The translations under genes and the position numbers were made by a program. The notes under the pieces are model-generated. The model saw only the letters and a list, made by a program, of their open reading frames with translations, did not search any database and was not told where the DNA came from. Shown here piece by piece: positions 1 to 64,000 of a stretch of 64,000 nt of DNA. This stretch comes from Flavobacteriales bacterium (lineage in GTDB: Bacteria; Bacteroidota; Bacteroidia; Flavobacteriales; Schleiferiaceae): NCBI GenBank assembly GCA_017795025.1, contig CP051243.1, positions 2,690,897 through 2,754,896 on the forward strand. Reading direction: 5' to 3'. Each line of letters begins with the position of its first letter. The stretch's first letter is position 1.

Positions 1-3000
1 TTGCAGAGCTTGGACTTTTCTGCTTATGCTGCTCAAACCATTCGCATTCGTTTCCGTGGCGAAGAAGTAGGGACAGGCTACCAAAAGGATATTGCCATTG
101 ATGATGTTTCAATAATTGAAGCCCCAAACTGTCCGGAGCCATTCTCCTTAATGGCAAATAATATTACAGCCACTACTGCCGATTTATCTTGGACCGCAGG
201 CGGAACAGAAACCGCTTGGGATATTGAAATTGGCCTCAAAGGATTTACGCCAACCGGAACGCCAACCACCGCAGGGGTTACCAATCCTTATAACGCAACT
301 GGCCTATCCGGCGCTACTGCTTATGAATATTACGTTCGTGCTGCTTGTGGTGGTACGGATGGCAATAGTACCTGGGCGGGGCCTTTTGAGTTTACTACCG
401 CCTTACCTAGTCCAAGAACCATTAATTGTACAAGCGGGTTTGCCTCGGCCGTTCTTTCACAAGAATGGGACGCTCAAAGCGGTTGGACAGCCACTCCAAG
501 TTTTGGAAGCGGAAGTACCGCTAGAAGATGGAACATTAACTCGGGAGGGACAACCAGTGGATCAACCGGTCCTAACGGGGCCCATTCCGGAAGTAACTAT
601 GTTTACTTTGAAACGAGCTCTGGTTCAGGTACAGTTGGAACCTTGGTAAGTCCCGCTATCGACCTTACTGGTTCGGTGAACTTTGCTGAGCTTTCATTTT
701 GGCTACATGCCTACGGAGCCACAACAGGGACCCTTGAAGTAGGGGTGGCAACTTCTTCAACCGGACCCTTTACCAACTTATTAAGCTCAAATGGACAAAT
801 ACAGACCTCTAATGCCGAGGCTTGGACAAATGTGGGTGTAAACCTAGACGCTTATGTGGGTCAAACCATCTACCTAGAGTTTAAGTATACCATGGGCTCT
901 AGCTTTACGGGTGACTTGGCCTTAGACTTAATTGAGGTGAATACTTGTGTAAGTTGTCCGGCGCCTTCGGCCTTTACAACCGATACGGTTCAAATTACGG
1001 AAGCAACCCTTTCTTGGACCGAAAATGGAACTTCGACTACATGGTTAGTAGAACATGGACCCTCAGGGTTTACTCCAGGAAGCGGTACCGAAGTGAGCAC
1101 AGGTTCTAACCCTTACACCATCACAGGCTTAACCGAGAATACCGCTTATGATGTTTATTTAAGATCCTTTTGTGCGGTAGGCGATACCAGCACGCGAGTA
1201 GGGCCTTTAAGCTTTACCACGCTCTGTGCCTTAATTAATACGTTCCCATACACCCAAAACTTTGATGGGCTCACCCCCAACAATGGTTCGGTGGTTTGTG
1301 CAACTACTGATAATCTTGGTGATTGTTGGTCGAATGAAGGAAATTCTGATGATAAGGATTGGATTCCACGCAGCGTAGGAACAGGCTCATCCAATACGGG
1401 TCCATCGAGTGATAACACGGGTGGCGGCAACTACCTCTTTATTGAAACGAGTGGTTGTTACAATCAGAATGCCGATCTATATAGTCCGGTATTCGACTTC
1501 ACCACCAATACCGCTCCGCGAATCCGCTACTATTATCATATGTACGGTGCGGCAATGGGCTCACTCGAATTAGCCTATTCTACCGATAGCGGCGCTACAT
1601 GGTCGGCTCCCATTGCTAGTGTTTCTGGAGATCAAGGAAACAACTGGAATCAAGATGGAGCTTTAATTCTAAGCTTAGCGGGTGAAAACGCGGTTATCTT
1701 CCGCTTTAGGGCGACTTCGGGCACGAGCCTTACTAGCGACTTAGCAATCGATGACATCATCGTAGATCAGGCTCCTCAAGATGAGGTGGGCGTAACCAAT
1801 ATTGCCATTGCTGGCGATGGTTGTGGAACCAATCAAGTGGTAACCGCTACCATTGGTAATTTCGGAGCCGCAACGCAAACCAGTATTCCAGTTTCCTATG
1901 AAGTAAATGGCAATACCATTTCGGCTACATGGACGGGTAGTTTAGCGCCAGGAGCAAGCACCACCTACGCATTTACTCCAACCATTGACGCTAGTGCCGC
2001 AGGAGCCTACAATATTGCAGCATATACCGCTTTGGTGGGTGATGCTGAAAACAATAATGATACTTCCTACTTCACGATTAACACCCCCGTGCGTTACAGT
2101 ACCGATTATCTAGCCGATTTCGAATCAGGCCTTCCGGCAGATTGGAGTACAGATGGAACCGTAGGAACCGGACACAACTCCGGATCGGGAGTGCTTTATC
2201 GTAATATGTATAGTAGTGTACCTACTTTCACTTCTACTTCTTCTCGTATTGAGAACATTGCAGCAGGGGATGTATTCCGCTTTAATTATCGTTACACCAA
2301 TTGGTCAGCGGGAACCGTAGGAACTAGCTTGGGAACAGGCGATACCCTTAAGGTGGAGATTTCTACCGACTGTGGCGCGAACTGGACCTTGCTCGATACT
2401 ATTCATGCCGGTAACCACACCACTAGTGCAAGCGTTACCCGCAAGGAGTACGATATGAGTGCCTATGCAGGTCAGGTGGTAGTTATTCGTTTCGACGCCA
2501 AACGCGGCACCGGAGACTACTGGCTCGACCTTGACAACTTCTACCTCGGAGAGGGACTAAGCACCACAACTTCTGTGGTATCAAACTTTAATGGCCGCGA
2601 CATTTCTTGTCATAGTGCCAGCGATGGTGAAGCTGAGGTAAGCACCTCGGGAGGGGTAATGCCTTATACATATGCTTGGGATGCCAATGCGGCTAACCAA
2701 ACGAATGATACGGCCAGTGCTCTTACAGATCGTAAGTACTACGTTACCGTTACGGATGCCTTGGGTTATGAGATTATGGACTCCATTACCCTTAACCAGC
2801 CGGATACCATCAGCGTAAGCGTAAATGCCACCAACCCTACTTGCGCCACCAACTTTGATGGTGCCTTGGATTTAACCATTACGGGAGGTACCTTGCCTTA
2901 TACCATTAGCTGGTCGGATGGCCCTGCCAGCACCGAGGATAGGGCAGCAATTGATACGGGTTCATATACCGTAACCATTACCGATGCCAACGGTTGTAGT

Positions 3001-6000
3001 TATACCGATACTTACACCTTAATTATTGAGGATGTAGTGAACCCAACCGTAGTTACCCAAAACATTACAGTGTACCTCGATGGCAGCGGAAACGCATCCA
3101 TTGTGGGTGCCGACGTAGATAATGGCTCTTCCGACAATTGTGGAATTGCCAGCTTAAGTGTGAGTCCTTCCAACTTTAACTGTTCGAGCGAAGGAGCCAA
3201 CACGGTAACCTTAACGGTAACCGATGTTAATGGAAATCAAAACAGCGGTACCGCAACGGTAACAGTTGTAGATACTATTTCGCCGGTAGCGGTTTGTCAA
3301 AATTTAACGGTTTACCTCGACGGAGCAGGAAATGCAAGCATCACAGCATCGGACCTAAATAATGGTTCGAGTGATAATTGTACGGTAGCTTCACTTAGTC
3401 TAAGTCAATCGAGCTTTAGCTGTGCCGATGAAGGGGCCAATAATGTGACCCTAACCGTTACGGATCAAGCGGGTAATCAGAATACTTGTGTAAGTGTTGT
3501 AACCGTAGTGGATTCTACTGCTCCAACGGCGGTTTGCCAAAACCTAACGGTTTACCTGGATGCTAGCGGAAGCGCTTCTATTACAACAGGAGATCTTGAT
3601 AATGGCAGCAGCGATAACTGTTCGATTGCCTCGATGAGTTTAAGTCAGTCGAGCTTTAGCTGTGCCGATGAAGGCGTGAACAGTGTAACGCTTACCGTTA
3701 CCGATCAGGCTGGAAACAGTAATACATGTACCGCCAACGTAACGGTAGTGGATACCATTTCTCCAACTACCATCGCCCAAAATATCACCGTTTATCTTGA
3801 TGGTTCAGGCAATGCCACCATATCGGCAGGCGATGTAGATGCAGGTTCTTCGGACAATTGCTCCATTGCGAGTCAGTCGGTTAGTCCAAGTGTATTTAGT
3901 TGTGCCGATGAAGGCGCAAACACGGTAACCCTAACCAATATTGACCAAGCAGGAAACACGAGTAGTACAACCGCTACGGTTACGGTTATGGATACCGTAT
4001 CACCAACGGTGGTTTGCCAAAACTTGACCATTTACCTTGATGGCAGTGGAAGCGCCACTATTACCGCCAATGATGTAGACAACGGTTCTACTGATAATTG
4101 TTCTATTACAAGCATTGACGTGGATAAGGCAAGCTTTAGCTGTGCCGATGAAGGGGCTAATAATGTGACCCTTACAGTAACAGATCAAACCGGTAACCAA
4201 TCAACCTGCACGGCAGTGGTTACCGTAGTTGATACGATTTCTCCCACCGCGGTTTGCCAGAATTTAACGGTTTACCTTGATGGAACGGGAGCCGCCTCCA
4301 TCACTCCAAACGACGTGGACAATGGTAGCTCAGATAATTGCTCAGTGGCCTCTTTAAGTTTGGATAAGTCCAGCTTTACTTGTAGCGATTTGGGTGCTAA
4401 TACCGTAAGTCTTACGGTAACCGATCAGGCAGGAAACCAAAGTACCTGCTCTGCCACGGTAACCGTGATGGATACGATTTCCCCAAGCTTAGCGCTGCAA
4501 AACCTTACTATTTACTTAGATGGAAATGGTCAGGCAAGCATCACCGCAAATGATCCAGACAATGGAAGTACTGATAATTGCTCCATCACTGGGCGTACGG
4601 TTAGCCAAACAGATTACAATTGCGACGATTTAGGAGCCAATACTATTCTGTTCACGGCAACCGATCAATCCGGAAATCAAACTTCAGCGAACGTTACGGT
4701 AACCGTTGTTGATACCATTAGCCCAACCATCAGCACCAAGTCTCATACCGCTTATCTTGATGCCAGTGGAAACGCGAGTATCCAAGTGATCGATGTAAGT
4801 AGCGGGACCTCCAATGCTTGTTCTATTGATACGGTATTCCTTGACATTTATGATTTCACTTGTGCCGATGTGGGTACCAATAGTGTAACGGTAACTGCTC
4901 AGGCCACTGGGGGCTCTGCTTCCAATTCGGCCATCGCAACGGTTACAGTTGTGGATACCATTTCGCCTGTGGTGAATACGCAGTCCTTAATTATGTACCT
5001 CGATGCTAACGGTCAAACGAGCATTAATACCGGAATGATAAATAACGGTAGTACCGATGCCTGTGGGATTGCCTCTTACGCATTAGACATCACCAGCTTC
5101 GATTGTTCCAACTTAGGAAACAACACAGTGGTTCTAACGGTAACCGATGTAAATGGTAACTCCGCCACCAACACGGCCATTGTAGAGGTAAGAGACACCA
5201 TTACCCCAGTAGCGAAATCAAGAGATCGCACGGTTTACTTAAATGCTAGTGGTACCGTTACGGTTCCGGCCAGTACCATAAACAATGGTTCTACCGATAA
5301 TTGTAGCATTACGCCAACTCTAAGTCAATCAGTATTTACCTGTGCCGACGAAGGTTTAAATCAAGAATACTTGATTATCACCGATGCGGATGGTAATGTT
5401 GATAGTGCAGACTTCTTAATCACGGTATTAGATACCATCAGCCCCAGCGTAATTACGCGGAACATTACGGTTCAATTGGGTGCTACCGGCTTAGCCAGTA
5501 TTTCCCCTAATCAACTAGATAGTGCCAGTTCGGACAACTGTAGTAATCAGTTGTTCTACACCGCCACTAAGACCAGCTTTAGCTGTACCGATTTAGGTGT
5601 GAACACTGTTACCCTTACCGCTACGGATGTGCATGGTAATACAACCAGCCGAAACGCAACAGTTACCGTGGAGGATAATATTGCCCCAATTGTACAAACG
5701 CAGCCAGTTATCTTAAGCCTAGATGCGAGTGGTCAAGCAAGTCTTACCGCCAGCATGGTTAATAACGGCAGCAGCGACAATTGTGCTATTGACTCGCTTT
5801 GGATTTCGAAGGAAACCTTCGACTGCTCAAACCTGGGAACCAATAGCGTTACTTTATTTGCAAGGGACGCCAGTGGTAATCAGAATAGTAGCGCTGTGAT
5901 TGTAACGGTTCAGGATCAAATGGACCCTGTGGCCGTAGGCACAAACGCGACTGTTTACCTCGATGCATCGGGTTCGGCAAGTCTATCGGCTTCAATGGTC

Positions 6001-9000
6001 GATGGAGGTAGTACCGACAACTGTGCGGTGAGCACCAGCTCGGTTAGTGTAAGCAGCTTTAATTGCAGTAATGTTGGTGCCAATTCGGTAATCCTTTCGG
6101 TAGAGGATGCTTCTGGCAATAAGAGTAGCACAACCGTTACGGTTACGGTAATGGACACCATCAGCCCAACGGCCACTGCTAAAAACGCAGTAGTTTCCTT
6201 AGATGCTAGTGGAGCCGCCTCGATTGTGGCCAGCGATATAAACGATGGTAGTAGCGATGCTTGTGGAATCGCAAGCTTAACGGTGAGTCCTTCTAGCTTC
6301 GGTTGTAGCGACATCGGTGCCAATACAGTGACCCTTACCGTTACCGATAATAATGGCAATGTTTCTACTACAACGGCAACCGTTACTGTTCAAGATAATC
6401 GCGCTCCAAGTGCGCTTGCGCAGAACACTACTATTATGCTAGACGCTAGCGGAAACGCGAGTCTTACCGCCAGTCAGGTAGATAATGGATCGAGTGACAA
6501 CTGTGGAATAAGTACTTACAGCATTAGCAAGTCGAGCTTTACCTGTGCTGACCTCGGAAATAACACGGTAATTCTTACTGTTACCGACGGCAGTGGAAAC
6601 ACTTCAAATGCCACTGCGGTGGTTACCGTTGTAGACAACATTGCACCGACAGTAAGTACGCAGAACCTTAGCGTTTACTTAAACGCTAATGGCTCAGCTA
6701 GTATAAGTGCGGGTATGGTAGACAATGCCAGCAGCGACAATTGTAGCGTTGCTAGTTTAAGTCTAGACATTAGCAGCTTTGACTGCACCAATATTGGCGC
6801 TAATACGGTGACGCTTACTGCCACCGACGGCAGTGGAAACAGTGCGGCGGCAACAGCCACTGTAACGGTGATCGACACCATCAGCCCCAGCGTAAGTACG
6901 CAGAACTTTACCGTAAACCTAGATGCCAATGGGCAGGGAAGTATTACCACATCTGATATTGATGATGGAAGTACCGATGCCTGTGGTATTGCCAGCATGA
7001 GCCTGGATAAAACCAGCTTTAGCTGTGCTGATATAGGTTCTAATACCGTAAGCTTAACGGTTACCGATAATAATGGTAACGCCCAAAGTGGAACGGCTAC
7101 GGTTACCGTAGTGGATAATATTAGTCCTACAGCGGCAGCGCAAAACATCACGGTTTATTTGGGAACAAACGGAATTGTAAGCATTGCGACCGCGGATGTT
7201 GATAATAACAGTAGCGATAACTGTAGCATCGCCAGCATGGGCCTTAGCAATACCACCTTCGATTGTGGAGATGTTGGCAACAACACGGTCGTGCTAACCG
7301 TTACCGACGGTTCAGGAAACAGCAGTAATACTACTAGCGTGGTAACCGTGGTAGATACCGTATCACCAAACCTTAGTACCCAAAACATCAATGCGTATTT
7401 GGATGCGAACGGGGTAGTTGCTGTAAGCGCCACAAGCCTTAATAATGGCTCTACCGATAACTGTAGCATTGCCTCTTATGCCTTGAGCAAATCGAGCTTT
7501 ACCTGCAGCGATATCGGCGCAAACACCGTTACCGTTACGGCAACTGATGTTAATGGTAATAGCACTTCGGCTCCAGCCACTATTACGGTGATCGACACCA
7601 TAAGCCCTACGGCCGTAGCTCAGAACATTACGATTAACCTCGACGCCAATGGTAATGCCAGTATTGTGGCCTCAAATATTTCGGCGGGTTCGAGTGATGC
7701 TTGTGGAATTGCATCGATGAGTGTAAGCCCATCGAGCTTTACGTGCACCGACCTGGGCGCTAATACGGTGACCCTTACGGTTACAGATGTTAATGGTAAT
7801 AGCAGCACCGCGAGCTCAACTGTTACGGTGGTAGACGCCATCGCCCCAACGGTAGTTACGCAAGCGCATACCGTTTATCTGGATGCATCCGGTCAGGCGA
7901 CTATTAGCACCACCGATATTAATAATGGTTCGACGGATAACTGTAGCATTAGCGCTTACAGCTTAAACGTTACTTCCTTCGACTGTAGTAATACCGGTCA
8001 AAATTTAGTGACCCTAACCGCTACCGATGGTTCTGGAAATAGCGCAAGCAGCGGTGCCATTGTAACGGTAATTGACACCATTAGTCCAAGCGTAAGCAAC
8101 ACCCCGGCCAATATAACGGCTTATGCCACCGCTGGACAGTGTGGAACAACGGTTACTTGGCCTACCATTACTGGTAGCGACAACTGTAGCGTAAGTAATA
8201 TTACCGCTAGTATTCCAAGTGGTAGCTTCTTTAATAAAGGAGTAACAACGGTTAGTTTAACCGCCTTTGATCCAAGTGGAAACAGTGGAAGTAGCAGCTT
8301 CACCGTAACAGTACTAGATACTATAGCACCTGTATTTACCTCCGGAGTAAGTGGAATTACCGTTACTCCAAATGCTAACTCTTGTGATGCGGTAGCTACT
8401 TGGACAGCACCAACAGCAACCGATAATTGTAGCGGGGTAACGTATACGGCCAGTCAGGCCAGCGGCTCTACCTTCCCATTAGGTACAACGGCGGTAACAA
8501 TTACAGCTACCGACGCCGATGGCAATAGCCGAGCAATTAGCTTTAATGTAACTGTTACGGATGTTGTAGCGCCTACCATCTCGAATGTACCAAGCAACAT
8601 TACTGTGGGTAATGATGCAGGTTCATGTGATGCTGCGGTAACCTATACCATGCCAAGTGTAAGTGATAACTGTAGTGGGGCAACCATTAGCAGTTCACAC
8701 CCAAGTGGTACCGTATTCCCGCTGGGAACTACTTTGGTGACCTTCACCGCGACCGACGCCGCTGGAAATAGCACCAATGCCACTTTCGAGGTAACGGTAG
8801 AAGACCAGGAAGCTCCAGTGTTTACTTCGGTTCCGCCTAGTGATACGGTAGGACAGTGTGGACAGATTTACAGTTTTGCGATGCCTACGGGTAGCGATAA
8901 TTGTAGTGGATTGTTATTGGTTCGTCAAACAGGAGGTTTACCTAGTGGAAGTGTGTTCCCGCCGGGAGCAACTACAAACACCTTCGAGATTAGCGATCCG

Positions 9001-9759
9001 GCAGGTAACTCAACCACCACAAGCTTTACCATTGTTGTTGTACCACAAGGGCAACCTCAGTTGCCAAGCCTAATTGAGGCTTGTGTGAACGATGCCGCAG
9101 TGAACATCACCTTAGGTCAAAATATTGTTTGGTCAGGTAATGGTGTAGTAAACGGAGGAACCACCTTTGATCCTGCAGCGGCAGGAACGGGGCGTCATTT
9201 ATTGACCTATGTGTTCACCGACTCCATGGGATGTAATGCCACGGGTAACATTGCCATTACTGTATTACCGAAACCTGTAACCCCAATTATTACCAAGGTG
9301 GGTAGTACTACCTTACAAACCGGTAATTACAATTCTTACCAATGGTATCGCGATGGAGTAGCTATCGCCGGCGCCAACCTACAATCGTATACTTACACCC
9401 AGAGTGGTAATTATCAGGTTGAGGTTAGTAATACCGTGGGTTGTTTCACTTACTCGGCCGGCTTTGTAGTTGGAAGCAGTGGCGGTGGAATCGGCTTACA
9501 GGATTTAGACCTACGTCAACTCGAGGTTTATCCTAACCCGAACTCCGGTAAGTTTAATATTGAGCTTAATGTTGAGGCTATAGAAGACATTCAAATTAGC
9601 TTGTACAGCCTCGATGGTCGCAAGATTTACGAACAGAAACTGCAAACGGACCACGACGGAAAAGTTCAGGTGGACGTTGGGCATTTGCCCACAGCGAATT
9701 ACTTCTTGTATATCCGTACAGCCGATCAGGTTGCCGTTCGTAAAATGCTCATGAAATAA
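1..9759 (+). CDS. Giant T9SS-exported multidomain surface protein (3' part; 5' end outside window)
   Basis: Open from the first base, so the N-terminus and signal peptide lie upstream; the TTG at base 1 is not a credible start. Visible domains in order, by residue within the window: end of a jelly-roll/MAM-like module (1-40), fibronectin III (41-131), MAM-like (137-315), fibronectin III (318-411), MAM-like (412-590), CARDB-like (592-690), another jelly-roll-like module (697-855), two SprB-type repeats (858-1010), 21 tandem Ig-like units of about 80 residues (1012-2692), four HYR-type domains (about 2693-3015), an Ig-like segment, and a C-terminal type A T9SS sorting domain (about 3170-3252, core VYPNPNSGKFNI). 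The SprB, HYR and T9SS features indicate export across the outer membrane and display on the cell surface, probably for adhesion; that function is inferred. An OmpA-like gene follows 22 bases downstream. Confidence 0.9.
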   Translation: MQSLDFSAYAAQTIRIRFRGEEVGTGYQKDIAIDDVSIIEAPNCPEPFSLMANNITATTADLSWTAGGTETAWDIEIGLKGFTPTGTPTTAGVTNPYNATGLSGATAYEYYVRAACGGTDGNSTWAGPFEFTTALPSPRTINCTSGFASAVLSQEWDAQSGWTATPSFGSGSTARRWNINSGGTTSGSTGPNGAHSGSNYVYFETSSGSGTVGTLVSPAIDLTGSVNFAELSFWLHAYGATTGTLEVGVATSSTGPFTNLLSSNGQIQTSNAEAWTNVGVNLDAYVGQTIYLEFKYTMGSSFTGDLALDLIEVNTCVSCPAPSAFTTDTVQITEATLSWTENGTSTTWLVEHGPSGFTPGSGTEVSTGSNPYTITGLTENTAYDVYLRSFCAVGDTSTRVGPLSFTTLCALINTFPYTQNFDGLTPNNGSVVCATTDNLGDCWSNEGNSDDKDWIPRSVGTGSSNTGPSSDNTGGGNYLFIETSGCYNQNADLYSPVFDFTTNTAPRIRYYYHMYGAAMGSLELAYSTDSGATWSAPIASVSGDQGNNWNQDGALILSLAGENAVIFRFRATSGTSLTSDLAIDDIIVDQAPQDEVGVTNIAIAGDGCGTNQVVTATIGNFGAATQTSIPVSYEVNGNTISATWTGSLAPGASTTYAFTPTIDASAAGAYNIAAYTALVGDAENNNDTSYFTINTPVRYSTDYLADFESGLPADWSTDGTVGTGHNSGSGVLYRNMYSSVPTFTSTSSRIENIAAGDVFRFNYRYTNWSAGTVGTSLGTGDTLKVEISTDCGANWTLLDTIHAGNHTTSASVTRKEYDMSAYAGQVVVIRFDAKRGTGDYWLDLDNFYLGEGLSTTTSVVSNFNGRDISCHSASDGEAEVSTSGGVMPYTYAWDANAANQTNDTASALTDRKYYVTVTDALGYEIMDSITLNQPDTISVSVNATNPTCATNFDGALDLTITGGTLPYTISWSDGPASTEDRAAIDTGSYTVTITDANGCSYTDTYTLIIEDVVNPTVVTQNITVYLDGSGNASIVGADVDNGSSDNCGIASLSVSPSNFNCSSEGANTVTLTVTDVNGNQNSGTATVTVVDTISPVAVCQNLTVYLDGAGNASITASDLNNGSSDNCTVASLSLSQSSFSCADEGANNVTLTVTDQAGNQNTCVSVVTVVDSTAPTAVCQNLTVYLDASGSASITTGDLDNGSSDNCSIASMSLSQSSFSCADEGVNSVTLTVTDQAGNSNTCTANVTVVDTISPTTIAQNITVYLDGSGNATISAGDVDAGSSDNCSIASQSVSPSVFSCADEGANTVTLTNIDQAGNTSSTTATVTVMDTVSPTVVCQNLTIYLDGSGSATITANDVDNGSTDNCSITSIDVDKASFSCADEGANNVTLTVTDQTGNQSTCTAVVTVVDTISPTAVCQNLTVYLDGTGAASITPNDVDNGSSDNCSVASLSLDKSSFTCSDLGANTVSLTVTDQAGNQSTCSATVTVMDTISPSLALQNLTIYLDGNGQASITANDPDNGSTDNCSITGRTVSQTDYNCDDLGANTILFTATDQSGNQTSANVTVTVVDTISPTISTKSHTAYLDASGNASIQVIDVSSGTSNACSIDTVFLDIYDFTCADVGTNSVTVTAQATGGSASNSAIATVTVVDTISPVVNTQSLIMYLDANGQTSINTGMINNGSTDACGIASYALDITSFDCSNLGNNTVVLTVTDVNGNSATNTAIVEVRDTITPVAKSRDRTVYLNASGTVTVPASTINNGSTDNCSITPTLSQSVFTCADEGLNQEYLIITDADGNVDSADFLITVLDTISPSVITRNITVQLGATGLASISPNQLDSASSDNCSNQLFYTATKTSFSCTDLGVNTVTLTATDVHGNTTSRNATVTVEDNIAPIVQTQPVILSLDASGQASLTASMVNNGSSDNCAIDSLWISKETFDCSNLGTNSVTLFARDASGNQNSSAVIVTVQDQMDPVAVGTNATVYLDASGSASLSASMVDGGSTDNCAVSTSSVSVSSFNCSNVGANSVILSVEDASGNKSSTTVTVTVMDTISPTATAKNAVVSLDASGAASIVASDINDGSSDACGIASLTVSPSSFGCSDIGANTVTLTVTDNNGNVSTTTATVTVQDNRAPSALAQNTTIMLDASGNASLTASQVDNGSSDNCGISTYSISKSSFTCADLGNNTVILTVTDGSGNTSNATAVVTVVDNIAPTVSTQNLSVYLNANGSASISAGMVDNASSDNCSVASLSLDISSFDCTNIGANTVTLTATDGSGNSAAATATVTVIDTISPSVSTQNFTVNLDANGQGSITTSDIDDGSTDACGIASMSLDKTSFSCADIGSNTVSLTVTDNNGNAQSGTATVTVVDNISPTAAAQNITVYLGTNGIVSIATADVDNNSSDNCSIASMGLSNTTFDCGDVGNNTVVLTVTDGSGNSSNTTSVVTVVDTVSPNLSTQNINAYLDANGVVAVSATSLNNGSTDNCSIASYALSKSSFTCSDIGANTVTVTATDVNGNSTSAPATITVIDTISPTAVAQNITINLDANGNASIVASNISAGSSDACGIASMSVSPSSFTCTDLGANTVTLTVTDVNGNSSTASSTVTVVDAIAPTVVTQAHTVYLDASGQATISTTDINNGSTDNCSISAYSLNVTSFDCSNTGQNLVTLTATDGSGNSASSGAIVTVIDTISPSVSNTPANITAYATAGQCGTTVTWPTITGSDNCSVSNITASIPSGSFFNKGVTTVSLTAFDPSGNSGSSSFTVTVLDTIAPVFTSGVSGITVTPNANSCDAVATWTAPTATDNCSGVTYTASQASGSTFPLGTTAVTITATDADGNSRAISFNVTVTDVVAPTISNVPSNITVGNDAGSCDAAVTYTMPSVSDNCSGATISSSHPSGTVFPLGTTLVTFTATDAAGNSTNATFEVTVEDQEAPVFTSVPPSDTVGQCGQIYSFAMPTGSDNCSGLLLVRQTGGLPSGSVFPPGATTNTFEISDPAGNSTTTSFTIVVVPQGQPQLPSLIEACVNDAAVNITLGQNIVWSGNGVVNGGTTFDPAAAGTGRHLLTYVFTDSMGCNATGNIAITVLPKPVTPIITKVGSTTLQTGNYNSYQWYRDGVAIAGANLQSYTYTQSGNYQVEVSNTVGCFTYSAGFVVGSSGGGIGLQDLDLRQLEVYPNPNSGKFNIELNVEAIEDIQISLYSLDGRKIYEQKLQTDHDGKVQVDVGHLPTANYFLYIRTADQVAVRKMLMK
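3034..8076 (+). repeat. Coding tandem array, 21 units of about 240 bp
   Basis: Twenty-one in-frame units lie end to end with no spacer. Each begins near T-I-S-P-T, continues with QN-hydrophobic-YLD and the motif DNGSSDNC, then F-x-C-A-D, and ends T-V-T-V-V-D. The array is 1681 codons; the units I counted are 80 residues except units 8 and 11 (81) and unit 10 (79). DNA identity between units is low although length is nearly constant, so the array is old and under protein-level selection. All units keep two cysteines, one in DNC or its variant and one in FxC. The units resemble the Ig-like/HYR-type repeats of Bacteroidota adhesins. Confidence 0.92.
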
Positions 9760-9781
9760 GAAACTACCAAAGGATTAAGAG

Positions 9782-11026
9782 ATGAATAATATCAGAATTA
9801 GTATAGCAGCACTTTCTTTTCTCTTTCTAAGCTTTACTGCCGCAGCTCAAGAGAGCGGCGAAACGGAAAGCGAAGATCCAACCGTAATCCAAAGCTCCGA
9901 CCTTCGTGGTTGGAGTATTGGACTGCGCGGAATGTGGTTGTATGACCTAGAGTCGACCCTCTACGATGGCAACATTGCCGAAGACCCAAGGGGCCTTAAT
10001 GGCGACAATACCTCCGTAGACTTTGGTTTCGAGGTTTATGTAGAGAAGCAGTTTACGCCTTTTATGGGTTTGCAAGGAATGTATCGTTTGGGCGGAATGA
10101 CCGGAGCCACAAGTACCGAGTACTACGAGAACAGCTTTAACGAGTTTCGATTGGGATTGAGCCTTATTTGGAGTAACCTTGATCCGAATCACGTTAATAG
10201 CAAATGGAATTTCTACAATGGCGTAGGAATGATGTTCGGTTCTTTTGAGTCGAACCGCTATTTGGTTTTCGACGATTCCGAGAATGGCTCCATCGACGAC
10301 AATTACAACGGCTTTTACCTTAGTGGGGGCGTAATGTATGAGTTAGCGCCCTCCTTAAGAGTGGAGTTGGATTTGGCCTATAACATTGTACGTAATGATG
10401 GTTTTGACGGCTTTGATTATGCAACTGGTTGGGATCCCTATCTAAACGTTGGAATAGGATTGGCTTACACCTTTGGCAATAGCGAAGTACCCGCGATGTA
10501 TGCCGGGAATTACTACGAGGCGCCCTATTACGATTTGGCACGAACCAAGGCTCGGGTTAATGAGCTGGAGGGCCGTGTGAGTAATTTAGAGTCTACAAGC
10601 CGTCGCAACGACGATAAACTTAATGAGATTAAGACAGAGGCCGAGAAGCGCGATCAGGAGCTTGCTAAAGCCGATAAGGCCATGGCGGATAAGATTGCCA
10701 GTTTGGAAAAAGGACCTGACAAGAGCTCTATGGCACCAAAAGCGGTGGTGTTCTTCGCCTTCGACTCCGATGTCTTAACGGCCGAAGCCAAGCAAATTCT
10801 TTTAACCAATCTTGCGGGTCTAAATGAGCCCTTAGTAATAAGCGCTTACGCGGATAATGTAGGTACGGAAGAGTACAACAATGAGCTTAAAATGCGCCGG
10901 GCCGAGGCGGTTAAGCAATTCTTAATTGACGAATTGAAACTTGACCCTTCCCAGCTTCAAATTGTTGATGGTAGTCAACTGGAGCTGAGCGATCAATTCT
11001 TAGCCCGAAGAGTAGAAGTGCGTTAA
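9782..11026 (+). CDS. OmpA-family outer membrane protein
   Basis: 414 residues. The signal peptide is residues 1-22, ending in TAAAQ. Residues about 35-250 form an aromatic- and glycine-rich beta-barrel. Residues about 255-310 are a charged, probably coiled-coil linker beginning ARVNELEGRVSNLE. The C-terminal OmpA peptidoglycan-binding domain (about 318-414) has the opening FFAFDSDVL and the helix motif N-x-x-L-x-x-x-R-A-x-x-V. It probably anchors the outer membrane to peptidoglycan. It follows the giant adhesin by 22 bases and is likely cotranscribed; whether it helps export or attach the adhesin is not shown. A terminator follows. Confidence 0.85.
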   Translation: MNNIRISIAALSFLFLSFTAAAQESGETESEDPTVIQSSDLRGWSIGLRGMWLYDLESTLYDGNIAEDPRGLNGDNTSVDFGFEVYVEKQFTPFMGLQGMYRLGGMTGATSTEYYENSFNEFRLGLSLIWSNLDPNHVNSKWNFYNGVGMMFGSFESNRYLVFDDSENGSIDDNYNGFYLSGGVMYELAPSLRVELDLAYNIVRNDGFDGFDYATGWDPYLNVGIGLAYTFGNSEVPAMYAGNYYEAPYYDLARTKARVNELEGRVSNLESTSRRNDDKLNEIKTEAEKRDQELAKADKAMADKIASLEKGPDKSSMAPKAVVFFAFDSDVLTAEAKQILLTNLAGLNEPLVISAYADNVGTEEYNNELKMRRAEAVKQFLIDELKLDPSQLQIVDGSQLELSDQFLARRVEVR

Positions 11027-11051
11027 AACTTTCAACCTTCCAAGCAAAGGA

Positions 11052-11087
11052 AAGCCCCCCTAAAGTTAATTAGGAGGGCTTTTTTTT
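11052..11087 (+). terminator. Rho-independent terminator after the OmpA-like gene
   Basis: An 11-bp stem (AAGCCCCCCTA paired with TAGGAGGGCTT, one mismatch) encloses a loop of about 8 bases and is followed by a run of eight Ts. It begins 25 bases after the OmpA-like stop and lies between two convergent genes; the opposite strand has only a poor T-run, so it mainly serves the plus strand. Confidence 0.85.
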
Positions 11088-11106
11088 GAGTAGCGTTTTA
11101 CTAATC

Positions 11107-11715
11107 TTATTTAGCAGCGCTGTAGTTTGCGGCAACGGCATCCCAATTAACCACATTGAAGAAAGCCTCAATGTAATCGGGACGACGGTTTTGATATTTT
11201 AAATAGTAGGCGTGCTCCCAAACATCCAAACCTAAAATGGGAGTACCTTTTACATCGGCAATATCCATTAAAGGGTTGTCTTGGTTAGGGGTGCTGCAAA
11301 CTTGAAGTTTACCTTCGCCATTAACAATGAGCCAAGCCCATCCTGAGCCAAACTGAGTGGCGGCGGCATTGGCGAATTCGTTTTTAAAGTTTTCGAATGA
11401 ACCAAAAGCGGCATCAATAGCGGAGGCTAAATCTCCACTTGGGTTTCCGCCACCATTTGGACCCATGATGTTCCAAAAAAGGCTGTGATTATAAAAACCA
11501 CCACCGTTATTGCGTACACCACCACCGTGGGCAGAAACGCCGGCTAAAATATCTTCAATCGATTTTCCCTCGAGGGCGGTTCCTTCAATCGCTGAATTTA
11601 ATTTACTGGTGTATCCTGCGTGATGCTTACCATGATGTATTTCCATGGTTTGCTTGTCGATATGAGGTTCTAATGCATCGTGTGCATAAGGTAGTGCTGG
11701 TAATTCAAAAGCCAT
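11107..11715 (-). CDS. sodA: Superoxide dismutase, Fe/Mn family
   Basis: 202 residues, full length for the family, and without a signal peptide, so cytoplasmic. It converts superoxide to oxygen and hydrogen peroxide. The four metal ligands are visible: His27 (in MEIHHGKHH), His77 (in [11 protein letters not shown]), Asp164 and His168 (in DVWEHAYY). The GGG before the second ligand and the later NQD (in STPNQDNPL) are the manganese-type pattern rather than the iron type, so Mn is the likelier cofactor, though metal choice cannot be proved from sequence. It is monocistronic. Confidence 0.96.
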
Positions 11716-11810
11716 GCTTGTAATTTTTAGTTAGATGTATTAATAAAACAATAGGCGTTCTAAAAGGTTTGTCGTCGATTAACAAAGCGTCTTTTTTGTT
11801 GAACGCGCAT

Positions 11811-11818
11811 CAAAATTA
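11811..11818 (-). promoter_or_regulatory. Candidate -7 promoter element for sodA
   Basis: On the minus strand this reads TAATTTTG, matching the Bacteroidota -7 consensus TAnnTTTG, and would give a leader of about 90 bases before sodA. I found no clear -33 TTG at the right distance, and the region is AT-rich, so a chance match is possible. Confidence 0.3.
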
Positions 11819-11904
11819 ACTATTAAAAAACGGAACATCGAAGTTTTAAACTATAACTGTATATTAATTTTTGATTACCGCACTTTTGCTTTAGCGATGA
11901 TCCG

Positions 11905-12675
11905 TCATAAAATACTGGGCATGAAGGTGTAAAGGTGCACACCCCACACTTTTTTTCCCCCGATCAAGCTTAGGGCGCGATTGGCCTTAATTACCCTTAA
12001 GGCTTTTCGGGTAAACACCTCGGCTTTCATTCCTTCAGCTTGCGCTCGGTCCATCTGCCCTAAGGCGCTATTATCGCCCGTAAGGGCATTTACGGATACC
12101 TGGGTATGTATGAACCCCGGACAGATAATGTTAATCTTTAAGTGCGCGTGTTCCGCTCTGAGACTTTCAAAATAGCCATGCAGGGCATGTTTTGCTGCGG
12201 CATAGCCCGAACGATAAGGCGTAGGGATTTTCCCCACTAAACTGGAAATTATCACAATGTGTCCCCTATTGTCCTTTTGCCATTGCGGCAAAAAGGCCTT
12301 GCTTAAGGCTACATTGGCCATATAGTCGACCTCCATTAATCGACGGTATACCTTCAGCTCTGTTTCGATTACCAATGATCGCTGCGACAGGCCTCCGCTA
12401 AGGATTAAAATATCGGGAGCGCCCCACAATTGACGAACCTCTTGAACCGCGGCCTCCACTTCAGCACTATGCTCTAAATCAAAGGCGACTACATCTACCC
12501 CAGGTGAACCAAGGCCAATCAGGTCCTCTTTTAAGCTTCTAAGCAGTTCTTGGCGCCGTCCACTTATTACTAAATAGGCTCCTACTTTGGCCAAGGAATG
12601 GGCCATGGCCAAACCGATACCCGAACTGGCGCCGGTAATCCAAATTTTTTGGTCCTTAAAATTGATTTTTCCCAT
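11905..12675 (-). CDS. Short-chain dehydrogenase/reductase (SDR)
   Basis: 256 residues, classical SDR length. The Rossmann cofactor motif TGASSGIG is at 14-21. The usual NNAG is replaced by LSGG at about 92-95. The catalytic set is Ser144/145, Tyr158 and Lys162 (in SGYAAAKHA). The first strand followed by SGRRQ suggests NADP(H) preference. The substrate is unknown; the overall look is of the DHRS7-like membrane-associated branch. It is divergent from the helicase gene (47 bases between starts) and separated from sodA by 189 bases. Confidence 0.87.
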   Translation of the reverse strand: MGKINFKDQKIWITGASSGIGLAMAHSLAKVGAYLVISGRRQELLRSLKEDLIGLGSPGVDVVAFDLEHSAEVEAAVQEVRQLWGAPDILILSGGLSQRSLVIETELKVYRRLMEVDYMANVALSKAFLPQWQKDNRGHIVIISSLVGKIPTPYRSGYAAAKHALHGYFESLRAEHAHLKINIICPGFIHTQVSVNALTGDNSALGQMDRAQAEGMKAEVFTRKALRVIKANRALSLIGGKKVWGVHLYTFMPSIL

Positions 12676-12722
12676 GTGATGTTGCCGCTTGATTATTGCT
12701 AATTTAGGCTCAAATCTTCAGT

Positions 12723-15700
12723 ATGCCTGAGCGCTTTCTCATTTACAACGCTTCTGCCGGAGCAGGAAAAACCTACCAGCTGGTGCGAAACTATCTGGGA
12801 ATAATTTTAGCTTCTAAGGACCCCTTGCGCTTCATGCAAATCTTGGCCATGACTTTTACCAATAAAGCGGCCAAGGAAATGAAGCACCGTTTGCTTAGCC
12901 AGTTGGCGGTTTTAAAACAATACCCCCAAGAGGATAAAGAATCGCGAGATTATACAGTTTCCTTTGCTCGAGAACTCGGCATTGAGCCCGAAGATTTAAA
13001 GTATCGAGCCGCTGCGGCCCAAAGCGGCATTTTACATCACTATGCGGCCTTTGGCGTATCTACAATTGACAGTTTTACAAACCGATTGATTAGAAGCTTT
13101 AGTAAGGATCTCGACCTAAACGGCACCTATGCTGTAGAGATGGACACCGACCGCATGCTAAACGAGGCGATTGATAGGGTATTTGAAGCCCTGCGAGCTG
13201 ATGATCCATACACCGAGGTTTTAAGCCGTTTTATAGAAAGGCAGCTGGAACTCGAAAAATCGAATAATAGCAGAAGCTTACTGCAAGAAAAGAGCAAAGA
13301 ACTTTTTAAGGAGCGCGCATTTCCCTTTCTCGAACGCTTAGCTGAAATAGACATTGAAAGCTTATTGAAGCAGGAAATCGTACTAAAGGGAAAAAGAAAG
13401 GTACACCTAAAGGCAATTGTTAATGCTGCAGATGGGTTTTTAGAAGAAGTTGAAAAACAAGGGCTTACTGTAAAAAGTTTTCACTCAAGTGGCTTGGCGC
13501 CATGGATTGAAAAACTAAGGAACGGTGACATTAAGGCCCCGACCGAAGCGAAACGCAGGCATCATGAGGCGGGTCCAGAGAAAGTGGTCACCGTGGCCGG
13601 AAAGAAGCAAAGCATATTAGGCGAGGCGCATTGGCAGGAGTACTTTCATCAAAAACAAGAAGAGCTACTCTTAAGCTTTCAAAGCCATTTTGAGCCCTAC
13701 TTTATCATTGAAAGGTTACTGGATAGCATTTACCCCCTAAGCTTGCTTAGCATTATTGAAAGAGAGTTGGAAGCGGTTAAGGAGGAAACTGGGAGACTGC
13801 CCATTGGCGACTTCAATAAGTTGATTTCTAGAGAGCTAAGGCAACAGCCAGCGGCCTTTCTTTACGAGCGAATGGGCGACCGCTACGATGATTTCTTTAT
13901 TGATGAGTTTCAGGACACCTCGCGTTTGCAATGGGAGAATTTATTGCCGCTCATCAATAATGCAATGGCCAGTGAAGGGAGTAGTACCATGATAGTGGGT
14001 GATGCCAAGCAAAGTATCTACCGATTTCGCGGCGGCGACCTTCAGTTGTTTGTAGATCTGTTTAAGGATAAAGACCCAAGCAACAAGACTTCGGCGGGCG
14101 AACTTTATCGGCGCAAGCTCATTCAGATGACGCAAAACTGGCGGTCCCGAGCGGGCCTAGTGGAGTTTAACAATGCCTTTTTTGCCAGCCTCAGTAAACA
14201 CTTACCTAATCCCGAGTACCAGGAAATATACGCTCAAGGGGCGCAAGAGCCCGCTCGGGATCCAGGTGGTAGGGTGGTATTGGAGCTTATCGCCAAAGAA
14301 AGTACCCTTGAGGATGAAAATCAAATCTTGATAGATCACCTAAACGACCTTTTGCAACGTGGTTTTCGGCAAAGGGACATATGCATCCTCGGGCGTAGTA
14401 ATGAAAACTGTACGAAGGCGGCTGCTATGCTTTTGGACCGGGAGGCCGATTTACAGTTACCAGAAGGTGAGCACCTGCAAATTTTATCAGTCGATAGCCT
14501 AGTGGTGGGCGCCTCACAAGAGGTTAGAGCCCTTATTTCATTTTTACAAACGGTAGAAAACCCAGCAAACCGAGAACAACGTAAAGACTGGATTGCCCTG
14601 GCCTTTCGGAAGTTTGCTAAAGAGGGTGAGGACCCACATGAGTTTAGGCGCACGCTAGCTCGAGCGGAAATGTCGGAAATATGGCAGCTACTGCAAGAGT
14701 GGGTGCCTCAGTGGAATGCCGAGGAATGGCTTGCCCAAGACCTGGTGGAGCGCTGCTATCAATGGCTACGATACTTTGATTTAAATTGGCAACAAGACCC
14801 CTACCTTCAATTTTTCTTAGACCAGGTTTCGGAGTACCTGGAACGACAAAGACCGGTGAGCCAAGAGTTTTTAGACTGGTGGCAAGATAAAGGGCGCGAG
14901 AAAAGCGTGGGCATACCGGAGTCTACGAACGCCATTCAAATCATGACTATCCATAAGTCAAAGGGACTAGAGTTTCCGGTGGTTATTTGCCTTTCGGCTG
15001 ATGGAGCGCTCGATTCTGCAGGGAGTTTTACACCCGGTATTTGGAAGGAGCTTGATTCGGAGCAATTTGTTCTAGATTTCAGCTTTATTGAACTGAAAAA
15101 GCCCGAGGACCCCTTTTCTCAACCTGTTTATAATCAGTGGTATGAGGAGGAGATGTCTCGAGTGATGATGGATAATCTAAACGTTTATTATGTGGCCTTT
15201 ACCAGGGCGGAACAGGAGTTAATCATACTGTCGAAGGAGCCGCCTAGTAAACCATCTAAATTGTATTTGGAAATGGCCCTAGCGGCACATTTTTCGGCCT
15301 CAGAGCCCGGAACTTACAGCATTGGGGAGCCCATAATACCAAAGGTGTCGAAGCTCGAAGAGCCCGGTTACACCTTAAACACTTTTAGTCCAGTTCCCTG
15401 GCAAGAACGATTGGAAATGCTCAGTAATGTTCCCAAGCATTGGCAGCATGACCGGCTTAAGGAGGCCCGCAAAGGGAGCCTTATGCACGCACTTTTAGCG
15501 CAGTTGAAGCATCCTCAAGACCTTACAAAGATTCTTAACCAAGCCGCGTCGGAGGCCTGGTTAAGTAAAGATGAAGAGGAAAGTTTAGCCCGAGACTTGG
15601 ACAGCATATTAAGCGATTCTAAGCTTACAGCTTTATTTCATCCTCAGGCCAAGGTTTACAATGAGAGGAGCATACTTCTGCCCCAAGGTGGGCGTAAGGT

Positions 15701-15902
15701 TCCAGATCGCTTGGTGCAATATCAGGGCAAGTGGTATTTGGCCGATTATAAAACCGGGCAAGCATTAAGTACCCATCATGATCAGTTGCAGGAGTATGCC
15801 TATTTACTGGCCCAGTCGGGTATGCCCATCGAGCAAGCCTTTATCATTTACCTCGGCGATAAGCAGCAGGTAGAAGAAGTACCTATCAATCGTTTATTTT
15901 AA
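12723..15902 (+). CDS. UvrD/RecB-type helicase-nuclease (AddA-like)
   Basis: 1059 residues. This is a superfamily 1A helicase fused to a RecB-family nuclease, expected to process double-strand DNA ends for recombination. Walker A is ASAGAGKT at 10-17, Walker B is DEFQDTS near 393, and late helicase motifs include [13 protein letters not shown] near 740 and YVAFTRA near 823. The C-terminal PD-(D/E)XK nuclease is intact: a His in LMHALLA, Asp in VPDRLV, the DYKTG motif, then QLQEYAYLL. In most Bacteroidota an AddB/RexB-like partner adjoins this gene; none is seen in this window. It overlaps kbl tail to tail by 9 bases. Confidence 0.9.
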
Positions 15903-17087
15903 AACGCCGAGGTCTTTTCCCACTTTCGTAAAGGCAGCAATGGCTCGATCTAAATGTGATTCCTCGTGGGCAGCACTCAGTTGTACTCGAATACGAGCCT
16001 GTCCTTTGGGAACTACCGGATAAAAGAAGCCAATAACGTAAATGCCTTCTTCTAGAAGAGCATCTGCGAAACGCTGCGATAAAGCGGCATCGTACAGCAT
16101 AATAGGCACTATCGCCGAATCGCCGTCTTTAATATCGAAACCAGCAGCACGGATTCCGTTCTTGAAGTAATTTACATTATGCTCCAATTTATCGCGCAGC
16201 TCTGTGGTCTCGCTAAGTAGGTCGAATACCGCAATAGAGGCGCCCACAATTGCTGGAGCCAGGGAATTGGAGAATAGGTAAGGACGAGAACGTTGGCGAA
16301 GCATTTCAATGATCTCCTTTCTTCCGGTAGTGAAGCCACCCATGGCTCCACCAAGCGCTTTTCCAAGGGTACCGGTGATAATATCCACGCGGCCCATTAC
16401 ATTTTTGAGTTCGTGGGTGCCTCGACCCGTTTTACCTATAAAGCCACTGGCATGGCATTCATCGACCATAACCAAGGCATCATATTTTTCGGCTAAGTCA
16501 CAAATCTTGTCCAATTGTGCCACGTAGCCATCCATGCTAAATACTCCATCGGTTACGATAATTTTAAAGCGTGCAGTATCGGAAGCGGCTTGAAGTTGCT
16601 TCTCCAAGTCTTCCATATTATTGTTTTCGTAGCGATAACGAGCCGCTTTACAAAGTCGAACGCCATCAATAATAGAGGCATGGTTTAAACTATCGGAGAT
16701 TATGGCATCATCCGCCGTAAGGAGCGGTTCAAAAACGCCGCCGTTGGCATCAAAAGCCGCGGCATAAAGGATGGTGTCTTCGGTACCAAGAAAATCGGCA
16801 ATTTTTTGCTCTAAGGTTTTGTGAATGTCCTGAGTACCACAGATAAAGCGCACCGAAGACATGCCAAAGCCGTGACTGTCTAAGGCCTGTTTAGCCGCTT
16901 CAATTACCTTGGGGTGTGAAGATAAACCGAGGTAATTATTGCTGCAAAAGTTTAATACTTTCTGACCACCTTGCACGGATATTTCGGCACCTTGTTCGCC
17001 TGTGATGATGCGCTCTTTTTTGTAGAGACCATCTGCTTCAATCTGTTTTAACTCTTCCTGGAGATGCGCTTGTAGCTTACCGTACAT
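15894..17087 (-). CDS. kbl: Glycine C-acetyltransferase (2-amino-3-ketobutyrate CoA ligase)
   Basis: 397 residues, the usual size for this PLP-dependent alpha-oxoamine synthase. It cleaves 2-amino-3-ketobutyrate with CoA to glycine and acetyl-CoA, the second step of threonine degradation. Visible features are [27 protein letters not shown] (typical of Kbl rather than BioF or SPT), [11 protein letters not shown], and the PLP lysine in GTLGKALGG near residue 243. Threonine dehydrogenase is not adjacent. The start ATG follows a candidate promoter by about 25 bases. Confidence 0.95.
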
Positions 17088-17112
17088 GTTTTATTTTTTT
17101 GAGGTGAAGTGA

Positions 17113-17120
17113 CAAAGATA
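17113..17120 (-). promoter_or_regulatory. Candidate -7 promoter element for kbl
   Basis: The minus strand reads TATCTTTG, a full match to TAnnTTTG, 26 bases before the kbl ATG in the divergent gap with the phospholipase D-like gene. A -33 TTG at the expected distance is not evident. Confidence 0.4.
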
Positions 17121-17164
17121 TAAAGCACCCTTTACGCCTGCATACTTTGACTTAATTTAGGAGC

Positions 17165-17854
17165 ATGAATCTGCTAATTAAAGAGCTCGAGGAGGCATTT
17201 AAAAATAGTATTGAAGACTTAGTGCTTTCGAGGAAAGAGCGAAAAGACCTTAAGGAGCAATTATCAAATAGTCACTTAAAACCGAATGAGGCGGATTGGT
17301 TGCTTAGCCGATTGCGCGATTTGGCAATGGAACATGCTGGTCGAGCACACCCTGAGGTTTTAGTGGCTTGGTTTTATGAAGGCGCAAAGCTTCTCCGCCA
17401 AGCAACGGCTGCTACCGATAATCACTCTCGGGCCTACTTTAGTCCGGGAGAAGCTTGTCGCGATGCTATTTTAAGTCAATTGCGTGCGGCGCGAAAGCAG
17501 ATAGACATTTGCGTGTTTACCATCAGCGATAATATTATACGCGATGCCTTGGTCTCGGCCCATAAGCTTGGGAAGCGCATTCGCATTATTTCGGATAATG
17601 ATAAGAGCAACGATATGGGATCGGATATTCATTTTTTAAGTCGACTCGGTATTCCGGTTCGCCTCGATGAAACCGAAGATCACATGCACCATAAATTTGC
17701 CGTTTTTGATCGAAAGCTGCTCTTAAACGGTAGTTACAATTGGACCCGCTCTGCTGCCGAACGAAATTTCGAAAACATTGCTTTAACCGAGGACTCATCC
17801 TTGATTACCGCTTATCAAACGGAATTTGATAGACTTTGGAAAAAGCTAGCTTAG
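17165..17854 (+). CDS. Phospholipase D-like (HKD) nuclease/hydrolase
   Basis: 229 residues with one HKD motif: HxKx4D in HHKFAVFDRK (about 173-182), followed by LLNGSYNWT as in the Nuc/mitoPLD family. A single motif implies a homodimeric active site. Residues 1-75 are a helical, charged domain of unknown role (LSRKERKDLKEQLS). There is no signal peptide, unlike secreted Nuc, so it is probably cytoplasmic; nucleic acid or lipid are both possible substrates. Its stop codon interleaves with that of the convergent Fur-family gene (TTAG). Confidence 0.82.
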   Translation: MNLLIKELEEAFKNSIEDLVLSRKERKDLKEQLSNSHLKPNEADWLLSRLRDLAMEHAGRAHPEVLVAWFYEGAKLLRQATAATDNHSRAYFSPGEACRDAILSQLRAARKQIDICVFTISDNIIRDALVSAHKLGKRIRIISDNDKSNDMGSDIHFLSRLGIPVRLDETEDHMHHKFAVFDRKLLLNGSYNWTRSAAERNFENIALTEDSSLITAYQTEFDRLWKKLA

Positions 17855-18264
17855 GCGCACTGCTTACAGGTCCCGTGAATTAAAACCTCGGTGCTGTTCA
17901 CTTTAAAACCCGCAGGCACAGCTATCTTGGGAAAGGCTTGTTCTTCAAGGCAAAAAGTTTGCAAACAAGCTTCGCATTTAAAGTGCAGGTGGGTATCGTG
18001 ATGGGCATGCGAATCGCAATTAGCCCTGCAATAAGCATATTTAACCGATACTTCATCGTCGGGCACCTTGTGCACTAAACCATGCTGCTCAAAATCTTGT
18101 AAGGTTCGATAAAGACTGGCACGGTCCATTTGACCCTCAAAGGCCTGGCTCAGGTCGCTATGCGAAAGGGCAGATTCCCTTTGGATAATAAAGTCGAGGA
18201 CCTGAACCCGGCCTAAGGTCTTACGCAATCCGTGATTTTTAAGAATACTTCCGGCGTCTTTCAC
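17851..18264 (-). CDS. Fur-family metalloregulator (Zur-like by context)
   Basis: 137 residues, full length. The winged-helix DNA-binding domain includes SHSDLSQAFEG and DRASLYRTLQDFEQHGLV. The dimerization/metal domain has a His-rich stretch (DSHAHHDTHLHF) and two Cys pairs, FKCEAC and GTCKQC, typical of a structural zinc site. It is last in an operon with a TonB receptor and a His-rich lipoprotein, 9 bases after the latter, which suggests zinc sensing and Zur-like repression of the operon. Fur, Zur or PerR cannot be separated with certainty from sequence. Confidence 0.88.
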   Translation of the reverse strand: MKDAGSILKNHGLRKTLGRVQVLDFIIQRESALSHSDLSQAFEGQMDRASLYRTLQDFEQHGLVHKVPDDEVSVKYAYCRANCDSHAHHDTHLHFKCEACLQTFCLEEQAFPKIAVPAGFKVNSTEVLIHGTCKQCA

Positions 18265-18273
18265 TTTCTCATA

Positions 18274-19053
18274 TTACATAATATGCAGTTCACCTTTAAG
18301 AACTCCATAGTTTCCTTCGTTGTCCTTTGCGATGATTTCCAATTCATAGTGTCCAGTTTCTGCGGTAGCGGGAATCGCAATGTCCACGGTACTGAGGTCA
18401 AAGCTTGTATCGCTACTCCCAGTTAAATCTACATCATATTCGAAGATCTCACCACTGGCATTTTTATGATTGTGATCATCATGCGCTTCTTCCTTAACAA
18501 CAATAAGCACTTCTTGCAAATCAACATCGTCGTTGATAAAGCCATTTATGGTTAAGGAGCTGCCTTTGTTAACATGCACCTCGCTGCTAAAATCCGGACT
18601 CGTAATGTCAAAGGTGGGTTGCTCGCCATTAAGAAGGACGAAGTTTAACTCCATAAAATCCGACTCGTTACCCGCGGCATCTAGAGCACGAAAAATAAAG
18701 TGGTGGGGTCCGGCAGTTACCGGGTCGGGTACATTAAGAGTGTGACTTACGGTTGCATTTGCACCCGAAACGCTGAGCACTTCTGTCATCTCCCAAGCAC
18801 TGCCGTCTTTTTTACCATGACTATGGGCGTCGAAAACATCATGCACATCGATTTTTAGTTGTCCAAGGGCCTCATTATCACTTAGGTCTACTTCCAATTG
18901 CAGAGCATCGCCAGCATTAAACTCTAAGTCATGATCTTCCCCGTTAACTCTTGCCTCTAGAATTACTGGTGCAGTGGTATCTTGATTATCATCATCGTCG
19001 GTGCAAGCACCAAGAAATACCAATACTGCGGCTAATGGAAAAAATTTCTTCAT
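18274..19053 (-). CDS. DUF4625-type His/Asp-rich lipoprotein
   Basis: 259 residues from the ATG at 19053, preceded by AAAAAGAG; the further upstream start would add residues ahead of a clean lipoprotein signal (MKKFFPLAAVLVFLGAC). The lipobox Cys is followed by DDDD, which may act as an export or retention signal. It resembles DUF4625 proteins: two Ig-like beta domains. Histidine clusters HDVFDAHSHGKKDG and EEAHDDHNHK lie in exposed-looking loops and could bind zinc. It lies between the TonB receptor (46-base gap) and the Fur-family gene (9-base gap), suggesting a surface metal-binding partner of the receptor. Confidence 0.8.
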   Translation of the reverse strand: MKKFFPLAAVLVFLGACTDDDDNQDTTAPVILEARVNGEDHDLEFNAGDALQLEVDLSDNEALGQLKIDVHDVFDAHSHGKKDGSAWEMTEVLSVSGANATVSHTLNVPDPVTAGPHHFIFRALDAAGNESDFMELNFVLLNGEQPTFDITSPDFSSEVHVNKGSSLTINGFINDDVDLQEVLIVVKEEAHDDHNHKNASGEIFEYDVDLTGSSDTSFDLSTVDIAIPATAETGHYELEIIAKDNEGNYGVLKGELHIM

Positions 19054-19099
19054 CTCTTTTTGTTTTTGCAAACATAAGTTAAAAGCAACAATGTTGCAA

Positions 19100-21436
19100 T
19101 TAGAATTTGTAAGAAAGTCCAAGGACCAGATTGCGGCCTTGCTCGGGAAGGTTTAGAATGCGGTAGCGCGATAAATGTTGGAGGTAGGCGCGATTAAAAA
19201 TGTTTTGGACGCTGGCCGATAGTTGAACCTGATGACGTCCGCTTTCCCAGTTCCAACTACTTTTAAAATGAAAGAGGTGATATTGGGGGCTGGTGTTTTC
19301 ATTGCGGTCCACCCGGTTTTGAGCGAAGGTATAGCGCCAATCAATACTTATACTCCAGCGCTCTTCCTCCCAACGCAAACTGCTGAGGTTAGACCATGGC
19401 GGGCTAAAAGGCAGGGGCAAGCCTGTTTCAAGGTTTTCATTTATAAGCAATTCACTCGCATTACTCCAATGTAATTTGGCCCAGGGGTGCCAATCAACAT
19501 AAAGCTCAGTTCCTCCTTGGATTATGGGTGCCTGTTGGTACACATAAAGCTGACCCGCTTCTGGTAGCAGCGAAAATCGGGCTGTGGGACGGAGAAAAAT
19601 ATAGTTTTCAAAATAGTAGAAGTAGGGGCTTAGCCGAAGTAACAAGTCACGATTTTGAAACTCAATTCCTGCGTCAAGCTGCCAGGCGATTTCGGGATTA
19701 ATCGTTGCATCACCAACTTCGTGTCGAAAGGTACCATGATGCACTCCATTAGAGCTTAGTTCGGCCACGTTGGGGGCTCTAAAACTTCGAGCTAGGTGTC
19801 CTTTTAGCAACCAACTTTCCTTTATTTGAAACACCACACCAAAGGCTGCGGCAATATTGGAGAAGCGACGGTTAATGGCTGGAGAGCGAAGAACCAAACT
19901 ATCGATATTGTTCCACCAGGGCGTGGTGCTAAGTGCTGATTGATGTTGTTTGTACTCCCAACGAAGGCCACCATCCCACTTCAAGCTTTCGCTAAAGGCG
20001 CCTTTAGCAATGGCAAATATTCCCGATTGGTAAGAATTGTAGCTCGGAATTAAATACTCAAAACCAGTCTGTTGATTGTATTGAACCTGCTGACTACCAC
20101 CTAAAACCAAATCGGCAGATCCCCAGTGGGATTTATAGCGAATATTGGCCTGTCCGGAATGCAGCAACAGGCCCAAGGCTAAAGTATTGTTGCTATCAAG
20201 CTCCTCAAAACCATGGGCATGTGGTAAGCTTTTTTCCGCTCGATCATTTAATTGATACCCAGCCTCAAGCTCTAGCCAGTGTTTACCAATTTTAATGTTC
20301 TGTAAGGTGTACAGTTTATAATGGTTGATTTCTTGGCGCGGCAAATCGATATCCCCGGTAGGACCAATAAATCCCACATCAAAGGCTCGAGGAATACCGG
20401 TAGCGCCAGAGTAAATGCCTTGTTTTTGTTGGAAAAGAGAAACCTTGTATCGAGCGCGGTAGGTTTTACGGTTCCAGGCCAATTCAAGCTGACCAGAGCT
20501 TTGTTGTCCGGCGGTATTTTTTAAGGTTTGGTCGGTAATGGGCAGTAGAAAACCGTTGTATACAAACTCTTCTGCCGGTACTCGAAAGTCGTGATATTGC
20601 TTATGGCTTAGCCGCAGCCTCAGGTTTAAACTATTACGACTATAGGCAGCGTAGCCCGAATAAGCCTGGGTATTATTGTTACTATGCCAGGCCGACTGCA
20701 AACCGCCGCTCCAGGTTTTCTCACTAAGCGGCTCGGGCAATAAGCGCAGGGCACCACCAATCGCATCGCTCCCATATTGCAGGGCGGCCGGACCTTTTAC
20801 CAGTTCCACATTATATACCGAAAAGGGGTCCACCTCAAGACCATGGTCCATACCCCACTGTTGTCCTTCTTGTTTAATGCCTTCGTCAATTACCGCCACC
20901 CGATTGCCACTAAAGCCGCGCACCACCGGCTTAGAGATCCCGAGCCCCGTATTTAGGGCATTCACCCCAGGCATCTGCGAAAGCAAACTAGCCAGATCTA
21001 ATTGGCTGCTTTTCTCCGCTTCGTCGGGGCTTAAGGAGATAATACTTTGGGAGTTGTTCCGCTTTGTCCGGTTTAAGAAACCATCTTCAATTAAAATTTC
21101 TTCCAGCTCAATATTGCTGGGCACCATCGAAATTTTCAAGCTAGATACAGCCGGGAAGTCGAGGTCGAGATCTTCGGCCAAATACTGAGTCTTTTCAAAA
21201 TGCAAGTGATAGTGACCAGGCAGTAAGCTGAGCTGAAAAAACCCCTTACTATCGGTAAAAGTGTAGGCTTGATTTTCGTGCACTGTAACGCGCACCCCTT
21301 CCAGGGGCTTCGCGCTGGAGCCTTCGTAGATAAAACCTTTTAATACTTCTTCCTGAGCTACTAGCGGAGCACTAAAGAGCAGAAAGAAGCCAATCCAAGT
21401 CCTAATCCTTAAATAAGTTGAGGACGTCATTTCCAT
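19100..21436 (-). CDS. TonB-dependent receptor, probably metal (zinc) linked
   Basis: 778 residues. The signal peptide runs to about residue 27 (PLVAQ). A carboxypeptidase-regulatory-like domain (about 31-110) precedes a plug domain with VVRGFSGNRVAVIDEG and VELVKGPAALQYGSDAIGG, then a 22-strand-type barrel ending in the aromatic C-terminus SYKF. A loop has HAHGFEELD, resembling His-rich loops of ZnuD-type zinc receptors. The start overlaps the end of rseP by 35 bases, so it is probably translationally coupled. Zinc as ligand is inferred from the downstream His-rich lipoprotein and Fur-family gene. Confidence 0.88.
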   Translation of the reverse strand: MEMTSSTYLRIRTWIGFFLLFSAPLVAQEEVLKGFIYEGSSAKPLEGVRVTVHENQAYTFTDSKGFFQLSLLPGHYHLHFEKTQYLAEDLDLDFPAVSSLKISMVPSNIELEEILIEDGFLNRTKRNNSQSIISLSPDEAEKSSQLDLASLLSQMPGVNALNTGLGISKPVVRGFSGNRVAVIDEGIKQEGQQWGMDHGLEVDPFSVYNVELVKGPAALQYGSDAIGGALRLLPEPLSEKTWSGGLQSAWHSNNNTQAYSGYAAYSRNSLNLRLRLSHKQYHDFRVPAEEFVYNGFLLPITDQTLKNTAGQQSSGQLELAWNRKTYRARYKVSLFQQKQGIYSGATGIPRAFDVGFIGPTGDIDLPRQEINHYKLYTLQNIKIGKHWLELEAGYQLNDRAEKSLPHAHGFEELDSNNTLALGLLLHSGQANIRYKSHWGSADLVLGGSQQVQYNQQTGFEYLIPSYNSYQSGIFAIAKGAFSESLKWDGGLRWEYKQHQSALSTTPWWNNIDSLVLRSPAINRRFSNIAAAFGVVFQIKESWLLKGHLARSFRAPNVAELSSNGVHHGTFRHEVGDATINPEIAWQLDAGIEFQNRDLLLRLSPYFYYFENYIFLRPTARFSLLPEAGQLYVYQQAPIIQGGTELYVDWHPWAKLHWSNASELLINENLETGLPLPFSPPWSNLSSLRWEEERWSISIDWRYTFAQNRVDRNENTSPQYHLFHFKSSWNWESGRHQVQLSASVQNIFNRAYLQHLSRYRILNLPEQGRNLVLGLSYKF

Positions 21437-22730
21437 TGGCCAGAATGATCAAGGCGAGCAGGATAAAGAAGCCAACCATTTGCGCGTATTCCAACACTTT
21501 ATCGGAAGGCTTACGACCGGTAATCATCTCGATTAAAACAAAGACAACATGGCCACCATCGAGTGCAGGAATGGGCAGAATATTTAAAAAGGCCAGCATG
21601 ATACTCAAGAAAGCGGTAAAGCTCCAAAAGCGCTCCCATTCCCAAGTAGGTTCGAATTGAGAGCCGATGGCAATAAAACCGCCCACTTTTTTATATGCCT
21701 CTGTTTCGGGGTTGAAAATCAACTTTAGCTGTCGGATGTAGTTTTTAAGGACGGTTCCTGTTTTTTCAAATCCAGCGGGAACCGCTTCTGCAAAGCTGTA
21801 TTGCTGAAACTCCACATCATAAAAATCCAAAATACTGCTGCGCCCTAAGGCATAAATACCAACAACGCCGCTATCGGGAACTACCATACTTACTTCGGCA
21901 TAGGAGCCGTCTCTGCGCAGTCCTAGGGTTAAGCTATCGCCTGCAAGCGCCTTAATTCGGGGTGATATTTCATCGTGGTAGTTTAGCGGTTCCCCATTAA
22001 CGCTTACCAGGGTGTCGTTCTCCATCAAACCTGCGTCACGGCCAGCAGATTCCTCCGAAAACGCGCCAATAATAAAGGGTACCCTTAGGCTAACTATTGA
22101 TTCTTCGCCATCTAAAAGTCCTTTTTTCTGCTCCGCATCAATCGGAAGGTTTAGGGTTTCGCCGTCGCGCAGTACTGTTATATTCGACTCCCCTAAGACA
22201 AGCTCCATGTTTATCTCGGAAAAACGGACAATCTTTTTTCCGTCTACATGGGTTACCAAATCTCCTGTTTCCAAGCCAATCGCTTGGCCTTTTTCATTTA
22301 CCAGAAGGCCGCTTTTAATATTTTCGACCGGCAAATAAGCTTCCCCATAATACATGAACATCCCAATATAAATTAGGATGGCCAAAATCACATTTACCGT
22401 AACGCCACCTACCATAATGATCAATCTCTGCCAGGCTGGCTTTGAACGGAACTCCCAGGGTTTGGGCTCTTCCTTCATTTGATCGGTGTCCATGCTTTCA
22501 TCAATCATCCCGGCAATTTTCACATAGCCACCGAGCGGAATCCAGCCAATGCCGTAAACGGTTTCCCCCACTTTTTTCTTGAACAGGGAGAAACGGTAAT
22601 CGAAAAAGAGATAGAACTTTTCGACCTTCGTTTTAAATATTTTTGCCGGAATAAAATGCCCTAACTCGTGCAGGATAATCAGTAGCGACAGGGATAATAG
22701 AAACTGGGCTGCTTTTATTGTAAATTCCAT
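21402..22730 (-). CDS. rseP: RIP metalloprotease RseP (site-2 protease)
   Basis: 442 residues. It is an intramembrane zinc protease that cleaves membrane-anchored regulators and signal peptide remnants. The zinc motif HELGH is at residues 21-25 in the first membrane segment. A second motif, NILPIPALDGGH, in a late membrane segment supplies the third ligand. A periplasmic PDZ domain and PDZ-like duplicate lie between, including SVNGEPLNYHDEI. It is the first gene of the minus-strand operon leading into the TonB receptor, an arrangement worth noting. Confidence 0.95.
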   Translation of the reverse strand: MEFTIKAAQFLLSLSLLIILHELGHFIPAKIFKTKVEKFYLFFDYRFSLFKKKVGETVYGIGWIPLGGYVKIAGMIDESMDTDQMKEEPKPWEFRSKPAWQRLIIMVGGVTVNVILAILIYIGMFMYYGEAYLPVENIKSGLLVNEKGQAIGLETGDLVTHVDGKKIVRFSEINMELVLGESNITVLRDGETLNLPIDAEQKKGLLDGEESIVSLRVPFIIGAFSEESAGRDAGLMENDTLVSVNGEPLNYHDEISPRIKALAGDSLTLGLRRDGSYAEVSMVVPDSGVVGIYALGRSSILDFYDVEFQQYSFAEAVPAGFEKTGTVLKNYIRQLKLIFNPETEAYKKVGGFIAIGSQFEPTWEWERFWSFTAFLSIMLAFLNILPIPALDGGHVVFVLIEMITGRKPSDKVLEYAQMVGFFILLALIILANGNDVLNLFKD

Positions 22731-22778
22731 TCAGTGTTTTCAATTTCGGAAGCTGCAAAGCTACCAATTACAGTCGGT

Positions 22779-24449
22779 TCAGGGCTCTAATTCTTCGAGG
22801 ACCTCCCGAGCCTTTTGCTTCACTTTAACATTAGAGGCTTCTGCTGCTAAGTCTTCAATGCTAGACTTTAAGCGAGCCAAGCCATTTGTATTTAGTTCCT
22901 TAACCTTCGACAAGCCCAAAAGTTGCAAATCGGGCTCCCCACTATCCAAGGCAATGCCTACCACGGTTGCTTTTAATTTTGGCGCAGCACTTTCCAAGAG
23001 CTCCAGTAAGGCGGCTCTTTGTAAAGCGGGGCTGGGAGCTTTAGATAGGTCATAGAGTAGATAATTTAGGGGTCGCTGCTCCTGCCAAATAAGAAGTCCT
23101 TCTGCGTCCTCTTTAAGATAAAGGGAGCGCGGCGCTTTTTCAATCGCTAGCGTGATGGTGTCTTCCGCTTTAAGGGCAGCATGGATACTGAAGGTCTTTT
23201 GCTGGTCTTCATAGTGAAGCTCGCCGGCTAAACGAAGGGGTAAAACTAAATTGGTATCGCCATGCTCGAGGTAGAATTCCAATGCTTGTTTTTGCATTTG
23301 CAGTCGGTAGCGAATAGAAATGCTTAAGGGTTTCCTTCGTGCTAAAAAGTAACGAGCCTTGTGTAAGCGCAAACTGTCTGTTTTACTTTGAGGCTTTAGG
23401 GTATCGGCCCATTGTAAATGGGCTTTCGCCAGATGACTTTTCAATCGGAATTGCCAAAAGAGGTAACTGGAGTCTCCTTCTACTTGATGCTTGCGCAGAA
23501 TTTTTTGCCAATCCAGGCTATCCAATTGTTCTTGCCAGTAAGAAGCCCAATGTTGGGGCCACTGTTCATCAAAAGCATTTTCGACTAGCGCCAAGCTTAT
23601 CCGGAGCTTTGTGGCTTCTCCGGGTAGCTCGCTTATTTTAGGAAAGCTAGGCTTGGTTTCGGAAGGGGCAAGAGCAGCAAGCTTTTTCAAGCCTTCATTA
23701 GTATAAATACGGTTTTGCTTTTCGCTGATGAAATACAGCACCTTTTTATAATCACGTTCAAAACGTTCGGCTCTCTCCGCCGCTAGGGCCTCGTTTTGTC
23801 GGGCAATTTCATCCTCAAGGTCATCCGCATCAAAGCGCCTAAACTCCCCAATCGCCAAATAAAAGTCCTTCATGCTTAAGGCTGTGCTGCTAAGCATGAA
23901 GTGTGCGATATATTCATCTTCCACCACTCGGTATTCTGTTTCCAAAGGGCTTTCAATGTTTAGGTCATGGTCTAACTTTAGGTTTAGTCGAAACCGCTGC
24001 GCGCGGCCTTCTAAAGGCGATGGAAAAAGTAAGCCTGGGCTACCACTCCCTGCTTCTCCTTCCATATTTAGGGCATTAATGACCAATCCGGGGTTTAAGA
24101 AATTTACGAAGGGGGAGCCTTCAAGACTTTGCTTTTTAAGTCGATAGCGAATATAGATTCGAGCACGGGGATCATGCTTAACGTCTAGGGTGATACAAAG
24201 CTCACTATTCGCATAGCGATAGTTTAGGGATTCCTTTAAGCGACCTTCGCTTAGCCGAACTTCCAAAATTTCGGCATCTAACAATAGGTAGCATGTTTCG
24301 AGACCGGTGTCGGTACTTAGATAAGCAGAAAGCTCCTGATCCGTCCCCGGAGTATAGTGCCAAAATACTTCCAGGCCTTGCTTTTGCGCAGAGACTTGTA
24401 GGTAGCAGAGAAGGCTTAATAAAATGGGCCAAAAAGGGGCTCGATGCAT
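22779..24449 (-). CDS. Secreted protein of unknown function, weakly M1-peptidase-like
   Basis: 556 residues with a signal peptide ending LQVSAQ. I do not recognise a firm family. The first 210 residues resemble the beta-rich N-terminal domain of M1 aminopeptidases: a segment LLFPSPLEGRAQRFRLNL sits where M1 enzymes have FPCFDQP, and ALSMKDFYLAIGEF resembles the M1 pattern LSTYLFAxxxGxF. There is no HExxH or GxMEN motif, so it would not be catalytic. The C-terminal 90 residues look like HEAT-type helices. It is divergent from the biotin carrier gene with only 39 bases between. The M1 relation is inference. Confidence 0.55.
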   Translation of the reverse strand: MHRAPFWPILLSLLCYLQVSAQKQGLEVFWHYTPGTDQELSAYLSTDTGLETCYLLLDAEILEVRLSEGRLKESLNYRYANSELCITLDVKHDPRARIYIRYRLKKQSLEGSPFVNFLNPGLVINALNMEGEAGSGSPGLLFPSPLEGRAQRFRLNLKLDHDLNIESPLETEYRVVEDEYIAHFMLSSTALSMKDFYLAIGEFRRFDADDLEDEIARQNEALAAERAERFERDYKKVLYFISEKQNRIYTNEGLKKLAALAPSETKPSFPKISELPGEATKLRISLALVENAFDEQWPQHWASYWQEQLDSLDWQKILRKHQVEGDSSYLFWQFRLKSHLAKAHLQWADTLKPQSKTDSLRLHKARYFLARRKPLSISIRYRLQMQKQALEFYLEHGDTNLVLPLRLAGELHYEDQQKTFSIHAALKAEDTITLAIEKAPRSLYLKEDAEGLLIWQEQRPLNYLLYDLSKAPSPALQRAALLELLESAAPKLKATVVGIALDSGEPDLQLLGLSKVKELNTNGLARLKSSIEDLAAEASNVKVKQKAREVLEELEP

Positions 24450-24488
24450 CGCTTATGCTTAATTTAGCTATTGCAAAAGTATGCTATC

Positions 24489-25007
24489 ATGTCGAGCGAA
24501 ATGTATCAAGTTAATGTCAATGACCGCGACTTTAAAGTTGAGGTAAAAGGAAATGGGGCCGAAGTGCTTTTAAATGGCGCAGCCTTAGAACTCGATTTAA
24601 AAGGAGACGCTAAAAAGGGTTTTCACCTAATCAAGGACCGTAAGAGTTACCAAATCCAGGTTTTAGAATCGGATTTAGAAAGTAAGGAGTTTTTGGTTGA
24701 GGTTAATGGGCAAACCTTCCCGGTGAAGGGTTCGGATCGTTTCGACCTTTTGCTTAAAGACTTGGGCATGGAGCACCTAGCGAATGCCGCCGTTAATGAC
24801 TTAAAAGCGCCCATGCCTGGTTTGGTGCTAGATGTGAAGGTTGCCCCAGGTGATAGCATTAAAAAAGGTCAGGCTATTCTAGTATTAGAAGCCATGAAAA
24901 TGGAAAATGTGCTTAAAGCAGAGAGCGATGCCGTGGTGAAAAGCATTAACTGCGAGACCGGCCAGGCCGTAGAAAAAAATCAAATATTGATTGAATTTGA
25001 GGTTTAA
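24489..25007 (+). CDS. Biotin carboxyl carrier protein subunit
   Basis: 172 residues from ATG 24489; an in-frame TTG at 24471 and ATG at 24501 are alternatives. The C-terminal biotinyl/lipoyl domain has the biotinylation motif EAMKM, with the modified lysine at about residue 137, preceded by KAPMPGLVLDVKV. It carries carboxyl groups between biotin carboxylase and carboxyltransferase subunits of an acyl-CoA (propionyl- or acetyl-CoA) carboxylase. In many Bacteroidota the biotin carboxylase gene is adjacent; here it is not, so the partner must be elsewhere. Confidence 0.88.
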   Translation: MSSEMYQVNVNDRDFKVEVKGNGAEVLLNGAALELDLKGDAKKGFHLIKDRKSYQIQVLESDLESKEFLVEVNGQTFPVKGSDRFDLLLKDLGMEHLANAAVNDLKAPMPGLVLDVKVAPGDSIKKGQAILVLEAMKMENVLKAESDAVVKSINCETGQAVEKNQILIEFEV

Positions 25008-25016
25008 TTCCTCACA

Positions 25017-26138
25017 CTAGGGGTGCGCTACTGCAAAGCTCCCAAAGATGTTGTTAATCTCTAAAGTGGAGCCGTCCGCGCTTTTTAAAATGGCATTGCC
25101 GGAAAAGCTAAAGCGCTGATGGTTGTGTGCAGAATTACTATCGTGGTAGTCGCTAATAGATTCGATGTTAAAGTTCCCCTGACTTAAAGGATAAGCGCTA
25201 GAGTAGAGCTTGCCATCGGCATCGTAGTACTGAATTTCTACTGTTCTAAGGTTGTGTGGATTTTGCACCCGATGCTTCCTCTTTTGATAATCAATATTAA
25301 TATCACAAGCGGAGCCACCTGGTAGGACCACCTTTTCTATTACTTCCACGCCGCCATCTTCAAACTCGACACTAGCTTTCACTTGGAAGCTGGCACTAAA
25401 ACCAACGGCCGAATATTGCATGGTTTGTCCGTTCCCGGCATTTGCGCCGTCTACCTCCCAGGTAACCTTTTGGATTCTACCAATTCGTGCTTGTACTTCA
25501 GCGCTAAGCTCGGAATTACTATTTCTAGTGATATGAAGTTGTGCCTTAGAGTCTTGCCCAGTACGAATGGTGTGTTTTACCGAAGGGGTGCAAGATAACG
25601 GGCCGGCGCTTTGCATTTCCACGGTAAAGCTCTGTTGATTAGCCTGGTTTAAACCAATTAGGAAACAGCTGTCACCATAATAGCTAGAACTTGGAGTGTG
25701 CCAAATTAGAGGGATATGCCCATTTACGGAATCAGCGCTAAAATGATAATCAAAATGACCAGGGAGAGCCGTTAATCCGCTGGGATCATAAAGTGGAAGC
25801 GCTCCTTTTTCGAAGACATTTCCAGCACTAGGATAAGCCATATTACTGATTAATTCAGCTCCTCGAATATTTAACCGCAGTGCGTTTCGGTAGGCCGGAC
25901 TGTCGGTAGCCAAAACGCCATACATGTGTAAAACCGAATCCTGTACCTGATAATTGGTATACATCTGGTAATTGCCTTCACCAGCTTTATAGCTGATGGG
26001 TAGTCCGTTTACAGTGGCATTAACATAAAATCGTGGACTTTCAACAAAGCTTGTCTGACTAAGCCCGTCGTCTTCTTTGCAGGCGGTAAAATTTAAAACT
26101 GCAAAGGCTAAAAGGAAGCGGTAAACCTTCTTCATCAT
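25017..26138 (-). CDS. Hypothetical lipoprotein
   Basis: 373 residues. Lipoprotein signal peptide with lipobox FTAC and a following KEDDG. The rest is beta-rich and contains a segment resembling a PKD/Ig-like domain (about 205-275, including KVTWEVDGANAGNG). No family recognised. It overlaps the upstream barrel-fusion gene by 4 bases (ATGA) and so is the third gene of the sigma factor operon; it may be a surface or periplasmic partner. Confidence 0.65.
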   Translation of the reverse strand: MMKKVYRFLLAFAVLNFTACKEDDGLSQTSFVESPRFYVNATVNGLPISYKAGEGNYQMYTNYQVQDSVLHMYGVLATDSPAYRNALRLNIRGAELISNMAYPSAGNVFEKGALPLYDPSGLTALPGHFDYHFSADSVNGHIPLIWHTPSSSYYGDSCFLIGLNQANQQSFTVEMQSAGPLSCTPSVKHTIRTGQDSKAQLHITRNSNSELSAEVQARIGRIQKVTWEVDGANAGNGQTMQYSAVGFSASFQVKASVEFEDGGVEVIEKVVLPGGSACDINIDYQKRKHRVQNPHNLRTVEIQYYDADGKLYSSAYPLSQGNFNIESISDYHDSNSAHNHQRFSFSGNAILKSADGSTLEINNIFGSFAVAHP

Positions 26139-27577
26139 TTCTCAAACAATCGGTATCTCAATTGAAGGTTGGCTTGGCTTGGCCGATGGTCGGCCTCAAA
26201 GTTTTGTGCTTGGTCGTTGGTTATATCATTTAGCGCCATTATATAACTAAAGCGAAGACTTAGGCGCTCGGAATATTGGTATTCGTAGCTAAGGTTGGCA
26301 GCAAGGTTAACGGGGTTAAAGCTATTCATCTGTTGGTCAAAATGGCTATGCTCAACTTTGGGGTCCTGCTTAAATACGGTAGTCGTTTTAGTTTGGTCCA
26401 TTACTACGCTCAATAAAATATTAGCCTGAAGGCCTAAGCCAACACGATGTTTGGATGCCAGTTGATATTGATAGGCGATAGGAATTTGTAAGGTTTTAAG
26501 GCTTTTATAATGACGATGGGTTTGGACCTCAGTTCGACCAAGACCAAAGAAGGTGCTGTCGTGTAAGGTTTCGAGACCAATATCTCCACTTTGAGCATAA
26601 ACCAAGCCGGTTCGTAAAGAAGCCTTATCACTCCAGCCATACTCATATTCAAGGCCTAGTTGCCAACCCGGGTTACCCATACGACCATTCATCGACTGAC
26701 TTATTCCGGTACCTCCTATGGCATATATATTAGAGTATCGCTTCGGAACGTAAAGGTCCTCGATGGGCGTGTAAGGAACAAAAGAAGCCTCTTCAACCAT
26801 TGCAACAAGAGTGTTTTGCGGAGGAAGAGTTTCTAAAGGAGTCCAATCCGTTTTTTGCGGTGTTTGAAGCATCGCCACCTCAGGGCTTGAGGATAAAGGA
26901 CGCGCGCCAGAAATAAGAGCCCTTCCATTTTGCACGTATGTGTTTGGAGCAGAAGTGGCTGGAGAGGCCGCAGTATGGTTCGCAAGGGATGATTCTAGGA
27001 GAGCCGATTCGGGTGTGCTGGTACTAGGCTCAGCTATATTCGATGTTGCCTCCGCTTCATCCGTGGGCAGGACTTTATTTGGGGTTGCAGGCTCACTGCT
27101 GGGCTCAGGTTGGCTTGCGATTACCTCCTCATAAGCAGGACTTAAGGGACTTTCGTTTTGCCATAGGAAGAGTAAACTTAAACCAGCGGCAATAAAAATA
27201 ACCGCAGCACTGCGCCAGAAGAAGGCCAGCGGCTTTCGTGTTCTCTGATCTAAAATAGCCTCCATGCGGGTCCAGTTATCCGGATTATAGGAAAACTGTG
27301 AGGCATCCATTTTTTTGCGGAAAAGATCGCTTAACTCCTGGTCGGTCATCCCGTGCTCTGGACCCAATTCAGATTCCAAAGCTTCCCAGTTATCTGGGTT
27401 AAAGGGGAATGAGGCAGCAGCTAGCTTATCGCGGAATAGCTTTTTATACTCTTGTTCAGAAAGCGGCTCCTGAGGATCCGACATTTGCTCAAATGCCTCC
27501 CAGTTGGCTTCGTTGAACTCAAAGTCCAAGCCCTCCAGCTTTTCTTCAAATAGTTTTTTAAGCTCTTTCTCGGTCAT
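26135..27577 (-). CDS. Sigma-operon membrane protein: triplicated cytoplasmic motif, one TM, outer-membrane-type barrel
   Basis: 480 residues. Three cytoplasmic repeats with a 38-residue period (about 5-30, 43-68, 81-106) share the pattern LFxxKL-x5-F-x-F/Y-N-x2-NW-x2-E/M. A single membrane segment follows at 119-139 (WRSAAVIFIAAGLSLLFLW), then a Ser/Pro/Thr-rich linker (about 140-260), then a C-terminal region with alternating hydrophobic strands (IYAIGGTGISQ, GWQLGLEYEYGW, RVGLGLQANILL) like an outer membrane beta-barrel of about 200 residues. It follows an ECF sigma factor by 6 bases, so the N-terminus may act as an anti-sigma domain. A protein with both an inner-membrane anchor and a barrel is topologically odd. 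Confidence 0.72.
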   Translation of the reverse strand: MTEKELKKLFEEKLEGLDFEFNEANWEAFEQMSDPQEPLSEQEYKKLFRDKLAAASFPFNPDNWEALESELGPEHGMTDQELSDLFRKKMDASQFSYNPDNWTRMEAILDQRTRKPLAFFWRSAAVIFIAAGLSLLFLWQNESPLSPAYEEVIASQPEPSSEPATPNKVLPTDEAEATSNIAEPSTSTPESALLESSLANHTAASPATSAPNTYVQNGRALISGARPLSSSPEVAMLQTPQKTDWTPLETLPPQNTLVAMVEEASFVPYTPIEDLYVPKRYSNIYAIGGTGISQSMNGRMGNPGWQLGLEYEYGWSDKASLRTGLVYAQSGDIGLETLHDSTFFGLGRTEVQTHRHYKSLKTLQIPIAYQYQLASKHRVGLGLQANILLSVVMDQTKTTTVFKQDPKVEHSHFDQQMNSFNPVNLAANLSYEYQYSERLSLRFSYIMALNDITNDQAQNFEADHRPSQANLQLRYRLFEK

Positions 27578-27583
27578 GTAAGG

Positions 27584-28135
27584 TTAGGCTACATTGTCCA
27601 TTAGCTTTCGCATCATTTCTTGCAGCTTTTTTCGAGCGCTACTAAGGTGCCATTTACTGGTTCCCTCGCTCATGCCGAGCTGCTCGGCAATTTCTTTATG
27701 GTTGTAACCATCGATAATGTAGAGGTTAAAAACCTTCTGGCTCACCGGTGGCAACTTTTGCACTAAGGCTAATAGTTCTTCAGCATCAAATCGCTTTTCA
27801 GCCTCGTTGTAGTCCATCTCCGAAAGGGAGGCTAACTGCATGGGCTCTTCCACGTAATCTACCTTTGAACGTTGGCTTTTTCGATATTCATCGATAGCCG
27901 TATTAATCGTAATCCTCCGAATCCATGCCTCAAAAGGAACGGATGGGGAGTAAGACTCCAGATTATTCAGGATTTTCAAAAACGCCTTGTTTAAGAGAAA
28001 TTCTGCATCTTCTTTATTACGCTCATAACGGAAACATACGGCCATCAAAATCCCATAGCAGAGCTTGTAAAGCTCATACTGGGCTTTGCGTTCGCCGCGT
28101 ATACATCTTTCCAGCAAGTGCGCTTCGATATTCAT
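27584..28135 (-). CDS. ECF-type RNA polymerase sigma factor
   Basis: 183 residues, normal ECF length. Region 2 is about residues 20-90 (EDAEFLLNKAFLKILNNL, then WIRRITINTAIDEYRK). Region 4 is about 120-175, with the helix-turn-helix YNHKEIAEQLGMSEGTSKWH. It directs RNA polymerase to a specific promoter set. It is first in a three-gene operon with the repeat/TM/barrel protein and a lipoprotein; by context the next gene is its likely membrane partner. The 187-base upstream gap holds the terminator of the preceding kinase gene; I saw no clear promoter match. Confidence 0.93.
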   Translation of the reverse strand: MNIEAHLLERCIRGERKAQYELYKLCYGILMAVCFRYERNKEDAEFLLNKAFLKILNNLESYSPSVPFEAWIRRITINTAIDEYRKSQRSKVDYVEEPMQLASLSEMDYNEAEKRFDAEELLALVQKLPPVSQKVFNLYIIDGYNHKEIAEQLGMSEGTSKWHLSSARKKLQEMMRKLMDNVA

Positions 28136-28190
28136 AAATTCCCTTAACGGGGCTAATTTATTGAAAACGAATTGGTTTTTCGGCCTAAAA

Positions 28191-28222
28191 TAAAAAACGT
28201 CGCCCCGGAAAAGGGTGACGTT
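28191..28222 (-). terminator. Rho-independent terminator after the PfkB-family gene
   Basis: A 10-bp stem (AACGTCGCCC with GGGTGACGTT, one G-T wobble) and a 7-base loop. Read on the minus strand the hairpin is followed by TTTTTTA. It lies about 100 bases beyond the kinase stop and 55 bases before the sigma factor start, isolating the two units. Confidence 0.75.
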
Positions 28223-28322
28223 TCTTGGTCTTATTAAGTTGGGTGGATTTAATTAAAATATTCTTTTTAGGAATACTTCACCCCTTTCTTCTCGTAAAAA
28301 GGTCTTGTTTTCAGCCTGAGGT

Positions 28323-29246
28323 TTACGAGAGTTTCATATCAAACTCGGTTAAATCTATAAAGCGCATAATGCGTTTGTGCAATTCGCTTCGATCGAGGTC
28401 TACTAATTTTTCGGTGCCAAAGCGTTCTACACAGAAGGAAGCTAGCGCAGAGCCGTAGATTATAGCTTGCTTCATGGTCTCGAAACTGTGATCATCGCTT
28501 TTGCAGATGTGTCCAATAAAGCCGCCAGCAAAGGTGTCTCCGGCGCCGGTAGGGTCAAAAACTTCTTCTAGCGGTAAGGCCGGTGCGAAGAATAGGTTCT
28601 TACCGTGGAAGAGTAAGGCGCCATGTTCCCCTTTTTTAATGATGAGGTATTTAGGTCCCATGGTAAAAATCTTCTCGGCGGCTTTCACTAGGGAATATTC
28701 ACCACTAAGCTGACGCGCTTCTTCGTCGTTAATGGTTAGTAAGTCTACCTCTTTAAGAACCTCCTTTAGCTCGGGCATCGCAATGTCCATCCAAAAGTTC
28801 ATGGTATCCATGATGACCAACTTCGGACGTTTGGTCATTTGCTTTAGAACCTTCATTTGAACCGCTGGCGTGAGGTTACCTAACATCAGGTATTCGGCCT
28901 CTTTCGCTTTTTCGGGTAAAACCGGATCAAAATCGGCTAATACATTTAGTTCGGTGGCTAAAGTGTCGCGGGAGTTCATGTCATTGTGATATTCCCCTTT
29001 CCAAAAGAAAGTTTTTCCCCCGTCCACACGATGAATTCCGGAGGTGTCAATGCCTTTATTGCGCATTAATTCCAATTTCGACTCAGGAAAGTCTTCACCA
29101 ATGATGGAAACAATGGAAATATCATTGTAGATACCTGCGGCAGAAAGTGAGGCGTAAGTGGCTGATCCTCCGATGATTTTACCGGATTCTCCAAAAGGTG
29201 TAATCAATTCGTCAAAGGCAACGGTGCCAACGATCAAGAGGCTCAT
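28323..29246 (-). CDS. PfkB-family carbohydrate/nucleoside kinase
   Basis: 307 residues. Ribokinase-like fold with the N-terminal GGSATYASLSAAG substrate region and the C-terminal catalytic signature DPTGAGDTFAGGF, in which the Asp is the base and GAGD forms the anion hole. The middle has DTMNFWMD and LLTINDEEARQLSG. The sugar or nucleoside substrate is not evident. It is monocistronic, with its own terminator. Confidence 0.9.
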   Translation of the reverse strand: MSLLIVGTVAFDELITPFGESGKIIGGSATYASLSAAGIYNDISIVSIIGEDFPESKLELMRNKGIDTSGIHRVDGGKTFFWKGEYHNDMNSRDTLATELNVLADFDPVLPEKAKEAEYLMLGNLTPAVQMKVLKQMTKRPKLVIMDTMNFWMDIAMPELKEVLKEVDLLTINDEEARQLSGEYSLVKAAEKIFTMGPKYLIIKKGEHGALLFHGKNLFFAPALPLEEVFDPTGAGDTFAGGFIGHICKSDDHSFETMKQAIIYGSALASFCVERFGTEKLVDLDRSELHKRIMRFIDLTEFDMKLS

Positions 29247-29336
29247 AAATTAGGGCTTAAAAATTTTGCTGCAAATATTGTGTAATTTGTCCGAAGGTGC
29301 TAATATTGCAGCCCTTTTATAAGGGAATCCAAATAT

Positions 29337-29410
29337 GCTTCCTTAGCTCAGTTGGTTAGAGCATCTGACTGTTAATCAGAGGGTCCTTGGTTCGAGCCCA
29401 AGAGGGAGCG
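29337..29410 (+). tRNA. tRNA-Asn (GTT)
   Basis: 74 bases with a complete cloverleaf. The acceptor stem GCTTCCT pairs with AGGGAGC (one G-T), followed by discriminator G. The D arm contains AGCTCAGTTGGTTAGAGC. The anticodon stem TCTGA/TCAGA encloses loop CTGTTAA with anticodon GTT at 29371-29373. The T arm is CTTGG-TTCGAGC-CCAAG. The CCA end is not encoded. Confidence 0.97.
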
Positions 29411-29423
29411 CAAAAAGTAAGAA

Positions 29424-29450
29424 AAGACGTCAATTGGCGTCTTTTTTTTT
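29424..29450 (+). terminator. Rho-independent terminator after tRNA-Asn
   Basis: Stem AAGACGTC/GGCGTCTT (8 bp, one T-G pair) with a 4-base AATT loop, followed by an uninterrupted T-run. It begins 14 bases after the tRNA, so the tRNA is probably a single-gene transcript. Confidence 0.88.
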
Positions 29451-29566
29451 GCCCCTAATCAAGGACTAAAGGCGACTTCCTGGCCTATCTTTTTTTATTG
29501 CATCAAGCAAAAGCGGCCCCTTCTCATGCTCCTTCGATTACCGCTTCCAATTCCTATCTTCGCCCC

Positions 29567-30376
29567 ATGCAATTGGCTGAGGGAAAGAAAATATATTTTG
29601 CTAGCGACCTCCACCTTGGAGTGCCCGATTACCAGTCGAGCTTAGAGCGAGAGAAACATTTCGTAGAATGGCTCGACCTTATTAAGGAAGATGCGGCGGA
29701 GCTTTTCTTGGTGGGCGATGTTTTCGACTTTTGGTTTGAGTATCGCAAGGCCGTGCCTAGAGGTTTTGTGCGTTTGTTGGGCAAACTCGCGGAAATTAGT
29801 GATGCCGGAATTCCCATCCACCTTTTTACCGGTAACCACGATATGTGGATCTTCGATTACCTTCCTAAGGAAATTGGACTTAAGCTTTATCGGGAACCTA
29901 TAGAGCGAAGCTGGAATAACCAAGACTTCTACATCGGCCATGGTGATGGCTTAGGTCCCGGTGATCACGGCTACAAGTTCATCAAAAAGATATTCAAGAA
30001 CCCCTTTCTACAATGGTCATTTGCTCGGCTTCACCCTAACTTTGGTATTGGCCTAGCCGATTATTTTTCTCGCAGTTCAAGAGCGAAAAGCGGTCATAAA
30101 GATGCGGTCTTCCTCGGTGAATCGGAGGAATGGTTGGTGATTTACTGCAAGGAGCTCCTAGCCAAGAAGCACCGCGATTATTTCATTTTCGGACATCGTC
30201 ATCTTCCGCTCGACATTGTATTAAATGAGCAGGGTAGTCGTTACCTTAACCTCGGAGATTGGATTCAGTACTTTACTTACGCCGAGTTCGATGCTTCCGG
30301 CTTACGCCTGATGGAATTTCCGCTTAAGGCAAAAACCCCAATCGAATACTCAAAAAAGCCGTCCGCGGCAAAATAG
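29567..30376 (+). CDS. lpxH: UDP-2,3-diacylglucosamine diphosphatase (LpxH-like)
   Basis: 269 residues from ATG 29567 (a TTG at 29498 would add 23 unlikely residues). Calcineurin-like metallophosphoesterase motifs are all present: SDLHLG, GDVFDFW, GNHD, HGDG and GHRH. This LpxH-like form removes UMP from UDP-diacylglucosamine in lipid A synthesis at the inner membrane face. In Bacteroidota it is the usual annotation for this family, although related phosphoesterases exist. Its last 53 bases overlap the convergent TonB receptor gene. Confidence 0.85.
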   Translation: MQLAEGKKIYFASDLHLGVPDYQSSLEREKHFVEWLDLIKEDAAELFLVGDVFDFWFEYRKAVPRGFVRLLGKLAEISDAGIPIHLFTGNHDMWIFDYLPKEIGLKLYREPIERSWNNQDFYIGHGDGLGPGDHGYKFIKKIFKNPFLQWSFARLHPNFGIGLADYFSRSSRAKSGHKDAVFLGESEEWLVIYCKELLAKKHRDYFIFGHRHLPLDIVLNEQGSRYLNLGDWIQYFTYAEFDASGLRLMEFPLKAKTPIEYSKKPSAAK

Positions 30377-32672
30377 GACCATATATATAGGAGGCATCCC
30401 TATCGGCGCCTCTCGGAAGGTCTTTTTGATAGGCATTAAAAATATTTTTAAGCCCAAACTTAAACTCCGCCTTCCATTGCTCACTGGCCTTCCATTGGTA
30501 TTGGACTGCTGCTTGAAGATCCCAAAAGTCGGGGCTTCTTAACACTTCTACCGCTTCGGTTTCGGGATTTTTTAAGCGACTAAGCCACATGCTCCCCGTA
30601 TAGTTAAGACTGGCATCTACCTGCCATGCCTTGCTTAGCTTGTAGGAGCTTTGAATGTAGCCATACCAGTTAGGACTGCGCAAAAACTCCCTACTTGTAA
30701 CACTTTGATTTTCGCTTTCTGATGCCCAAAGAACTTGAGGGCTTAAGTACTCTGCTTCTTGCCCGGTAAGGGAGGCTTGAATTTGTAAACCATGTTTCCA
30801 GGCAGCTTGATAATCTAAACTAAAGCCGGCCACATAAGCTCTGTCGCCATTACTTTTTGTTTGCACTGCGGTTCCGTTGCTTAAGCCTTCGCGATCAATT
30901 AATACAAAAGGGTTTAACAATTGAGTGTGAAAACCTAAAAGAGTGAGCTTATGTTCGGACAAGTTATTGACAACCAGTTTTTCCAAAGACAAGTTTACAC
31001 TGTGACTTTCTTCGGAATTTAGATTTTCGTCTAATTGAATAAACAGGGCGGCACCCCCCACGGTTTCAATGTGTAAGTCCTCATTAAAGACCTGCGGAAC
31101 TCGGAATCCACGGGCATAGGAGCTGCGGATAACCCAGTTTTGGGCAAGGCTATAGCGAATATTTAACCTTGGGGAGAAGTTGATAAATCGCTTATCTTGA
31201 TCAAAATCGCGCTCAACCAGACGGTAGGTTCCTTTTAAGTAATTGAGGTCAAGACGTATACCACCTTGTATTTTAAGATTTTTAAGGGGCTGATATTGCG
31301 TTTGAATGTAGTTGCCCAAATTATTGGAAGCTTGATTTATAAGGCGCTCGTAACCGGGCATTTCATCAAGCACCTCATTTTTTTGAAACTCAGATCCCAA
31401 GCTTAGTTGCCAGTCGTCCCTAGCATATAAATGGTACTGGATACCGCCAACAAAGTTTAAATCTTGGGTGTTCCCATAGGCGTTTAGGGCAAGCAGGTCG
31501 GCGTCGGTGATACTATCTTGAGGCCCAATGATACGCCCCCCTGCTCCGTAGTAACTTGCGCGCTGCGTGCTTAGAACAGAGGTATAGACTGCAAATAGGT
31601 GTCGGCCGTCTTTCGAAAGACTCTCCCATGATAGGTTGGCATTGTAAATTTCATGATCCAGCTGTTCGGCAATGGTACTTTGATGGGGTTTGAGGTCGAG
31701 ATCACTACCACCTCTTCGATATTCGCTTATGCGATAAAGGTCCAGGCTTAGCTTTGAGCGTTTGCGCGGCTTCCAAAAGGCGCTTAACCCTAAACTCAGG
31801 TTTTGGAGTTCTGTAATTTCTGTAAACCCATCATTATTGGCGTCCCAGGCATCACGGTTGCGGTGAAAAGCGAAGGCTTGCAAACCGGTTTTTTGATCCT
31901 TGCTGCTCCAGCTTAGACCCAGGCTTTCGTTGTGCTCAATAGATTGCAGGCCTATGCCCTGCACCATACTTTGCAGTTCAACATGCGTTTGGTTTGGCTC
32001 TTTGGTAATAATGTTCACCGTGCCACCTATAGCATTGCCTCCGTATAAAGAGGACCCTCCGCCTCGCACCACCTCAACTCGTTCAATCATGTGGGCCGGG
32101 ATTAGCTCTAAACCATAAACGGACATTAGGCCATTAAAAACGGGCCTGGAGTTTAGCAGGATTTGCGAATAAGCACCGTCAAGCCCGTTCATTCGTAGCT
32201 GGGTAAAGCCGCAGTTTTGACAGTTATTCTCGACGCGAAGGCCGGGGCTAAAATTTAAGCCCTCCGCCAAGCTGATGGCATTAATTTGCTGAAATAACTC
32301 GGGCTGGAGGGTTTGAACAATTATGGGGTTTTGACTCTGAGCCACGCCTTGTCTGGAACCGCTCACCACAACTTCCTCCAATCCGAGGGGGTCTTTTTTT
32401 AGAATCACATCGTAGTGTTCGGAGCTGTCACCAAGCTCAAGCCTAAGGCTGCGATATCCAATATGACGGATAATAAGTTCAGTGGATTGGGGACTGAGGC
32501 GAATGCTAAACGCTCCTTGTGAATCAGTTATAACCCCGGTGGTGCTTGTAGGGTCCTCTACGCTCGCGCCTATTAATGCCTCGCCCTCCTCATTGTGAAC
32601 ATGACCACGATAAGTTTGAGAGGCGAGATAAAATGGTAAAAGAAATATTATCAGAACTTTTAGTACCCTCAC
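30324..32672 (-). CDS. TonB-dependent receptor divergent from the DtxR/MntR-type regulator
   Basis: 782 residues from a GTG start at 32672. The signal peptide ends FYLASQ. A carboxypeptidase-like domain (about 20-95) is followed by a plug with RMNGLDGAYSQILLNSRPV and RVEVVRGGGSSLYGGNAIGG, and a barrel ending SIRLGFLP. The plug has a close Cys pair, NNCQNCGF, unlike the zinc-linked receptor elsewhere in the window. It is divergent from the metalloregulator with only 69 bases between, and an inverted repeat covers its likely -7 element, so metal-dependent repression is likely. Manganese (or another divalent metal complex) as ligand is inferred from context. Confidence 0.9.
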   Translation of the reverse strand: MRVLKVLIIFLLPFYLASQTYRGHVHNEEGEALIGASVEDPTSTTGVITDSQGAFSIRLSPQSTELIIRHIGYRSLRLELGDSSEHYDVILKKDPLGLEEVVVSGSRQGVAQSQNPIIVQTLQPELFQQINAISLAEGLNFSPGLRVENNCQNCGFTQLRMNGLDGAYSQILLNSRPVFNGLMSVYGLELIPAHMIERVEVVRGGGSSLYGGNAIGGTVNIITKEPNQTHVELQSMVQGIGLQSIEHNESLGLSWSSKDQKTGLQAFAFHRNRDAWDANNDGFTEITELQNLSLGLSAFWKPRKRSKLSLDLYRISEYRRGGSDLDLKPHQSTIAEQLDHEIYNANLSWESLSKDGRHLFAVYTSVLSTQRASYYGAGGRIIGPQDSITDADLLALNAYGNTQDLNFVGGIQYHLYARDDWQLSLGSEFQKNEVLDEMPGYERLINQASNNLGNYIQTQYQPLKNLKIQGGIRLDLNYLKGTYRLVERDFDQDKRFINFSPRLNIRYSLAQNWVIRSSYARGFRVPQVFNEDLHIETVGGAALFIQLDENLNSEESHSVNLSLEKLVVNNLSEHKLTLLGFHTQLLNPFVLIDREGLSNGTAVQTKSNGDRAYVAGFSLDYQAAWKHGLQIQASLTGQEAEYLSPQVLWASESENQSVTSREFLRSPNWYGYIQSSYKLSKAWQVDASLNYTGSMWLSRLKNPETEAVEVLRSPDFWDLQAAVQYQWKASEQWKAEFKFGLKNIFNAYQKDLPRGADRDASYIYGPILPRTAFLSIRLGFLP

Positions 32673-32679
32673 GAATAAA

Positions 32680-32697
32680 TTTTAGGCAAATCTAAAA
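32680..32697. promoter_or_regulatory. Candidate DtxR/MntR-type operator
   Basis: TTTTAGGCAAATCTAAAA is an 18-bp inverted repeat with perfect 6-bp arms (TTTTAG and CTAAAA), similar in form to DtxR/IdeR/SirR-family boxes such as TTAGG-centre-CCTAA. It covers the candidate -7 of the receptor gene (minus) and the -33 region of the regulator gene (plus). The assignment rests on position and symmetry. Confidence 0.6.
32687..32694 (-). promoter_or_regulatory. Candidate -7 element for the TonB receptor
   Basis: The minus strand reads TAGATTTG, matching TAnnTTTG, inside the candidate operator and 14 bases before the GTG start. No -33 TTG is visible at the usual distance, so this is tentative. Confidence 0.35.
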
Positions 32698-32707
32698 ATG
32701 ATTTTCT

Positions 32708-32715
32708 TAATTTTG
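32708..32715 (+). promoter_or_regulatory. Candidate -7 element for the metalloregulator/ABC operon
   Basis: TAATTTTG matches TAnnTTTG and lies 26 bases before the GTG start at 32742. Its -33 position falls within the inverted repeat at 32680-32697, consistent with autoregulation. Confidence 0.42.
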
Positions 32716-32741
32716 AAAACGATTTTAAGAACTATCTCAAA

Positions 32742-33401
32742 GTGCAGTTAAGTTTAACGGAAGAGAATTACCTCAAGGCGATATTTTTTATTAGCGGAAC
32801 CGAATCTAACTTGGTGAACACCAACGCTGTAGCCGAAAGGTTAGATACTAAGGCCGCCACAGTTACGGATATGCTTCGCAAGCTGAAGTCCAAGGATTTA
32901 ATCCATTACGAACCCTATAAGGGCAGCCGCTTAACCCTAACAGGTAAGCAGCAAGCAGTGGGGATTTTGCGGAAACATCGCCTTTGGGAGACTTTTTTAG
33001 TAGAGAAACTAGGCTTTGGCTGGGAGGAAGTGCATGACATTGCCGAGCAGTTGGAGCACGTGCGTTCAAGAAAGTTGACGGAGCGACTAGCGCAATATCT
33101 TGGGAATCCCCAGTTCGACCCGCACGGCGATCCCATTCCAGACGCGGAAGGTGTTTTCCCACAACGAGCGAATCTAACTTTAGATAAGGCCGAGCTTGGT
33201 GAACGCCTGTATGTGAAGGGCGTAAAGGACAGCTCCCCAGACTTTTTAAACTATGTGGCCAAGCTTGGCATTCAGCTCGGAGACTCCTTAAAGGTTTTGC
33301 AAGTGGAACCTTTCGACTCGAGTATTCTGATTAAACATGATGAAAGGGAATTCAGGCTCTCCGCCCAAGCGGCTTGTAACATTTATGTGTCTCAAACATG
33401 A
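32742..33401 (+). CDS. mntR: DtxR/MntR-family metal-dependent transcriptional regulator
   Basis: 219 residues from a GTG start. The winged-helix domain includes TNAVAERLDTKAATVTDMLR. The metal-binding/dimerization domain has the full DtxR ligand pattern: His and Glu in KHRLWE, His in VHDIAEQ, then Glu, Glu, His in AEQLEH, and ends DPHGDPIP. A C-terminal FeoA/SH3-like domain (about 148-219) is present. It should repress metal uptake genes when Mn(II) or Fe(II) is plentiful. It overlaps the next gene by 4 bases (ATGA) and heads the five-gene ABC transporter operon. Mn is favoured by the neighbours; Fe is possible. Confidence 0.92.
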   Translation: MQLSLTEENYLKAIFFISGTESNLVNTNAVAERLDTKAATVTDMLRKLKSKDLIHYEPYKGSRLTLTGKQQAVGILRKHRLWETFLVEKLGFGWEEVHDIAEQLEHVRSRKLTERLAQYLGNPQFDPHGDPIPDAEGVFPQRANLTLDKAELGERLYVKGVKDSSPDFLNYVAKLGIQLGDSLKVLQVEPFDSSILIKHDEREFRLSAQAACNIYVSQT

Positions 33402-34306
33402 AAAAGCTTGCATTTGCACTTCTTGTCCTAGGCATAGGGTCATGTTCTCCACAGCCTTCTGAAAACAATCAGCTTCAAATCGTTTGTACTACTGGAATGT
33501 TGGCGGATATGACTGCGGCCTTAACGGAAGGCCTAGATTCCATAAATCTCATCTCCCTAATGGGGCCTGGTACAGATCCACATCTCTATAAGGCCAGCCA
33601 AGAGGATGTATTCGCTTTATCGAGAGCGGATTTAATCATCTATAATGGCTTACACCTAGAAGGGAAAATGCAAGATTTATTCGAAAAACTCCCCTCCGAA
33701 AGGGTTTACGCCGCGGGTACGGTTATCCCCAAGTCGGAAAGAATTAATGTTAGTGCGTTTGAAGCGGCTTACGACCCCCATATTTGGTTCGACCTTCAGT
33801 TATGGTCGAAAGTTTCAGCGGGTCTGGCCAAAAAGCTCGATTCATTAATGCCCGAGTCCAAAGAAATCATTCATAAGAACGCCATTAAATACCAGAAAAA
33901 CTTAGACTCTTTACACCAATGGGCCTTAAATGCTTTTGGTGAAGTGCCTGAAAAACAGCGGGTACTGATAACCGCACATGACGCTTTTAAATATTTTGGC
34001 CGAGCATACGGTTTGGAGGTGCGAGGGCTGCAAGGTATTTCTACAACTGCCGAGTTCGGGATCCGGGATATTAGTGATTTAGCAAACTTCATTGTCGAAG
34101 CTGAGATAAAGGCAATCTTTATTGAAAGTTCCGTTTCACCACGCGCGATTGAGGCCGTTCAAGAAGCCGTGATTCGTAAGGGAGGGGAACTTCAAATAGG
34201 CGGTGAGCTATACTCTGATGCTTTAGGTCCTAAGGAAAGTGAAGCCAATCACTTCTTTGGGATGTTTCAGCATAATGTTAAAACTATTCAAGGGGCTTTG
34301 TTATGA
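33398..34306 (+). CDS. Metal ABC transporter substrate-binding lipoprotein (ZnuA/MntA type)
   Basis: 302 residues. Lipoprotein signal peptide with lipobox GIGSC. Cluster A-I solute-binding fold with ligand residues visible: His in GPGTDPHLYKA, His in AYDPHIWFD, His in TAHDAFKYFGRAYG, and an acidic ligand in FIESSVSPR. There is no long His-rich loop of the kind typical of ZnuA, which favours Mn over Zn, but this is not decisive. It delivers metal to the permeases encoded downstream and is translationally coupled on both sides. Confidence 0.9.
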   Translation: MKKLAFALLVLGIGSCSPQPSENNQLQIVCTTGMLADMTAALTEGLDSINLISLMGPGTDPHLYKASQEDVFALSRADLIIYNGLHLEGKMQDLFEKLPSERVYAAGTVIPKSERINVSAFEAAYDPHIWFDLQLWSKVSAGLAKKLDSLMPESKEIIHKNAIKYQKNLDSLHQWALNAFGEVPEKQRVLITAHDAFKYFGRAYGLEVRGLQGISTTAEFGIRDISDLANFIVEAEIKAIFIESSVSPRAIEAVQEAVIRKGGELQIGGELYSDALGPKESEANHFFGMFQHNVKTIQGALL

Positions 34307-35139
34307 GTACTGAAGGTCAATTACATAGAGCCCCCGTGTTGGAGGTGCACAATTTAAGTGCTAGTTATAATCGTAAGCCCGTTTTATGGGATATCGACTT
34401 TAGGTTAGAGGGCGGACAGATTGCGGGTATTGTTGGGCCAAATGGCAGTGGGAAAACCACCCTCCTTCGAAACATCATGGGCTTAATGGAGGCCGATAGT
34501 GGCTATGTAAAGCTATTTGGAGGGGATTTAAAGGATGTGCGTGAAAAGGTTTCCTATGTTCCACAAAGAGAGTCGGTCGATTGGGACTTTCCGGTTTCGG
34601 TGCGGGAAGTAGTGGAAATGGGTCGGTTTAGGTCGCGAAACCTCATGCGACGGTTAAAAGCCCAGGATCAAGACTTAGTGGACCAGGCCCTCGAAAAAGT
34701 GGGCATGCTTGAATACGCCCAACGACAAATTAGTCAGCTCTCGGGGGGACAGCAACAACGCGTATTCCTCGCGCGGGCCTTGGCCCAAAATGCCGATCTA
34801 TATCTAATGGACGAACCTTTTGTGGGGGTAGATGCAGCAACAGAAGATGCCATTTTAGGCGTGCTCTCTGCTCTAAGGAACCAGGGGAAGACGGTGGTCA
34901 TTGTACATCATGATTTGCAAACGGCCTATCAGTATTTTGATTCGATGATCCTGCTAAATACCCGCTTGGTCGCTTATGGTCCCAAAGAGAAGGTTTTTAC
35001 CAAGGAAACTTTACAGGAGGCTTATGGTGGTCGCTTAACGGTTCTGTCCAAACTCTCCGAAGTTATCGCCCAATCCGAATTCCCGGTGCGTGAAAGAGGC
35101 TTCAAAGAAAATACTGGAAGTGGTGATGGAGGAGCTTAG
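34303..35139 (+). CDS. Metal ABC transporter ATP-binding protein (MntB/ZnuC type)
   Basis: 278 residues. Walker A GPNGSGKTT, signature LSGGQQQRV, Walker B LYLMDEPF followed by VGVD, and the switch His in VIVHHD. It powers divalent metal import. It overlaps the preceding gene by 4 bases and the next by 14 bases if that gene starts at 35126. Full length for the family, with a C-terminal tail of about 20 residues beyond the conserved part. Confidence 0.93.
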   Translation: MSTEGQLHRAPVLEVHNLSASYNRKPVLWDIDFRLEGGQIAGIVGPNGSGKTTLLRNIMGLMEADSGYVKLFGGDLKDVREKVSYVPQRESVDWDFPVSVREVVEMGRFRSRNLMRRLKAQDQDLVDQALEKVGMLEYAQRQISQLSGGQQQRVFLARALAQNADLYLMDEPFVGVDAATEDAILGVLSALRNQGKTVVIVHHDLQTAYQYFDSMILLNTRLVAYGPKEKVFTKETLQEAYGGRLTVLSKLSEVIAQSEFPVRERGFKENTGSGDGGA

Positions 35140-36412
35140 CATTTGGTGGACCGATAGCAGCTTATGGCTAGTGGCAGCGGGAACATTTCTGCTTTCCGTT
35201 TCGGCAGCGGTTGTAGGAAGCTTTACTTTTTTACAGAAGCGTTCCTTGGTGGGCGATGCGGTAGCGCATTCTATCTTACCCGGATTGGCGCTAGCCTTTT
35301 TAATAAGCGGGACCAAGGATCCTTGGTGGTTGCTCCTGGGGGCGCTAATTAGTGGCTGGCTTTCCTTAATGGTAATGGACTACCTCAGTAGACGCACAAA
35401 GTTGAGTCAGGATACCGCAATTGCCAGTGTATTAAGTGTTTTCTTCGGTTTAGGTATCCTCTTACTAACCTATATCCAAAACCAGGCAAGCGGGCACCAA
35501 AGTGGCTTAGATCAATTTATGTTTGGCCAAGCGGCAGCTATGAGTAAACAGGACTTATGGGTATATATGGGCCTCTCCATGCTGCTTATCGCCATTAGCA
35601 TACTCTTTTACAAGGAGTTTAAACTAATCAGCTTTAATCCGGATTTTGCCGTCAGTATCGGTTTACCAGTGAGGCTATTGCGAATCTTGCAAAATAGCTT
35701 GATGGTGCTGGCCATTGCCTTAGGGATTCAAGCGGTGGGAGTGGTTTTAATGGCAGCCTTGTTAATTACGCCCTCTGCAGCAGCGCGAAGCTATACCGAC
35801 CGATTACGGTCCATGATTTTAATTGCCTCCTTGATCGCAGGAGTATCCGCTTTAATAGGAACGGCAATAAGCTTTAGCGCACCGGGCATGCCTACCGGTC
35901 CATGGATTGTTATGGGCCTCTCGGTTATTGCCTTGATTTCTTTGTTCTTAGCGCCCAATAAGGGGATACTTTCACGAGTACTACTTCAACGTCGAAACCA
36001 AAGGAAAATAAGCGATGAAAATGTGCTTAAGGCCTTTTATCATTTTGGAGAACGACAGGGCACCTTAGCAAAATGGATGGAACTGGAAGACCTTAATAAA
36101 GTAAGGGAGTTTAGACTTGAGGAGCTTCAGGCGGCCTTAAAGCGACTTTTGCGGAAAGGGCATTTACTGCGCCAAGGTGGTCGTTATCAGTTTAGTAGGG
36201 CAGGCTTAGATGAGGCCCGAAGAATAGTACGACTGCATCGCCTGTGGGAGATGTATCTCACCACAAGACTACGCCTAAAGTCGGATCATATTCACCCCAT
36301 AGCCGAAACTATGGAGCACATTATTACACCCGAAATTGAGGCCCAACTTTTAGAGGATTTAGACTATCCCGAGAAGGACCCTCACCAAAGCCCAATTCCT
36401 TACCAGTCATGA
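35126..36412 (+). CDS. Metal ABC transporter permease fused to a DtxR-like winged-helix/metal-sensing domain
   Basis: 428 residues from ATG 35126 (a GTG at 35090 is an alternative). Residues about 10-285 are an eight- to nine-segment ZnuB/MntC-type permease (KRSLVGDAVAHSILPG, GVVLMAALLITPSAAAR). Residues about 295-428 are a cytoplasmic DtxR-like domain: a winged helix (EELQAALKRLLRKGHL, then a wing) and a metal-binding helix pair. All six DtxR ligand positions have metal-binding residues: His371, Glu375, His390, Glu394, Glu397 and His398. The tail DPHQSPIP matches the DtxR-family NPIP turn. The SH3 domain is absent. A transporter carrying its own metal-sensing regulator domain could gate uptake or bind DNA at the membrane. 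Confidence 0.9.
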   Translation: MEELSIWWTDSSLWLVAAGTFLLSVSAAVVGSFTFLQKRSLVGDAVAHSILPGLALAFLISGTKDPWWLLLGALISGWLSLMVMDYLSRRTKLSQDTAIASVLSVFFGLGILLLTYIQNQASGHQSGLDQFMFGQAAAMSKQDLWVYMGLSMLLIAISILFYKEFKLISFNPDFAVSIGLPVRLLRILQNSLMVLAIALGIQAVGVVLMAALLITPSAAARSYTDRLRSMILIASLIAGVSALIGTAISFSAPGMPTGPWIVMGLSVIALISLFLAPNKGILSRVLLQRRNQRKISDENVLKAFYHFGERQGTLAKWMELEDLNKVREFRLEELQAALKRLLRKGHLLRQGGRYQFSRAGLDEARRIVRLHRLWEMYLTTRLRLKSDHIHPIAETMEHIITPEIEAQLLEDLDYPEKDPHQSPIPYQS

Positions 36413-37278
36413 GTATGGAGGCCTTTTATATCATATTAACCGGAGCCCTGGTGGCGGGTAGTGCGGCATTGCTGGGAAGCTTTTTGGTGCTGCGTAAAAT
36501 GGCTATGCTCGGCGATGCCATTTCCCATGCGGTTCTCCCAGGAATTGTAATCGCGTTCTTAATCTCCGGGCATCGCGAAAGCTTGAGCCTATTAATTGGA
36601 GCGGCCGCCAGTGGACTTTTAGCCACTTTTTTAATCGAGCTACTACACCGAAAGGCTAGGCTGCAAGAAGACGCCTCGATTGGAATTAGCTTTACCTGGC
36701 TTTTTGCGATTGGGGTGCTGTTGATTAGTGCTTATACTGGGCAGGTGGACCTAGATCAAGAATGTGTATTGTACGGTGAGATTGCCTATGTGCCCTTAGA
36801 TCAAATAAGCTTAGGAAGCTTAGGGTCGGGTCCCCGCCCCACCTTAATTGCCGGCGGCCTTTTTGTGCTTAGCTTAAGCTATGTTATCATTTCCTTTAAA
36901 GGCTTAAAGCTCCTTTCCTTTAATGAAGATTATGCGAAATCCCTGGGGGTACGCACGCAGCTATGGCACTTTAGTTTTATGGCCATGGTTTCATTAGTCA
37001 CCGTTTTGGCTTTCGAAATTGTAGGAGCAATTTTGATTGTGGCCCTTTTGGTGGTTCCTGCGGCAACCGCTTATCTACTTAGCCGCTCGCTTATCCCCAT
37101 GCTCGTTTTAGCCGTGGTTTTAGGAGCCTTGGCTAGCTTTGGCGGTTACTATCTTGCCGTGGCCTTAAATGGAAGTATTGCAGGCGGAATGGTTAGCCTT
37201 GCGGGCGCCTTAATGCTGATTACCGTGCTAGTATTGCGGTTTCAAAAAGCGAAAGCAAATCCCAAGGCGCTGAAATAG
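36409..37278 (+). CDS. Second metal ABC transporter permease
   Basis: 289 residues; a ZnuB/MntC-type permease with eight or nine membrane segments, e.g. ALVAGSAALLGSFLVLRKMAMLGDAISHAVLPG and VALLVVPAATAYLLSR (each shorter than the whole helix set). It overlaps the fused permease by 4 bases (ATGA) and probably forms a heterodimer with it. It lacks the C-terminal DtxR domain, so the complex would carry one sensor per transporter. Last gene of the operon; no clear terminator in the 75 bases that follow. Confidence 0.92.
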   Translation: MSMEAFYIILTGALVAGSAALLGSFLVLRKMAMLGDAISHAVLPGIVIAFLISGHRESLSLLIGAAASGLLATFLIELLHRKARLQEDASIGISFTWLFAIGVLLISAYTGQVDLDQECVLYGEIAYVPLDQISLGSLGSGPRPTLIAGGLFVLSLSYVIISFKGLKLLSFNEDYAKSLGVRTQLWHFSFMAMVSLVTVLAFEIVGAILIVALLVVPAATAYLLSRSLIPMLVLAVVLGALASFGGYYLAVALNGSIAGGMVSLAGALMLITVLVLRFQKAKANPKALK

Positions 37279-37326
37279 AGCATCATAAGCCCTAAAAAAA
37301 GATCTTACTCGCATTAGTTCCGGAAG

Positions 37327-37334
37327 TATATTTG
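37327..37334 (+). promoter_or_regulatory. Candidate -7 element for the 2OG-Fe(II) oxygenase gene
   Basis: TATATTTG matches TAnnTTTG, 20 bases before the ATG at 37354. The -33 region is not a clear TTG. Confidence 0.4.
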
Positions 37335-37353
37335 CGCACTTTTTTTGTCGTAG

Positions 37354-37980
37354 ATGAACTATACCCAAGCCTCCATTGCGGAGCTTGCCGATGCTCTGGC
37401 AGAGCAGGAGCTGGTAATATTGGATCAATTTTTAGCCCCTGAGGAATGGGAAGCCATCCTTGAGGCTTTTACTTTCTATGCCGATAGCAATGCTTTTAAG
37501 CCTGCAGGTATCGGAAATACTTATCTCTATACCCAAGATAAATCCGTCCGATCAGATCGCATTAAGTGGTTGGCTAAAAGCCCTGATAATAGCGCTTTGG
37601 CTGAGTTTAGTAAAAGGATACATCAATTGATGGAGGCCCTAAAGCCTCAGCTTTTTTTAAGCTTAAGAGATATCGAAATGCACCTGGCCGAGTATCCTCC
37701 AGGGGCCCACTACGATAAGCATGTGGATCAGTTTAAACTAAATGGTCACCGCATCCTTTCTTTTGCCTGCTATTTAAATCCCAGTTGGAGCTCGGGCGAT
37801 GGTGGTGAACTTAGGATTCATCACGATGATCATTTTTTCGACATCAGTCCAATTGCTGGCCGACTGGTGCTTTTTAGAAGCGATACAGTTTTGCATGAGG
37901 TCTTACCTTCCAAGGCGATGCGGCGCAGTATTACTGGCTGGATGCTGGATCGACCCATTGACTACCCGGTTCAGGAATAG
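37354..37980 (+). CDS. 2OG-Fe(II) oxygenase, prolyl-hydroxylase-like
   Basis: 208 residues. Double-stranded beta-helix dioxygenase with iron ligands His123 and Asp125 (in HYDKHVDQF) and distal His181 (in TVLHEVLP); Arg191 (in RRSITGWM) would bind 2-oxoglutarate. GGELRIHHDDH and GRLVLFRSD are typical of the P4H-like/PiuC-like branch. It may hydroxylate a protein side chain; the target is unknown. It lies just after the metal uptake operon but has its own promoter candidate. Confidence 0.87.
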   Translation: MNYTQASIAELADALAEQELVILDQFLAPEEWEAILEAFTFYADSNAFKPAGIGNTYLYTQDKSVRSDRIKWLAKSPDNSALAEFSKRIHQLMEALKPQLFLSLRDIEMHLAEYPPGAHYDKHVDQFKLNGHRILSFACYLNPSWSSGDGGELRIHHDDHFFDISPIAGRLVLFRSDTVLHEVLPSKAMRRSITGWMLDRPIDYPVQE

Positions 37981-38039
37981 ATTGCAAATTTTTATTACAT
38001 TGTATAAGTTGCTAAAGGTCAGGTTTATAGCTTTTAGGA

Positions 38040-38079
38040 GCAGGTCGAAAAAAAAATCACTCAAGACTTGCTTTTTTTT
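38040..38079 (+). terminator. Possible terminator with long loop
   Basis: GCAGGTC (38040-38046) can pair with GACTTGC (38065-38071, one G-T), with an 18-base loop and eight Ts following. It is about 60 bases after the oxygenase stop. The long loop makes it less certain than the other terminators. Confidence 0.45.
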
Positions 38080-38160
38080 GGCGAAGCCATACCTTCATGG
38101 TGCATATTTGTAAGTAGCAAAGTAGAATTACCCACTAAATTAGGAACCAAATAATTTAAG

Positions 38161-38490
38161 ATGTCTGCCCCCAAACAATCGGAAGCAAAGCGTCGCATAA
38201 TTGTGGATTACAAGAATGTAACGAACGAAATTTTAGACTTATTTACCGACCGCTACCCCTATGGTTACGATGATAGTGATATCATCCGCTTTAAGAACGC
38301 CAAGGGAGAAATGGTGCGCGCGGTCCCTTTTGAAACTGCCGACACCAAGTATCTTGTTAAGGTGAGCGTTCAAATGGATCAGCAGATTGAAGCCTTTCTG
38401 GAAGACGAGGATGATGATAGCGATTCGGGAGGGGATGATAGTAGCCCCGATCTCGAAGACGTGGCATCGGACGAGGATCTCGACGATTAA
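38161..38490 (+). CDS. Conserved-looking small acidic protein of unknown function
   Basis: 109 residues. The first 75 residues look globular (KRRIIVDYKNVTNEILDLF, YPYGYDDSDIIRFKNAKGE). The last 30 are almost all Asp, Glu, Ser and Gly, ending SDEDLDD. There is no signal peptide or membrane segment. The acidic tail resembles those of nucleic-acid-mimicking or partner-binding proteins, but no function can be assigned. It overlaps the next gene by one base (TAATG). Confidence 0.72.
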   Translation: MSAPKQSEAKRRIIVDYKNVTNEILDLFTDRYPYGYDDSDIIRFKNAKGEMVRAVPFETADTKYLVKVSVQMDQQIEAFLEDEDDDSDSGGDDSSPDLEDVASDEDLDD

Positions 38491-38957
38491 TGCGCTTAAA
38501 ACTAGTTGACTACCTATTAGTTGGTTTGCAGGGAGTATTATTTGTCGCCTACCTGTGGCCAGTTAATTTAAACTATGAGTTGCCGCAACTTCCCCATTGG
38601 CCCATGGTTTTGGTGATGATTTTTGCCGCTTTCTTAATTGTAGGGGCTCTGCTTCAATTAGGGCATACCCTTAGCCCTTTCCCCAAGCCTAAAAGTAATT
38701 CAAAGCTCCTCTCCGGAGGGGTTTTTGCTTTGGTTCGACACCCCATATACAGTGGTCTTATTTTAGCCGCCGGGGCTCGGGCTATCTATCAGCAATCCGC
38801 TTATCAGCTCATATTATCAGCCGTCTTTCTACTTTTCTTTTTCCTTAAAAGTCAGTACGAGGAGGCTAATATGCAAAGGCAGTTTCCCGAATATCAGGAT
38901 TATAAAAAAAGAACGGGTAGGTTTTTTCCCCGACTATTTTCGACTCAACCAAAGTAA
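38490..38957 (+). CDS. Isoprenylcysteine carboxyl methyltransferase-like membrane protein
   Basis: 155 residues with four or five membrane segments. The signature GGVFALVRHPIYSGL and a later SQYEEANMQRQFPEYQDYKKR match the ICMT/PEMT-type membrane methyltransferase family, which use S-adenosylmethionine. Bacterial members have diverse or unknown substrates. It is coupled to the acidic protein gene and overlaps envC by 24 bases at the 3' end. Confidence 0.8.
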   Translation: MRLKLVDYLLVGLQGVLFVAYLWPVNLNYELPQLPHWPMVLVMIFAAFLIVGALLQLGHTLSPFPKPKSNSKLLSGGVFALVRHPIYSGLILAAGARAIYQQSAYQLILSAVFLLFFFLKSQYEEANMQRQFPEYQDYKKRTGRFFPRLFSTQPK

Positions 38958-40295
38958 GGGGTTCACCGGCTTGTCGTCCTTCCAAACTTCGAAGTGCAAG
39001 GTGGTTTGTGAGGTGATAGGATTGGTGTAGGTGGTCCCTATCTGCTGCCCGGCTTCCACCTTTTGATCTTTTTCAACCGTAACATCTTTAATGCCCAAGT
39101 AAACGGTAAAGTAGTTTCCGTGAGAAATCACCACCGCAAGTTGGCCATTCGGTAATCGGAAGCGTCGGCTCACTTCTCCTCCAAACACGGCCTTAACGGG
39201 GGTGTTCCCCTCGGTGGAAATATCGACACCTTTGTTATCGATGATTACCGATTTAACAACAGGGTGACGTTGAGGCCCGAAATTCCCGGTAACCAATCCG
39301 CGCTCTACCGGCCAGGGTAAACGTTTTTGATTGGCCTCGAAGCTGGCTGCTAAGGTGCGAGCTGCCGGTGTTAACTCAAAGCTCTCGGGTTTGGCAATAG
39401 CGGGTTTATTTTCGGCCGCTCTGGCCTTTTCGGCAGATGCAATCAATCCTTCCAAACGTTCTTTAGTGGTGTTGCTACTAAAATCTCGTCCGCGTTGTAA
39501 GCCTAAAGCAATGGCTCGGTCTTCGAGCGCTTTTCGGGCCGCAAGAGCCTTGGCACGTGCAATTTCTTCGGCAATAACTTTTTGGATTTGAGCCTCTACC
39601 TTCGCCGCTTCTCTAATTTTTTCCTTGAGTTTTTTCTCAAGGTCCTTTTCCATTGCAGAATAGGTTTTTATCGCCTCCTCTTGACTGAGCTTTTCATTGC
39701 TTAGCTTTCGGTTTTCTTCCTGTAACTGACCCCGCACCGCATTTTTACGCACTTTTTGAACCCGTAAGCGGTCGATAGCGGCATCTAATTCTGCTTCTTT
39801 AGCTTCTATTTCCTTAATTTTTTGCTGTCGGAAAGCACTGTATTGCTTGAGGTATTCAATACGACGGATAGCTTGATTAAAGTCTTCAGAAGAAAGAATA
39901 AACATTAAGCGGCTGGAGTTTTTTCTGCTCTTATAGGCTTGTTGTATCATGTGAGCGTACTGCTTCTTCTGACGCTCCACTTGTACTCTCAAGGTGTCAA
40001 TCTCCTCTTGCAGTTCCTGCTCCTCTTCTTCCATTAAAACTACCTCCCGATCGAGGGTGCGGATTAACTTTTCGCGGAGCTTAATTTTTTGCTGAACCGT
40101 TTCGATAGTACCGAGAGAGTTTTTTCGGTCTTTTTTCGTTTCGGCTAAGATGCGGTTGGCCAGCTCAATTTCATCCATTAAGCGAACCTTTTGCGCTTCT
40201 AACTCTTGCCGTTTCTCAGTCTGTGCCTGAGCCGAGCTCCATCCGATAAGGAGGATAAATAAGATTAAAATTAACCTAGATCGGCTCATATCCAT
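38934..40295 (-). CDS. envC: EnvC-like murein hydrolase activator with degenerate LytM domain
   Basis: 453 residues. Signal peptide ending SSAQAQ, long coiled coil (about 25-275), then a C-terminal LytM/M23 domain (about 340-453). The zinc motif HxxxD is changed to NKGVD, the HxH motif is TLHFEV with only one His, and the YAHL motif is YLGI. These losses mean no peptidase activity, as in EnvC, which instead activates cell-wall amidases during division. Last gene of the minus-strand group from 45718. The 5' end overlaps the DUF4292 gene by 20 bases. Confidence 0.9.
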   Translation of the reverse strand: MDMSRSRLILILFILLIGWSSAQAQTEKRQELEAQKVRLMDEIELANRILAETKKDRKNSLGTIETVQQKIKLREKLIRTLDREVVLMEEEEQELQEEIDTLRVQVERQKKQYAHMIQQAYKSRKNSSRLMFILSSEDFNQAIRRIEYLKQYSAFRQQKIKEIEAKEAELDAAIDRLRVQKVRKNAVRGQLQEENRKLSNEKLSQEEAIKTYSAMEKDLEKKLKEKIREAAKVEAQIQKVIAEEIARAKALAARKALEDRAIALGLQRGRDFSSNTTKERLEGLIASAEKARAAENKPAIAKPESFELTPAARTLAASFEANQKRLPWPVERGLVTGNFGPQRHPVVKSVIIDNKGVDISTEGNTPVKAVFGGEVSRRFRLPNGQLAVVISHGNYFTVYLGIKDVTVEKDQKVEAGQQIGTTYTNPITSQTTLHFEVWKDDKPVNPLLWLSRK

Positions 40296-41058
40296 CGGGG
40301 ATTCGGAAAGGGAAGGAAAGGTTTTCGTCGATACTTAGATCGGTAACTTCTAAATCTAAAACAAGTTCAGTTTGGGACAGGTATTCCAAATGAATTTTAC
40401 TGGGAAAACGGTGTTCCTCAAAGGATTGGTATTCTTTAAGGTCGATGACCAAATTTTGACCTTGTTCCGGGCGACGTAAGCGGTAGTTAATGGGGCGGAA
40501 AAACTCCGGTTCAAAACTTTGATGTATTTGCGGAACCCCCATACTTGGCGGACCTTGCCCCTCCTCGCTAGGGACATTGCTTAACTGATAGAATCCGGGC
40601 TGATAGTTTTGATACCACTGCTGGTCGTCCTTTAAAAACCCCGCACTTAACACGGCCATTAGGGGAGCAAAATCGAATTGAAAGCCAATTTTTTGAGCCA
40701 GCTCCTCGCTACTGCCGGAAGAGTAGGTCCGATCAAGCCGATTAAAATAAGAGCCCTCCTCAGCGCTAAGCAGACCACGAGCCACTTTTAAACCCAAAAT
40801 AGGGTCGGCTAAGTCTATCCAAATAAGACTGTCTTTAGCAATGCGGATTTCGATGCGAAAGCTTTGGCGGCTACTTTCTGTTTGATAACGTCCTTTGCCC
40901 CGCAGTTTAAGAGTTTTAAACGCTAGGCTGCTATCCTCCAGTTTCTCAATTAAGTCTTTGGTTTTGATATACGGAGGCGCTCCTTCAGGGAGATTTACCT
41001 TAGGAGTACAGGCCTGCGTGAGCAAAACGGCCATCATAATTAAACCAAACTTTCGCAT
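40276..41058 (-). CDS. DUF4292 lipoprotein
   Basis: 260 residues. Lipoprotein signal with lipobox TQAC. The body is a beta-rich fold of the LolA/LolB-like type (FKTLKLRGKGRYQTESSRQS, then IRIAKDSLIWIDLADPILG), which is the DUF4292 family. It lies between a TPR protein (TAATG one-base overlap) and envC, the usual Bacteroidota order. A LolB-like role in lipoprotein insertion has been suggested by fold; this is inference. Confidence 0.82.
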   Translation of the reverse strand: MRKFGLIMMAVLLTQACTPKVNLPEGAPPYIKTKDLIEKLEDSSLAFKTLKLRGKGRYQTESSRQSFRIEIRIAKDSLIWIDLADPILGLKVARGLLSAEEGSYFNRLDRTYSSGSSEELAQKIGFQFDFAPLMAVLSAGFLKDDQQWYQNYQPGFYQLSNVPSEEGQGPPSMGVPQIHQSFEPEFFRPINYRLRRPEQGQNLVIDLKEYQSFEEHRFPSKIHLEYLSQTELVLDLEVTDLSIDENLSFPFRIPDGYEPI

Positions 41059-42755
41059 TAGGGAACTTGATTTAGTTTCTTCTTGAGACTTTCAGAGGCA
41101 TTGAGCTCTAATGCTCTTTGATATTGGGACTTGGCTAATTCTGTTTCGTCCAAGGCCATAAGAATATCGCCGTAATGCTCCAAGATCTCCGCTTCATCTG
41201 GCCCCATAAACTTTACAGCCTTTTCAATTTTTTCCCGAGCTTCTTTTGGGCGTCCTAATTGATACAAAATCCAAGCTTCGGTATCTAGGTATACCGGATT
41301 ATTCGGGCTAATCTGATTAGCCCTTTCACTCATTTGAAGCGCTTCCGTAAGTCGCTCTTTACGTAAGGAGAGGTAATAGGCATAATTGTTTAGGGCCCCG
41401 GCGTGCTTGGGGTTAACGTTTAAAACCTCCTCAAAATGGTAATCGCTTTCCTGGTGGTCTTCTAAAAAGTGAAACACTTCGGCCAGTTGCAGGTGAAATT
41501 CTGTTTGCAGGCGGGCATTATTAAAAACAAAGGCCAAACCGTCTTCCAGATAATCCCTGGCTTTACTGTATTCTTCCGCTTCCTTAAAGGCAATACCCCC
41601 CAAAAGGTAGGGTAAGGGTTGGTTAGGAAAGGCCAGCATCGCTTGCGGAGCATCTTCGCGTAAAGCGGCAAAGTTTCGGTTTTGAATTTCAATTAGCAGG
41701 ATTTGCTCCCAAATCTGAAACTTCTCCCCATACTCCAAAGCCTTCTTGTAGTAGCGAACGGCCTCTTCATCTTTTCCATCTCGCGACAGGTAATCGCCAT
41801 AAAGCGCATAAACGCGTGGGTCTTCGGGTTCCTGACTAACGATTTGATCGAGCAGCTGAAAGCTTTCGGCTCTCAACGTAGAATCGGCACTTGATGCTTC
41901 AAAGAGGCTCAGTAGAACCGCGATTTTACGCTCCATGTCCATTTGCTTACTCTGCATCGCTTTTTTTAGATGGTAAAGCGATTTTCTAAAGTCACCATTA
42001 TTTTGATGATAGTTAGCTAGGTCCAGATGAGGCCGCGGGTCTAAGGAATCGACTTCCAGCATGCTTTGAAAAACGGCAAAGGCTTTTTCGGGTTTTCCAT
42101 TTGCTTGATAAAGTTGCCCTAAAGCGCCCCGATAGTCCATATTTTTTGGATAGGCCTCAATCAACTTTTCCAGCTCTTTGCGGGCGCCATCAAGGTCACC
42201 GATTTCTAAATAGAGACTCTTCTTTTGATTCGAAACCTCCTCTTGAAGGCCTATGAGACCTTCGAGTCGATCGAGCTCCTTAATGGCCAGGGCAGGGTTG
42301 CCGTTTCGATAATAAGCTTCCGCTAATTGAAAGCGTAAGTCTTCATTATTGGGCTGCTTAGCTAGTGCTTCTTGTAAACTTTGAATAAGTAATTGGGACT
42401 TGCCAAACTGACCGTAGATCGATAGTTTCAGGCGGAGGTACCAATTGTTATCTGGTTCTAAAGCGGCGGCACGTTCGGCATAAAAGATGGCATCCTGCTC
42501 CACTTCATCACTCGCATACAGCTGGGCAAGCTCATAGCAAACCAATGCATTGGAAGGATCCTTTTGGTAAAGGGCCTCAAAGATTACCAATGCCTTTTCA
42601 TGCTCTTCCCGCAACTTCGCATTTTGAGCGGCAAAGAACTGCTCATTAAAAAGCCGCAGCCTTTCACCAACCAGGGAGTCCTGGGCAGAAAGGCTGAGAC
42701 CACTTAATAGAATTAAGGTGTAAAGCAGGTATTTATTCCAAAACGCTGTAATCAC
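41058..42755 (-). CDS. Secreted tetratricopeptide repeat (TPR) protein
   Basis: 565 residues from a GTG at 42755, chosen because it gives a clean signal peptide (MITAFWNKYLLYTLILL..., cleavage after LSAQ); a TTG at 42803 would add 16 residues within the upstream gene. At least ten TPR units fill the protein, e.g. NWYLRLKLSIYGQFGKSQLL, PEKAFAVFQSMLEVDS, HAGALNNYAYYLSLRKERL. It is probably periplasmic or outer-membrane associated and mediates protein contacts. It overlaps the nucleotidyltransferase gene by 23 bases and the DUF4292 gene by one. Confidence 0.85.
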   Translation of the reverse strand: MITAFWNKYLLYTLILLSGLSLSAQDSLVGERLRLFNEQFFAAQNAKLREEHEKALVIFEALYQKDPSNALVCYELAQLYASDEVEQDAIFYAERAAALEPDNNWYLRLKLSIYGQFGKSQLLIQSLQEALAKQPNNEDLRFQLAEAYYRNGNPALAIKELDRLEGLIGLQEEVSNQKKSLYLEIGDLDGARKELEKLIEAYPKNMDYRGALGQLYQANGKPEKAFAVFQSMLEVDSLDPRPHLDLANYHQNNGDFRKSLYHLKKAMQSKQMDMERKIAVLLSLFEASSADSTLRAESFQLLDQIVSQEPEDPRVYALYGDYLSRDGKDEEAVRYYKKALEYGEKFQIWEQILLIEIQNRNFAALREDAPQAMLAFPNQPLPYLLGGIAFKEAEEYSKARDYLEDGLAFVFNNARLQTEFHLQLAEVFHFLEDHQESDYHFEEVLNVNPKHAGALNNYAYYLSLRKERLTEALQMSERANQISPNNPVYLDTEAWILYQLGRPKEAREKIEKAVKFMGPDEAEILEHYGDILMALDETELAKSQYQRALELNASESLKKKLNQVP

Positions 42756-43737
42756 CAATGGAGATTTCCGTAAACTTTCCGTCAAACTTTGCTTTGTTAC
42801 CAATCATTGAATTGCTCAAGTTGGCATTTTTTACTTCACTTTCTTCTTGAATTAGCACATCACTAAGGGTGCTGTCGCTAACTACTGTGCCGGCTCCAAC
42901 ACTAACGCGAGGGCCAACGGTGCTGTTGCTGATTTTGGCACCAGGGCCAATAAATACCGGTGGAATAATGGTGGCATTTTCCAATTGGGCATCTGGGCTA
43001 ACCAATTCTTCTTCGCCTTCTAAGAAGCCAAGAATTTTACCGTTGGTTTCAACCGTTACATTTTTATTCCCGCAATCCATCCATTCGGATACGGTACCAC
43101 TGGTAAAGTTTTTACCCTTGGTTTTCATGTTTTCAAGAGCATTGGTGAGTTGATACTCACCTTTGTCCTTAATGTCATTATCAAGCAGATACTGCAGCTC
43201 GTCGCGCAGATTCTCACCATCCTTAAAATAATAGATTCCGATAATCGCTTCATCAGAAACAAATTCTTCGGGCTTTTCGACAAAGTCCGTAATGATTCCG
43301 GCTTCATTCTTTTTTACGACCCCAAAAGCTTTGGGGTTGTCCACGCGTTTCGTCCAAATTACACCGTCACTTTGGGTGTCTAAACTAAAGTTGGCTCGGA
43401 AAAGCGTATCTGCAAAAGCGACTACTAAGTTGCCTTGCATACTTTCTTTGGCACAAAGAATGGCGTGTGCCGTACCTAATGGCTGATCTTGATAGTAGAT
43501 GCTTCCCTTAGCGCCAAGGCTTTCGGCGATATTCTTCAAGTTACTTTCTACTTCGGCACCAAAATCTCCAATGATAAAAGCAATTTCATCTACTTTCTCA
43601 CCGGCAACTTTCACAATGTCCTCTACCAATCGCTGAACGATGGGTTTTCCGGCAATGGGAATTAGGGGCTTAGGTACGGTTAAGGTGTGGGGGCGAAGTC
43701 GGCTACCACGGCCGGCCATAGGTACAATGATTTTCAT
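42733..43737 (-). CDS. Sugar-1-phosphate nucleotidyltransferase
   Basis: 334 residues. N-terminal nucleotidyltransferase domain with VPMAGRGSRLRPHT and PKPLIPIAGKPI, and later ISDFVEKPEE-like IITDFVEKPEE. C-terminal left-handed beta-helix (about 240-320: NATIIPPVFIGPGAKISNS, VGPRVSVGAGTVVSDS). It makes an NDP-sugar for cell-surface polysaccharide; the exact sugar cannot be told. Found between dut and the TPR gene in the usual Bacteroidota order. Confidence 0.88.
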   Translation of the reverse strand: MKIIVPMAGRGSRLRPHTLTVPKPLIPIAGKPIVQRLVEDIVKVAGEKVDEIAFIIGDFGAEVESNLKNIAESLGAKGSIYYQDQPLGTAHAILCAKESMQGNLVVAFADTLFRANFSLDTQSDGVIWTKRVDNPKAFGVVKKNEAGIITDFVEKPEEFVSDEAIIGIYYFKDGENLRDELQYLLDNDIKDKGEYQLTNALENMKTKGKNFTSGTVSEWMDCGNKNVTVETNGKILGFLEGEEELVSPDAQLENATIIPPVFIGPGAKISNSTVGPRVSVGAGTVVSDSTLSDVLIQEESEVKNANLSNSMIGNKAKFDGKFTEISIGDYSVLE

Positions 43738-43775
43738 ATCAATGAGGGTGTTTGGATGTCAAGTTTAGTTACAAA

Positions 43776-43792
43776 ATTAGGCTTTGCCTAAT
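43776..43792 (-). promoter_or_regulatory. Short perfect inverted repeat between dut and the nucleotidyltransferase gene
   Basis: ATTAGGC-TTT-GCCTAAT, 7-bp arms. On the minus strand it lies 32 bases after the dut stop and is followed by TTTTG, so it could be a weak terminator. It also overlaps a TAATTTTG element that could be the -7 of the nucleotidyltransferase promoter, so it may instead be a regulatory site. Confidence 0.4.
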
Positions 43793-43823
43793 AATAGAAG
43801 GTATTATCTAAATCTTATTTAAA

Positions 43824-44258
43824 TTATACTCCGGTACTCCCAAAACCGCCACTACCTCGAGCGGTATCATCGAGGGCTTCAACGGCTTCCCAATCGATCC
43901 GCTCGTAGCGTGCAAGAACAAGTTGGGCAATACGTTCACCAGGTTCAATTTTAACGGGTTCATTGGAAAGGTTTACCAAAATTACTCCCACCTCTCCGCG
44001 GTAATCGGCATCGATGGTGCCGGGACTATTTAATACGGTTAAACCCTTTTTGTAAGCCAAGCCGCTTCGCGGTCTAACTTGCGCTTCGGTACCTTCGGGG
44101 AGGGCCAGGAAAATGCCGGTTTTAATCAGCTCGCGTTGCAAGGGCTCGAGGATTATTGGCGCCTCAAGGACCGCTTGTAAATCGAGGCCTGCAGCATGGT
44201 CCGATTGGTACTTAGGCAATGGAAAAGGGGAACGATTGATTACGCGTACTTTACTCAT
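43824..44258 (-). CDS. dut: dUTP diphosphatase
   Basis: 144 residues from ATG 44258, which overlaps the flippase stop by 4 bases (ATGA); the longer form from 44297 is unlikely. All five trimeric dUTPase motifs are visible: [39 protein letters not shown] and the flexible P-loop-like tail [10 protein letters not shown]. It hydrolyses dUTP to dUMP, preventing uracil in DNA. Confidence 0.95.
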
Positions 44259-45718
44259 CTTCGTTTTAAAGCTTTTAATTGGGGCCATTCCAGCCAAATC
44301 AATAATGCTAAATAGGCACTAAAAACTAAAAGGCCATAAACCCAGTAGTGATCCAGCAAATAGTAAACTACAATGCTACCCACTAAGGATACTCCCAGGT
44401 AAAGACTAATGGCTCGTAAGGGATAGCTGGTGCGATGGTGCTTCTGATTTAGATAAAAGGAGAAGCCGGTAATGGCCGCATAAGAAATTAGGGTGGAAAG
44501 CGCCGCTCCGGTATAATCAAAAACAGGAATAAGGATTAAACTACTAATCACCGTAAAGGCTAAACCAAAGAAGTTAATGTAGATACCCATGCGGGTTTTA
44601 CTTTCTAGCTTATACCAAATGTTGAGGTTAAAGTTAATTCCTAAAAGAAGGTTTGCAAAAAGTAAAATAGGCACAATATGCCAGCCTTCCCAATATTTGG
44701 GGTGAATAAAATGGGTCCATTGTAGTAGGTCGGTAAAGCACACCAGTCCTAAGAAAATCAAGCTTTGAACCATCACGAAGTAGCGCATTACTTGCGACAT
44801 TTTCGATTTAAAGTCCCCCTCTTGATTAAAGAAGAAGGGCTCGGCGGCAAAGCGAAAGGCTTGAATAAAGAGGGTCATGAAGGTGGCAATCTTCATCATG
44901 GCGGCAAATACCCCCATCGACACTTTATTGGTGTCTTCAGGAAGCAAGAATTTCATAAATGGAACTTGGGCCTTTTCATTAAAAACGCCCGCCAAACCAG
45001 CAATTACCAGAGGGCTGGCATAAAGCAGCATTTGTTTAATAAGACTAAAATTGAGGGCTAGCTTAACCTTTAAAAGCTGCGGCAGGAACAGCAACATCAT
45101 AAACAAATTACCAATCAGGTTAAACAAGAAAACATATTTAACCCCCTCTTTTGGATCATATATTTCGTGCACCCAAGAATCCGCCGCTGCATCTTCGGCA
45201 AGCGAGTGAAACAGCCAGAAATAAACCAGGTTTAAGCCTACCATCAGTCCAATGGTGCTAAGCCGAATCTTTAAAAAGAGCATCGGCTTATTTTCGGCCC
45301 TTAAGCGCGCAAAGGGAACGGCGGCAATGGCATCCATAGCCACAATAGCCATCATCCACAACAGTAAAAAAGGTTGCTCCTCATACTGAAGTACCACCGC
45401 TAGCTTATCGTTAAAGAAGAACACGAGGCCTAGCAACAGGGCACTACTAAAAATCGTGAAGAGTAAAGCGTGGCTAAAAACAGTGTCGCTATTATAGCGT
45501 TCATCGCGGTTAAAGCGAAAGAAGGCCGTTTCCATGGCGAAGGTTAGAATTACCATTAAAAAGGCAATCATGGCATAGAGGTCGGAAATAACACCGTAGT
45601 CGGCCTTTGCAATAACATCGGTATGCAAAGGGGTAAGAGCAAAATTGAGTAAACGCGCTAAAATGGTGGTTAAGCCATAGATAACGGTTTGAGAAGCTAA
45701 ACTGCGTAGTGATGACAT
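44255..45718 (-). CDS. Polysaccharide flippase (Wzx/MOP superfamily)
   Basis: 487 residues with 13-14 membrane segments. It begins [19 protein letters not shown], the typical start of MATE-like oligosaccharide flippases. It should move lipid-linked sugars across the inner membrane. It is first in the group flippase-dut-nucleotidyltransferase-TPR-DUF4292-envC, pointing to envelope polysaccharide and cell-wall functions being expressed together. Confidence 0.88.
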
Positions 45719-45818
45719 AGGCGCTGCCTGCTAATGTAAGTCCTCTTGGGCATTGCTTTAATTGGAAACTTCGCATATTTCTACACGGCTGTATTAACAA
45801 CGCCGCGCAGGCAATTTT

Positions 45819-45826
45819 TATATTTG
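45819..45826 (+). promoter_or_regulatory. Candidate -7 element for the M28 peptidase/gpsA operon
   Basis: TATATTTG, a full match to TAnnTTTG, 20 bases before the ATG at 45846 in the divergent gap with the flippase gene. The -33 TTG is not clear. Confidence 0.4.
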
Positions 45827-45845
45827 AGGCCCTAATTAGAAAAGC

Positions 45846-47525
45846 ATGATCCGAAAAATAGTTTGGCTCCTTCTTTGGGCCCCGGTTTTACTGGCCCAAA
45901 ACAACCCATCCGAATGCTATGTCTTTCCGCGCGAATCGGTAGAATCCATCCGTAAGGATGTGAATTACTTGGCTTCCGACGCCCTAATGGGTCGCAAGCC
46001 CGGAACCGACGGCGACGCTTTGGCTCGGGAGTATATCGTGGGTCAGTTTGAGGCCAATTCCCTCCGACCCTACTTTAAGGGAGGCTTCTTGCAGGAGTTT
46101 TCGGTGCCTAATCGAGTGGATCGACCGGTAGATGGAAATTTCTTCAACTATAAAGGCCAAGCCTTAAAAATTGATGAGGATTATTATCCGGTAAACTATA
46201 CCGCCAATGGTAGCTTTAAAGGCGAAACAGAATACGTTTCCTTTGGTATTGAGAGCAAGCAGCTGGACCGCGATGATATTGATGATGAGGACGTAAAAGG
46301 CGCAATTGCCGTGATGGAAATTAGTTCGCCCGATGGCATACACCCTCACTCTAAGTTTAAAGACTGGCACGATATCCCTAAACGCATCCGCTTACTTAAA
46401 CGCAAAGGAGCGCAGGCGGTTATCTTGATTTTAACCGAAGGTAATGCCAATACACCCAAAGCGGATTTCAAATCCATGGAATCCTTGAACTTACCGGTGA
46501 TCTTTGTTCGAAATGAGAAAATCGCCAAAAAGCTACGTCGTAGTCGCGAGGTAGAAGGAGCAGTTGCTTTAAACCCCATTGAGGACATTACCTACAATAT
46601 CGCTGGACTTATCGATAATGGGAAGCGCCGGACCATCATCATTGGTGCTCATTTCGATCATTTAGGCATGGGTGCAGAAGGCTCCCGGTATACTGGCGAG
46701 GAGCCCCTAATTCACAACGGGGCCGATGATAATGCCAGCGGGACAGCAGGTCTCCTAGCAATGGCGCGCTTTTTAACCACCACACAAGATCCTATGATGC
46801 GTCGCTTTAACTACCTCTTGGTGGCTTTCTCGGCCGAAGAGATGGGGCTTTTAGGTTCTAAGTATTTCGTGGAGGCGACGGCGGCCCGACAAGAAGATTG
46901 GCATTACATGCTTAATATGGATATGATTGGTCGCATGGAGGAAGAAACCATAGCGATTAACGGGGTAGGGACCTCCCCGTATTGGCGCGATTTAATTGAG
47001 CCCATTCAGTGTGGATTAAACATGCAGTTTAGTGAAAGTGGTGTGGGCCCCAGCGATCATACCAGCTTTTATTACGCGAACAAGCCGGTATTGCATTTCT
47101 TTACGGGAACACATGCCGATTATCACAAACCAGAAGATGATGCCGAGAAAATTAATGTAGTTGGTATTTACCGAGTTTTGAGCTTAATGTGCAGTATTAT
47201 CCGAAACACGCCCCAAAGTGCCGATTTTCCTTACAGCACTACCAAGGTGGAAAGCACGAAAGCGCCCAAGTTTACGGTAACCCTAGGTGTTATGCCCGAT
47301 TACTTGTACAGCGGGGCCGGAATGAAAATCGATGGGGTGAGTCCCGATAAACCGGCGGCAGCAGCAGGCTTAATGGCGGGTGATGTAATTACCCAATTAG
47401 GAGAAGTTCAGGTAAGTGATATGCAAACTTACATGGAGGCCTTATCTCAGTTTAAAAAAGGAGATAAAGCCGATTTGCTCTACCGAAGAGAGGGTGAGGT
47501 GAAACGCGTACAAATCAAGTTTTAA
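45846..47525 (+). CDS. Secreted M28-family zinc aminopeptidase with PA and PDZ domains
   Basis: 559 residues. Signal peptide ending VLLAQ. A PA-type insert (about 100-235) precedes the M28 catalytic core. Zinc and catalytic residues are visible in GAHFDHLG, NGADDNASG, FSAEEMGLLG, NMDMIGRM and GPSDHTSFY, with a late His in FFTGTHADYH. A C-terminal PDZ domain (about 475-559) contains GVSPDKPAAAAGLMAGD. It trims peptides in the periplasm or outside. It is followed by gpsA after one base. Confidence 0.92.
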   Translation: MIRKIVWLLLWAPVLLAQNNPSECYVFPRESVESIRKDVNYLASDALMGRKPGTDGDALAREYIVGQFEANSLRPYFKGGFLQEFSVPNRVDRPVDGNFFNYKGQALKIDEDYYPVNYTANGSFKGETEYVSFGIESKQLDRDDIDDEDVKGAIAVMEISSPDGIHPHSKFKDWHDIPKRIRLLKRKGAQAVILILTEGNANTPKADFKSMESLNLPVIFVRNEKIAKKLRRSREVEGAVALNPIEDITYNIAGLIDNGKRRTIIIGAHFDHLGMGAEGSRYTGEEPLIHNGADDNASGTAGLLAMARFLTTTQDPMMRRFNYLLVAFSAEEMGLLGSKYFVEATAARQEDWHYMLNMDMIGRMEEETIAINGVGTSPYWRDLIEPIQCGLNMQFSESGVGPSDHTSFYYANKPVLHFFTGTHADYHKPEDDAEKINVVGIYRVLSLMCSIIRNTPQSADFPYSTTKVESTKAPKFTVTLGVMPDYLYSGAGMKIDGVSPDKPAAAAGLMAGDVITQLGEVQVSDMQTYMEALSQFKKGDKADLLYRREGEVKRVQIKF

Positions 47526-47526
47526 G

Positions 47527-48510
47527 ATGAATATTGCGGTAATTGGAGGCGGAAGCTGGGCTACAGCGATAGTTAAGATTCTTAGCGAAACCAGCGACTA
47601 TGTGGGTTGGTGGATGCGCGATGAGGAGAGCGTGATGCACATTAAAAAATACCATCACAACCCTAAATATTTGAGTTCGGTAGAACTGCCCACCGAGCGC
47701 ATCGATATCAGCAATGATTTGGACCATATTATCGCCAATGCGGATTGCCTGATTTTTGCCATCCCCTCGGCTTTTTTGAAATCAGCATTAAGTAAAGCTT
47801 CAGCAGAGCTCAGCTCCAAGCATGTTTTTAGTGCTATTAAAGGAATTGTACCCGACGAAAATGTGATTGTTGGCGAATACTTCCATCAATACCATAATGT
47901 GCCCCTCAAGAATATTGGCGTCATTACCGGCCCTTGCCATGCCGAAGAGGTGGCCCTAGAGCGCCTCAGCTATTTAACCGTGGCCAGTATTAATAAGGAT
48001 ATGGCCGAAAATGTTGCCGACAGTTTACGCTGTGACTTTATCCTTACCAAAACCACCGATGATATTTACGGTACCGAGTATGCTGCGGTTCTTAAAAACA
48101 TCTACGCCTTAGCGGCAGGGATTTTTCATGGATTAGGCTATGGCGATAACTTCCAAGCGGTGTTAGTGAGTAATGCCATTCGGGAAATGAAAAAATTCAT
48201 CAAAGCCGTTCACCCGGTGAAACGCGATATTAATGGTTCGGCCTATCTGGGAGACCTTCTGGTTACAGCCTATTCGCAGTTTTCCCGTAACCGCACATTT
48301 GGCAATATGATTGGCAAGGGCTACACCATACGGAGCGCCATGTTAGAAATGAATATGGTTGCCGAAGGTTATTACGCCGCTAAGCTGATCCGCGAAGTAC
48401 GTAAGGAGAATGAGGTAAAAATGCCAATAGCCGATGCCGTTTACAAGGTGCTGTACGAGAATCGAAACCCTAAGAAGGTAATGGCAAAGCTGGCTAAGAA
48501 GCTTTCTTAA
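47527..48510 (+). CDS. gpsA: Glycerol-3-phosphate dehydrogenase [NAD(P)+]
   Basis: 327 residues. Rossmann motif GGGSWATAIVKIL at the N-terminus, ITGPCHAEEVAL and the catalytic lysine region GTEYAAVLKNIYALAAGI, then NGSAYLGDLLVTAYSQFSRN. It makes glycerol-3-phosphate for phospholipids in the cytoplasm. One base separates it from the M28 peptidase gene, so they are cotranscribed. Confidence 0.95.
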   Translation: MNIAVIGGGSWATAIVKILSETSDYVGWWMRDEESVMHIKKYHHNPKYLSSVELPTERIDISNDLDHIIANADCLIFAIPSAFLKSALSKASAELSSKHVFSAIKGIVPDENVIVGEYFHQYHNVPLKNIGVITGPCHAEEVALERLSYLTVASINKDMAENVADSLRCDFILTKTTDDIYGTEYAAVLKNIYALAAGIFHGLGYGDNFQAVLVSNAIREMKKFIKAVHPVKRDINGSAYLGDLLVTAYSQFSRNRTFGNMIGKGYTIRSAMLEMNMVAEGYYAAKLIREVRKENEVKMPIADAVYKVLYENRNPKKVMAKLAKKLS

Positions 48511-48570
48511 GCAAGCGAATTTCCTTTTTTATTTGGTTATTTTAGGCCTTAATCATTGCCCCTTAAAGCT

Positions 48571-49245
48571 ATGCAGCCTAAACCGAAGTTTTTACCCTAT
48601 GAACCTACTGAAAGCCTAAGCACGGAGGACTTGATGTTTCGGGCTAAAGGTGTATCTGAGCGTTACTTGCAACGCAGAAGCTGTCGGTTTTTTAGTGACC
48701 GTCCCGTTCCCCGTGAGGTAATTGAAGAGCTCTTGAGAATAGCTGCGAGTGCACCAAGTGGGGCCAATAAGCAACCCTGGCATTTTGTAGCGGTGGCTAA
48801 TCCTGAGCTCAAGAAAAAAATTAGACAGGCTGCGGAGGAAGAGGAACGATTGTTTTACGAAGAAAGAGCGACCGAAGAGTGGCTTAAGGACCTAGAGCCC
48901 TTGGGAACGGATTGGCAAAAACCCTTTTTAGAGACCGCTCCTTGGCTTATCATTGTTTTCAAAGAGATTTATGGCGAGGATGAATCCGGAAACCGCAATA
49001 AGCATTACTATGTAAACGAATCGGTGGGAATCGCTTCGGGCTTCTTAATCTCTGCGCTTCACGAACTAAGCTTGGTTACCCTTACCCATACGCCCAGCCC
49101 CATGAACTTTTTAGCCGAAATTTTGGAGCGTCCACCGCAGCAAAAGCCTTTTCTCTTGCTACCAGTGGGCTATCCAGCCGAGGATGCCACCGTTCCAAAC
49201 ATCACTAAAAAGGCTTTAAAAGACCATAGCACCATAATCGAGTAA
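48571..49245 (+). CDS. Nitroreductase-fold flavoprotein, iodotyrosine deiodinase (IYD)-like
   Basis: 224 residues from ATG 48571 (the TTG at 48556 is less likely). FMN-binding nitroreductase fold: RRSCRFFSDRPV and ASAPSGANKQPWHF. The region EEERLFYEERATEEWLKDL followed by TDWQKPFLETAP closely matches the substrate lid of iodotyrosine deiodinase. The three residues that grip the halotyrosine zwitterion in human IYD (Glu157, Tyr161, Lys182) correspond to Glu92, Tyr96 and Lys117. The LLPVGYPAEDATVP ending is also IYD-like. It probably dehalogenates halotyrosines or halophenols reductively; IYD homologues are known in other Bacteroidota. No signal peptide or membrane anchor. Confidence 0.85.
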   Translation: MQPKPKFLPYEPTESLSTEDLMFRAKGVSERYLQRRSCRFFSDRPVPREVIEELLRIAASAPSGANKQPWHFVAVANPELKKKIRQAAEEEERLFYEERATEEWLKDLEPLGTDWQKPFLETAPWLIIVFKEIYGEDESGNRNKHYYVNESVGIASGFLISALHELSLVTLTHTPSPMNFLAEILERPPQQKPFLLLPVGYPAEDATVPNITKKALKDHSTIIE

Positions 49246-49343
49246 TTTCCCGTTTATCGTGTTATAATATCTTCTAGTCGAAAGATTTAGAGGAGATTAA
49301 ATGCCGTGCTGCACATTTGCCTTGTAATAGAGATTATAGGGTA

Positions 49344-51002
49344 ATGTTAAGTATTGATCGTATTAAAGTTCCGGTATTCCTGCTGGTGGTGGCCATGGCC
49401 TCCGTGGTAGGTATTAACCAATATCACTTTGGGATGTGGAACCAGTATATTTCGTTACCCTGGTTGTACGAAATCTTAGATCCTTCTTCTTTTCCGAACG
49501 ACTTACTAGTAGAGCAGTACAGTAATTCTCCCACCTTTTTCTTATTGCTTTTAAAAGCGGCACTTCCCTATTTTGGCAATAATATTCCGCTTCTTTTCTT
49601 TAGTGTTTACATCGTATTTCTGGGCTTAACCGTCTATGCTTTTTACAAAATGGGTCGGGTCCTGTTTAATTCGGCCGAGGCCGGAATTTTAGCAGTGGTA
49701 TTGCTAAGCTTTGCCTTTCCAGTTATTGGCGATGTGAGTTTGTGGGATACCCTCTTAATGGAGCGCACTATTGCTTTCCCAATTTTACTCTTCAGCTTAT
49801 TAAATATTTATAAGGGTCGTATGTGGTACGCCACCTTGCTTTTAGCTTTGGCCTTTAATATCCACCCCTTATCCGCTATTTACATTGCAGCAGCGGCAGG
49901 TGTCGCCTTGCTTTTCGCAGATGGCTTTAAGAAGGAATACCTCTGGCAGATCTTCTTTTTCATCTTAATGATTAGCCCGGTATTGATCTTAAAATTTACC
50001 ACCGCTAGTAGTGCCGAGTCTTCTTTAACTTTTTCCGAAACCTGGATGGAAGTAATGCGCATGCGTAATGGTCACCATACTTTCCCATCCGAGTTCCCAC
50101 CGATGATCTTTGTAAAAACGGCCTTCTTACTTATCAGTTTTTTTGTGATTGTGGAAATGGGCAACTTTGATTCACGGGCCAAGAAGTTTCTAAAGGCCTT
50201 TGGATGGACAATTATCGCAATGATGGTCATTGGTACGGTATTTACCGAAATCCTTCCGGTGAAATTGATTATTCAATTCCAGTTTTACCGTGCCTTTCTT
50301 TTCTTAGGAACTTTAACCTTGGTCTTATGGGCCGGGATGTTAATCACTAACCCTAAGCCCGTGTTTTATTTATTGGCCCTGCCTATTTTGGCCCAGTACG
50401 TTTACGGGGAGTGGGCAAAAACTATTTCTGCTTTAAGCTTAATTGGCTCAGCTTGGTTTTTAATTCGCTTTATTGGCTTTCGCCAGAAAAGCACCCTAAG
50501 TTTATCCATGGCTTACTTCGTGCTTGGCGCTTTGGGTTTAATTATGCGGGGTGGCCTGGATATTCACCAAGGCAGTCAGGAAAAAGATTGGTACGAAGTA
50601 CAGGACTGGTTCCGCGAAAATACCGCTCAGGACGCCTTAGCGATTGTGCCTCCGGCCGAAGCTGGTTTTAGGGTGCGCAGTATGCGTAGTTCTTATGGCG
50701 ATTGGTTTGATGGCACGAAAGCCTTTTTTAGTGAGGAGTATGCCGAGTACTGGTTAGATCATATGACCAATTTGAACTGCACGGATCCCGAGCAATTAGT
50801 AGAGAGCTATAGTGCTTTAGATCGCAGCGATTTTATGCGCATTTGGGATCGTGAGGAGCACAAACACAGCGAAGGTTATATTATTCATTATGCCAACCGA
50901 AGTGTTGAGCAATTGCCAGTGGCTTTTGTGAATAATCGATTTGTAGTGTATCAATTACCCTCCAAAGAGCAGCCGGTATTCTTGGCTAGCTTAGATCAAT
51001 AA
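49344..51002 (+). CDS. Polytopic membrane protein of unknown function, GT-C-like
   Basis: 552 residues from ATG 49344. About eleven membrane segments fill residues 10-410, followed by a soluble C-terminal part of about 140 residues containing WYEVQDWFRENTAQDAL and AGFRVRSMRSSYGDWFDG. The first loop has DPSSFPNDLLVEQY, an acidic loop after the first helix as in GT-C glycosyltransferases, and the protein resembles DUF6798-type proteins; neither link is firm. It overlaps the convergent lipoprotein gene by 7 bases. Confidence 0.7.
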   Translation: MLSIDRIKVPVFLLVVAMASVVGINQYHFGMWNQYISLPWLYEILDPSSFPNDLLVEQYSNSPTFFLLLLKAALPYFGNNIPLLFFSVYIVFLGLTVYAFYKMGRVLFNSAEAGILAVVLLSFAFPVIGDVSLWDTLLMERTIAFPILLFSLLNIYKGRMWYATLLLALAFNIHPLSAIYIAAAAGVALLFADGFKKEYLWQIFFFILMISPVLILKFTTASSAESSLTFSETWMEVMRMRNGHHTFPSEFPPMIFVKTAFLLISFFVIVEMGNFDSRAKKFLKAFGWTIIAMMVIGTVFTEILPVKLIIQFQFYRAFLFLGTLTLVLWAGMLITNPKPVFYLLALPILAQYVYGEWAKTISALSLIGSAWFLIRFIGFRQKSTLSLSMAYFVLGALGLIMRGGLDIHQGSQEKDWYEVQDWFRENTAQDALAIVPPAEAGFRVRSMRSSYGDWFDGTKAFFSEEYAEYWLDHMTNLNCTDPEQLVESYSALDRSDFMRIWDREEHKHSEGYIIHYANRSVEQLPVAFVNNRFVVYQLPSKEQPVFLASLDQ

Positions 51003-51454
51003 ACCCGATTGGGACTTAAGTTTGTAAATCGCAAGGTATAGCTGAGGCCCCAAGAGTTTCGGAGTCGAATAACCGCATTCAAATTTCCAAGATAAGTGGA
51101 AGGCACTTCTCTAATCACGAAGCTAAGGTTGTCTTGATTTAATACCTGAAAGCCTTGCTCGAACTGGGAGCTGCTGCTGATAAGGCTGTCGCCTCTGTAA
51201 AACCAAATTCTTTCGGCCTTAAGCCAGGCAAAGGTTTGCCCCTCCTCTTCCCGATACAAGCTTAATATGGCATAAGGCTTACCATTAGCACCGGGCATGG
51301 CGTTTTCAATAATTTGAAAACCGCAGGACCATTCATCACCGAATAGTTCAAGTTTCGAATCTGGGGCTTGCTTGCGCGGTTTAGGTGCAAATAAAGCCGA
51401 AGCACACGAACTTAGGCTCAGAGTAGCTATTAGGATGATGGCTAGCTTTTTCAT
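50996..51454 (-). CDS. Small hypothetical lipoprotein (last gene of the TetR-ABC operon)
   Basis: 152 residues from ATG 51454, overlapping the upstream gene by 4 bases. Lipoprotein signal with lipobox LSSC. The rest is a compact beta-rich domain; no family recognised. Position suggests it belongs with the eight-gene envelope operon, perhaps as an accessory or unrelated passenger. Confidence 0.62.
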   Translation of the reverse strand: MKKLAIILIATLSLSSCASALFAPKPRKQAPDSKLELFGDEWSCGFQIIENAMPGANGKPYAILSLYREEEGQTFAWLKAERIWFYRGDSLISSSSQFEQGFQVLNQDNLSFVIREVPSTYLGNLNAVIRLRNSWGLSYTLRFTNLSPNRVY

Positions 51455-52080
51455 AGGTCCTGCCAAGCGATGGCCAAGCGGTTTTGAGCCACCGACTCGC
51501 CTTCAGCGCCCGGATAAAGGATTAAGCTATCTGCCGAAAGGCAAAAAGGAATCGCATATTCACGGCCCCTTTTAAAGGCCTGTTCATTAAAGCTTCGACG
51601 GCTATCTTCTGCGGCCCAGTTTTTAAATTCCTTTAAAACTTTAGCGTAAATGGTATCGCCTAAGACTAAGTCAAGGGGCGGAGCAAAAACTTCGGGCAGT
51701 TGCAAGGTTACCGGAAAGTAGGTTTTATAGGTAGGGCTTTGGCTGTTCTCTTTACTGCTGCGTATAATCTCAAGGCTTATCAAACTATCACTAAGACTGA
51801 GCAGTCGATAATGGGCGAGGATAACTTTCCGTCCCTCTTGTTCCTTTTCCAAACACGCGGCAAGCTCCCGCTCTAAGTGCAGCGCTTCGCGGAAGTAGCG
51901 ATTAATACCCAGAGAGGTCATACTATCACTTATTCCAATAATTCGGGGGTACTGCTGATCAATGAGGCAATTTTCATCGTCTATCAGCACGCGAGACTCG
52001 GTTTGCACTTGATATGGTGACCGGGGTTCGCAGGCACTAAAAAGCAATACGCTTAGGCTAAGCCAGAGGAAATTTCGCAT
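51451..52080 (-). CDS. Lipoprotein, DUF3298/RsiV-like
   Basis: 209 residues. Lipobox FSAC. The pattern YPRIIGISDSMTSLGINRYF at the start of the domain and SADSLILYPGAEGES...AIAWQDL at the end resemble DUF3298 (RsiV-type) domains. The family includes lysozyme-binding anti-sigma factors, but this copy has no membrane helix or cytoplasmic domain. It is 12 bases after the barrel gene, within the operon. Confidence 0.65.
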   Translation of the reverse strand: MRNFLWLSLSVLLFSACEPRSPYQVQTESRVLIDDENCLIDQQYPRIIGISDSMTSLGINRYFREALHLERELAACLEKEQEGRKVILAHYRLLSLSDSLISLEIIRSSKENSQSPTYKTYFPVTLQLPEVFAPPLDLVLGDTIYAKVLKEFKNWAAEDSRRSFNEQAFKRGREYAIPFCLSADSLILYPGAEGESVAQNRLAIAWQDL

Positions 52081-52092
52081 TGGCTAAAGGTA

Positions 52093-53283
52093 CTAAAATG
52101 ACCATTTTAGTCGAAGGTAAGTAGCGCTAACTAGCGCTTGCCACTGATTTTCGGCTAAGGGATTTTCGGAAATAAAAAACTGCCCTGCCAAAAGGAGGTC
52201 TAAATTGGTTTTTAAGGAGTAGCTAAAGCTGGGAAAGAGAATAGTGCTGTTCGCATCGGGGCTGTACATTAAAGCCAAGGTTCCGCTAATCAGCGGGTTA
52301 AAGGCATAGTTGGCGTTTATCACTGCTGTTTGCCGAAAAATAAAGGGGTTTTTAGGGCTTAATACCTGACCGGCACCGAGATTGCCAAAGTCGCCAATGC
52401 CGCCTTCTTGTGCGGCGCTTTCATTGTAGAGGTAGCCTAGCGAAACATAAAGCCCATTGCTAAACACATAGTCCAAATCGCTGCTAAAAATGAGTGCTTC
52501 AAGGTTTTGCTCATTGGTTGGCCAATAATAATTTAATTCTCCTTTAAAGCCCAAATTCCAGAGGCTACCAGCCCAACCGCCACCAAGCGTGATATTACCA
52601 TTGTAATAGCCTCCGAGGGCTTGCAAATCGTAAATAAGGGCATTGTTGCGAAAGCGAATGGCTGCGGTGGAGTTTTCGATTTTTTCGGCCGGGGCTAGGG
52701 CCAGTTCCAATTGACTGTTGAAATTGGGGTAATACTGCACCCGTAAGGCATCGGTACCCGGGCGTTCTTCGTAATCGAAATCAAAAAAATTGTACTGGTT
52801 CAGGATGTCGTTGGGATTAAAAATACCGGTAATCCCCCAGTTTATTCTTTGGCGGCCTAGGCGATAGGACCAATCGCCACTTTCATACTGCAGCCAGGCC
52901 CGATCAAAGATGGTGTGCAAAACCACCTCATCGCTACGCCAATACAAGAAGCTTAAATCGACTAACCCGCGATCTTGATCTAGGGCATCGAGGAAGACAT
53001 CCCCTTGTGCGGGGCTATTTCCCTGAAACAGCCGATTTCGCATACTTAGGGCACCGGTCCATTTCCCTTTAAAATACTTTAGGTTAAAACGGTTGTGTAG
53101 GAGTTGATCATAGCTTTCGGTCTCCATGTTGTCTTTTAGAGGAGGAGGGAAAAAGTTGCGATTAAGAACCGAGTAGGAACCTAAATACTTGAGATAACCA
53201 TTAAACTCCCAAGGGCTTTCTTCTTGACTTTGAGCCTGCAGGCTGAGGCTGATACAAAGCAATATGAGAAGCCAGCGTGTCAC
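52093..53283 (-). CDS. Outer-membrane beta-barrel (porin-like) of the TetR-ABC operon
   Basis: 396 residues. Signal peptide ending LQAQSQ. Alternating strands rich in aromatic and glycine residues continue to the C-terminal LRLKWSF, a barrel-type end. GRQRINWGITGIFNPNDIL resembles a motif of DUF1302-like outer-membrane proteins, which occur next to lipid-related exporters in Proteobacteria. It overlaps the ATPase gene by 4 bases, so it probably forms the outer-membrane part of the ABC system. Confidence 0.78.
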   Translation of the reverse strand: MTRWLLILLCISLSLQAQSQEESPWEFNGYLKYLGSYSVLNRNFFPPPLKDNMETESYDQLLHNRFNLKYFKGKWTGALSMRNRLFQGNSPAQGDVFLDALDQDRGLVDLSFLYWRSDEVVLHTIFDRAWLQYESGDWSYRLGRQRINWGITGIFNPNDILNQYNFFDFDYEERPGTDALRVQYYPNFNSQLELALAPAEKIENSTAAIRFRNNALIYDLQALGGYYNGNITLGGGWAGSLWNLGFKGELNYYWPTNEQNLEALIFSSDLDYVFSNGLYVSLGYLYNESAAQEGGIGDFGNLGAGQVLSPKNPFIFRQTAVINANYAFNPLISGTLALMYSPDANSTILFPSFSYSLKTNLDLLLAGQFFISENPLAENQWQALVSATYLRLKWSF

Positions 53284-53963
53284 GAGCGGGTATCGTTTTT
53301 AATTTTCCCATCTTCCACGTAAATAAGCCTTTCGGCGCGATCAATCACCCGCTGATCATGGGTGGAGAATAAAAAGGTAATCCCTTCTTCTTTATTAAGA
53401 CGGTGCATAATGTCCAGAAGGTCCTCCGTGCTTTTGGAGTCGAGGTTAGCAGTAGGTTCATCGGCTAAAACAAAACTAGGCTTAGAGGCTAATGCCCGGG
53501 CTACCGCAACCCTTTGTTGCTGTCCTCCACTTAATTCGGATGGACGCTTATGCATTTGATTTTCGAGCCCTACCGCGGTAAGCAATTCCTTGGCCCTTGC
53601 TTCTCGCAATTGGGGTTTTTCGCCTTGCAGCAACATTATAAACTCCACATTCTCCTGGGCAGTTAAAACGGGAATTAGGTTATAGGCCTGAAACACAAAT
53701 CCTATGTGCTGAAGCCGAAAGTTGATCAATTGGTTGTCTTTCAGCTCGTGGATTGCCTTACCATCTACAATTACGGTTCCTTCGCTGGGGCTATCCAAGC
53801 CACCAATAAGGTTAAGTAAGGTGGTTTTCCCCGAACCGGAGGGTCCAATGATGGCTGTAAATTCACCAGCCTTAACGGATAAATCTATTTGGTCGACCGC
53901 GCGAATGAGACTTTCCCCATCTTGGTAAACACGGCTTAAGTTTTTAGCTTCAATTACTGACAT
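53280..53963 (-). CDS. LolD/MacB-type ABC transporter ATPase
   Basis: 227 residues. Walker A GPSGSGKTT, Q-loop FVFQAYNLIPVLT, signature LSGGQQQRV, Walker B FVLADEPTANLDS and switch His in STHD. It has the features of the MacB/LolD/FtsE group, which drive mechanotransmission rather than classical transport. It partners with the two FtsX-like permeases upstream; the gap is 10 bases. Confidence 0.92.
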   Translation of the reverse strand: MSVIEAKNLSRVYQDGESLIRAVDQIDLSVKAGEFTAIIGPSGSGKTTLLNLIGGLDSPSEGTVIVDGKAIHELKDNQLINFRLQHIGFVFQAYNLIPVLTAQENVEFIMLLQGEKPQLREARAKELLTAVGLENQMHKRPSELSGGQQQRVAVARALASKPSFVLADEPTANLDSKSTEDLLDIMHRLNKEEGITFLFSTHDQRVIDRAERLIYVEDGKIKNDTRS

Positions 53964-53973
53964 TTCAAAGTTC

Positions 53974-55197
53974 TTAAAGGGTTCGCATGGTTTCGATAGG
54001 GTTGAGCTTTAGCGCATGTCGCGCAGGGTATAGGGCCGAAAGGAGGGTCATGATAAAAACGATAGAGGCCGTGCCCCAATAAAAGCTTTCGGGTAGCGAA
54101 GGGTAAATAATAGTTCCAATACCATAATTGGAAAGCCCATCGCCAAACATGGCTAGGTTGAGCCCATGTTCTTGACTCGCCATTATGCTTAGGTGTCCGG
54201 CCAATATCCCCAAGGGGCCACCGAGCAAAGCCAAAAACAAGGTTTCGAGAATAATCATGGCGAATACCCGAGACTTACTCATGCCTACACTCATTAACAT
54301 CCCCAACTCTTTACGGCGTTCGAGTACGGCCATCAGCATGGTATTAATGATGCCGAAGGATAGGGCCAACATGATAATTCCAATCACGAAATAAAGGCTG
54401 GTTGACATGATTTCATCAGCGTAAGCAAGTTCGGGCGCTAGTTCTTTCCAGCTCTCTACCAAGGTCTTGGGGAACTTAGCCTGGGCCTTTGCCCTTAAGG
54501 CATCCACCTGCTTATCGTCTTCGAGCAAAAAGGCTGCTTCATGAAAATCATCGGGCTCCAGCCCCAGTAAATTCTGTAGATCGGAGGCATGCACAAATAC
54601 TTGCATCATCTCTACCTGGGAAGAAACATCATGATAAAAACCCTTTACCTTAAAGGAGGCCGAGATCAAGTTTTGTTTGGAATCGCTAAAACTCAGAATA
54701 ACGCGGGAACCAGGTTTTACTTCAAGTTTTTCGGCCAAGGCTTCACCAATCAAAATGGGGTTTCGCCCTTTCCGCTCCGAGAAATACTGTCCACTATCTA
54801 CCCGGTTTCCCAAGCCCGTAAGTTCATTTTCGAGCTGGTGTTTAATACCAATTATTTGCACACCACCACTGTAATGCGCCGTGGCCGCCATGCCATTTAC
54901 GCGCAAGCGCGGAGCAAATTTTTCCACTCCTTGCTCTTGGAACCAGTTGATTAGTGTTTCGGGCTTCTGGAGTAAATACTCCACTTTTGGCTCTTCATTC
55001 CATTGCGGCTGATGCACTTGAATATGCGAGATTTGGTTCTCGATCATACTTACCTTCCGTTGATCGTTTAAGCCAAAGCTGAAGGCACTCACAAACACGC
55101 CAGACCAGATACCCAGTACGATGGAAATAATGACCACCAAACTTCTAAGCTTATTGCGCCATATGTTGCGCCAAGCAATTTTGATTAGAGTTTTCAT
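53974..55197 (-). CDS. FtsX/LolC-type ABC permease (second)
   Basis: 407 residues. N-terminal membrane helix (about 15-40), periplasmic domain of about 230 residues, then three C-terminal membrane helices with the conserved ALSFGIINTMLMAVLERRKE region and the ending ALYPARHALKLNPIETMRTL. This is the four-helix LolC/E/MacB topology. It overlaps the other permease by 4 bases; the two differ enough to form a heterodimer like LolC/LolE. Confidence 0.9.
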   Translation of the reverse strand: MKTLIKIAWRNIWRNKLRSLVVIISIVLGIWSGVFVSAFSFGLNDQRKVSMIENQISHIQVHQPQWNEEPKVEYLLQKPETLINWFQEQGVEKFAPRLRVNGMAATAHYSGGVQIIGIKHQLENELTGLGNRVDSGQYFSERKGRNPILIGEALAEKLEVKPGSRVILSFSDSKQNLISASFKVKGFYHDVSSQVEMMQVFVHASDLQNLLGLEPDDFHEAAFLLEDDKQVDALRAKAQAKFPKTLVESWKELAPELAYADEIMSTSLYFVIGIIMLALSFGIINTMLMAVLERRKELGMLMSVGMSKSRVFAMIILETLFLALLGGPLGILAGHLSIMASQEHGLNLAMFGDGLSNYGIGTIIYPSLPESFYWGTASIVFIMTLLSALYPARHALKLNPIETMRTL

Positions 55198-56414
55198 CGG
55201 CGCATGGCTTTAACAGGGTTTAAACGGAAGATGGAGACAATCGCATAAAGGCTTACAATAAGGCTTATAATCAATACAATGCTGCCGTGGGTAAACCATA
55301 TTTCGGGGTCAATGCTAAAGGGCATCAAGGGTTCCATACCGTAGTCTTCCATCATTGCATCCATATCGCCGCTTAACTCTATGGGATTGTTGTGATAATA
55401 GAGGGCAATTGGGAGGGCAAATAAACTTCCGGTAAGAATCCCCAGAAAGCTAAGGAAGGTAGTCTCCATAAAGGTGCTCCAAGCCAAGCGCAAGCGGTTC
55501 ATCCCGATGGATAAGAGAATGCCAAATTCCGGCTTACGTTCGGCGGTAAGCATCAAAATAGTGCCGAGCATCCCAAAGCCAATCACCAAGTAAAGGATGA
55601 ATAAGATCGCTAGGCCCCCGGCACTATCCGCTTCCATGGCTTCAATCAGCTCGGGCATCATCTCACGCCAAGTAAGCATTTCGGTGGAGCTCGTATCAAT
55701 CTTCGCCGTCAAGCGATTTTTTAATTGATCCAGTTCATTGTGATCTTCGGGAATAATAACCTGAGCGCATACCTGTCCATAGGCTCCCGTGAGGAATTGC
55801 AATTCTTTTAAGTCGAAATAAACGGTCGATTTATTCGCTTGCGGGTTTTTTAGATCGGCAATGCCCAAGACGGGATATTTGCCATTGGCACTCATGCCAT
55901 GATATCCTTGGCCAATCACAACTAAGGTGTCCCCGACATTAAGCTTCAAGGACTCTGCAAGCTTTTCGGCCAGGGTAACCCCAGTTTCGCCGCTTTGGGG
56001 TAGTCGGCCGGCTATTAGCTTTTCATTGAGATTGAAATATTGCGATTCGAGATGGGCATTTACCCCTCTTAAAAAGCCGGGTTTCGTTTCACTTTTATCG
56101 CTGGCCAGTAGGGCAAAACTTTCCAGGCGAGGTAATAAGGCGACCACTCCTTCTGTGTTTTCGATAGCTTGACGCTGAAGGGAGTCAGGAGCAAAACTTT
56201 TTTCTAAACTCTGTTTGTCCCAGTAGCCCTTAGCCTGCCATTGCATATAGCCTGTGGTAGCATTAATTACGGAGGAGTAGGCTAGGTCGTAGGTACCCAG
56301 TTGCATGCTCCGCATGATGATCGCAAAAAATAGGGCAAAAGCTACCGAAGCCAAGGTGATAAGGCTGCGTCGCTTATTACGCCATATGTTTCGCCAAGCG
56401 ATTTTAACTAACAT
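55194..56414 (-). CDS. FtsX/LolC-type ABC permease (first)
   Basis: 406 residues with the same four-helix layout as its partner: WRNIWRNKRRSLITLASVAF at the start, a periplasmic domain, IGFGMLGTILMLTAERKPEF and the end FRLNPVKAMRR. One base separates it from the LolA-like gene upstream. Its periplasmic domain could receive or hand over a substrate to the LolA-like protein. Confidence 0.9.
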   Translation of the reverse strand: MLVKIAWRNIWRNKRRSLITLASVAFALFFAIIMRSMQLGTYDLAYSSVINATTGYMQWQAKGYWDKQSLEKSFAPDSLQRQAIENTEGVVALLPRLESFALLASDKSETKPGFLRGVNAHLESQYFNLNEKLIAGRLPQSGETGVTLAEKLAESLKLNVGDTLVVIGQGYHGMSANGKYPVLGIADLKNPQANKSTVYFDLKELQFLTGAYGQVCAQVIIPEDHNELDQLKNRLTAKIDTSSTEMLTWREMMPELIEAMEADSAGGLAILFILYLVIGFGMLGTILMLTAERKPEFGILLSIGMNRLRLAWSTFMETTFLSFLGILTGSLFALPIALYYHNNPIELSGDMDAMMEDYGMEPLMPFSIDPEIWFTHGSIVLIISLIVSLYAIVSIFRLNPVKAMRR

Positions 56415-56415
56415 C

Positions 56416-57162
56416 TTAACGTACGCGTTTCATGTATTGGGTGGTAAAATGCTCCCTCGGGATATTTACTTTAAAGTCGAGTTGATGATACTCTAAAATG
56501 GTTTTATGACCCGGCTCAGCCACCGGCTCCATGACCAAAATAATTGGGAGGACCTTACCCCCAAGGTTGCCAATTTTTTCGGCAGTCATAACACTCACCA
56601 AGTCTCCCTCCTCATCGTAAAACTCGGTCTTTAAGTGCAGGTACTCCGCTTGATCAATATGCAGGACCACCTTACCCCAAACTACCGCTGCGTCTTCTTT
56701 GGGGCGAAGTTCGATTTTCCAGGCTTTACGGCCCTTAATTTCAACCTCTCCGATAAGTTTATGGGTATAGTCTTTTACCAGTGAGGATTCGGTAACCAGG
56801 TCGTCGTTGGTAAAGTCGGAGCCCATCCAGCTTTGGTTCATCATGCTGGGCGGGAGCTTTATTTGGCGCTCAATACTGGGAATCCAGTTGTAAATTTCTT
56901 TGTTCTTCTTTAAAAAGACAGTGCCTTTATCACGAGCGGGATGGGTGATAAGAATGAGGGAGTACTGGTTACCTCTGCTCCAGCTTTTCATGCGGATGGT
57001 GCGGTTCCAGGCCGGTCTAACGATGGTCATGGACATCTCTGCATAAGACTGCTCCCCGCGCAGTTTGTCTTCTGCTTTTTGCACAATGGTGGCTGGATCT
57101 TCCTGCGCTGCTACATGCAGTCCTCCAAAAAGCAGGCTGATGCTTAATAGAATGGTTTTCAT
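56416..57162 (-). CDS. LolA-like periplasmic protein (outer membrane lipoprotein-sorting family)
   Basis: 248 residues with a signal peptide ending LHVAAQ and no lipobox, so a soluble periplasmic protein. A LolA/LolB-type half-barrel is indicated by SMTIVRPAWNRTIRMKSWSR and the conserved segment IKLPPSMMNQSWMGSDFTND of the COG2834-type sorting protein family. It should carry a hydrophobic cargo across the periplasm. It overlaps the TetR gene by 4 bases and precedes the ABC permeases. Confidence 0.87.
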   Translation of the reverse strand: MKTILLSISLLFGGLHVAAQEDPATIVQKAEDKLRGEQSYAEMSMTIVRPAWNRTIRMKSWSRGNQYSLILITHPARDKGTVFLKKNKEIYNWIPSIERQIKLPPSMMNQSWMGSDFTNDDLVTESSLVKDYTHKLIGEVEIKGRKAWKIELRPKEDAAVVWGKVVLHIDQAEYLHLKTEFYDEEGDLVSVMTAEKIGNLGGKVLPIILVMEPVAEPGHKTILEYHQLDFKVNIPREHFTTQYMKRVR

Positions 57163-57734
57163 AGCTCGTATTTGTTTAAGATTTTTTGATGCATGGCATC
57201 CAGTGGATAGTCTTTACCCAAGGCTAAAAACCCTAGGGCGGTGCCATCGATAAGGGCGCCAAATGCATAGGCCTCGGCCAGTGGATTTTCGTAGTCTAAG
57301 TCTCGGAAGAGATCGGCGTAAACCTCAATGTTGGTGAGTTTTTGCGATGCAATTAAGTCCTTGAGGTTTTCCGTTACCTCGGGCTGCAAAGCTAGAGAGG
57401 TCATGAACCGCATCGTATCGGGCTGCTCCTTAATAAAGCCAATGGTCATGTCGATCGTGACCTTAAGCTTCTCCTTGGCCGATTTACCCTCCCATAGGGA
57501 CTCAATGCCATCGGCCATAGCCATGAGCATTTCGAAAATGCCATATAATAGGTCTTCCTTAGATTTAAAGTAATGGTAGCTCAGTCCTTTCGAAATTCCG
57601 GCCTCCTTAGCAATGTAGCTCATGCTTGCCGAGCCATATCCCTTTTCGGCAAATGCCTTGAGGCCAGCCATTAAAATTTGCTGACGGGTTTGGGCGCGTT
57701 GCGCTTCGTTTTGGGCTTTGTTTCGCGGACTCAT
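57159..57734 (-). CDS. TetR-family transcriptional regulator
   Basis: 191 residues. N-terminal helix-turn-helix (about 18-65: TRQQILMAGLKAFAEKGYG, ISKGLSYHYFKSKEDLL) and a helical ligand-binding domain. As first gene of the operon, with operator-like repeats over its promoter, it probably represses itself and the transport genes until a ligand (perhaps a fatty acid or other lipophile) binds. Ligand identity is inference. Confidence 0.92.
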   Translation of the reverse strand: MSPRNKAQNEAQRAQTRQQILMAGLKAFAEKGYGSASMSYIAKEAGISKGLSYHYFKSKEDLLYGIFEMLMAMADGIESLWEGKSAKEKLKVTIDMTIGFIKEQPDTMRFMTSLALQPEVTENLKDLIASQKLTNIEVYADLFRDLDYENPLAEAYAFGALIDGTALGFLALGKDYPLDAMHQKILNKYEL

Positions 57735-57735
57735 C

Positions 57736-57799
57736 TTTTCATTGAACGATTGGTCAAAAGTATAAAACCTCTTTTAACTGACCAAGTGTTCAATGAAAA
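57736..57799. promoter_or_regulatory. TetR operator pair and operon promoter
   Basis: Outer arms TTTTCATTGAAC (57736-57747) and GTTCAATGAAAA (57788-57799) are exact inverted copies. Each arm sits in a site that is itself roughly palindromic: TTGAACGATTGGTCAA (57742-57757) and CTGACCAAGTGTTCAA (57778-57793). Between them on the minus strand is a promoter: -7 TACTTTTG (57755-57762) and -33 TTG (57783-57785) with a 20-base spacer. Site 2 covers the -33, and site 1 touches the -7 and covers the expected start of transcription, so bound TetR would block the promoter. Confidence 0.78.
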
Positions 57800-57802
57800 A
57801 CT

Positions 57803-59959
57803 TTAGAACCAGAAACCTAGGCGAACGTAGGCGTAGATGTCGTCGTGATTGGTGCTGCCAGCGACATTTAACTCCATGGGGCCAATGATGGAGTTATAGG
57901 TATAACCTAAACTGTAGCCATCAAGAAGAATGTCGGAGGCAAAAATGTCTTCCAGGGTGGGCTCAAGCTTGGCAAAGTTTGCTTTCAAGTGGAAGTAGTG
58001 ATTCTTAAAGGCTTCATAGTTAAGATCGGCGCGTACCATTACCAGATTTCGTCCGGATAGCTCCCAAAAGCGATAACCGATAAAAGGCTGAATGTAGTTG
58101 ATGTAGGACTGTCCCATGCTACCTAAGTGAATCCGATAAGGTTCATCTAGACCTGGGCCAATGGTACTTGCTCCATATAGGCGGCTTACTAAGGACCAGT
58201 TTTTACCAATGGCCACCGCCTGCCTTAAGGAGAGGTCGATTATGGAACTGGGTTCTCTAAATACTTCAAAGCCATCTCTTTCTGCAATAATTCGATAGCT
58301 GGCGTTTAATTGGATTCCTGATTTAGGAAAATTGGCATCATCGAAGGAGTCGAAATCGATAAAACCATAATAGTTAATAAAGCCCTTTTGGAAGCGCTCG
58401 AAATTGGCAGCATCAAAATTTTGGGTGATGCCAATATCTTCAATTTGCAACCCCCCGCCAATAGCATAAGCATCGCGCCAAGTGGATTGTAAGAAGATGT
58501 CGAGTGAGTAGTCCTGATAGATGCGCTCGTTCTGAGCAATGCGGTTTTGATAATTTTGATAACGAAAACGGTAGGAGCGCAATTTTAAGCCGAGCGTGGG
58601 AATAAACCCGCGGTCCACGAAATAGCTGATCTCTCCACGGGGCATATCGCCCAGCGCTAAATCAACACTAAGACGAGAGTTTTTAAATAAGAGATTGCGG
58701 TTGGTATAATTTACCAAGAGGGCGGCATTAAAGTCGTCGCTGTAGTTGATTCCCACTTTTAAGGACTGGAAATAGTCTTTTTCGCGCAGGTTTATATTAA
58801 GGGTATAGCCCGTATCAGCAGGGATGAGGGTATAATCGATATTATTAAAGTACTGCGTACCATAGAGTTGGTCGAGTCCTTTTTCTAGGCGATCGATGCT
58901 GCATACCCTTTCTTCGCGAACCCGAAGTTTTCCCTTTACAAAGTTGGAGGTTAAGCTTTGTAGTCCGTTTACCTGAATATGATGTACATAGAACTCTTCC
59001 TTTGGCAGGGCTTTTTCAATTTTTCTTTTGGGGCCTTTATCTCTTTCGGCAAGCGCCACTAGGTCGTCCCAGTGCTTGCGGGCTTCTGCTTCTCCGGCCG
59101 CCACGATTTCATCGAAAAGCTCGAAAGTGGTAATTCCCGCTTCTGGGATTTTGGGCGTAATCCAAATGTCACTAAGGTTTTTGCTAAGACCAAGGTTTCG
59201 GGAGTTAAGGAAAGCGGAGGTTTGCTCTAGAACCCGCACCACACTGTTTAACTCCGAACGGTCGTTGAGGTAGTCCTGCATATCAACGCCTATGATAAAA
59301 TCCATTCCCTTTTCGGTCATGGTGGTAATGGGGTAGTTCATCACTACGCCCCCATCGATGTACAGGCTATCTTCAAAAAGGTAGGGTGTAAAAAGGGAGG
59401 GAAAGGCAGAGCTGGCCCGCAAGGCATCTATTAGTCGGCCCTGCTCGAAGGTTCTTAAATGGCCCGTTTCCAAATTGGTCGCCACACAGAAAAAGGGAAT
59501 GGGCAGTTCCGAAAAATCAATGTAGGGGTAACTTTGCTGGGTTATGGTGCTGAGTTCCTTCATGATGTACTGCGCAAAGTTTACCCCCCGAGGGATTTTA
59601 ACTCCGGAGCTATCGATGGGGAAACTCAAAACATAGCGAGAGTCCGCTTTGCGATCAAAAAAGCTCAGGCGATTGCGGGGTACTTCATTACTTAGTAGGG
59701 CGTCCCAATTAACCTGACTCAAGTATTTTTCAATTTCATTGGCGCTGTAGCCCAGGCTATACATGGCGCCTACAATAGCTCCCATAGAGGTGCCGCCAAT
59801 GTAATCTAATTGAATCCCTGCCTCCTCTATCACCTTTAAGGCCCCAATTTGCGCCATGCACTTGGCCCCACCACCACTTAAAACCAAGCCAATTTTAAGG
59901 TCTTCTTGTTGAGCCTGAAGGCCAAAACTTAAAAGCAGTATCAGGGTCAGTTTTTTCAT
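57803..59959 (-). CDS. Patatin-like phospholipase with Omp85-type outer-membrane barrel (PlpD-like)
   Basis: 718 residues. Signal peptide ending GLQAQ. Patatin domain (about 22-310): LVLSGGGAK, nucleophile Ser58 in GTSMG, and Asp in DGGVVMNYP. A POTRA-like domain (about 325-395, FYVHHIQVNGLQSLTSNFV) precedes a 16-strand-type barrel ending in YVRLGFWF. It probably exports or displays its own phospholipase domain (type Vd). The oxyanion region reads GGGAKC rather than the common GGGAKG. It overlaps uvrC by 4 bases. Confidence 0.9.
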   Translation of the reverse strand: MKKLTLILLLSFGLQAQQEDLKIGLVLSGGGAKCMAQIGALKVIEEAGIQLDYIGGTSMGAIVGAMYSLGYSANEIEKYLSQVNWDALLSNEVPRNRLSFFDRKADSRYVLSFPIDSSGVKIPRGVNFAQYIMKELSTITQQSYPYIDFSELPIPFFCVATNLETGHLRTFEQGRLIDALRASSAFPSLFTPYLFEDSLYIDGGVVMNYPITTMTEKGMDFIIGVDMQDYLNDRSELNSVVRVLEQTSAFLNSRNLGLSKNLSDIWITPKIPEAGITTFELFDEIVAAGEAEARKHWDDLVALAERDKGPKRKIEKALPKEEFYVHHIQVNGLQSLTSNFVKGKLRVREERVCSIDRLEKGLDQLYGTQYFNNIDYTLIPADTGYTLNINLREKDYFQSLKVGINYSDDFNAALLVNYTNRNLLFKNSRLSVDLALGDMPRGEISYFVDRGFIPTLGLKLRSYRFRYQNYQNRIAQNERIYQDYSLDIFLQSTWRDAYAIGGGLQIEDIGITQNFDAANFERFQKGFINYYGFIDFDSFDDANFPKSGIQLNASYRIIAERDGFEVFREPSSIIDLSLRQAVAIGKNWSLVSRLYGASTIGPGLDEPYRIHLGSMGQSYINYIQPFIGYRFWELSGRNLVMVRADLNYEAFKNHYFHLKANFAKLEPTLEDIFASDILLDGYSLGYTYNSIIGPMELNVAGSTNHDDIYAYVRLGFWF

Positions 59960-61764
59960 GAAGCGGTATTCTGATTTTTAAAGTGTTGAAACACGAGCTT
60001 AGCACGGTTGGCACCGAGAACCGATTCGAGGTCCTCTAAAGAGGCCTCTCGTATTTTCTTTACACTTTTAAACTTACGCAGCATCAGCTTTACACTTTCA
60101 TCACCAATTCCTTTAATCTCGCTTAGCTCACTTTTAAAGGTGCCTTTAGAACGGCGGTTCCGGTGATGTGTTATACCAAAACGATGCGCCTCATCACGCA
60201 AACGTTGGATTACCTTCAAGGTTTCGGAACGTTTATCGAGGTAAAGCGGATATTTATCGCCGGGAAAGAAAATTTCCTCCAGTCTTTTCGCAATGCCTAA
60301 GATGGCAATTTTCCCCCTTAGGTCTAAGGCCTCTAAGGCTTCCAAAGCAGCCCCTAGCTGACCTTTACCGCCGTCAATCACAATGAGCTGTGGCAAGGGT
60401 TCATCTTCATTTAGGAGTCTGCGATAGCGACGAAAAACCGCTTCGTACATACTGGCAAAATCATCTGGCCCCTCAACGGTTTTAATATTAAAATGCCGGT
60501 AATCCTTTTTACTGGGTTTACCATCTTTAAACACTACGCAGGCCGATACGGGGTTCGTTCCTTGAATATTCGAATTGTCGAAGCACTCGATATGACGTGG
60601 TTCCACCTTCATCCGCAGGTCTTGCTGCATTTGTTTCATCAAACGCTTTACATGACGATCGGGGTCTACAATTTGAATATTCTTGAGTTTTTCAAGTCGG
60701 AAGTAGCGCCCATTTTTAAGGGAAAGGTCTATTAAGGCTTTTTTATCTCCCCGTTGCGGATGATGCACTTTTAGATCGGGAATTTCTAGGTCGATGGAAT
60801 GGGAGACATAAATTTCTTTGGTCTCGGAACGAAAACGCTGGCGTAATTCGGGAATGGCTAAAAGCAGGACTTCGGCGTCTTTTTCTTCCAACTTCTTTTT
60901 TACTTCGATGGTGTGGGATTGTAAAACCGCTCCATCCATGATTTTTAAGAAGTTGATGTAGGCAAACTCTGCATCGCTAAACACCGAAAATACATCGACA
61001 TTACTTATTCCCGAGTGAACTACCGTGCTTTTCGCTTGGTAACGATCTACAATTTCGAACTTTTCCTTTAAGCGCTGCGCTTCTTCAAATTGTAGTTCCG
61101 TGGCGGCCTTTTGCATCTGCTCTTGCAACATGGCCTTAACCTTATTCAAGTGACCTTTAATGAGTTCTCTGGCCGCTTGTACATCTTCCAAATAATCGCC
61201 CTCGCTTTGAAGTCCTTCGCAGGGCCCTTTGCAATTTCCAATGTGGTATTCGAGGCAAACCCGAAATTTTCCACTTTCAATGTTTTCTGGACTCAAGTTG
61301 AGCTTACAGGTACGCAGGGTGTAAAGCTGACGGATTAAGCCTAAAACGGTTTTCATCACCTTTACAGAAGCATAGGGCCCAAAGTACTCACTCCCGTCTT
61401 TAATCGGGTTTCGAGTGGGGAAAATGCGGGGAAAGGGCTCCTTCTTTATGCAAATCCAAGGGTAGGTTTTATCATCCTTTAGATTGATGTTATAGCGCGG
61501 CTGATACTCCTTAATGAGGTTGTTCTCCAGAAGCAGGGCATCGAACTCCGTTTCGGTAATTATGGTTCGAATATCCTCAATCTTACTTACCATCACGCGA
61601 ATGCGGGCACTGTCGTGTCCTTTGGTGAAATAAGAAGAAACTCGTTTCTTTAGATCTTTAGCTTTGCCGATGTAGAGAATTTTCCCATTCTTATCGAGAT
61701 GCTGATATACCCCGGGTTTATTCGGGAGGGTTTTTAAAATGTTAGCGATCTTCTCTGCAGGCAT
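59956..61764 (-). CDS. uvrC: Excinuclease ABC subunit C
   Basis: 602 residues from ATG 61764; the longer open frame to 61839 would overlap the divergent Nudix gene. GIY-YIG nuclease (KPGVYQHLDKNGKILYIGKA), a UvrB-binding motif (FEEAQRLKEKFEIV), the RNase H-like second nuclease (IECFDNSNIQG, VIDGGKGQLGAALEAL) and C-terminal helix-hairpin-helix motifs (LSEIKGIGDESVKLML). It makes both incisions in nucleotide excision repair. A TATTTTTG element at 61769-61776 (minus) would put transcription start near the ATG. Confidence 0.96.
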   Translation of the reverse strand: MPAEKIANILKTLPNKPGVYQHLDKNGKILYIGKAKDLKKRVSSYFTKGHDSARIRVMVSKIEDIRTIITETEFDALLLENNLIKEYQPRYNINLKDDKTYPWICIKKEPFPRIFPTRNPIKDGSEYFGPYASVKVMKTVLGLIRQLYTLRTCKLNLSPENIESGKFRVCLEYHIGNCKGPCEGLQSEGDYLEDVQAARELIKGHLNKVKAMLQEQMQKAATELQFEEAQRLKEKFEIVDRYQAKSTVVHSGISNVDVFSVFSDAEFAYINFLKIMDGAVLQSHTIEVKKKLEEKDAEVLLLAIPELRQRFRSETKEIYVSHSIDLEIPDLKVHHPQRGDKKALIDLSLKNGRYFRLEKLKNIQIVDPDRHVKRLMKQMQQDLRMKVEPRHIECFDNSNIQGTNPVSACVVFKDGKPSKKDYRHFNIKTVEGPDDFASMYEAVFRRYRRLLNEDEPLPQLIVIDGGKGQLGAALEALEALDLRGKIAILGIAKRLEEIFFPGDKYPLYLDKRSETLKVIQRLRDEAHRFGITHHRNRRSKGTFKSELSEIKGIGDESVKLMLRKFKSVKKIREASLEDLESVLGANRAKLVFQHFKNQNTAS

Positions 61765-61794
61765 AAGACAAAAATACTTAAATGCTATTCGAAT

Positions 61795-62193
61795 ATGATT
61801 GAAGTTGTGTGCGCGATTATTCTCAATGACCAAGGACAAATTTTTGCGGCTCGTCGCGCTACTGGTAAAAGTTTCGAAGGCTATTGGGAGTTTCCGGGGG
61901 GAAAGATTGAAGAAGGGGAGGACGCCAAAGAAGCGCTCACAAGAGAATTAAAGGAGGAATTGGGTTTGGCTTTGCAGGCGGGTGAGTCCTTGCATGCGGT
62001 TGACTGGGAAAATAAAACCGGTCACTTTCGATTGGAAGCCTTTATTTGTAAAGATAAGCTGCAGGGGATTCAACTTGTAGATCACGATGCTTGGGACTGG
62101 TTTGATATAGAAGAGTTGCTGGAGCTTGAAATGATGATTGCCGACTTAGCGCTTCTTCCTTATTTGGATCGCTATTTAGAAGCTCAGTCCTAA
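61795..62193 (+). CDS. Nudix hydrolase, MutT-like
   Basis: 132 residues, MutT size. Nudix box GGKIEEGEDAKEALTRELKEELG, shown here as its key residues G-x5-E-x7-REL-x-EE-x-G at about 37-59. It may remove 8-oxo-dGTP or another damaged nucleotide; the MutT assignment is by length and similarity. It is divergent from uvrC with only 30 bases between starts. Its stop interleaves with that of lipB (CTAA). Confidence 0.88.
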   Translation: MIEVVCAIILNDQGQIFAARRATGKSFEGYWEFPGGKIEEGEDAKEALTRELKEELGLALQAGESLHAVDWENKTGHFRLEAFICKDKLQGIQLVDHDAWDWFDIEELLELEMMIADLALLPYLDRYLEAQS

Positions 62194-62906
62194 ACCAGAG
62201 CCACCTCAAATATTTCGGCGAAGTACTTTTTGGCTTTAGACTCAACTTCAGTCATATCCACTTTATAGCCTAGCTCCTGTTCTAAGGAGGTCACCTCTTT
62301 ATCGTGAATGCCACAGGGCACAATATTTTTAAAATAGTTGAGGTCGGTATTCACATTAAAGGCCCATCCATGCATGGTTACCCAGCGACTGGCTCGCACC
62401 CCGAGGGCTAAGATTTTTCGTGCCTTTGGCGTTCCCACGTCGAACCATACCCCGGTTTCTCCTTCGGAACGCTCTCCTTGCAAACCATAATCTGCCAAAA
62501 CCTTGATAAACACTTCTTCCAGGTAGCGCAGGTATTTATGGATATCGGGGAAAAAGTGATCTAAGTCAAGAATGGGATAGCCCACTAATTGGCCGGGGCC
62601 ATGATAGGTAATATCACCTCCGCGATTAATTGGGTAAAAGCTGGCCTCAATCTCTTTTAGCTGTGCTTCACTAACCAAAAGGTGTTCGCGTTTACCACTT
62701 TTACCGAGGGTGTAAACATGGGGATGCTCGCAAAATAGGAGGTGGTCTATCGTGGGCTCCTGTTCCTTTTCGGGCTTCTTACGATTGTTAAACTTCCGGT
62801 CAACGGTTTCCTGGAATAGTTGCTCTTGATAGTCCCAAGCCTCTTGGTAGTCGATAACTCCAAGTTGCTCAAAGCGAACTGATTTTAAAGGGGAAGTTTC
62901 GATAAT
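62190..62906 (-). CDS. lipB: Lipoyl(octanoyl) transferase, start codon non-canonical
   Basis: 238 residues if translation starts at the ATT at 62904-62906. Motifs: HPHVYTLGKSG, RGGDITYHGPGQLVGYP, the lysine-containing LGVRASRWVTMHG region, and catalytic Cys in VPCGIHDKE. It moves octanoyl groups from acyl carrier protein to lipoyl domains. Between the last upstream in-frame stop and residue 77 there is no ATG, GTG or TTG; the first standard start (TTG 62678) would remove the conserved HPHVYTLGKS motif. The homologous N-terminus begins around EQLGVIDYQEAWDYQ, so an ATT or ATC start, overlapping the isomerase gene by about 22 bases, fits best. Confidence 0.88.
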   Translation of the reverse strand: MIETSPLKSVRFEQLGVIDYQEAWDYQEQLFQETVDRKFNNRKKPEKEQEPTIDHLLFCEHPHVYTLGKSGKREHLLVSEAQLKEIEASFYPINRGGDITYHGPGQLVGYPILDLDHFFPDIHKYLRYLEEVFIKVLADYGLQGERSEGETGVWFDVGTPKARKILALGVRASRWVTMHGWAFNVNTDLNYFKNIVPCGIHDKEVTSLEQELGYKVDMTEVESKAKKYFAEIFEVALV

Positions 62907-63874
62907 TCGGATTTCAAGAGGTCGATAGATTTAATGTCCATAATATCCACCTCATTTAGTTCGGATAAATAGTAGGAAACCCAATCACCAAAATGCACGA
63001 GGTAAAGGGCTCTTTCAATATCACTATCACCTTTTGCCCATAGTTCAAAAACGTGGGGGGTCTTTTCGGCGATAATACCTTTAATGATATCCATGCGTTT
63101 TTGGTTGCGAGGATTATCACTTTCTCGTCTAAGGAACAGACAGCTAAACATTTTGTTTCCACCTTCCCAACCAACGAGCTCGTTGTGGTTCATTTCGGGA
63201 ACCTCTGCTTCCCAGCAAAGCATCTTGGCATTCTCATTAAGCTGCTGTCGCATACGTGCGGCAACGCCTAGATTTCCGGAGCAAGCGAGAATCTGCACGG
63301 TGCTATCTTGGAGCTTTTGCGCCAATTCTTCGGCCGCCGCTTTAATGTTTTCCTGTTCTGCCTTGAGGAGTTTAATACCCGCTTGAATATATGCTTGCGC
63401 CTCCGTGTCGATTACACCATAAGCCCTCAGGTAATAAAGCAGAAAACTAAAAGGATAGGCAAACATCGAGCGGGGAGGGTTCCCTCCAATCATACTTAGG
63501 CAGTTCCAGCCGTTTTTTTCGGCCTTTGACTTTAAGGTTCCCCCAGAGCTAATACAGGCGATGATTGCGCCCTGCTCTTCTGCTTTTTGAACCGCCTGCA
63601 AGGTTTCTTCCGTGTTACCCGAATAGGAGCAGGCAATCACCAAAGTGTGACGACTCACAAAGGCTGGAATGTCGTAATTCTTATTTACGGTGATAGGAAC
63701 TCTAGCCTCTCCACTTACGAGGTCGGCAATAGCGGAACCACCAATTCCAGAGCCTCCAAGTCCGGTAATGACTACGTTTTGGATGGCCCGATCGCTAGCG
63801 GTAAACTCGAAATTTTCAATTATCTGAAGGGCATCGGAAAGATGCTGACGGAAGTTGGCAATAAGTTCTTTCAA
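62885..63874 (-). CDS. Bifunctional phosphoglucose/phosphomannose isomerase
   Basis: 329 residues from a TTG start. SIS-domain protein: GLGGSGIGGSAIADL, SYSGNTEETL, and the C-terminal sugar-phosphate isomerase part with NELVGWEGG. The length and sequence match the PGI/PMI family, which interconverts fructose-6-phosphate with glucose-6- and mannose-6-phosphate. It starts 12 bases after lspA and leads into lipB, so the three are probably cotranscribed. Confidence 0.9.
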   Translation of the reverse strand: MKELIANFRQHLSDALQIIENFEFTASDRAIQNVVITGLGGSGIGGSAIADLVSGEARVPITVNKNYDIPAFVSRHTLVIACSYSGNTEETLQAVQKAEEQGAIIACISSGGTLKSKAEKNGWNCLSMIGGNPPRSMFAYPFSFLLYYLRAYGVIDTEAQAYIQAGIKLLKAEQENIKAAAEELAQKLQDSTVQILACSGNLGVAARMRQQLNENAKMLCWEAEVPEMNHNELVGWEGGNKMFSCLFLRRESDNPRNQKRMDIIKGIIAEKTPHVFELWAKGDSDIERALYLVHFGDWVSYYLSELNEVDIMDIKSIDLLKSELSKLPL

Positions 63875-63886
63875 AGTTTGGGGTTT

Positions 63887-64000
63887 TTAGGCTTTTCTCA
63901 CATTCTCCGTTTCCTCCTTTTTCTCATCTTGGAAAACGGATTTCTGATACAAAATTAACAAACCAACTCCGGTTGAGATGGCAGCATCGGCCAAATTAAA
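63887..64000 (-). CDS. lspA: Lipoprotein signal peptidase LspA (3' end only)
   Basis: Only the last 37 residues lie in the window. They begin with the conserved FNLADAAISTG, which contains the second catalytic Asp of signal peptidase II, continue through the last membrane segment (VGLLILY), and end in a short Lys/Glu-rich tail (DEKKEETENVRKA). The start lies beyond the window end. It removes signal peptides from prolipoproteins, and this window encodes several. Confidence 0.88.
   Translation of the reverse strand, partial: FNLADAAISTGVGLLILYQKSVFQDEKKEETENVRKA

Follow-up and report, generated by a model that had tools for sequence, protein, structure and literature searches.

A conserved Bacteroidota operon combines a LolA-like carrier, a two-permease ABC transporter and an outer-membrane barrel, and may export a hydrophobic cargo

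Results

Five genes make up the core of the eight-gene operon described here: those for a PF17131 (LolA-like) carrier, for a pair of FtsX/MacB-type permeases with a LolD-like ATPase, and for an outer-membrane barrel. The order of this core is conserved beyond chance. We lean towards reading the operon as an inducible system that exports a hydrophobic small molecule or a lipid across the envelope, where we infer both the substrate and the direction. The window (the whole stretch analysed) is 64,000 nucleotides of contig CP051243.1 from a Flavobacteriales bacterium, and contains the following features.

57778..57793, no strand: candidate operator 2, which differs from the pattern at two positions and lies 36 bp from operator 1
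57755..57762, minus: promoter -7-like element TAnnTTTG, here TACTTTTG, from aligned upstream regions
57742..57757, no strand: candidate operator 1, TTGACCAATCGTTCAA, an imperfect palindrome that overlaps the -7-like box, from a pattern scan
57159..57734, minus: TetR-family regulator, 191 aa (Pfam TetR_N, 3.5e-15)
56416..57162, minus: LolA-like soluble periplasmic carrier, 248 aa (PF17131 LolA_like)
55194..56414, minus: FtsX/MacB_PCD permease A, 406 aa (Pfam FtsX and MacB_PCD)
53974..55197, minus: FtsX/MacB_PCD permease B, 407 aa (Pfam FtsX and MacB_PCD)
53280..53963, minus: LolD/MacB-like ABC ATPase, a separate gene, 227 aa (Pfam ABC_tran, 3.4e-37)
52093..53283, minus: outer-membrane beta-barrel, 396 aa, OprD/AlgE-like fold (AlphaFold model and fold matches)
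51451..52080, minus: lipoprotein 1, 209 aa, lineage-specific, partly RsiV/DUF3298-like (model and locus survey)
50996..51454, minus: lipoprotein 2, lineage-specific, 152 aa when counted from the ATG start (lipobox by eye)

An ORF check found all eight minus-strand genes in the window, tightly packed. The first-pass annotation had described them as one operon joined by 4-bp overlaps or gaps of 1-12 bases, and this was borne out when every junction was re-checked. There are 4-bp overlaps between TetR and the LolA-like gene (57159/57162), between the two permeases (55194/55197) and between ATPase and barrel (53280/53283, with a GTG start), and gaps of 1, 10 and 12 bases at the LolA-like/permease A, permease B/ATPase and barrel/lipoprotein 1 junctions, respectively. 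Lipoproteins 1 and 2 also overlap by 4 bp if the latter starts at ATG 51454; an alternative TTG start lies upstream, at 51466. A Pfam search of the eight genes found no RND pump, periplasmic adaptor or TolC family, and the MMPL matches of the genome lie elsewhere than in the operon.

Conservation was surveyed in 80 loci, the best 80 of 283 relatives of permease A from one scan. The core order was kept in 60 of these (59 by script, plus L092, where the barrel reaches the contig end and there is an extra upstream ATPase), while 14 of the other 20 end at contig edges and 6, L099 among them, depart from it. The first-pass annotation had called for a search for the set across Bacteroidota, with an unconserved gene order as the result that would count against it; the order proved to be conserved. 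No carrier was found in L070 and L099, which have the permease, in 8 and 6.6 kb of upstream sequence, respectively. The barrel was present in 64/80 loci and in 9/12 nearer relatives; it was not found in the other three (L039, L049 and L050), nor in the 6 kb searched downstream in L117. It is thus a usual part of the cassette, short of universal. Orthologs occur in Gracilimonas and Echinicola strains. Among the neighbours in the 80 loci, no recurrent extra gene for protein cargo was seen, and as to hints of a substrate, no non-core family occurred in more than 6 loci, some occurring in 4-6. Two of our alignments, A5 and A6, draw 64 of 67 and 44 of 73 rows from the 80-locus set, plus the window. 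By their lengths, the contigs of L055-L059 are apparently identical to those of five same-genus loci, so these two sets are not independent.

Beyond this set, PF17131 scored above its cut-off in 156 of 395 genomes of the phylum, all partner types taken together. A permease match lay within 4 kb at no fewer than 87 of the 150 listed PF17131 places (86 of 116 genomes), a lower bound since the listed permease rows that were used mainly comprise the stronger row per locus. Forty of the 63 places without a near permease were examined: 12 had another FtsX-type permease, 13 an RND match, 12 neither (among them L168, which ends at a contig edge and holds a remnant of permease A), and 3 no carrier ORF (including L139, with an RND match, and L157, with permease and ATPase matches).

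The carrier matched PF17131 well above the gathering score (184.4 bits, 2.1e-54, cut-off 30). By eye, it has a signal peptide and lacks a lipobox. Its solved relatives are 3buu, 9tp6, 4z48 and 3bk5, and it weakly matches DUF1329 in Pfam (25.2 bits). It fell below the cut-offs of the LolA families, with 17.3 bits to LolA3 (cut-off 83) and 14.5 bits to LolA1_Flavo (cut-off 100), and on the latter score we rejected it as a LolA ortholog. In a tree, the cassette carriers formed one clade (50/50 rows, support 100/100). This tree took every second of 73 carrier rows from the 80-locus set and left out L139, L157, L169, L168 and L174; 83 of its 86 rows are different, and some genomes are present twice.

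The nearest solved structures to permease B are LolF and LolE, and the ATPase scored 243 bits against LolD (TIGR02211, cut-off 307.75). At the site of the LolC Hook, judged by sequence length, permease A has a loop of 11 residues in 78/78 relatives, and permease B one of 11 in 66/67 and of 10 in 1/67, compared with 17 in E. coli LolC and 16 in LolE. By this measure, neither operon permease has a loop of LolC/LolE hook length in any relative examined. The absence of such a loop would fit equally well with a carrier that does not share LolA's way of docking.

The genome has further Lol-type genes. A separate LolA1 lies at C1:729993-730616 (184.4 bits, cut-off 100); a genome search for LolA gave no PF03548 match at E 0.01, 16.3 bits to PF16584, and a clear NF053572 match at the PF16584 place. 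Two LolC/E-type permeases elsewhere outscore the operon pair against the lolCE equivalog (159.5 and 158.7 against 138.7 and 79.9 bits; the former of the operon pair scored 139.4 in a separate search), all four falling below a cut-off of 362.45 that only 2/14 control genomes pass. One of these two, the LolC-like L051, adjoins an RbfA-like ORF and is of hook length at the site (16 residues); the other, L052, is, like the operon pair, short-looped (11). Because of the separate LolA1 and the LolC-like gene beside the RbfA-like ORF, we conclude that the operon is distinct from the housekeeping Lol system. The first-pass annotation is supported in this respect, also by the missing hook-length loop, and the possibility it had raised against itself, that these are the organism's only lolCDE/lolA genes, was rejected.

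The barrel has no family above cut-off in Pfam and further profile searches. A 61-row profile of it found no match among PDB sequences up to E 5, and OprD of Pfam gave none up to E 0.1. Its AlphaFold model (pLDDT 91.2, pTM 0.84) matched OpdQ (3t24_B; VIA Z 24.1, rmsd 3.0, 295 of 396 residues aligned) and AlgE (7acg; VIA Z 22.6, rmsd 3.5, 303 aligned); Foldseek alone placed Campylobacter MOMP first (E 2.6e-12). The C-terminal residue is Phe or Tyr in 60/60 relatives. From the model, its matches to outer-membrane channels and this terminal residue, we confidently predict an OprD/AlgE-like channel fold over most of the chain.

The two lipoproteins have no family above cut-off in profile searches. 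The model of lipoprotein 1 is weak (pLDDT 64.8), and its best Foldseek match was RsiV (5jen_A, E 2.6e-8, TM-score 0.39), so that a LolB-like identity is weakly rejected in favour of an RsiV/DUF3298-like fold. Matches to lipoproteins 1 and 2 occurred in 3/80 and 2/80 loci, and we rejected them as core parts, contrary to the first-pass view that they are integral.

Upstream of the regulator, the letters T, A, T, T, T and G of TAnnTTTG, which we take to be the -7-like promoter consensus, are invariant in 11/11 aligned upstream regions. Nowhere else in the 3.44 Mb genome does the pattern of operator 1 match without a mismatch, and a similar site is kept upstream of TetR in the aligned relatives. 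Operator 2 is visible by eye in six same-genus upstream regions but not in four more distant ones. Allowing up to two mismatches gives 11 genomic sites per strand, compared with 7 for a reversed control, and for this reason we claim no regulon; at three mismatches the window has 4 against 2.75 expected, the level of chance. TetR control is suggested for this operon, by TetR_N and the operator-like sites, but it is not supported as a general trait: a TetR-like match occurs in 40/80 loci, counting L095, where it lies ~5 kb from the carrier, and other loci have a MarR-type (L041) or MerR-type (L123) regulator instead.

Discussion

How might such an operon work? TetR would bind two operators over its own promoter until released by a ligand; the permeases and ATPase would form an ATP-driven pump; the soluble LolA-like protein, going by its fold family, would shield the cargo across the periplasm; and the dedicated barrel, from its conserved linkage and fold, would receive or release the cargo at the outer membrane. 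What survives of the transport system originally proposed is the regulated set of engine, soluble carrier and barrel in conserved order, with the lipoproteins and general TetR control removed.

Known systems resemble the cassette in part. It shares with LolCDE-LolA an FtsX/MacB-type heterodimer, a LolD-like ATPase and a soluble LolA-fold carrier, but differs in permeases that, by length, have no hook-length loop, in a PF17131 carrier that is under the LolA family cut-offs, in a channel-like barrel and its own regulator, and in coexisting with separate LolA1 and LolC-like genes. MacAB-TolC has the same MacB-type permease fold, whereas the cassette has a separate 227-aa ATPase, two different permeases and neither a MacA adaptor nor TolC. 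The mycobacterial LprG-Rv1410 also pairs a periplasmic lipid carrier with an inner-membrane transporter, although its engine is of the MFS type and LprG is a lipoprotein; it is not known to have an outer-membrane barrel partner. In Bacteroidota RND/MMPL operons (L038, L135-L138, and PG1175-81 in the available sections of PMC10434189) a PF17131 carrier likewise adjoins a pump, but the engine is RND and the carriers fall outside the cassette clade. Among RND loci, 11/14 have a barrel that weakly matches the profile of the window barrel (21-113 bits). Among the papers listed in searches of the open-licence PMC literature, none seemed to report this arrangement; it may have been published elsewhere.

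A drug or toxin efflux pump would have the same architecture, with an exogenous hydrophobic substrate inducing TetR. We think this rather unlikely, given eight genes without a periplasmic adaptor or TolC-type duct, even though the local ligand-responsive regulators differ by lineage (TetR, MarR, MerR) and PF17131 is patchily distributed. There is a precedent, for this reading as for the exporter that we favour, in AmeABCD of Castellaniella, an HAE3 RND set implicated in monoterpene efflux, whose deletion lowered monoterpene tolerance and raised Nile Red influx in CCCP-treated cells (PMC6394551, available in part). As that portion describes it, AmeABCD resembles the cassette in a LolA-superfamily periplasmic protein (DUF1329), an outer-membrane protein (DUF1302) and an inner-membrane engine, but the engine is RND rather than ABC and AmeC has no counterpart in the cassette (PMC6394551). 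A soluble carrier is odd for efflux, though AmeB belongs to the LolA superfamily.

Specialised lipoprotein sorting, by a duplicated Lol system that serves only some outer-membrane lipoproteins (perhaps the operon's own two), is also unlikely. These two are co-encoded here, but occur in only 3 and 2 of the 80 loci. The affinities of permease B to LolF/LolE and of the ATPase to LolD fit such a system, as does the LolA2/LolB2 specialisation proposed for Flavobacterium (in the accessible text of PMC11885536); the short loops, the carrier's low LolA scores and the tentative RsiV-like rather than LolB-like model of lipoprotein 1 argue against it.

Import, in which the barrel would take up a lipophile and the carrier hand it to the ABC complex, seems very unlikely. 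The barrel is nearest in fold to OprD/Occ channels, which serve the uptake of hydrophilic solutes and so also speak against our reading of hydrophobic export, but the exporter AlgE is nearly as close (Z 22.6 against 24.1), and MacB, a solved relative of the engine, acts outwards. LolCDE, another, also acts outwards (PMC9457489, partial text). In Porphyromonas and Prevotella, iron limitation induces MMPL operons that include LolA-like genes, a response typical of uptake systems (PMC10434189, in the sections available).

Export by the operon raises a broader idea, which we put forward tentatively: an unnamed class of lipid traffic across the phylum, in which an ABC engine lacking the LolC-type hook would work with a PF17131 shuttle and its own channel to bring some lipid, and no protein, to the cell surface or the outer membrane, the shuttle-barrel pair having possibly been joined in evolution to unrelated ABC or RND engines. 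How the outer membrane receives its lipids, LPS and lipoproteins aside, has long been an open question. With engine, shuttle and usual barrel in one operon, its own operator in this lineage, and orthologs in Gracilimonas and Echinicola, the cassette is directly testable. The findings also suggest that the annotation 'outer membrane lipoprotein-sorting protein' covers some members of systems with no part in lipoprotein sorting.

Operon layout and gene families

The operon comprises eight minus-strand ORFs that are as tightly joined as the first-pass annotation had described: four junctions are 4-bp overlaps, and the other three are gaps measuring 1, 10 and 12 bases. It and its neighbours are:

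50996-57734, minus strand: TetR regulator, LolA-like carrier, permease A, permease B, ATPase, barrel, lipoprotein 1, lipoprotein 2
57803-59959, minus strand, immediately upstream of TetR: patatin-like phospholipase fused to POTRA and an Omp85_2 barrel, 718 aa
49317-51002, convergent: DUF6798 membrane protein, whose gene shares 7 bases with the 3' end of lipoprotein 2

The first five genes have Pfam matches: TetR for the regulator, LolA_like for the carrier (PF17131, 184.4 bits), FtsX/MacB_PCD for both permeases and an ABC family for the ATPase. The barrel and the two lipoproteins matched no family above cut-off in the profile search. The ATPase motifs (Walker A and B and the signature), the signal peptides and two lipoboxes were assigned by eye.

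Conservation of the cassette

Conservation across Bacteroidota, by which the annotation had proposed to check the set, was found. Among the best 80 of 283 permease A relatives from a profile scan, carrier, permease A, permease B, ATPase and barrel occurred in this order at 60 loci (L092 included). Contig ends cut 14 (L077, L084, L085, L090, L091, L096, L101, L110, L111, L112, L114, L119, L128, L129), and six depart from the core order: no carrier was found upstream at L070 and L099, and no barrel at L075 and L117, L094 has carrier and permease A alone, and L106 is rearranged. Matches per gene were 74 (carrier), 75 (permease B), 72 (ATPase), 64 (barrel) and 40 (TetR-like). Relatives of the patatin-POTRA-Omp85_2 and DUF6798 proteins were each present at 5/80. 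Beyond Bacteroidota, full sets were also found in Balneolota (L089), Ignavibacteriota (L100) and Neomarinimicrobiota (L134). PF17131 exceeded its cut-off in 156 of 395 genomes of the phylum, and a permease match lay ≤4 kb away at at least 87 of 150 listed PF17131 places.

The lipoproteins, which had been counted as parts of the system, are not core to the cassette: lipoprotein 1 was present at 3 and lipoprotein 2 at 2 of these best 80 loci. The weak model of lipoprotein 1 (pLDDT 64.8, four sequences) gave six fold matches at E < 0.001, to RsiV, two DUF3298 proteins and an uncharacterised protein from Fervidobacterium, with E-values of 2.6e-8 to 3.2e-4 and TM-scores, taken on the query, of 0.31-0.43.

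In nearer relatives, PF17131 exceeded its cut-off in 14 of 30 genomes, the window's own among them. Carrier and both permeases occur together at 12 of the 13 non-window loci (L039-L050), with the ATPase next in 11, the barrel in 9 (not found in L039, L049, L050) and TetR in 8. The sole ATPase match at L039 is weak (32% identity), lies 2.5 kb further on and adjoins another ABC permease, and so is possibly part of another transporter. At L038, the thirteenth locus, the carrier is accompanied by an RND-type pump, a MarR-type regulator and a barrel that matches weakly.

Several loci (L072, L079, L107, L124, L134) carry permease B together with a pair of A-type permease genes. At one relative, an Mpo1-like gene (2-hydroxy fatty acid dioxygenase family; L092:6789-7253) adjoins the carrier. 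The cassette also lies on contigs labelled Thalassovita (L104) and Thalassobius (L127), both Pseudomonadota, through either horizontal transfer or mis-binned MAGs.

Separation from housekeeping Lol

The operon is distinct from housekeeping Lol, as first proposed, since counterparts lie elsewhere in the genome. LolA1 is at C1:729993-730616 (184.4 bits, cut-off 100), two other LolC/E-type permeases (L051, L052) outscore both operon permeases against lolCE, and the best LolD match scores 279.7 bits vs 242.5 in the operon, with no match in the genome above cut-off. The L051 permease directly follows an ORF that we read as RbfA-like; an RbfA neighbourhood typically marks LolC in Bacteroidota. An MMPL/RND-type protein (L051:1494-3695) lies ~1.3 kb upstream of this pair.

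E. coli LolA is recruited by the LolC Hook and Pad, according to PMC9457489. By alignment length rather than structure, the Hook site spans 17 residues in LolC, 16 in LolE and 16 in the RbfA-linked permease, in contrast to 11 in permease A (78/78) and permease B (66/67, with 10 in one). L052, too, has 11 by alignment; loop length by itself is thus not enough to set the operon apart from all Lol-like genes.

Carrier phylogeny and the barrel

In a maximum-likelihood tree of 86 carriers, a branch supported at 100/100 separated all 50 cassette carriers from the others; the tree is unrooted, has several long branches, and the cassette group was picked by nearness to the permease. The rest were 14 RND-linked, 12 other-ABC-linked and 10 without an engine found by the profiles used. 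At 11 of the 14 RND loci a barrel matched the window-barrel profile weakly (21-113 bits), suggesting an old pairing of carrier and barrel that works with different engines. A second FtsX-type permease set, mostly ordered ATPase-permeases-carrier, adjoins PF17131 carriers outside the window's clade (L140, L142, L143, L145, L147, L153-L155, L161, L162, L164, L173).

The AlphaFold barrel model (61 sequences; pLDDT 91.2, pTM 0.84) has 19 strand segments by DSSP. VIA-align placed this predicted model first with OprD/Occ channels (3t24_B, Z 24.1, rmsd 3.0, 295 aligned), and AlgE gave Z 22.6 (rmsd 3.5, 303 aligned); Foldseek alone ranked Campylobacter MOMP first (E 2.6e-12). Between residues 143 and 179, 19 are invariant or nearly so, and 14 of these lie within 146-176, a long inter-strand segment, a pattern suggestive of a folded-in constriction. 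The chain ends in F in 49/60 relatives and in Y in 11/60.

Regulation

An imperfect palindrome upstream of TetR overlaps a TAnnTTTG box, which shows no variation in 11/11 aligned upstream regions; the four more distant of these regions retain a TTGACTGACCGTTTAGTCAA palindrome in the same place. At zero mismatches the site is found a single time in the genome; a further copy, with two mismatches, lies 36 bp from it. This pattern would fit local autoregulation by TetR. Regulator class varies between loci (MarR-type replacing TetR at L041, MerR-type at L123, weakly MarR-like at L117).

Proposed mechanism and precedents

We propose that an inducing lipophile would release TetR, that the permease A/B/ATPase complex would extract the lipophile from the inner membrane, and that the carrier would shield it and hand it to the barrel. 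AmeABCD (PMC6394551) offers a precedent for the carrier and outer-membrane protein pair: AmeB is of the LolA superfamily (DUF1329) and AmeA is a DUF1302 protein, and deletion lowered monoterpene tolerance and raised Nile Red influx into CCCP-treated cells. PMC10434189 describes Porphyromonas and Prevotella MMPL operons, with LolA-like genes and ABC ATP-binding proteins, that are strongly induced by iron limitation; uptake or a siderophore-like cargo is possible for the MMPL/LolA-like branch.

No published account of the cassette's ABC arrangement was apparent in the literature searched. Each component is a member of a known family or resembles one; what sets the cassette apart is their combination, the hook-less permeases and the breadth of occurrence.
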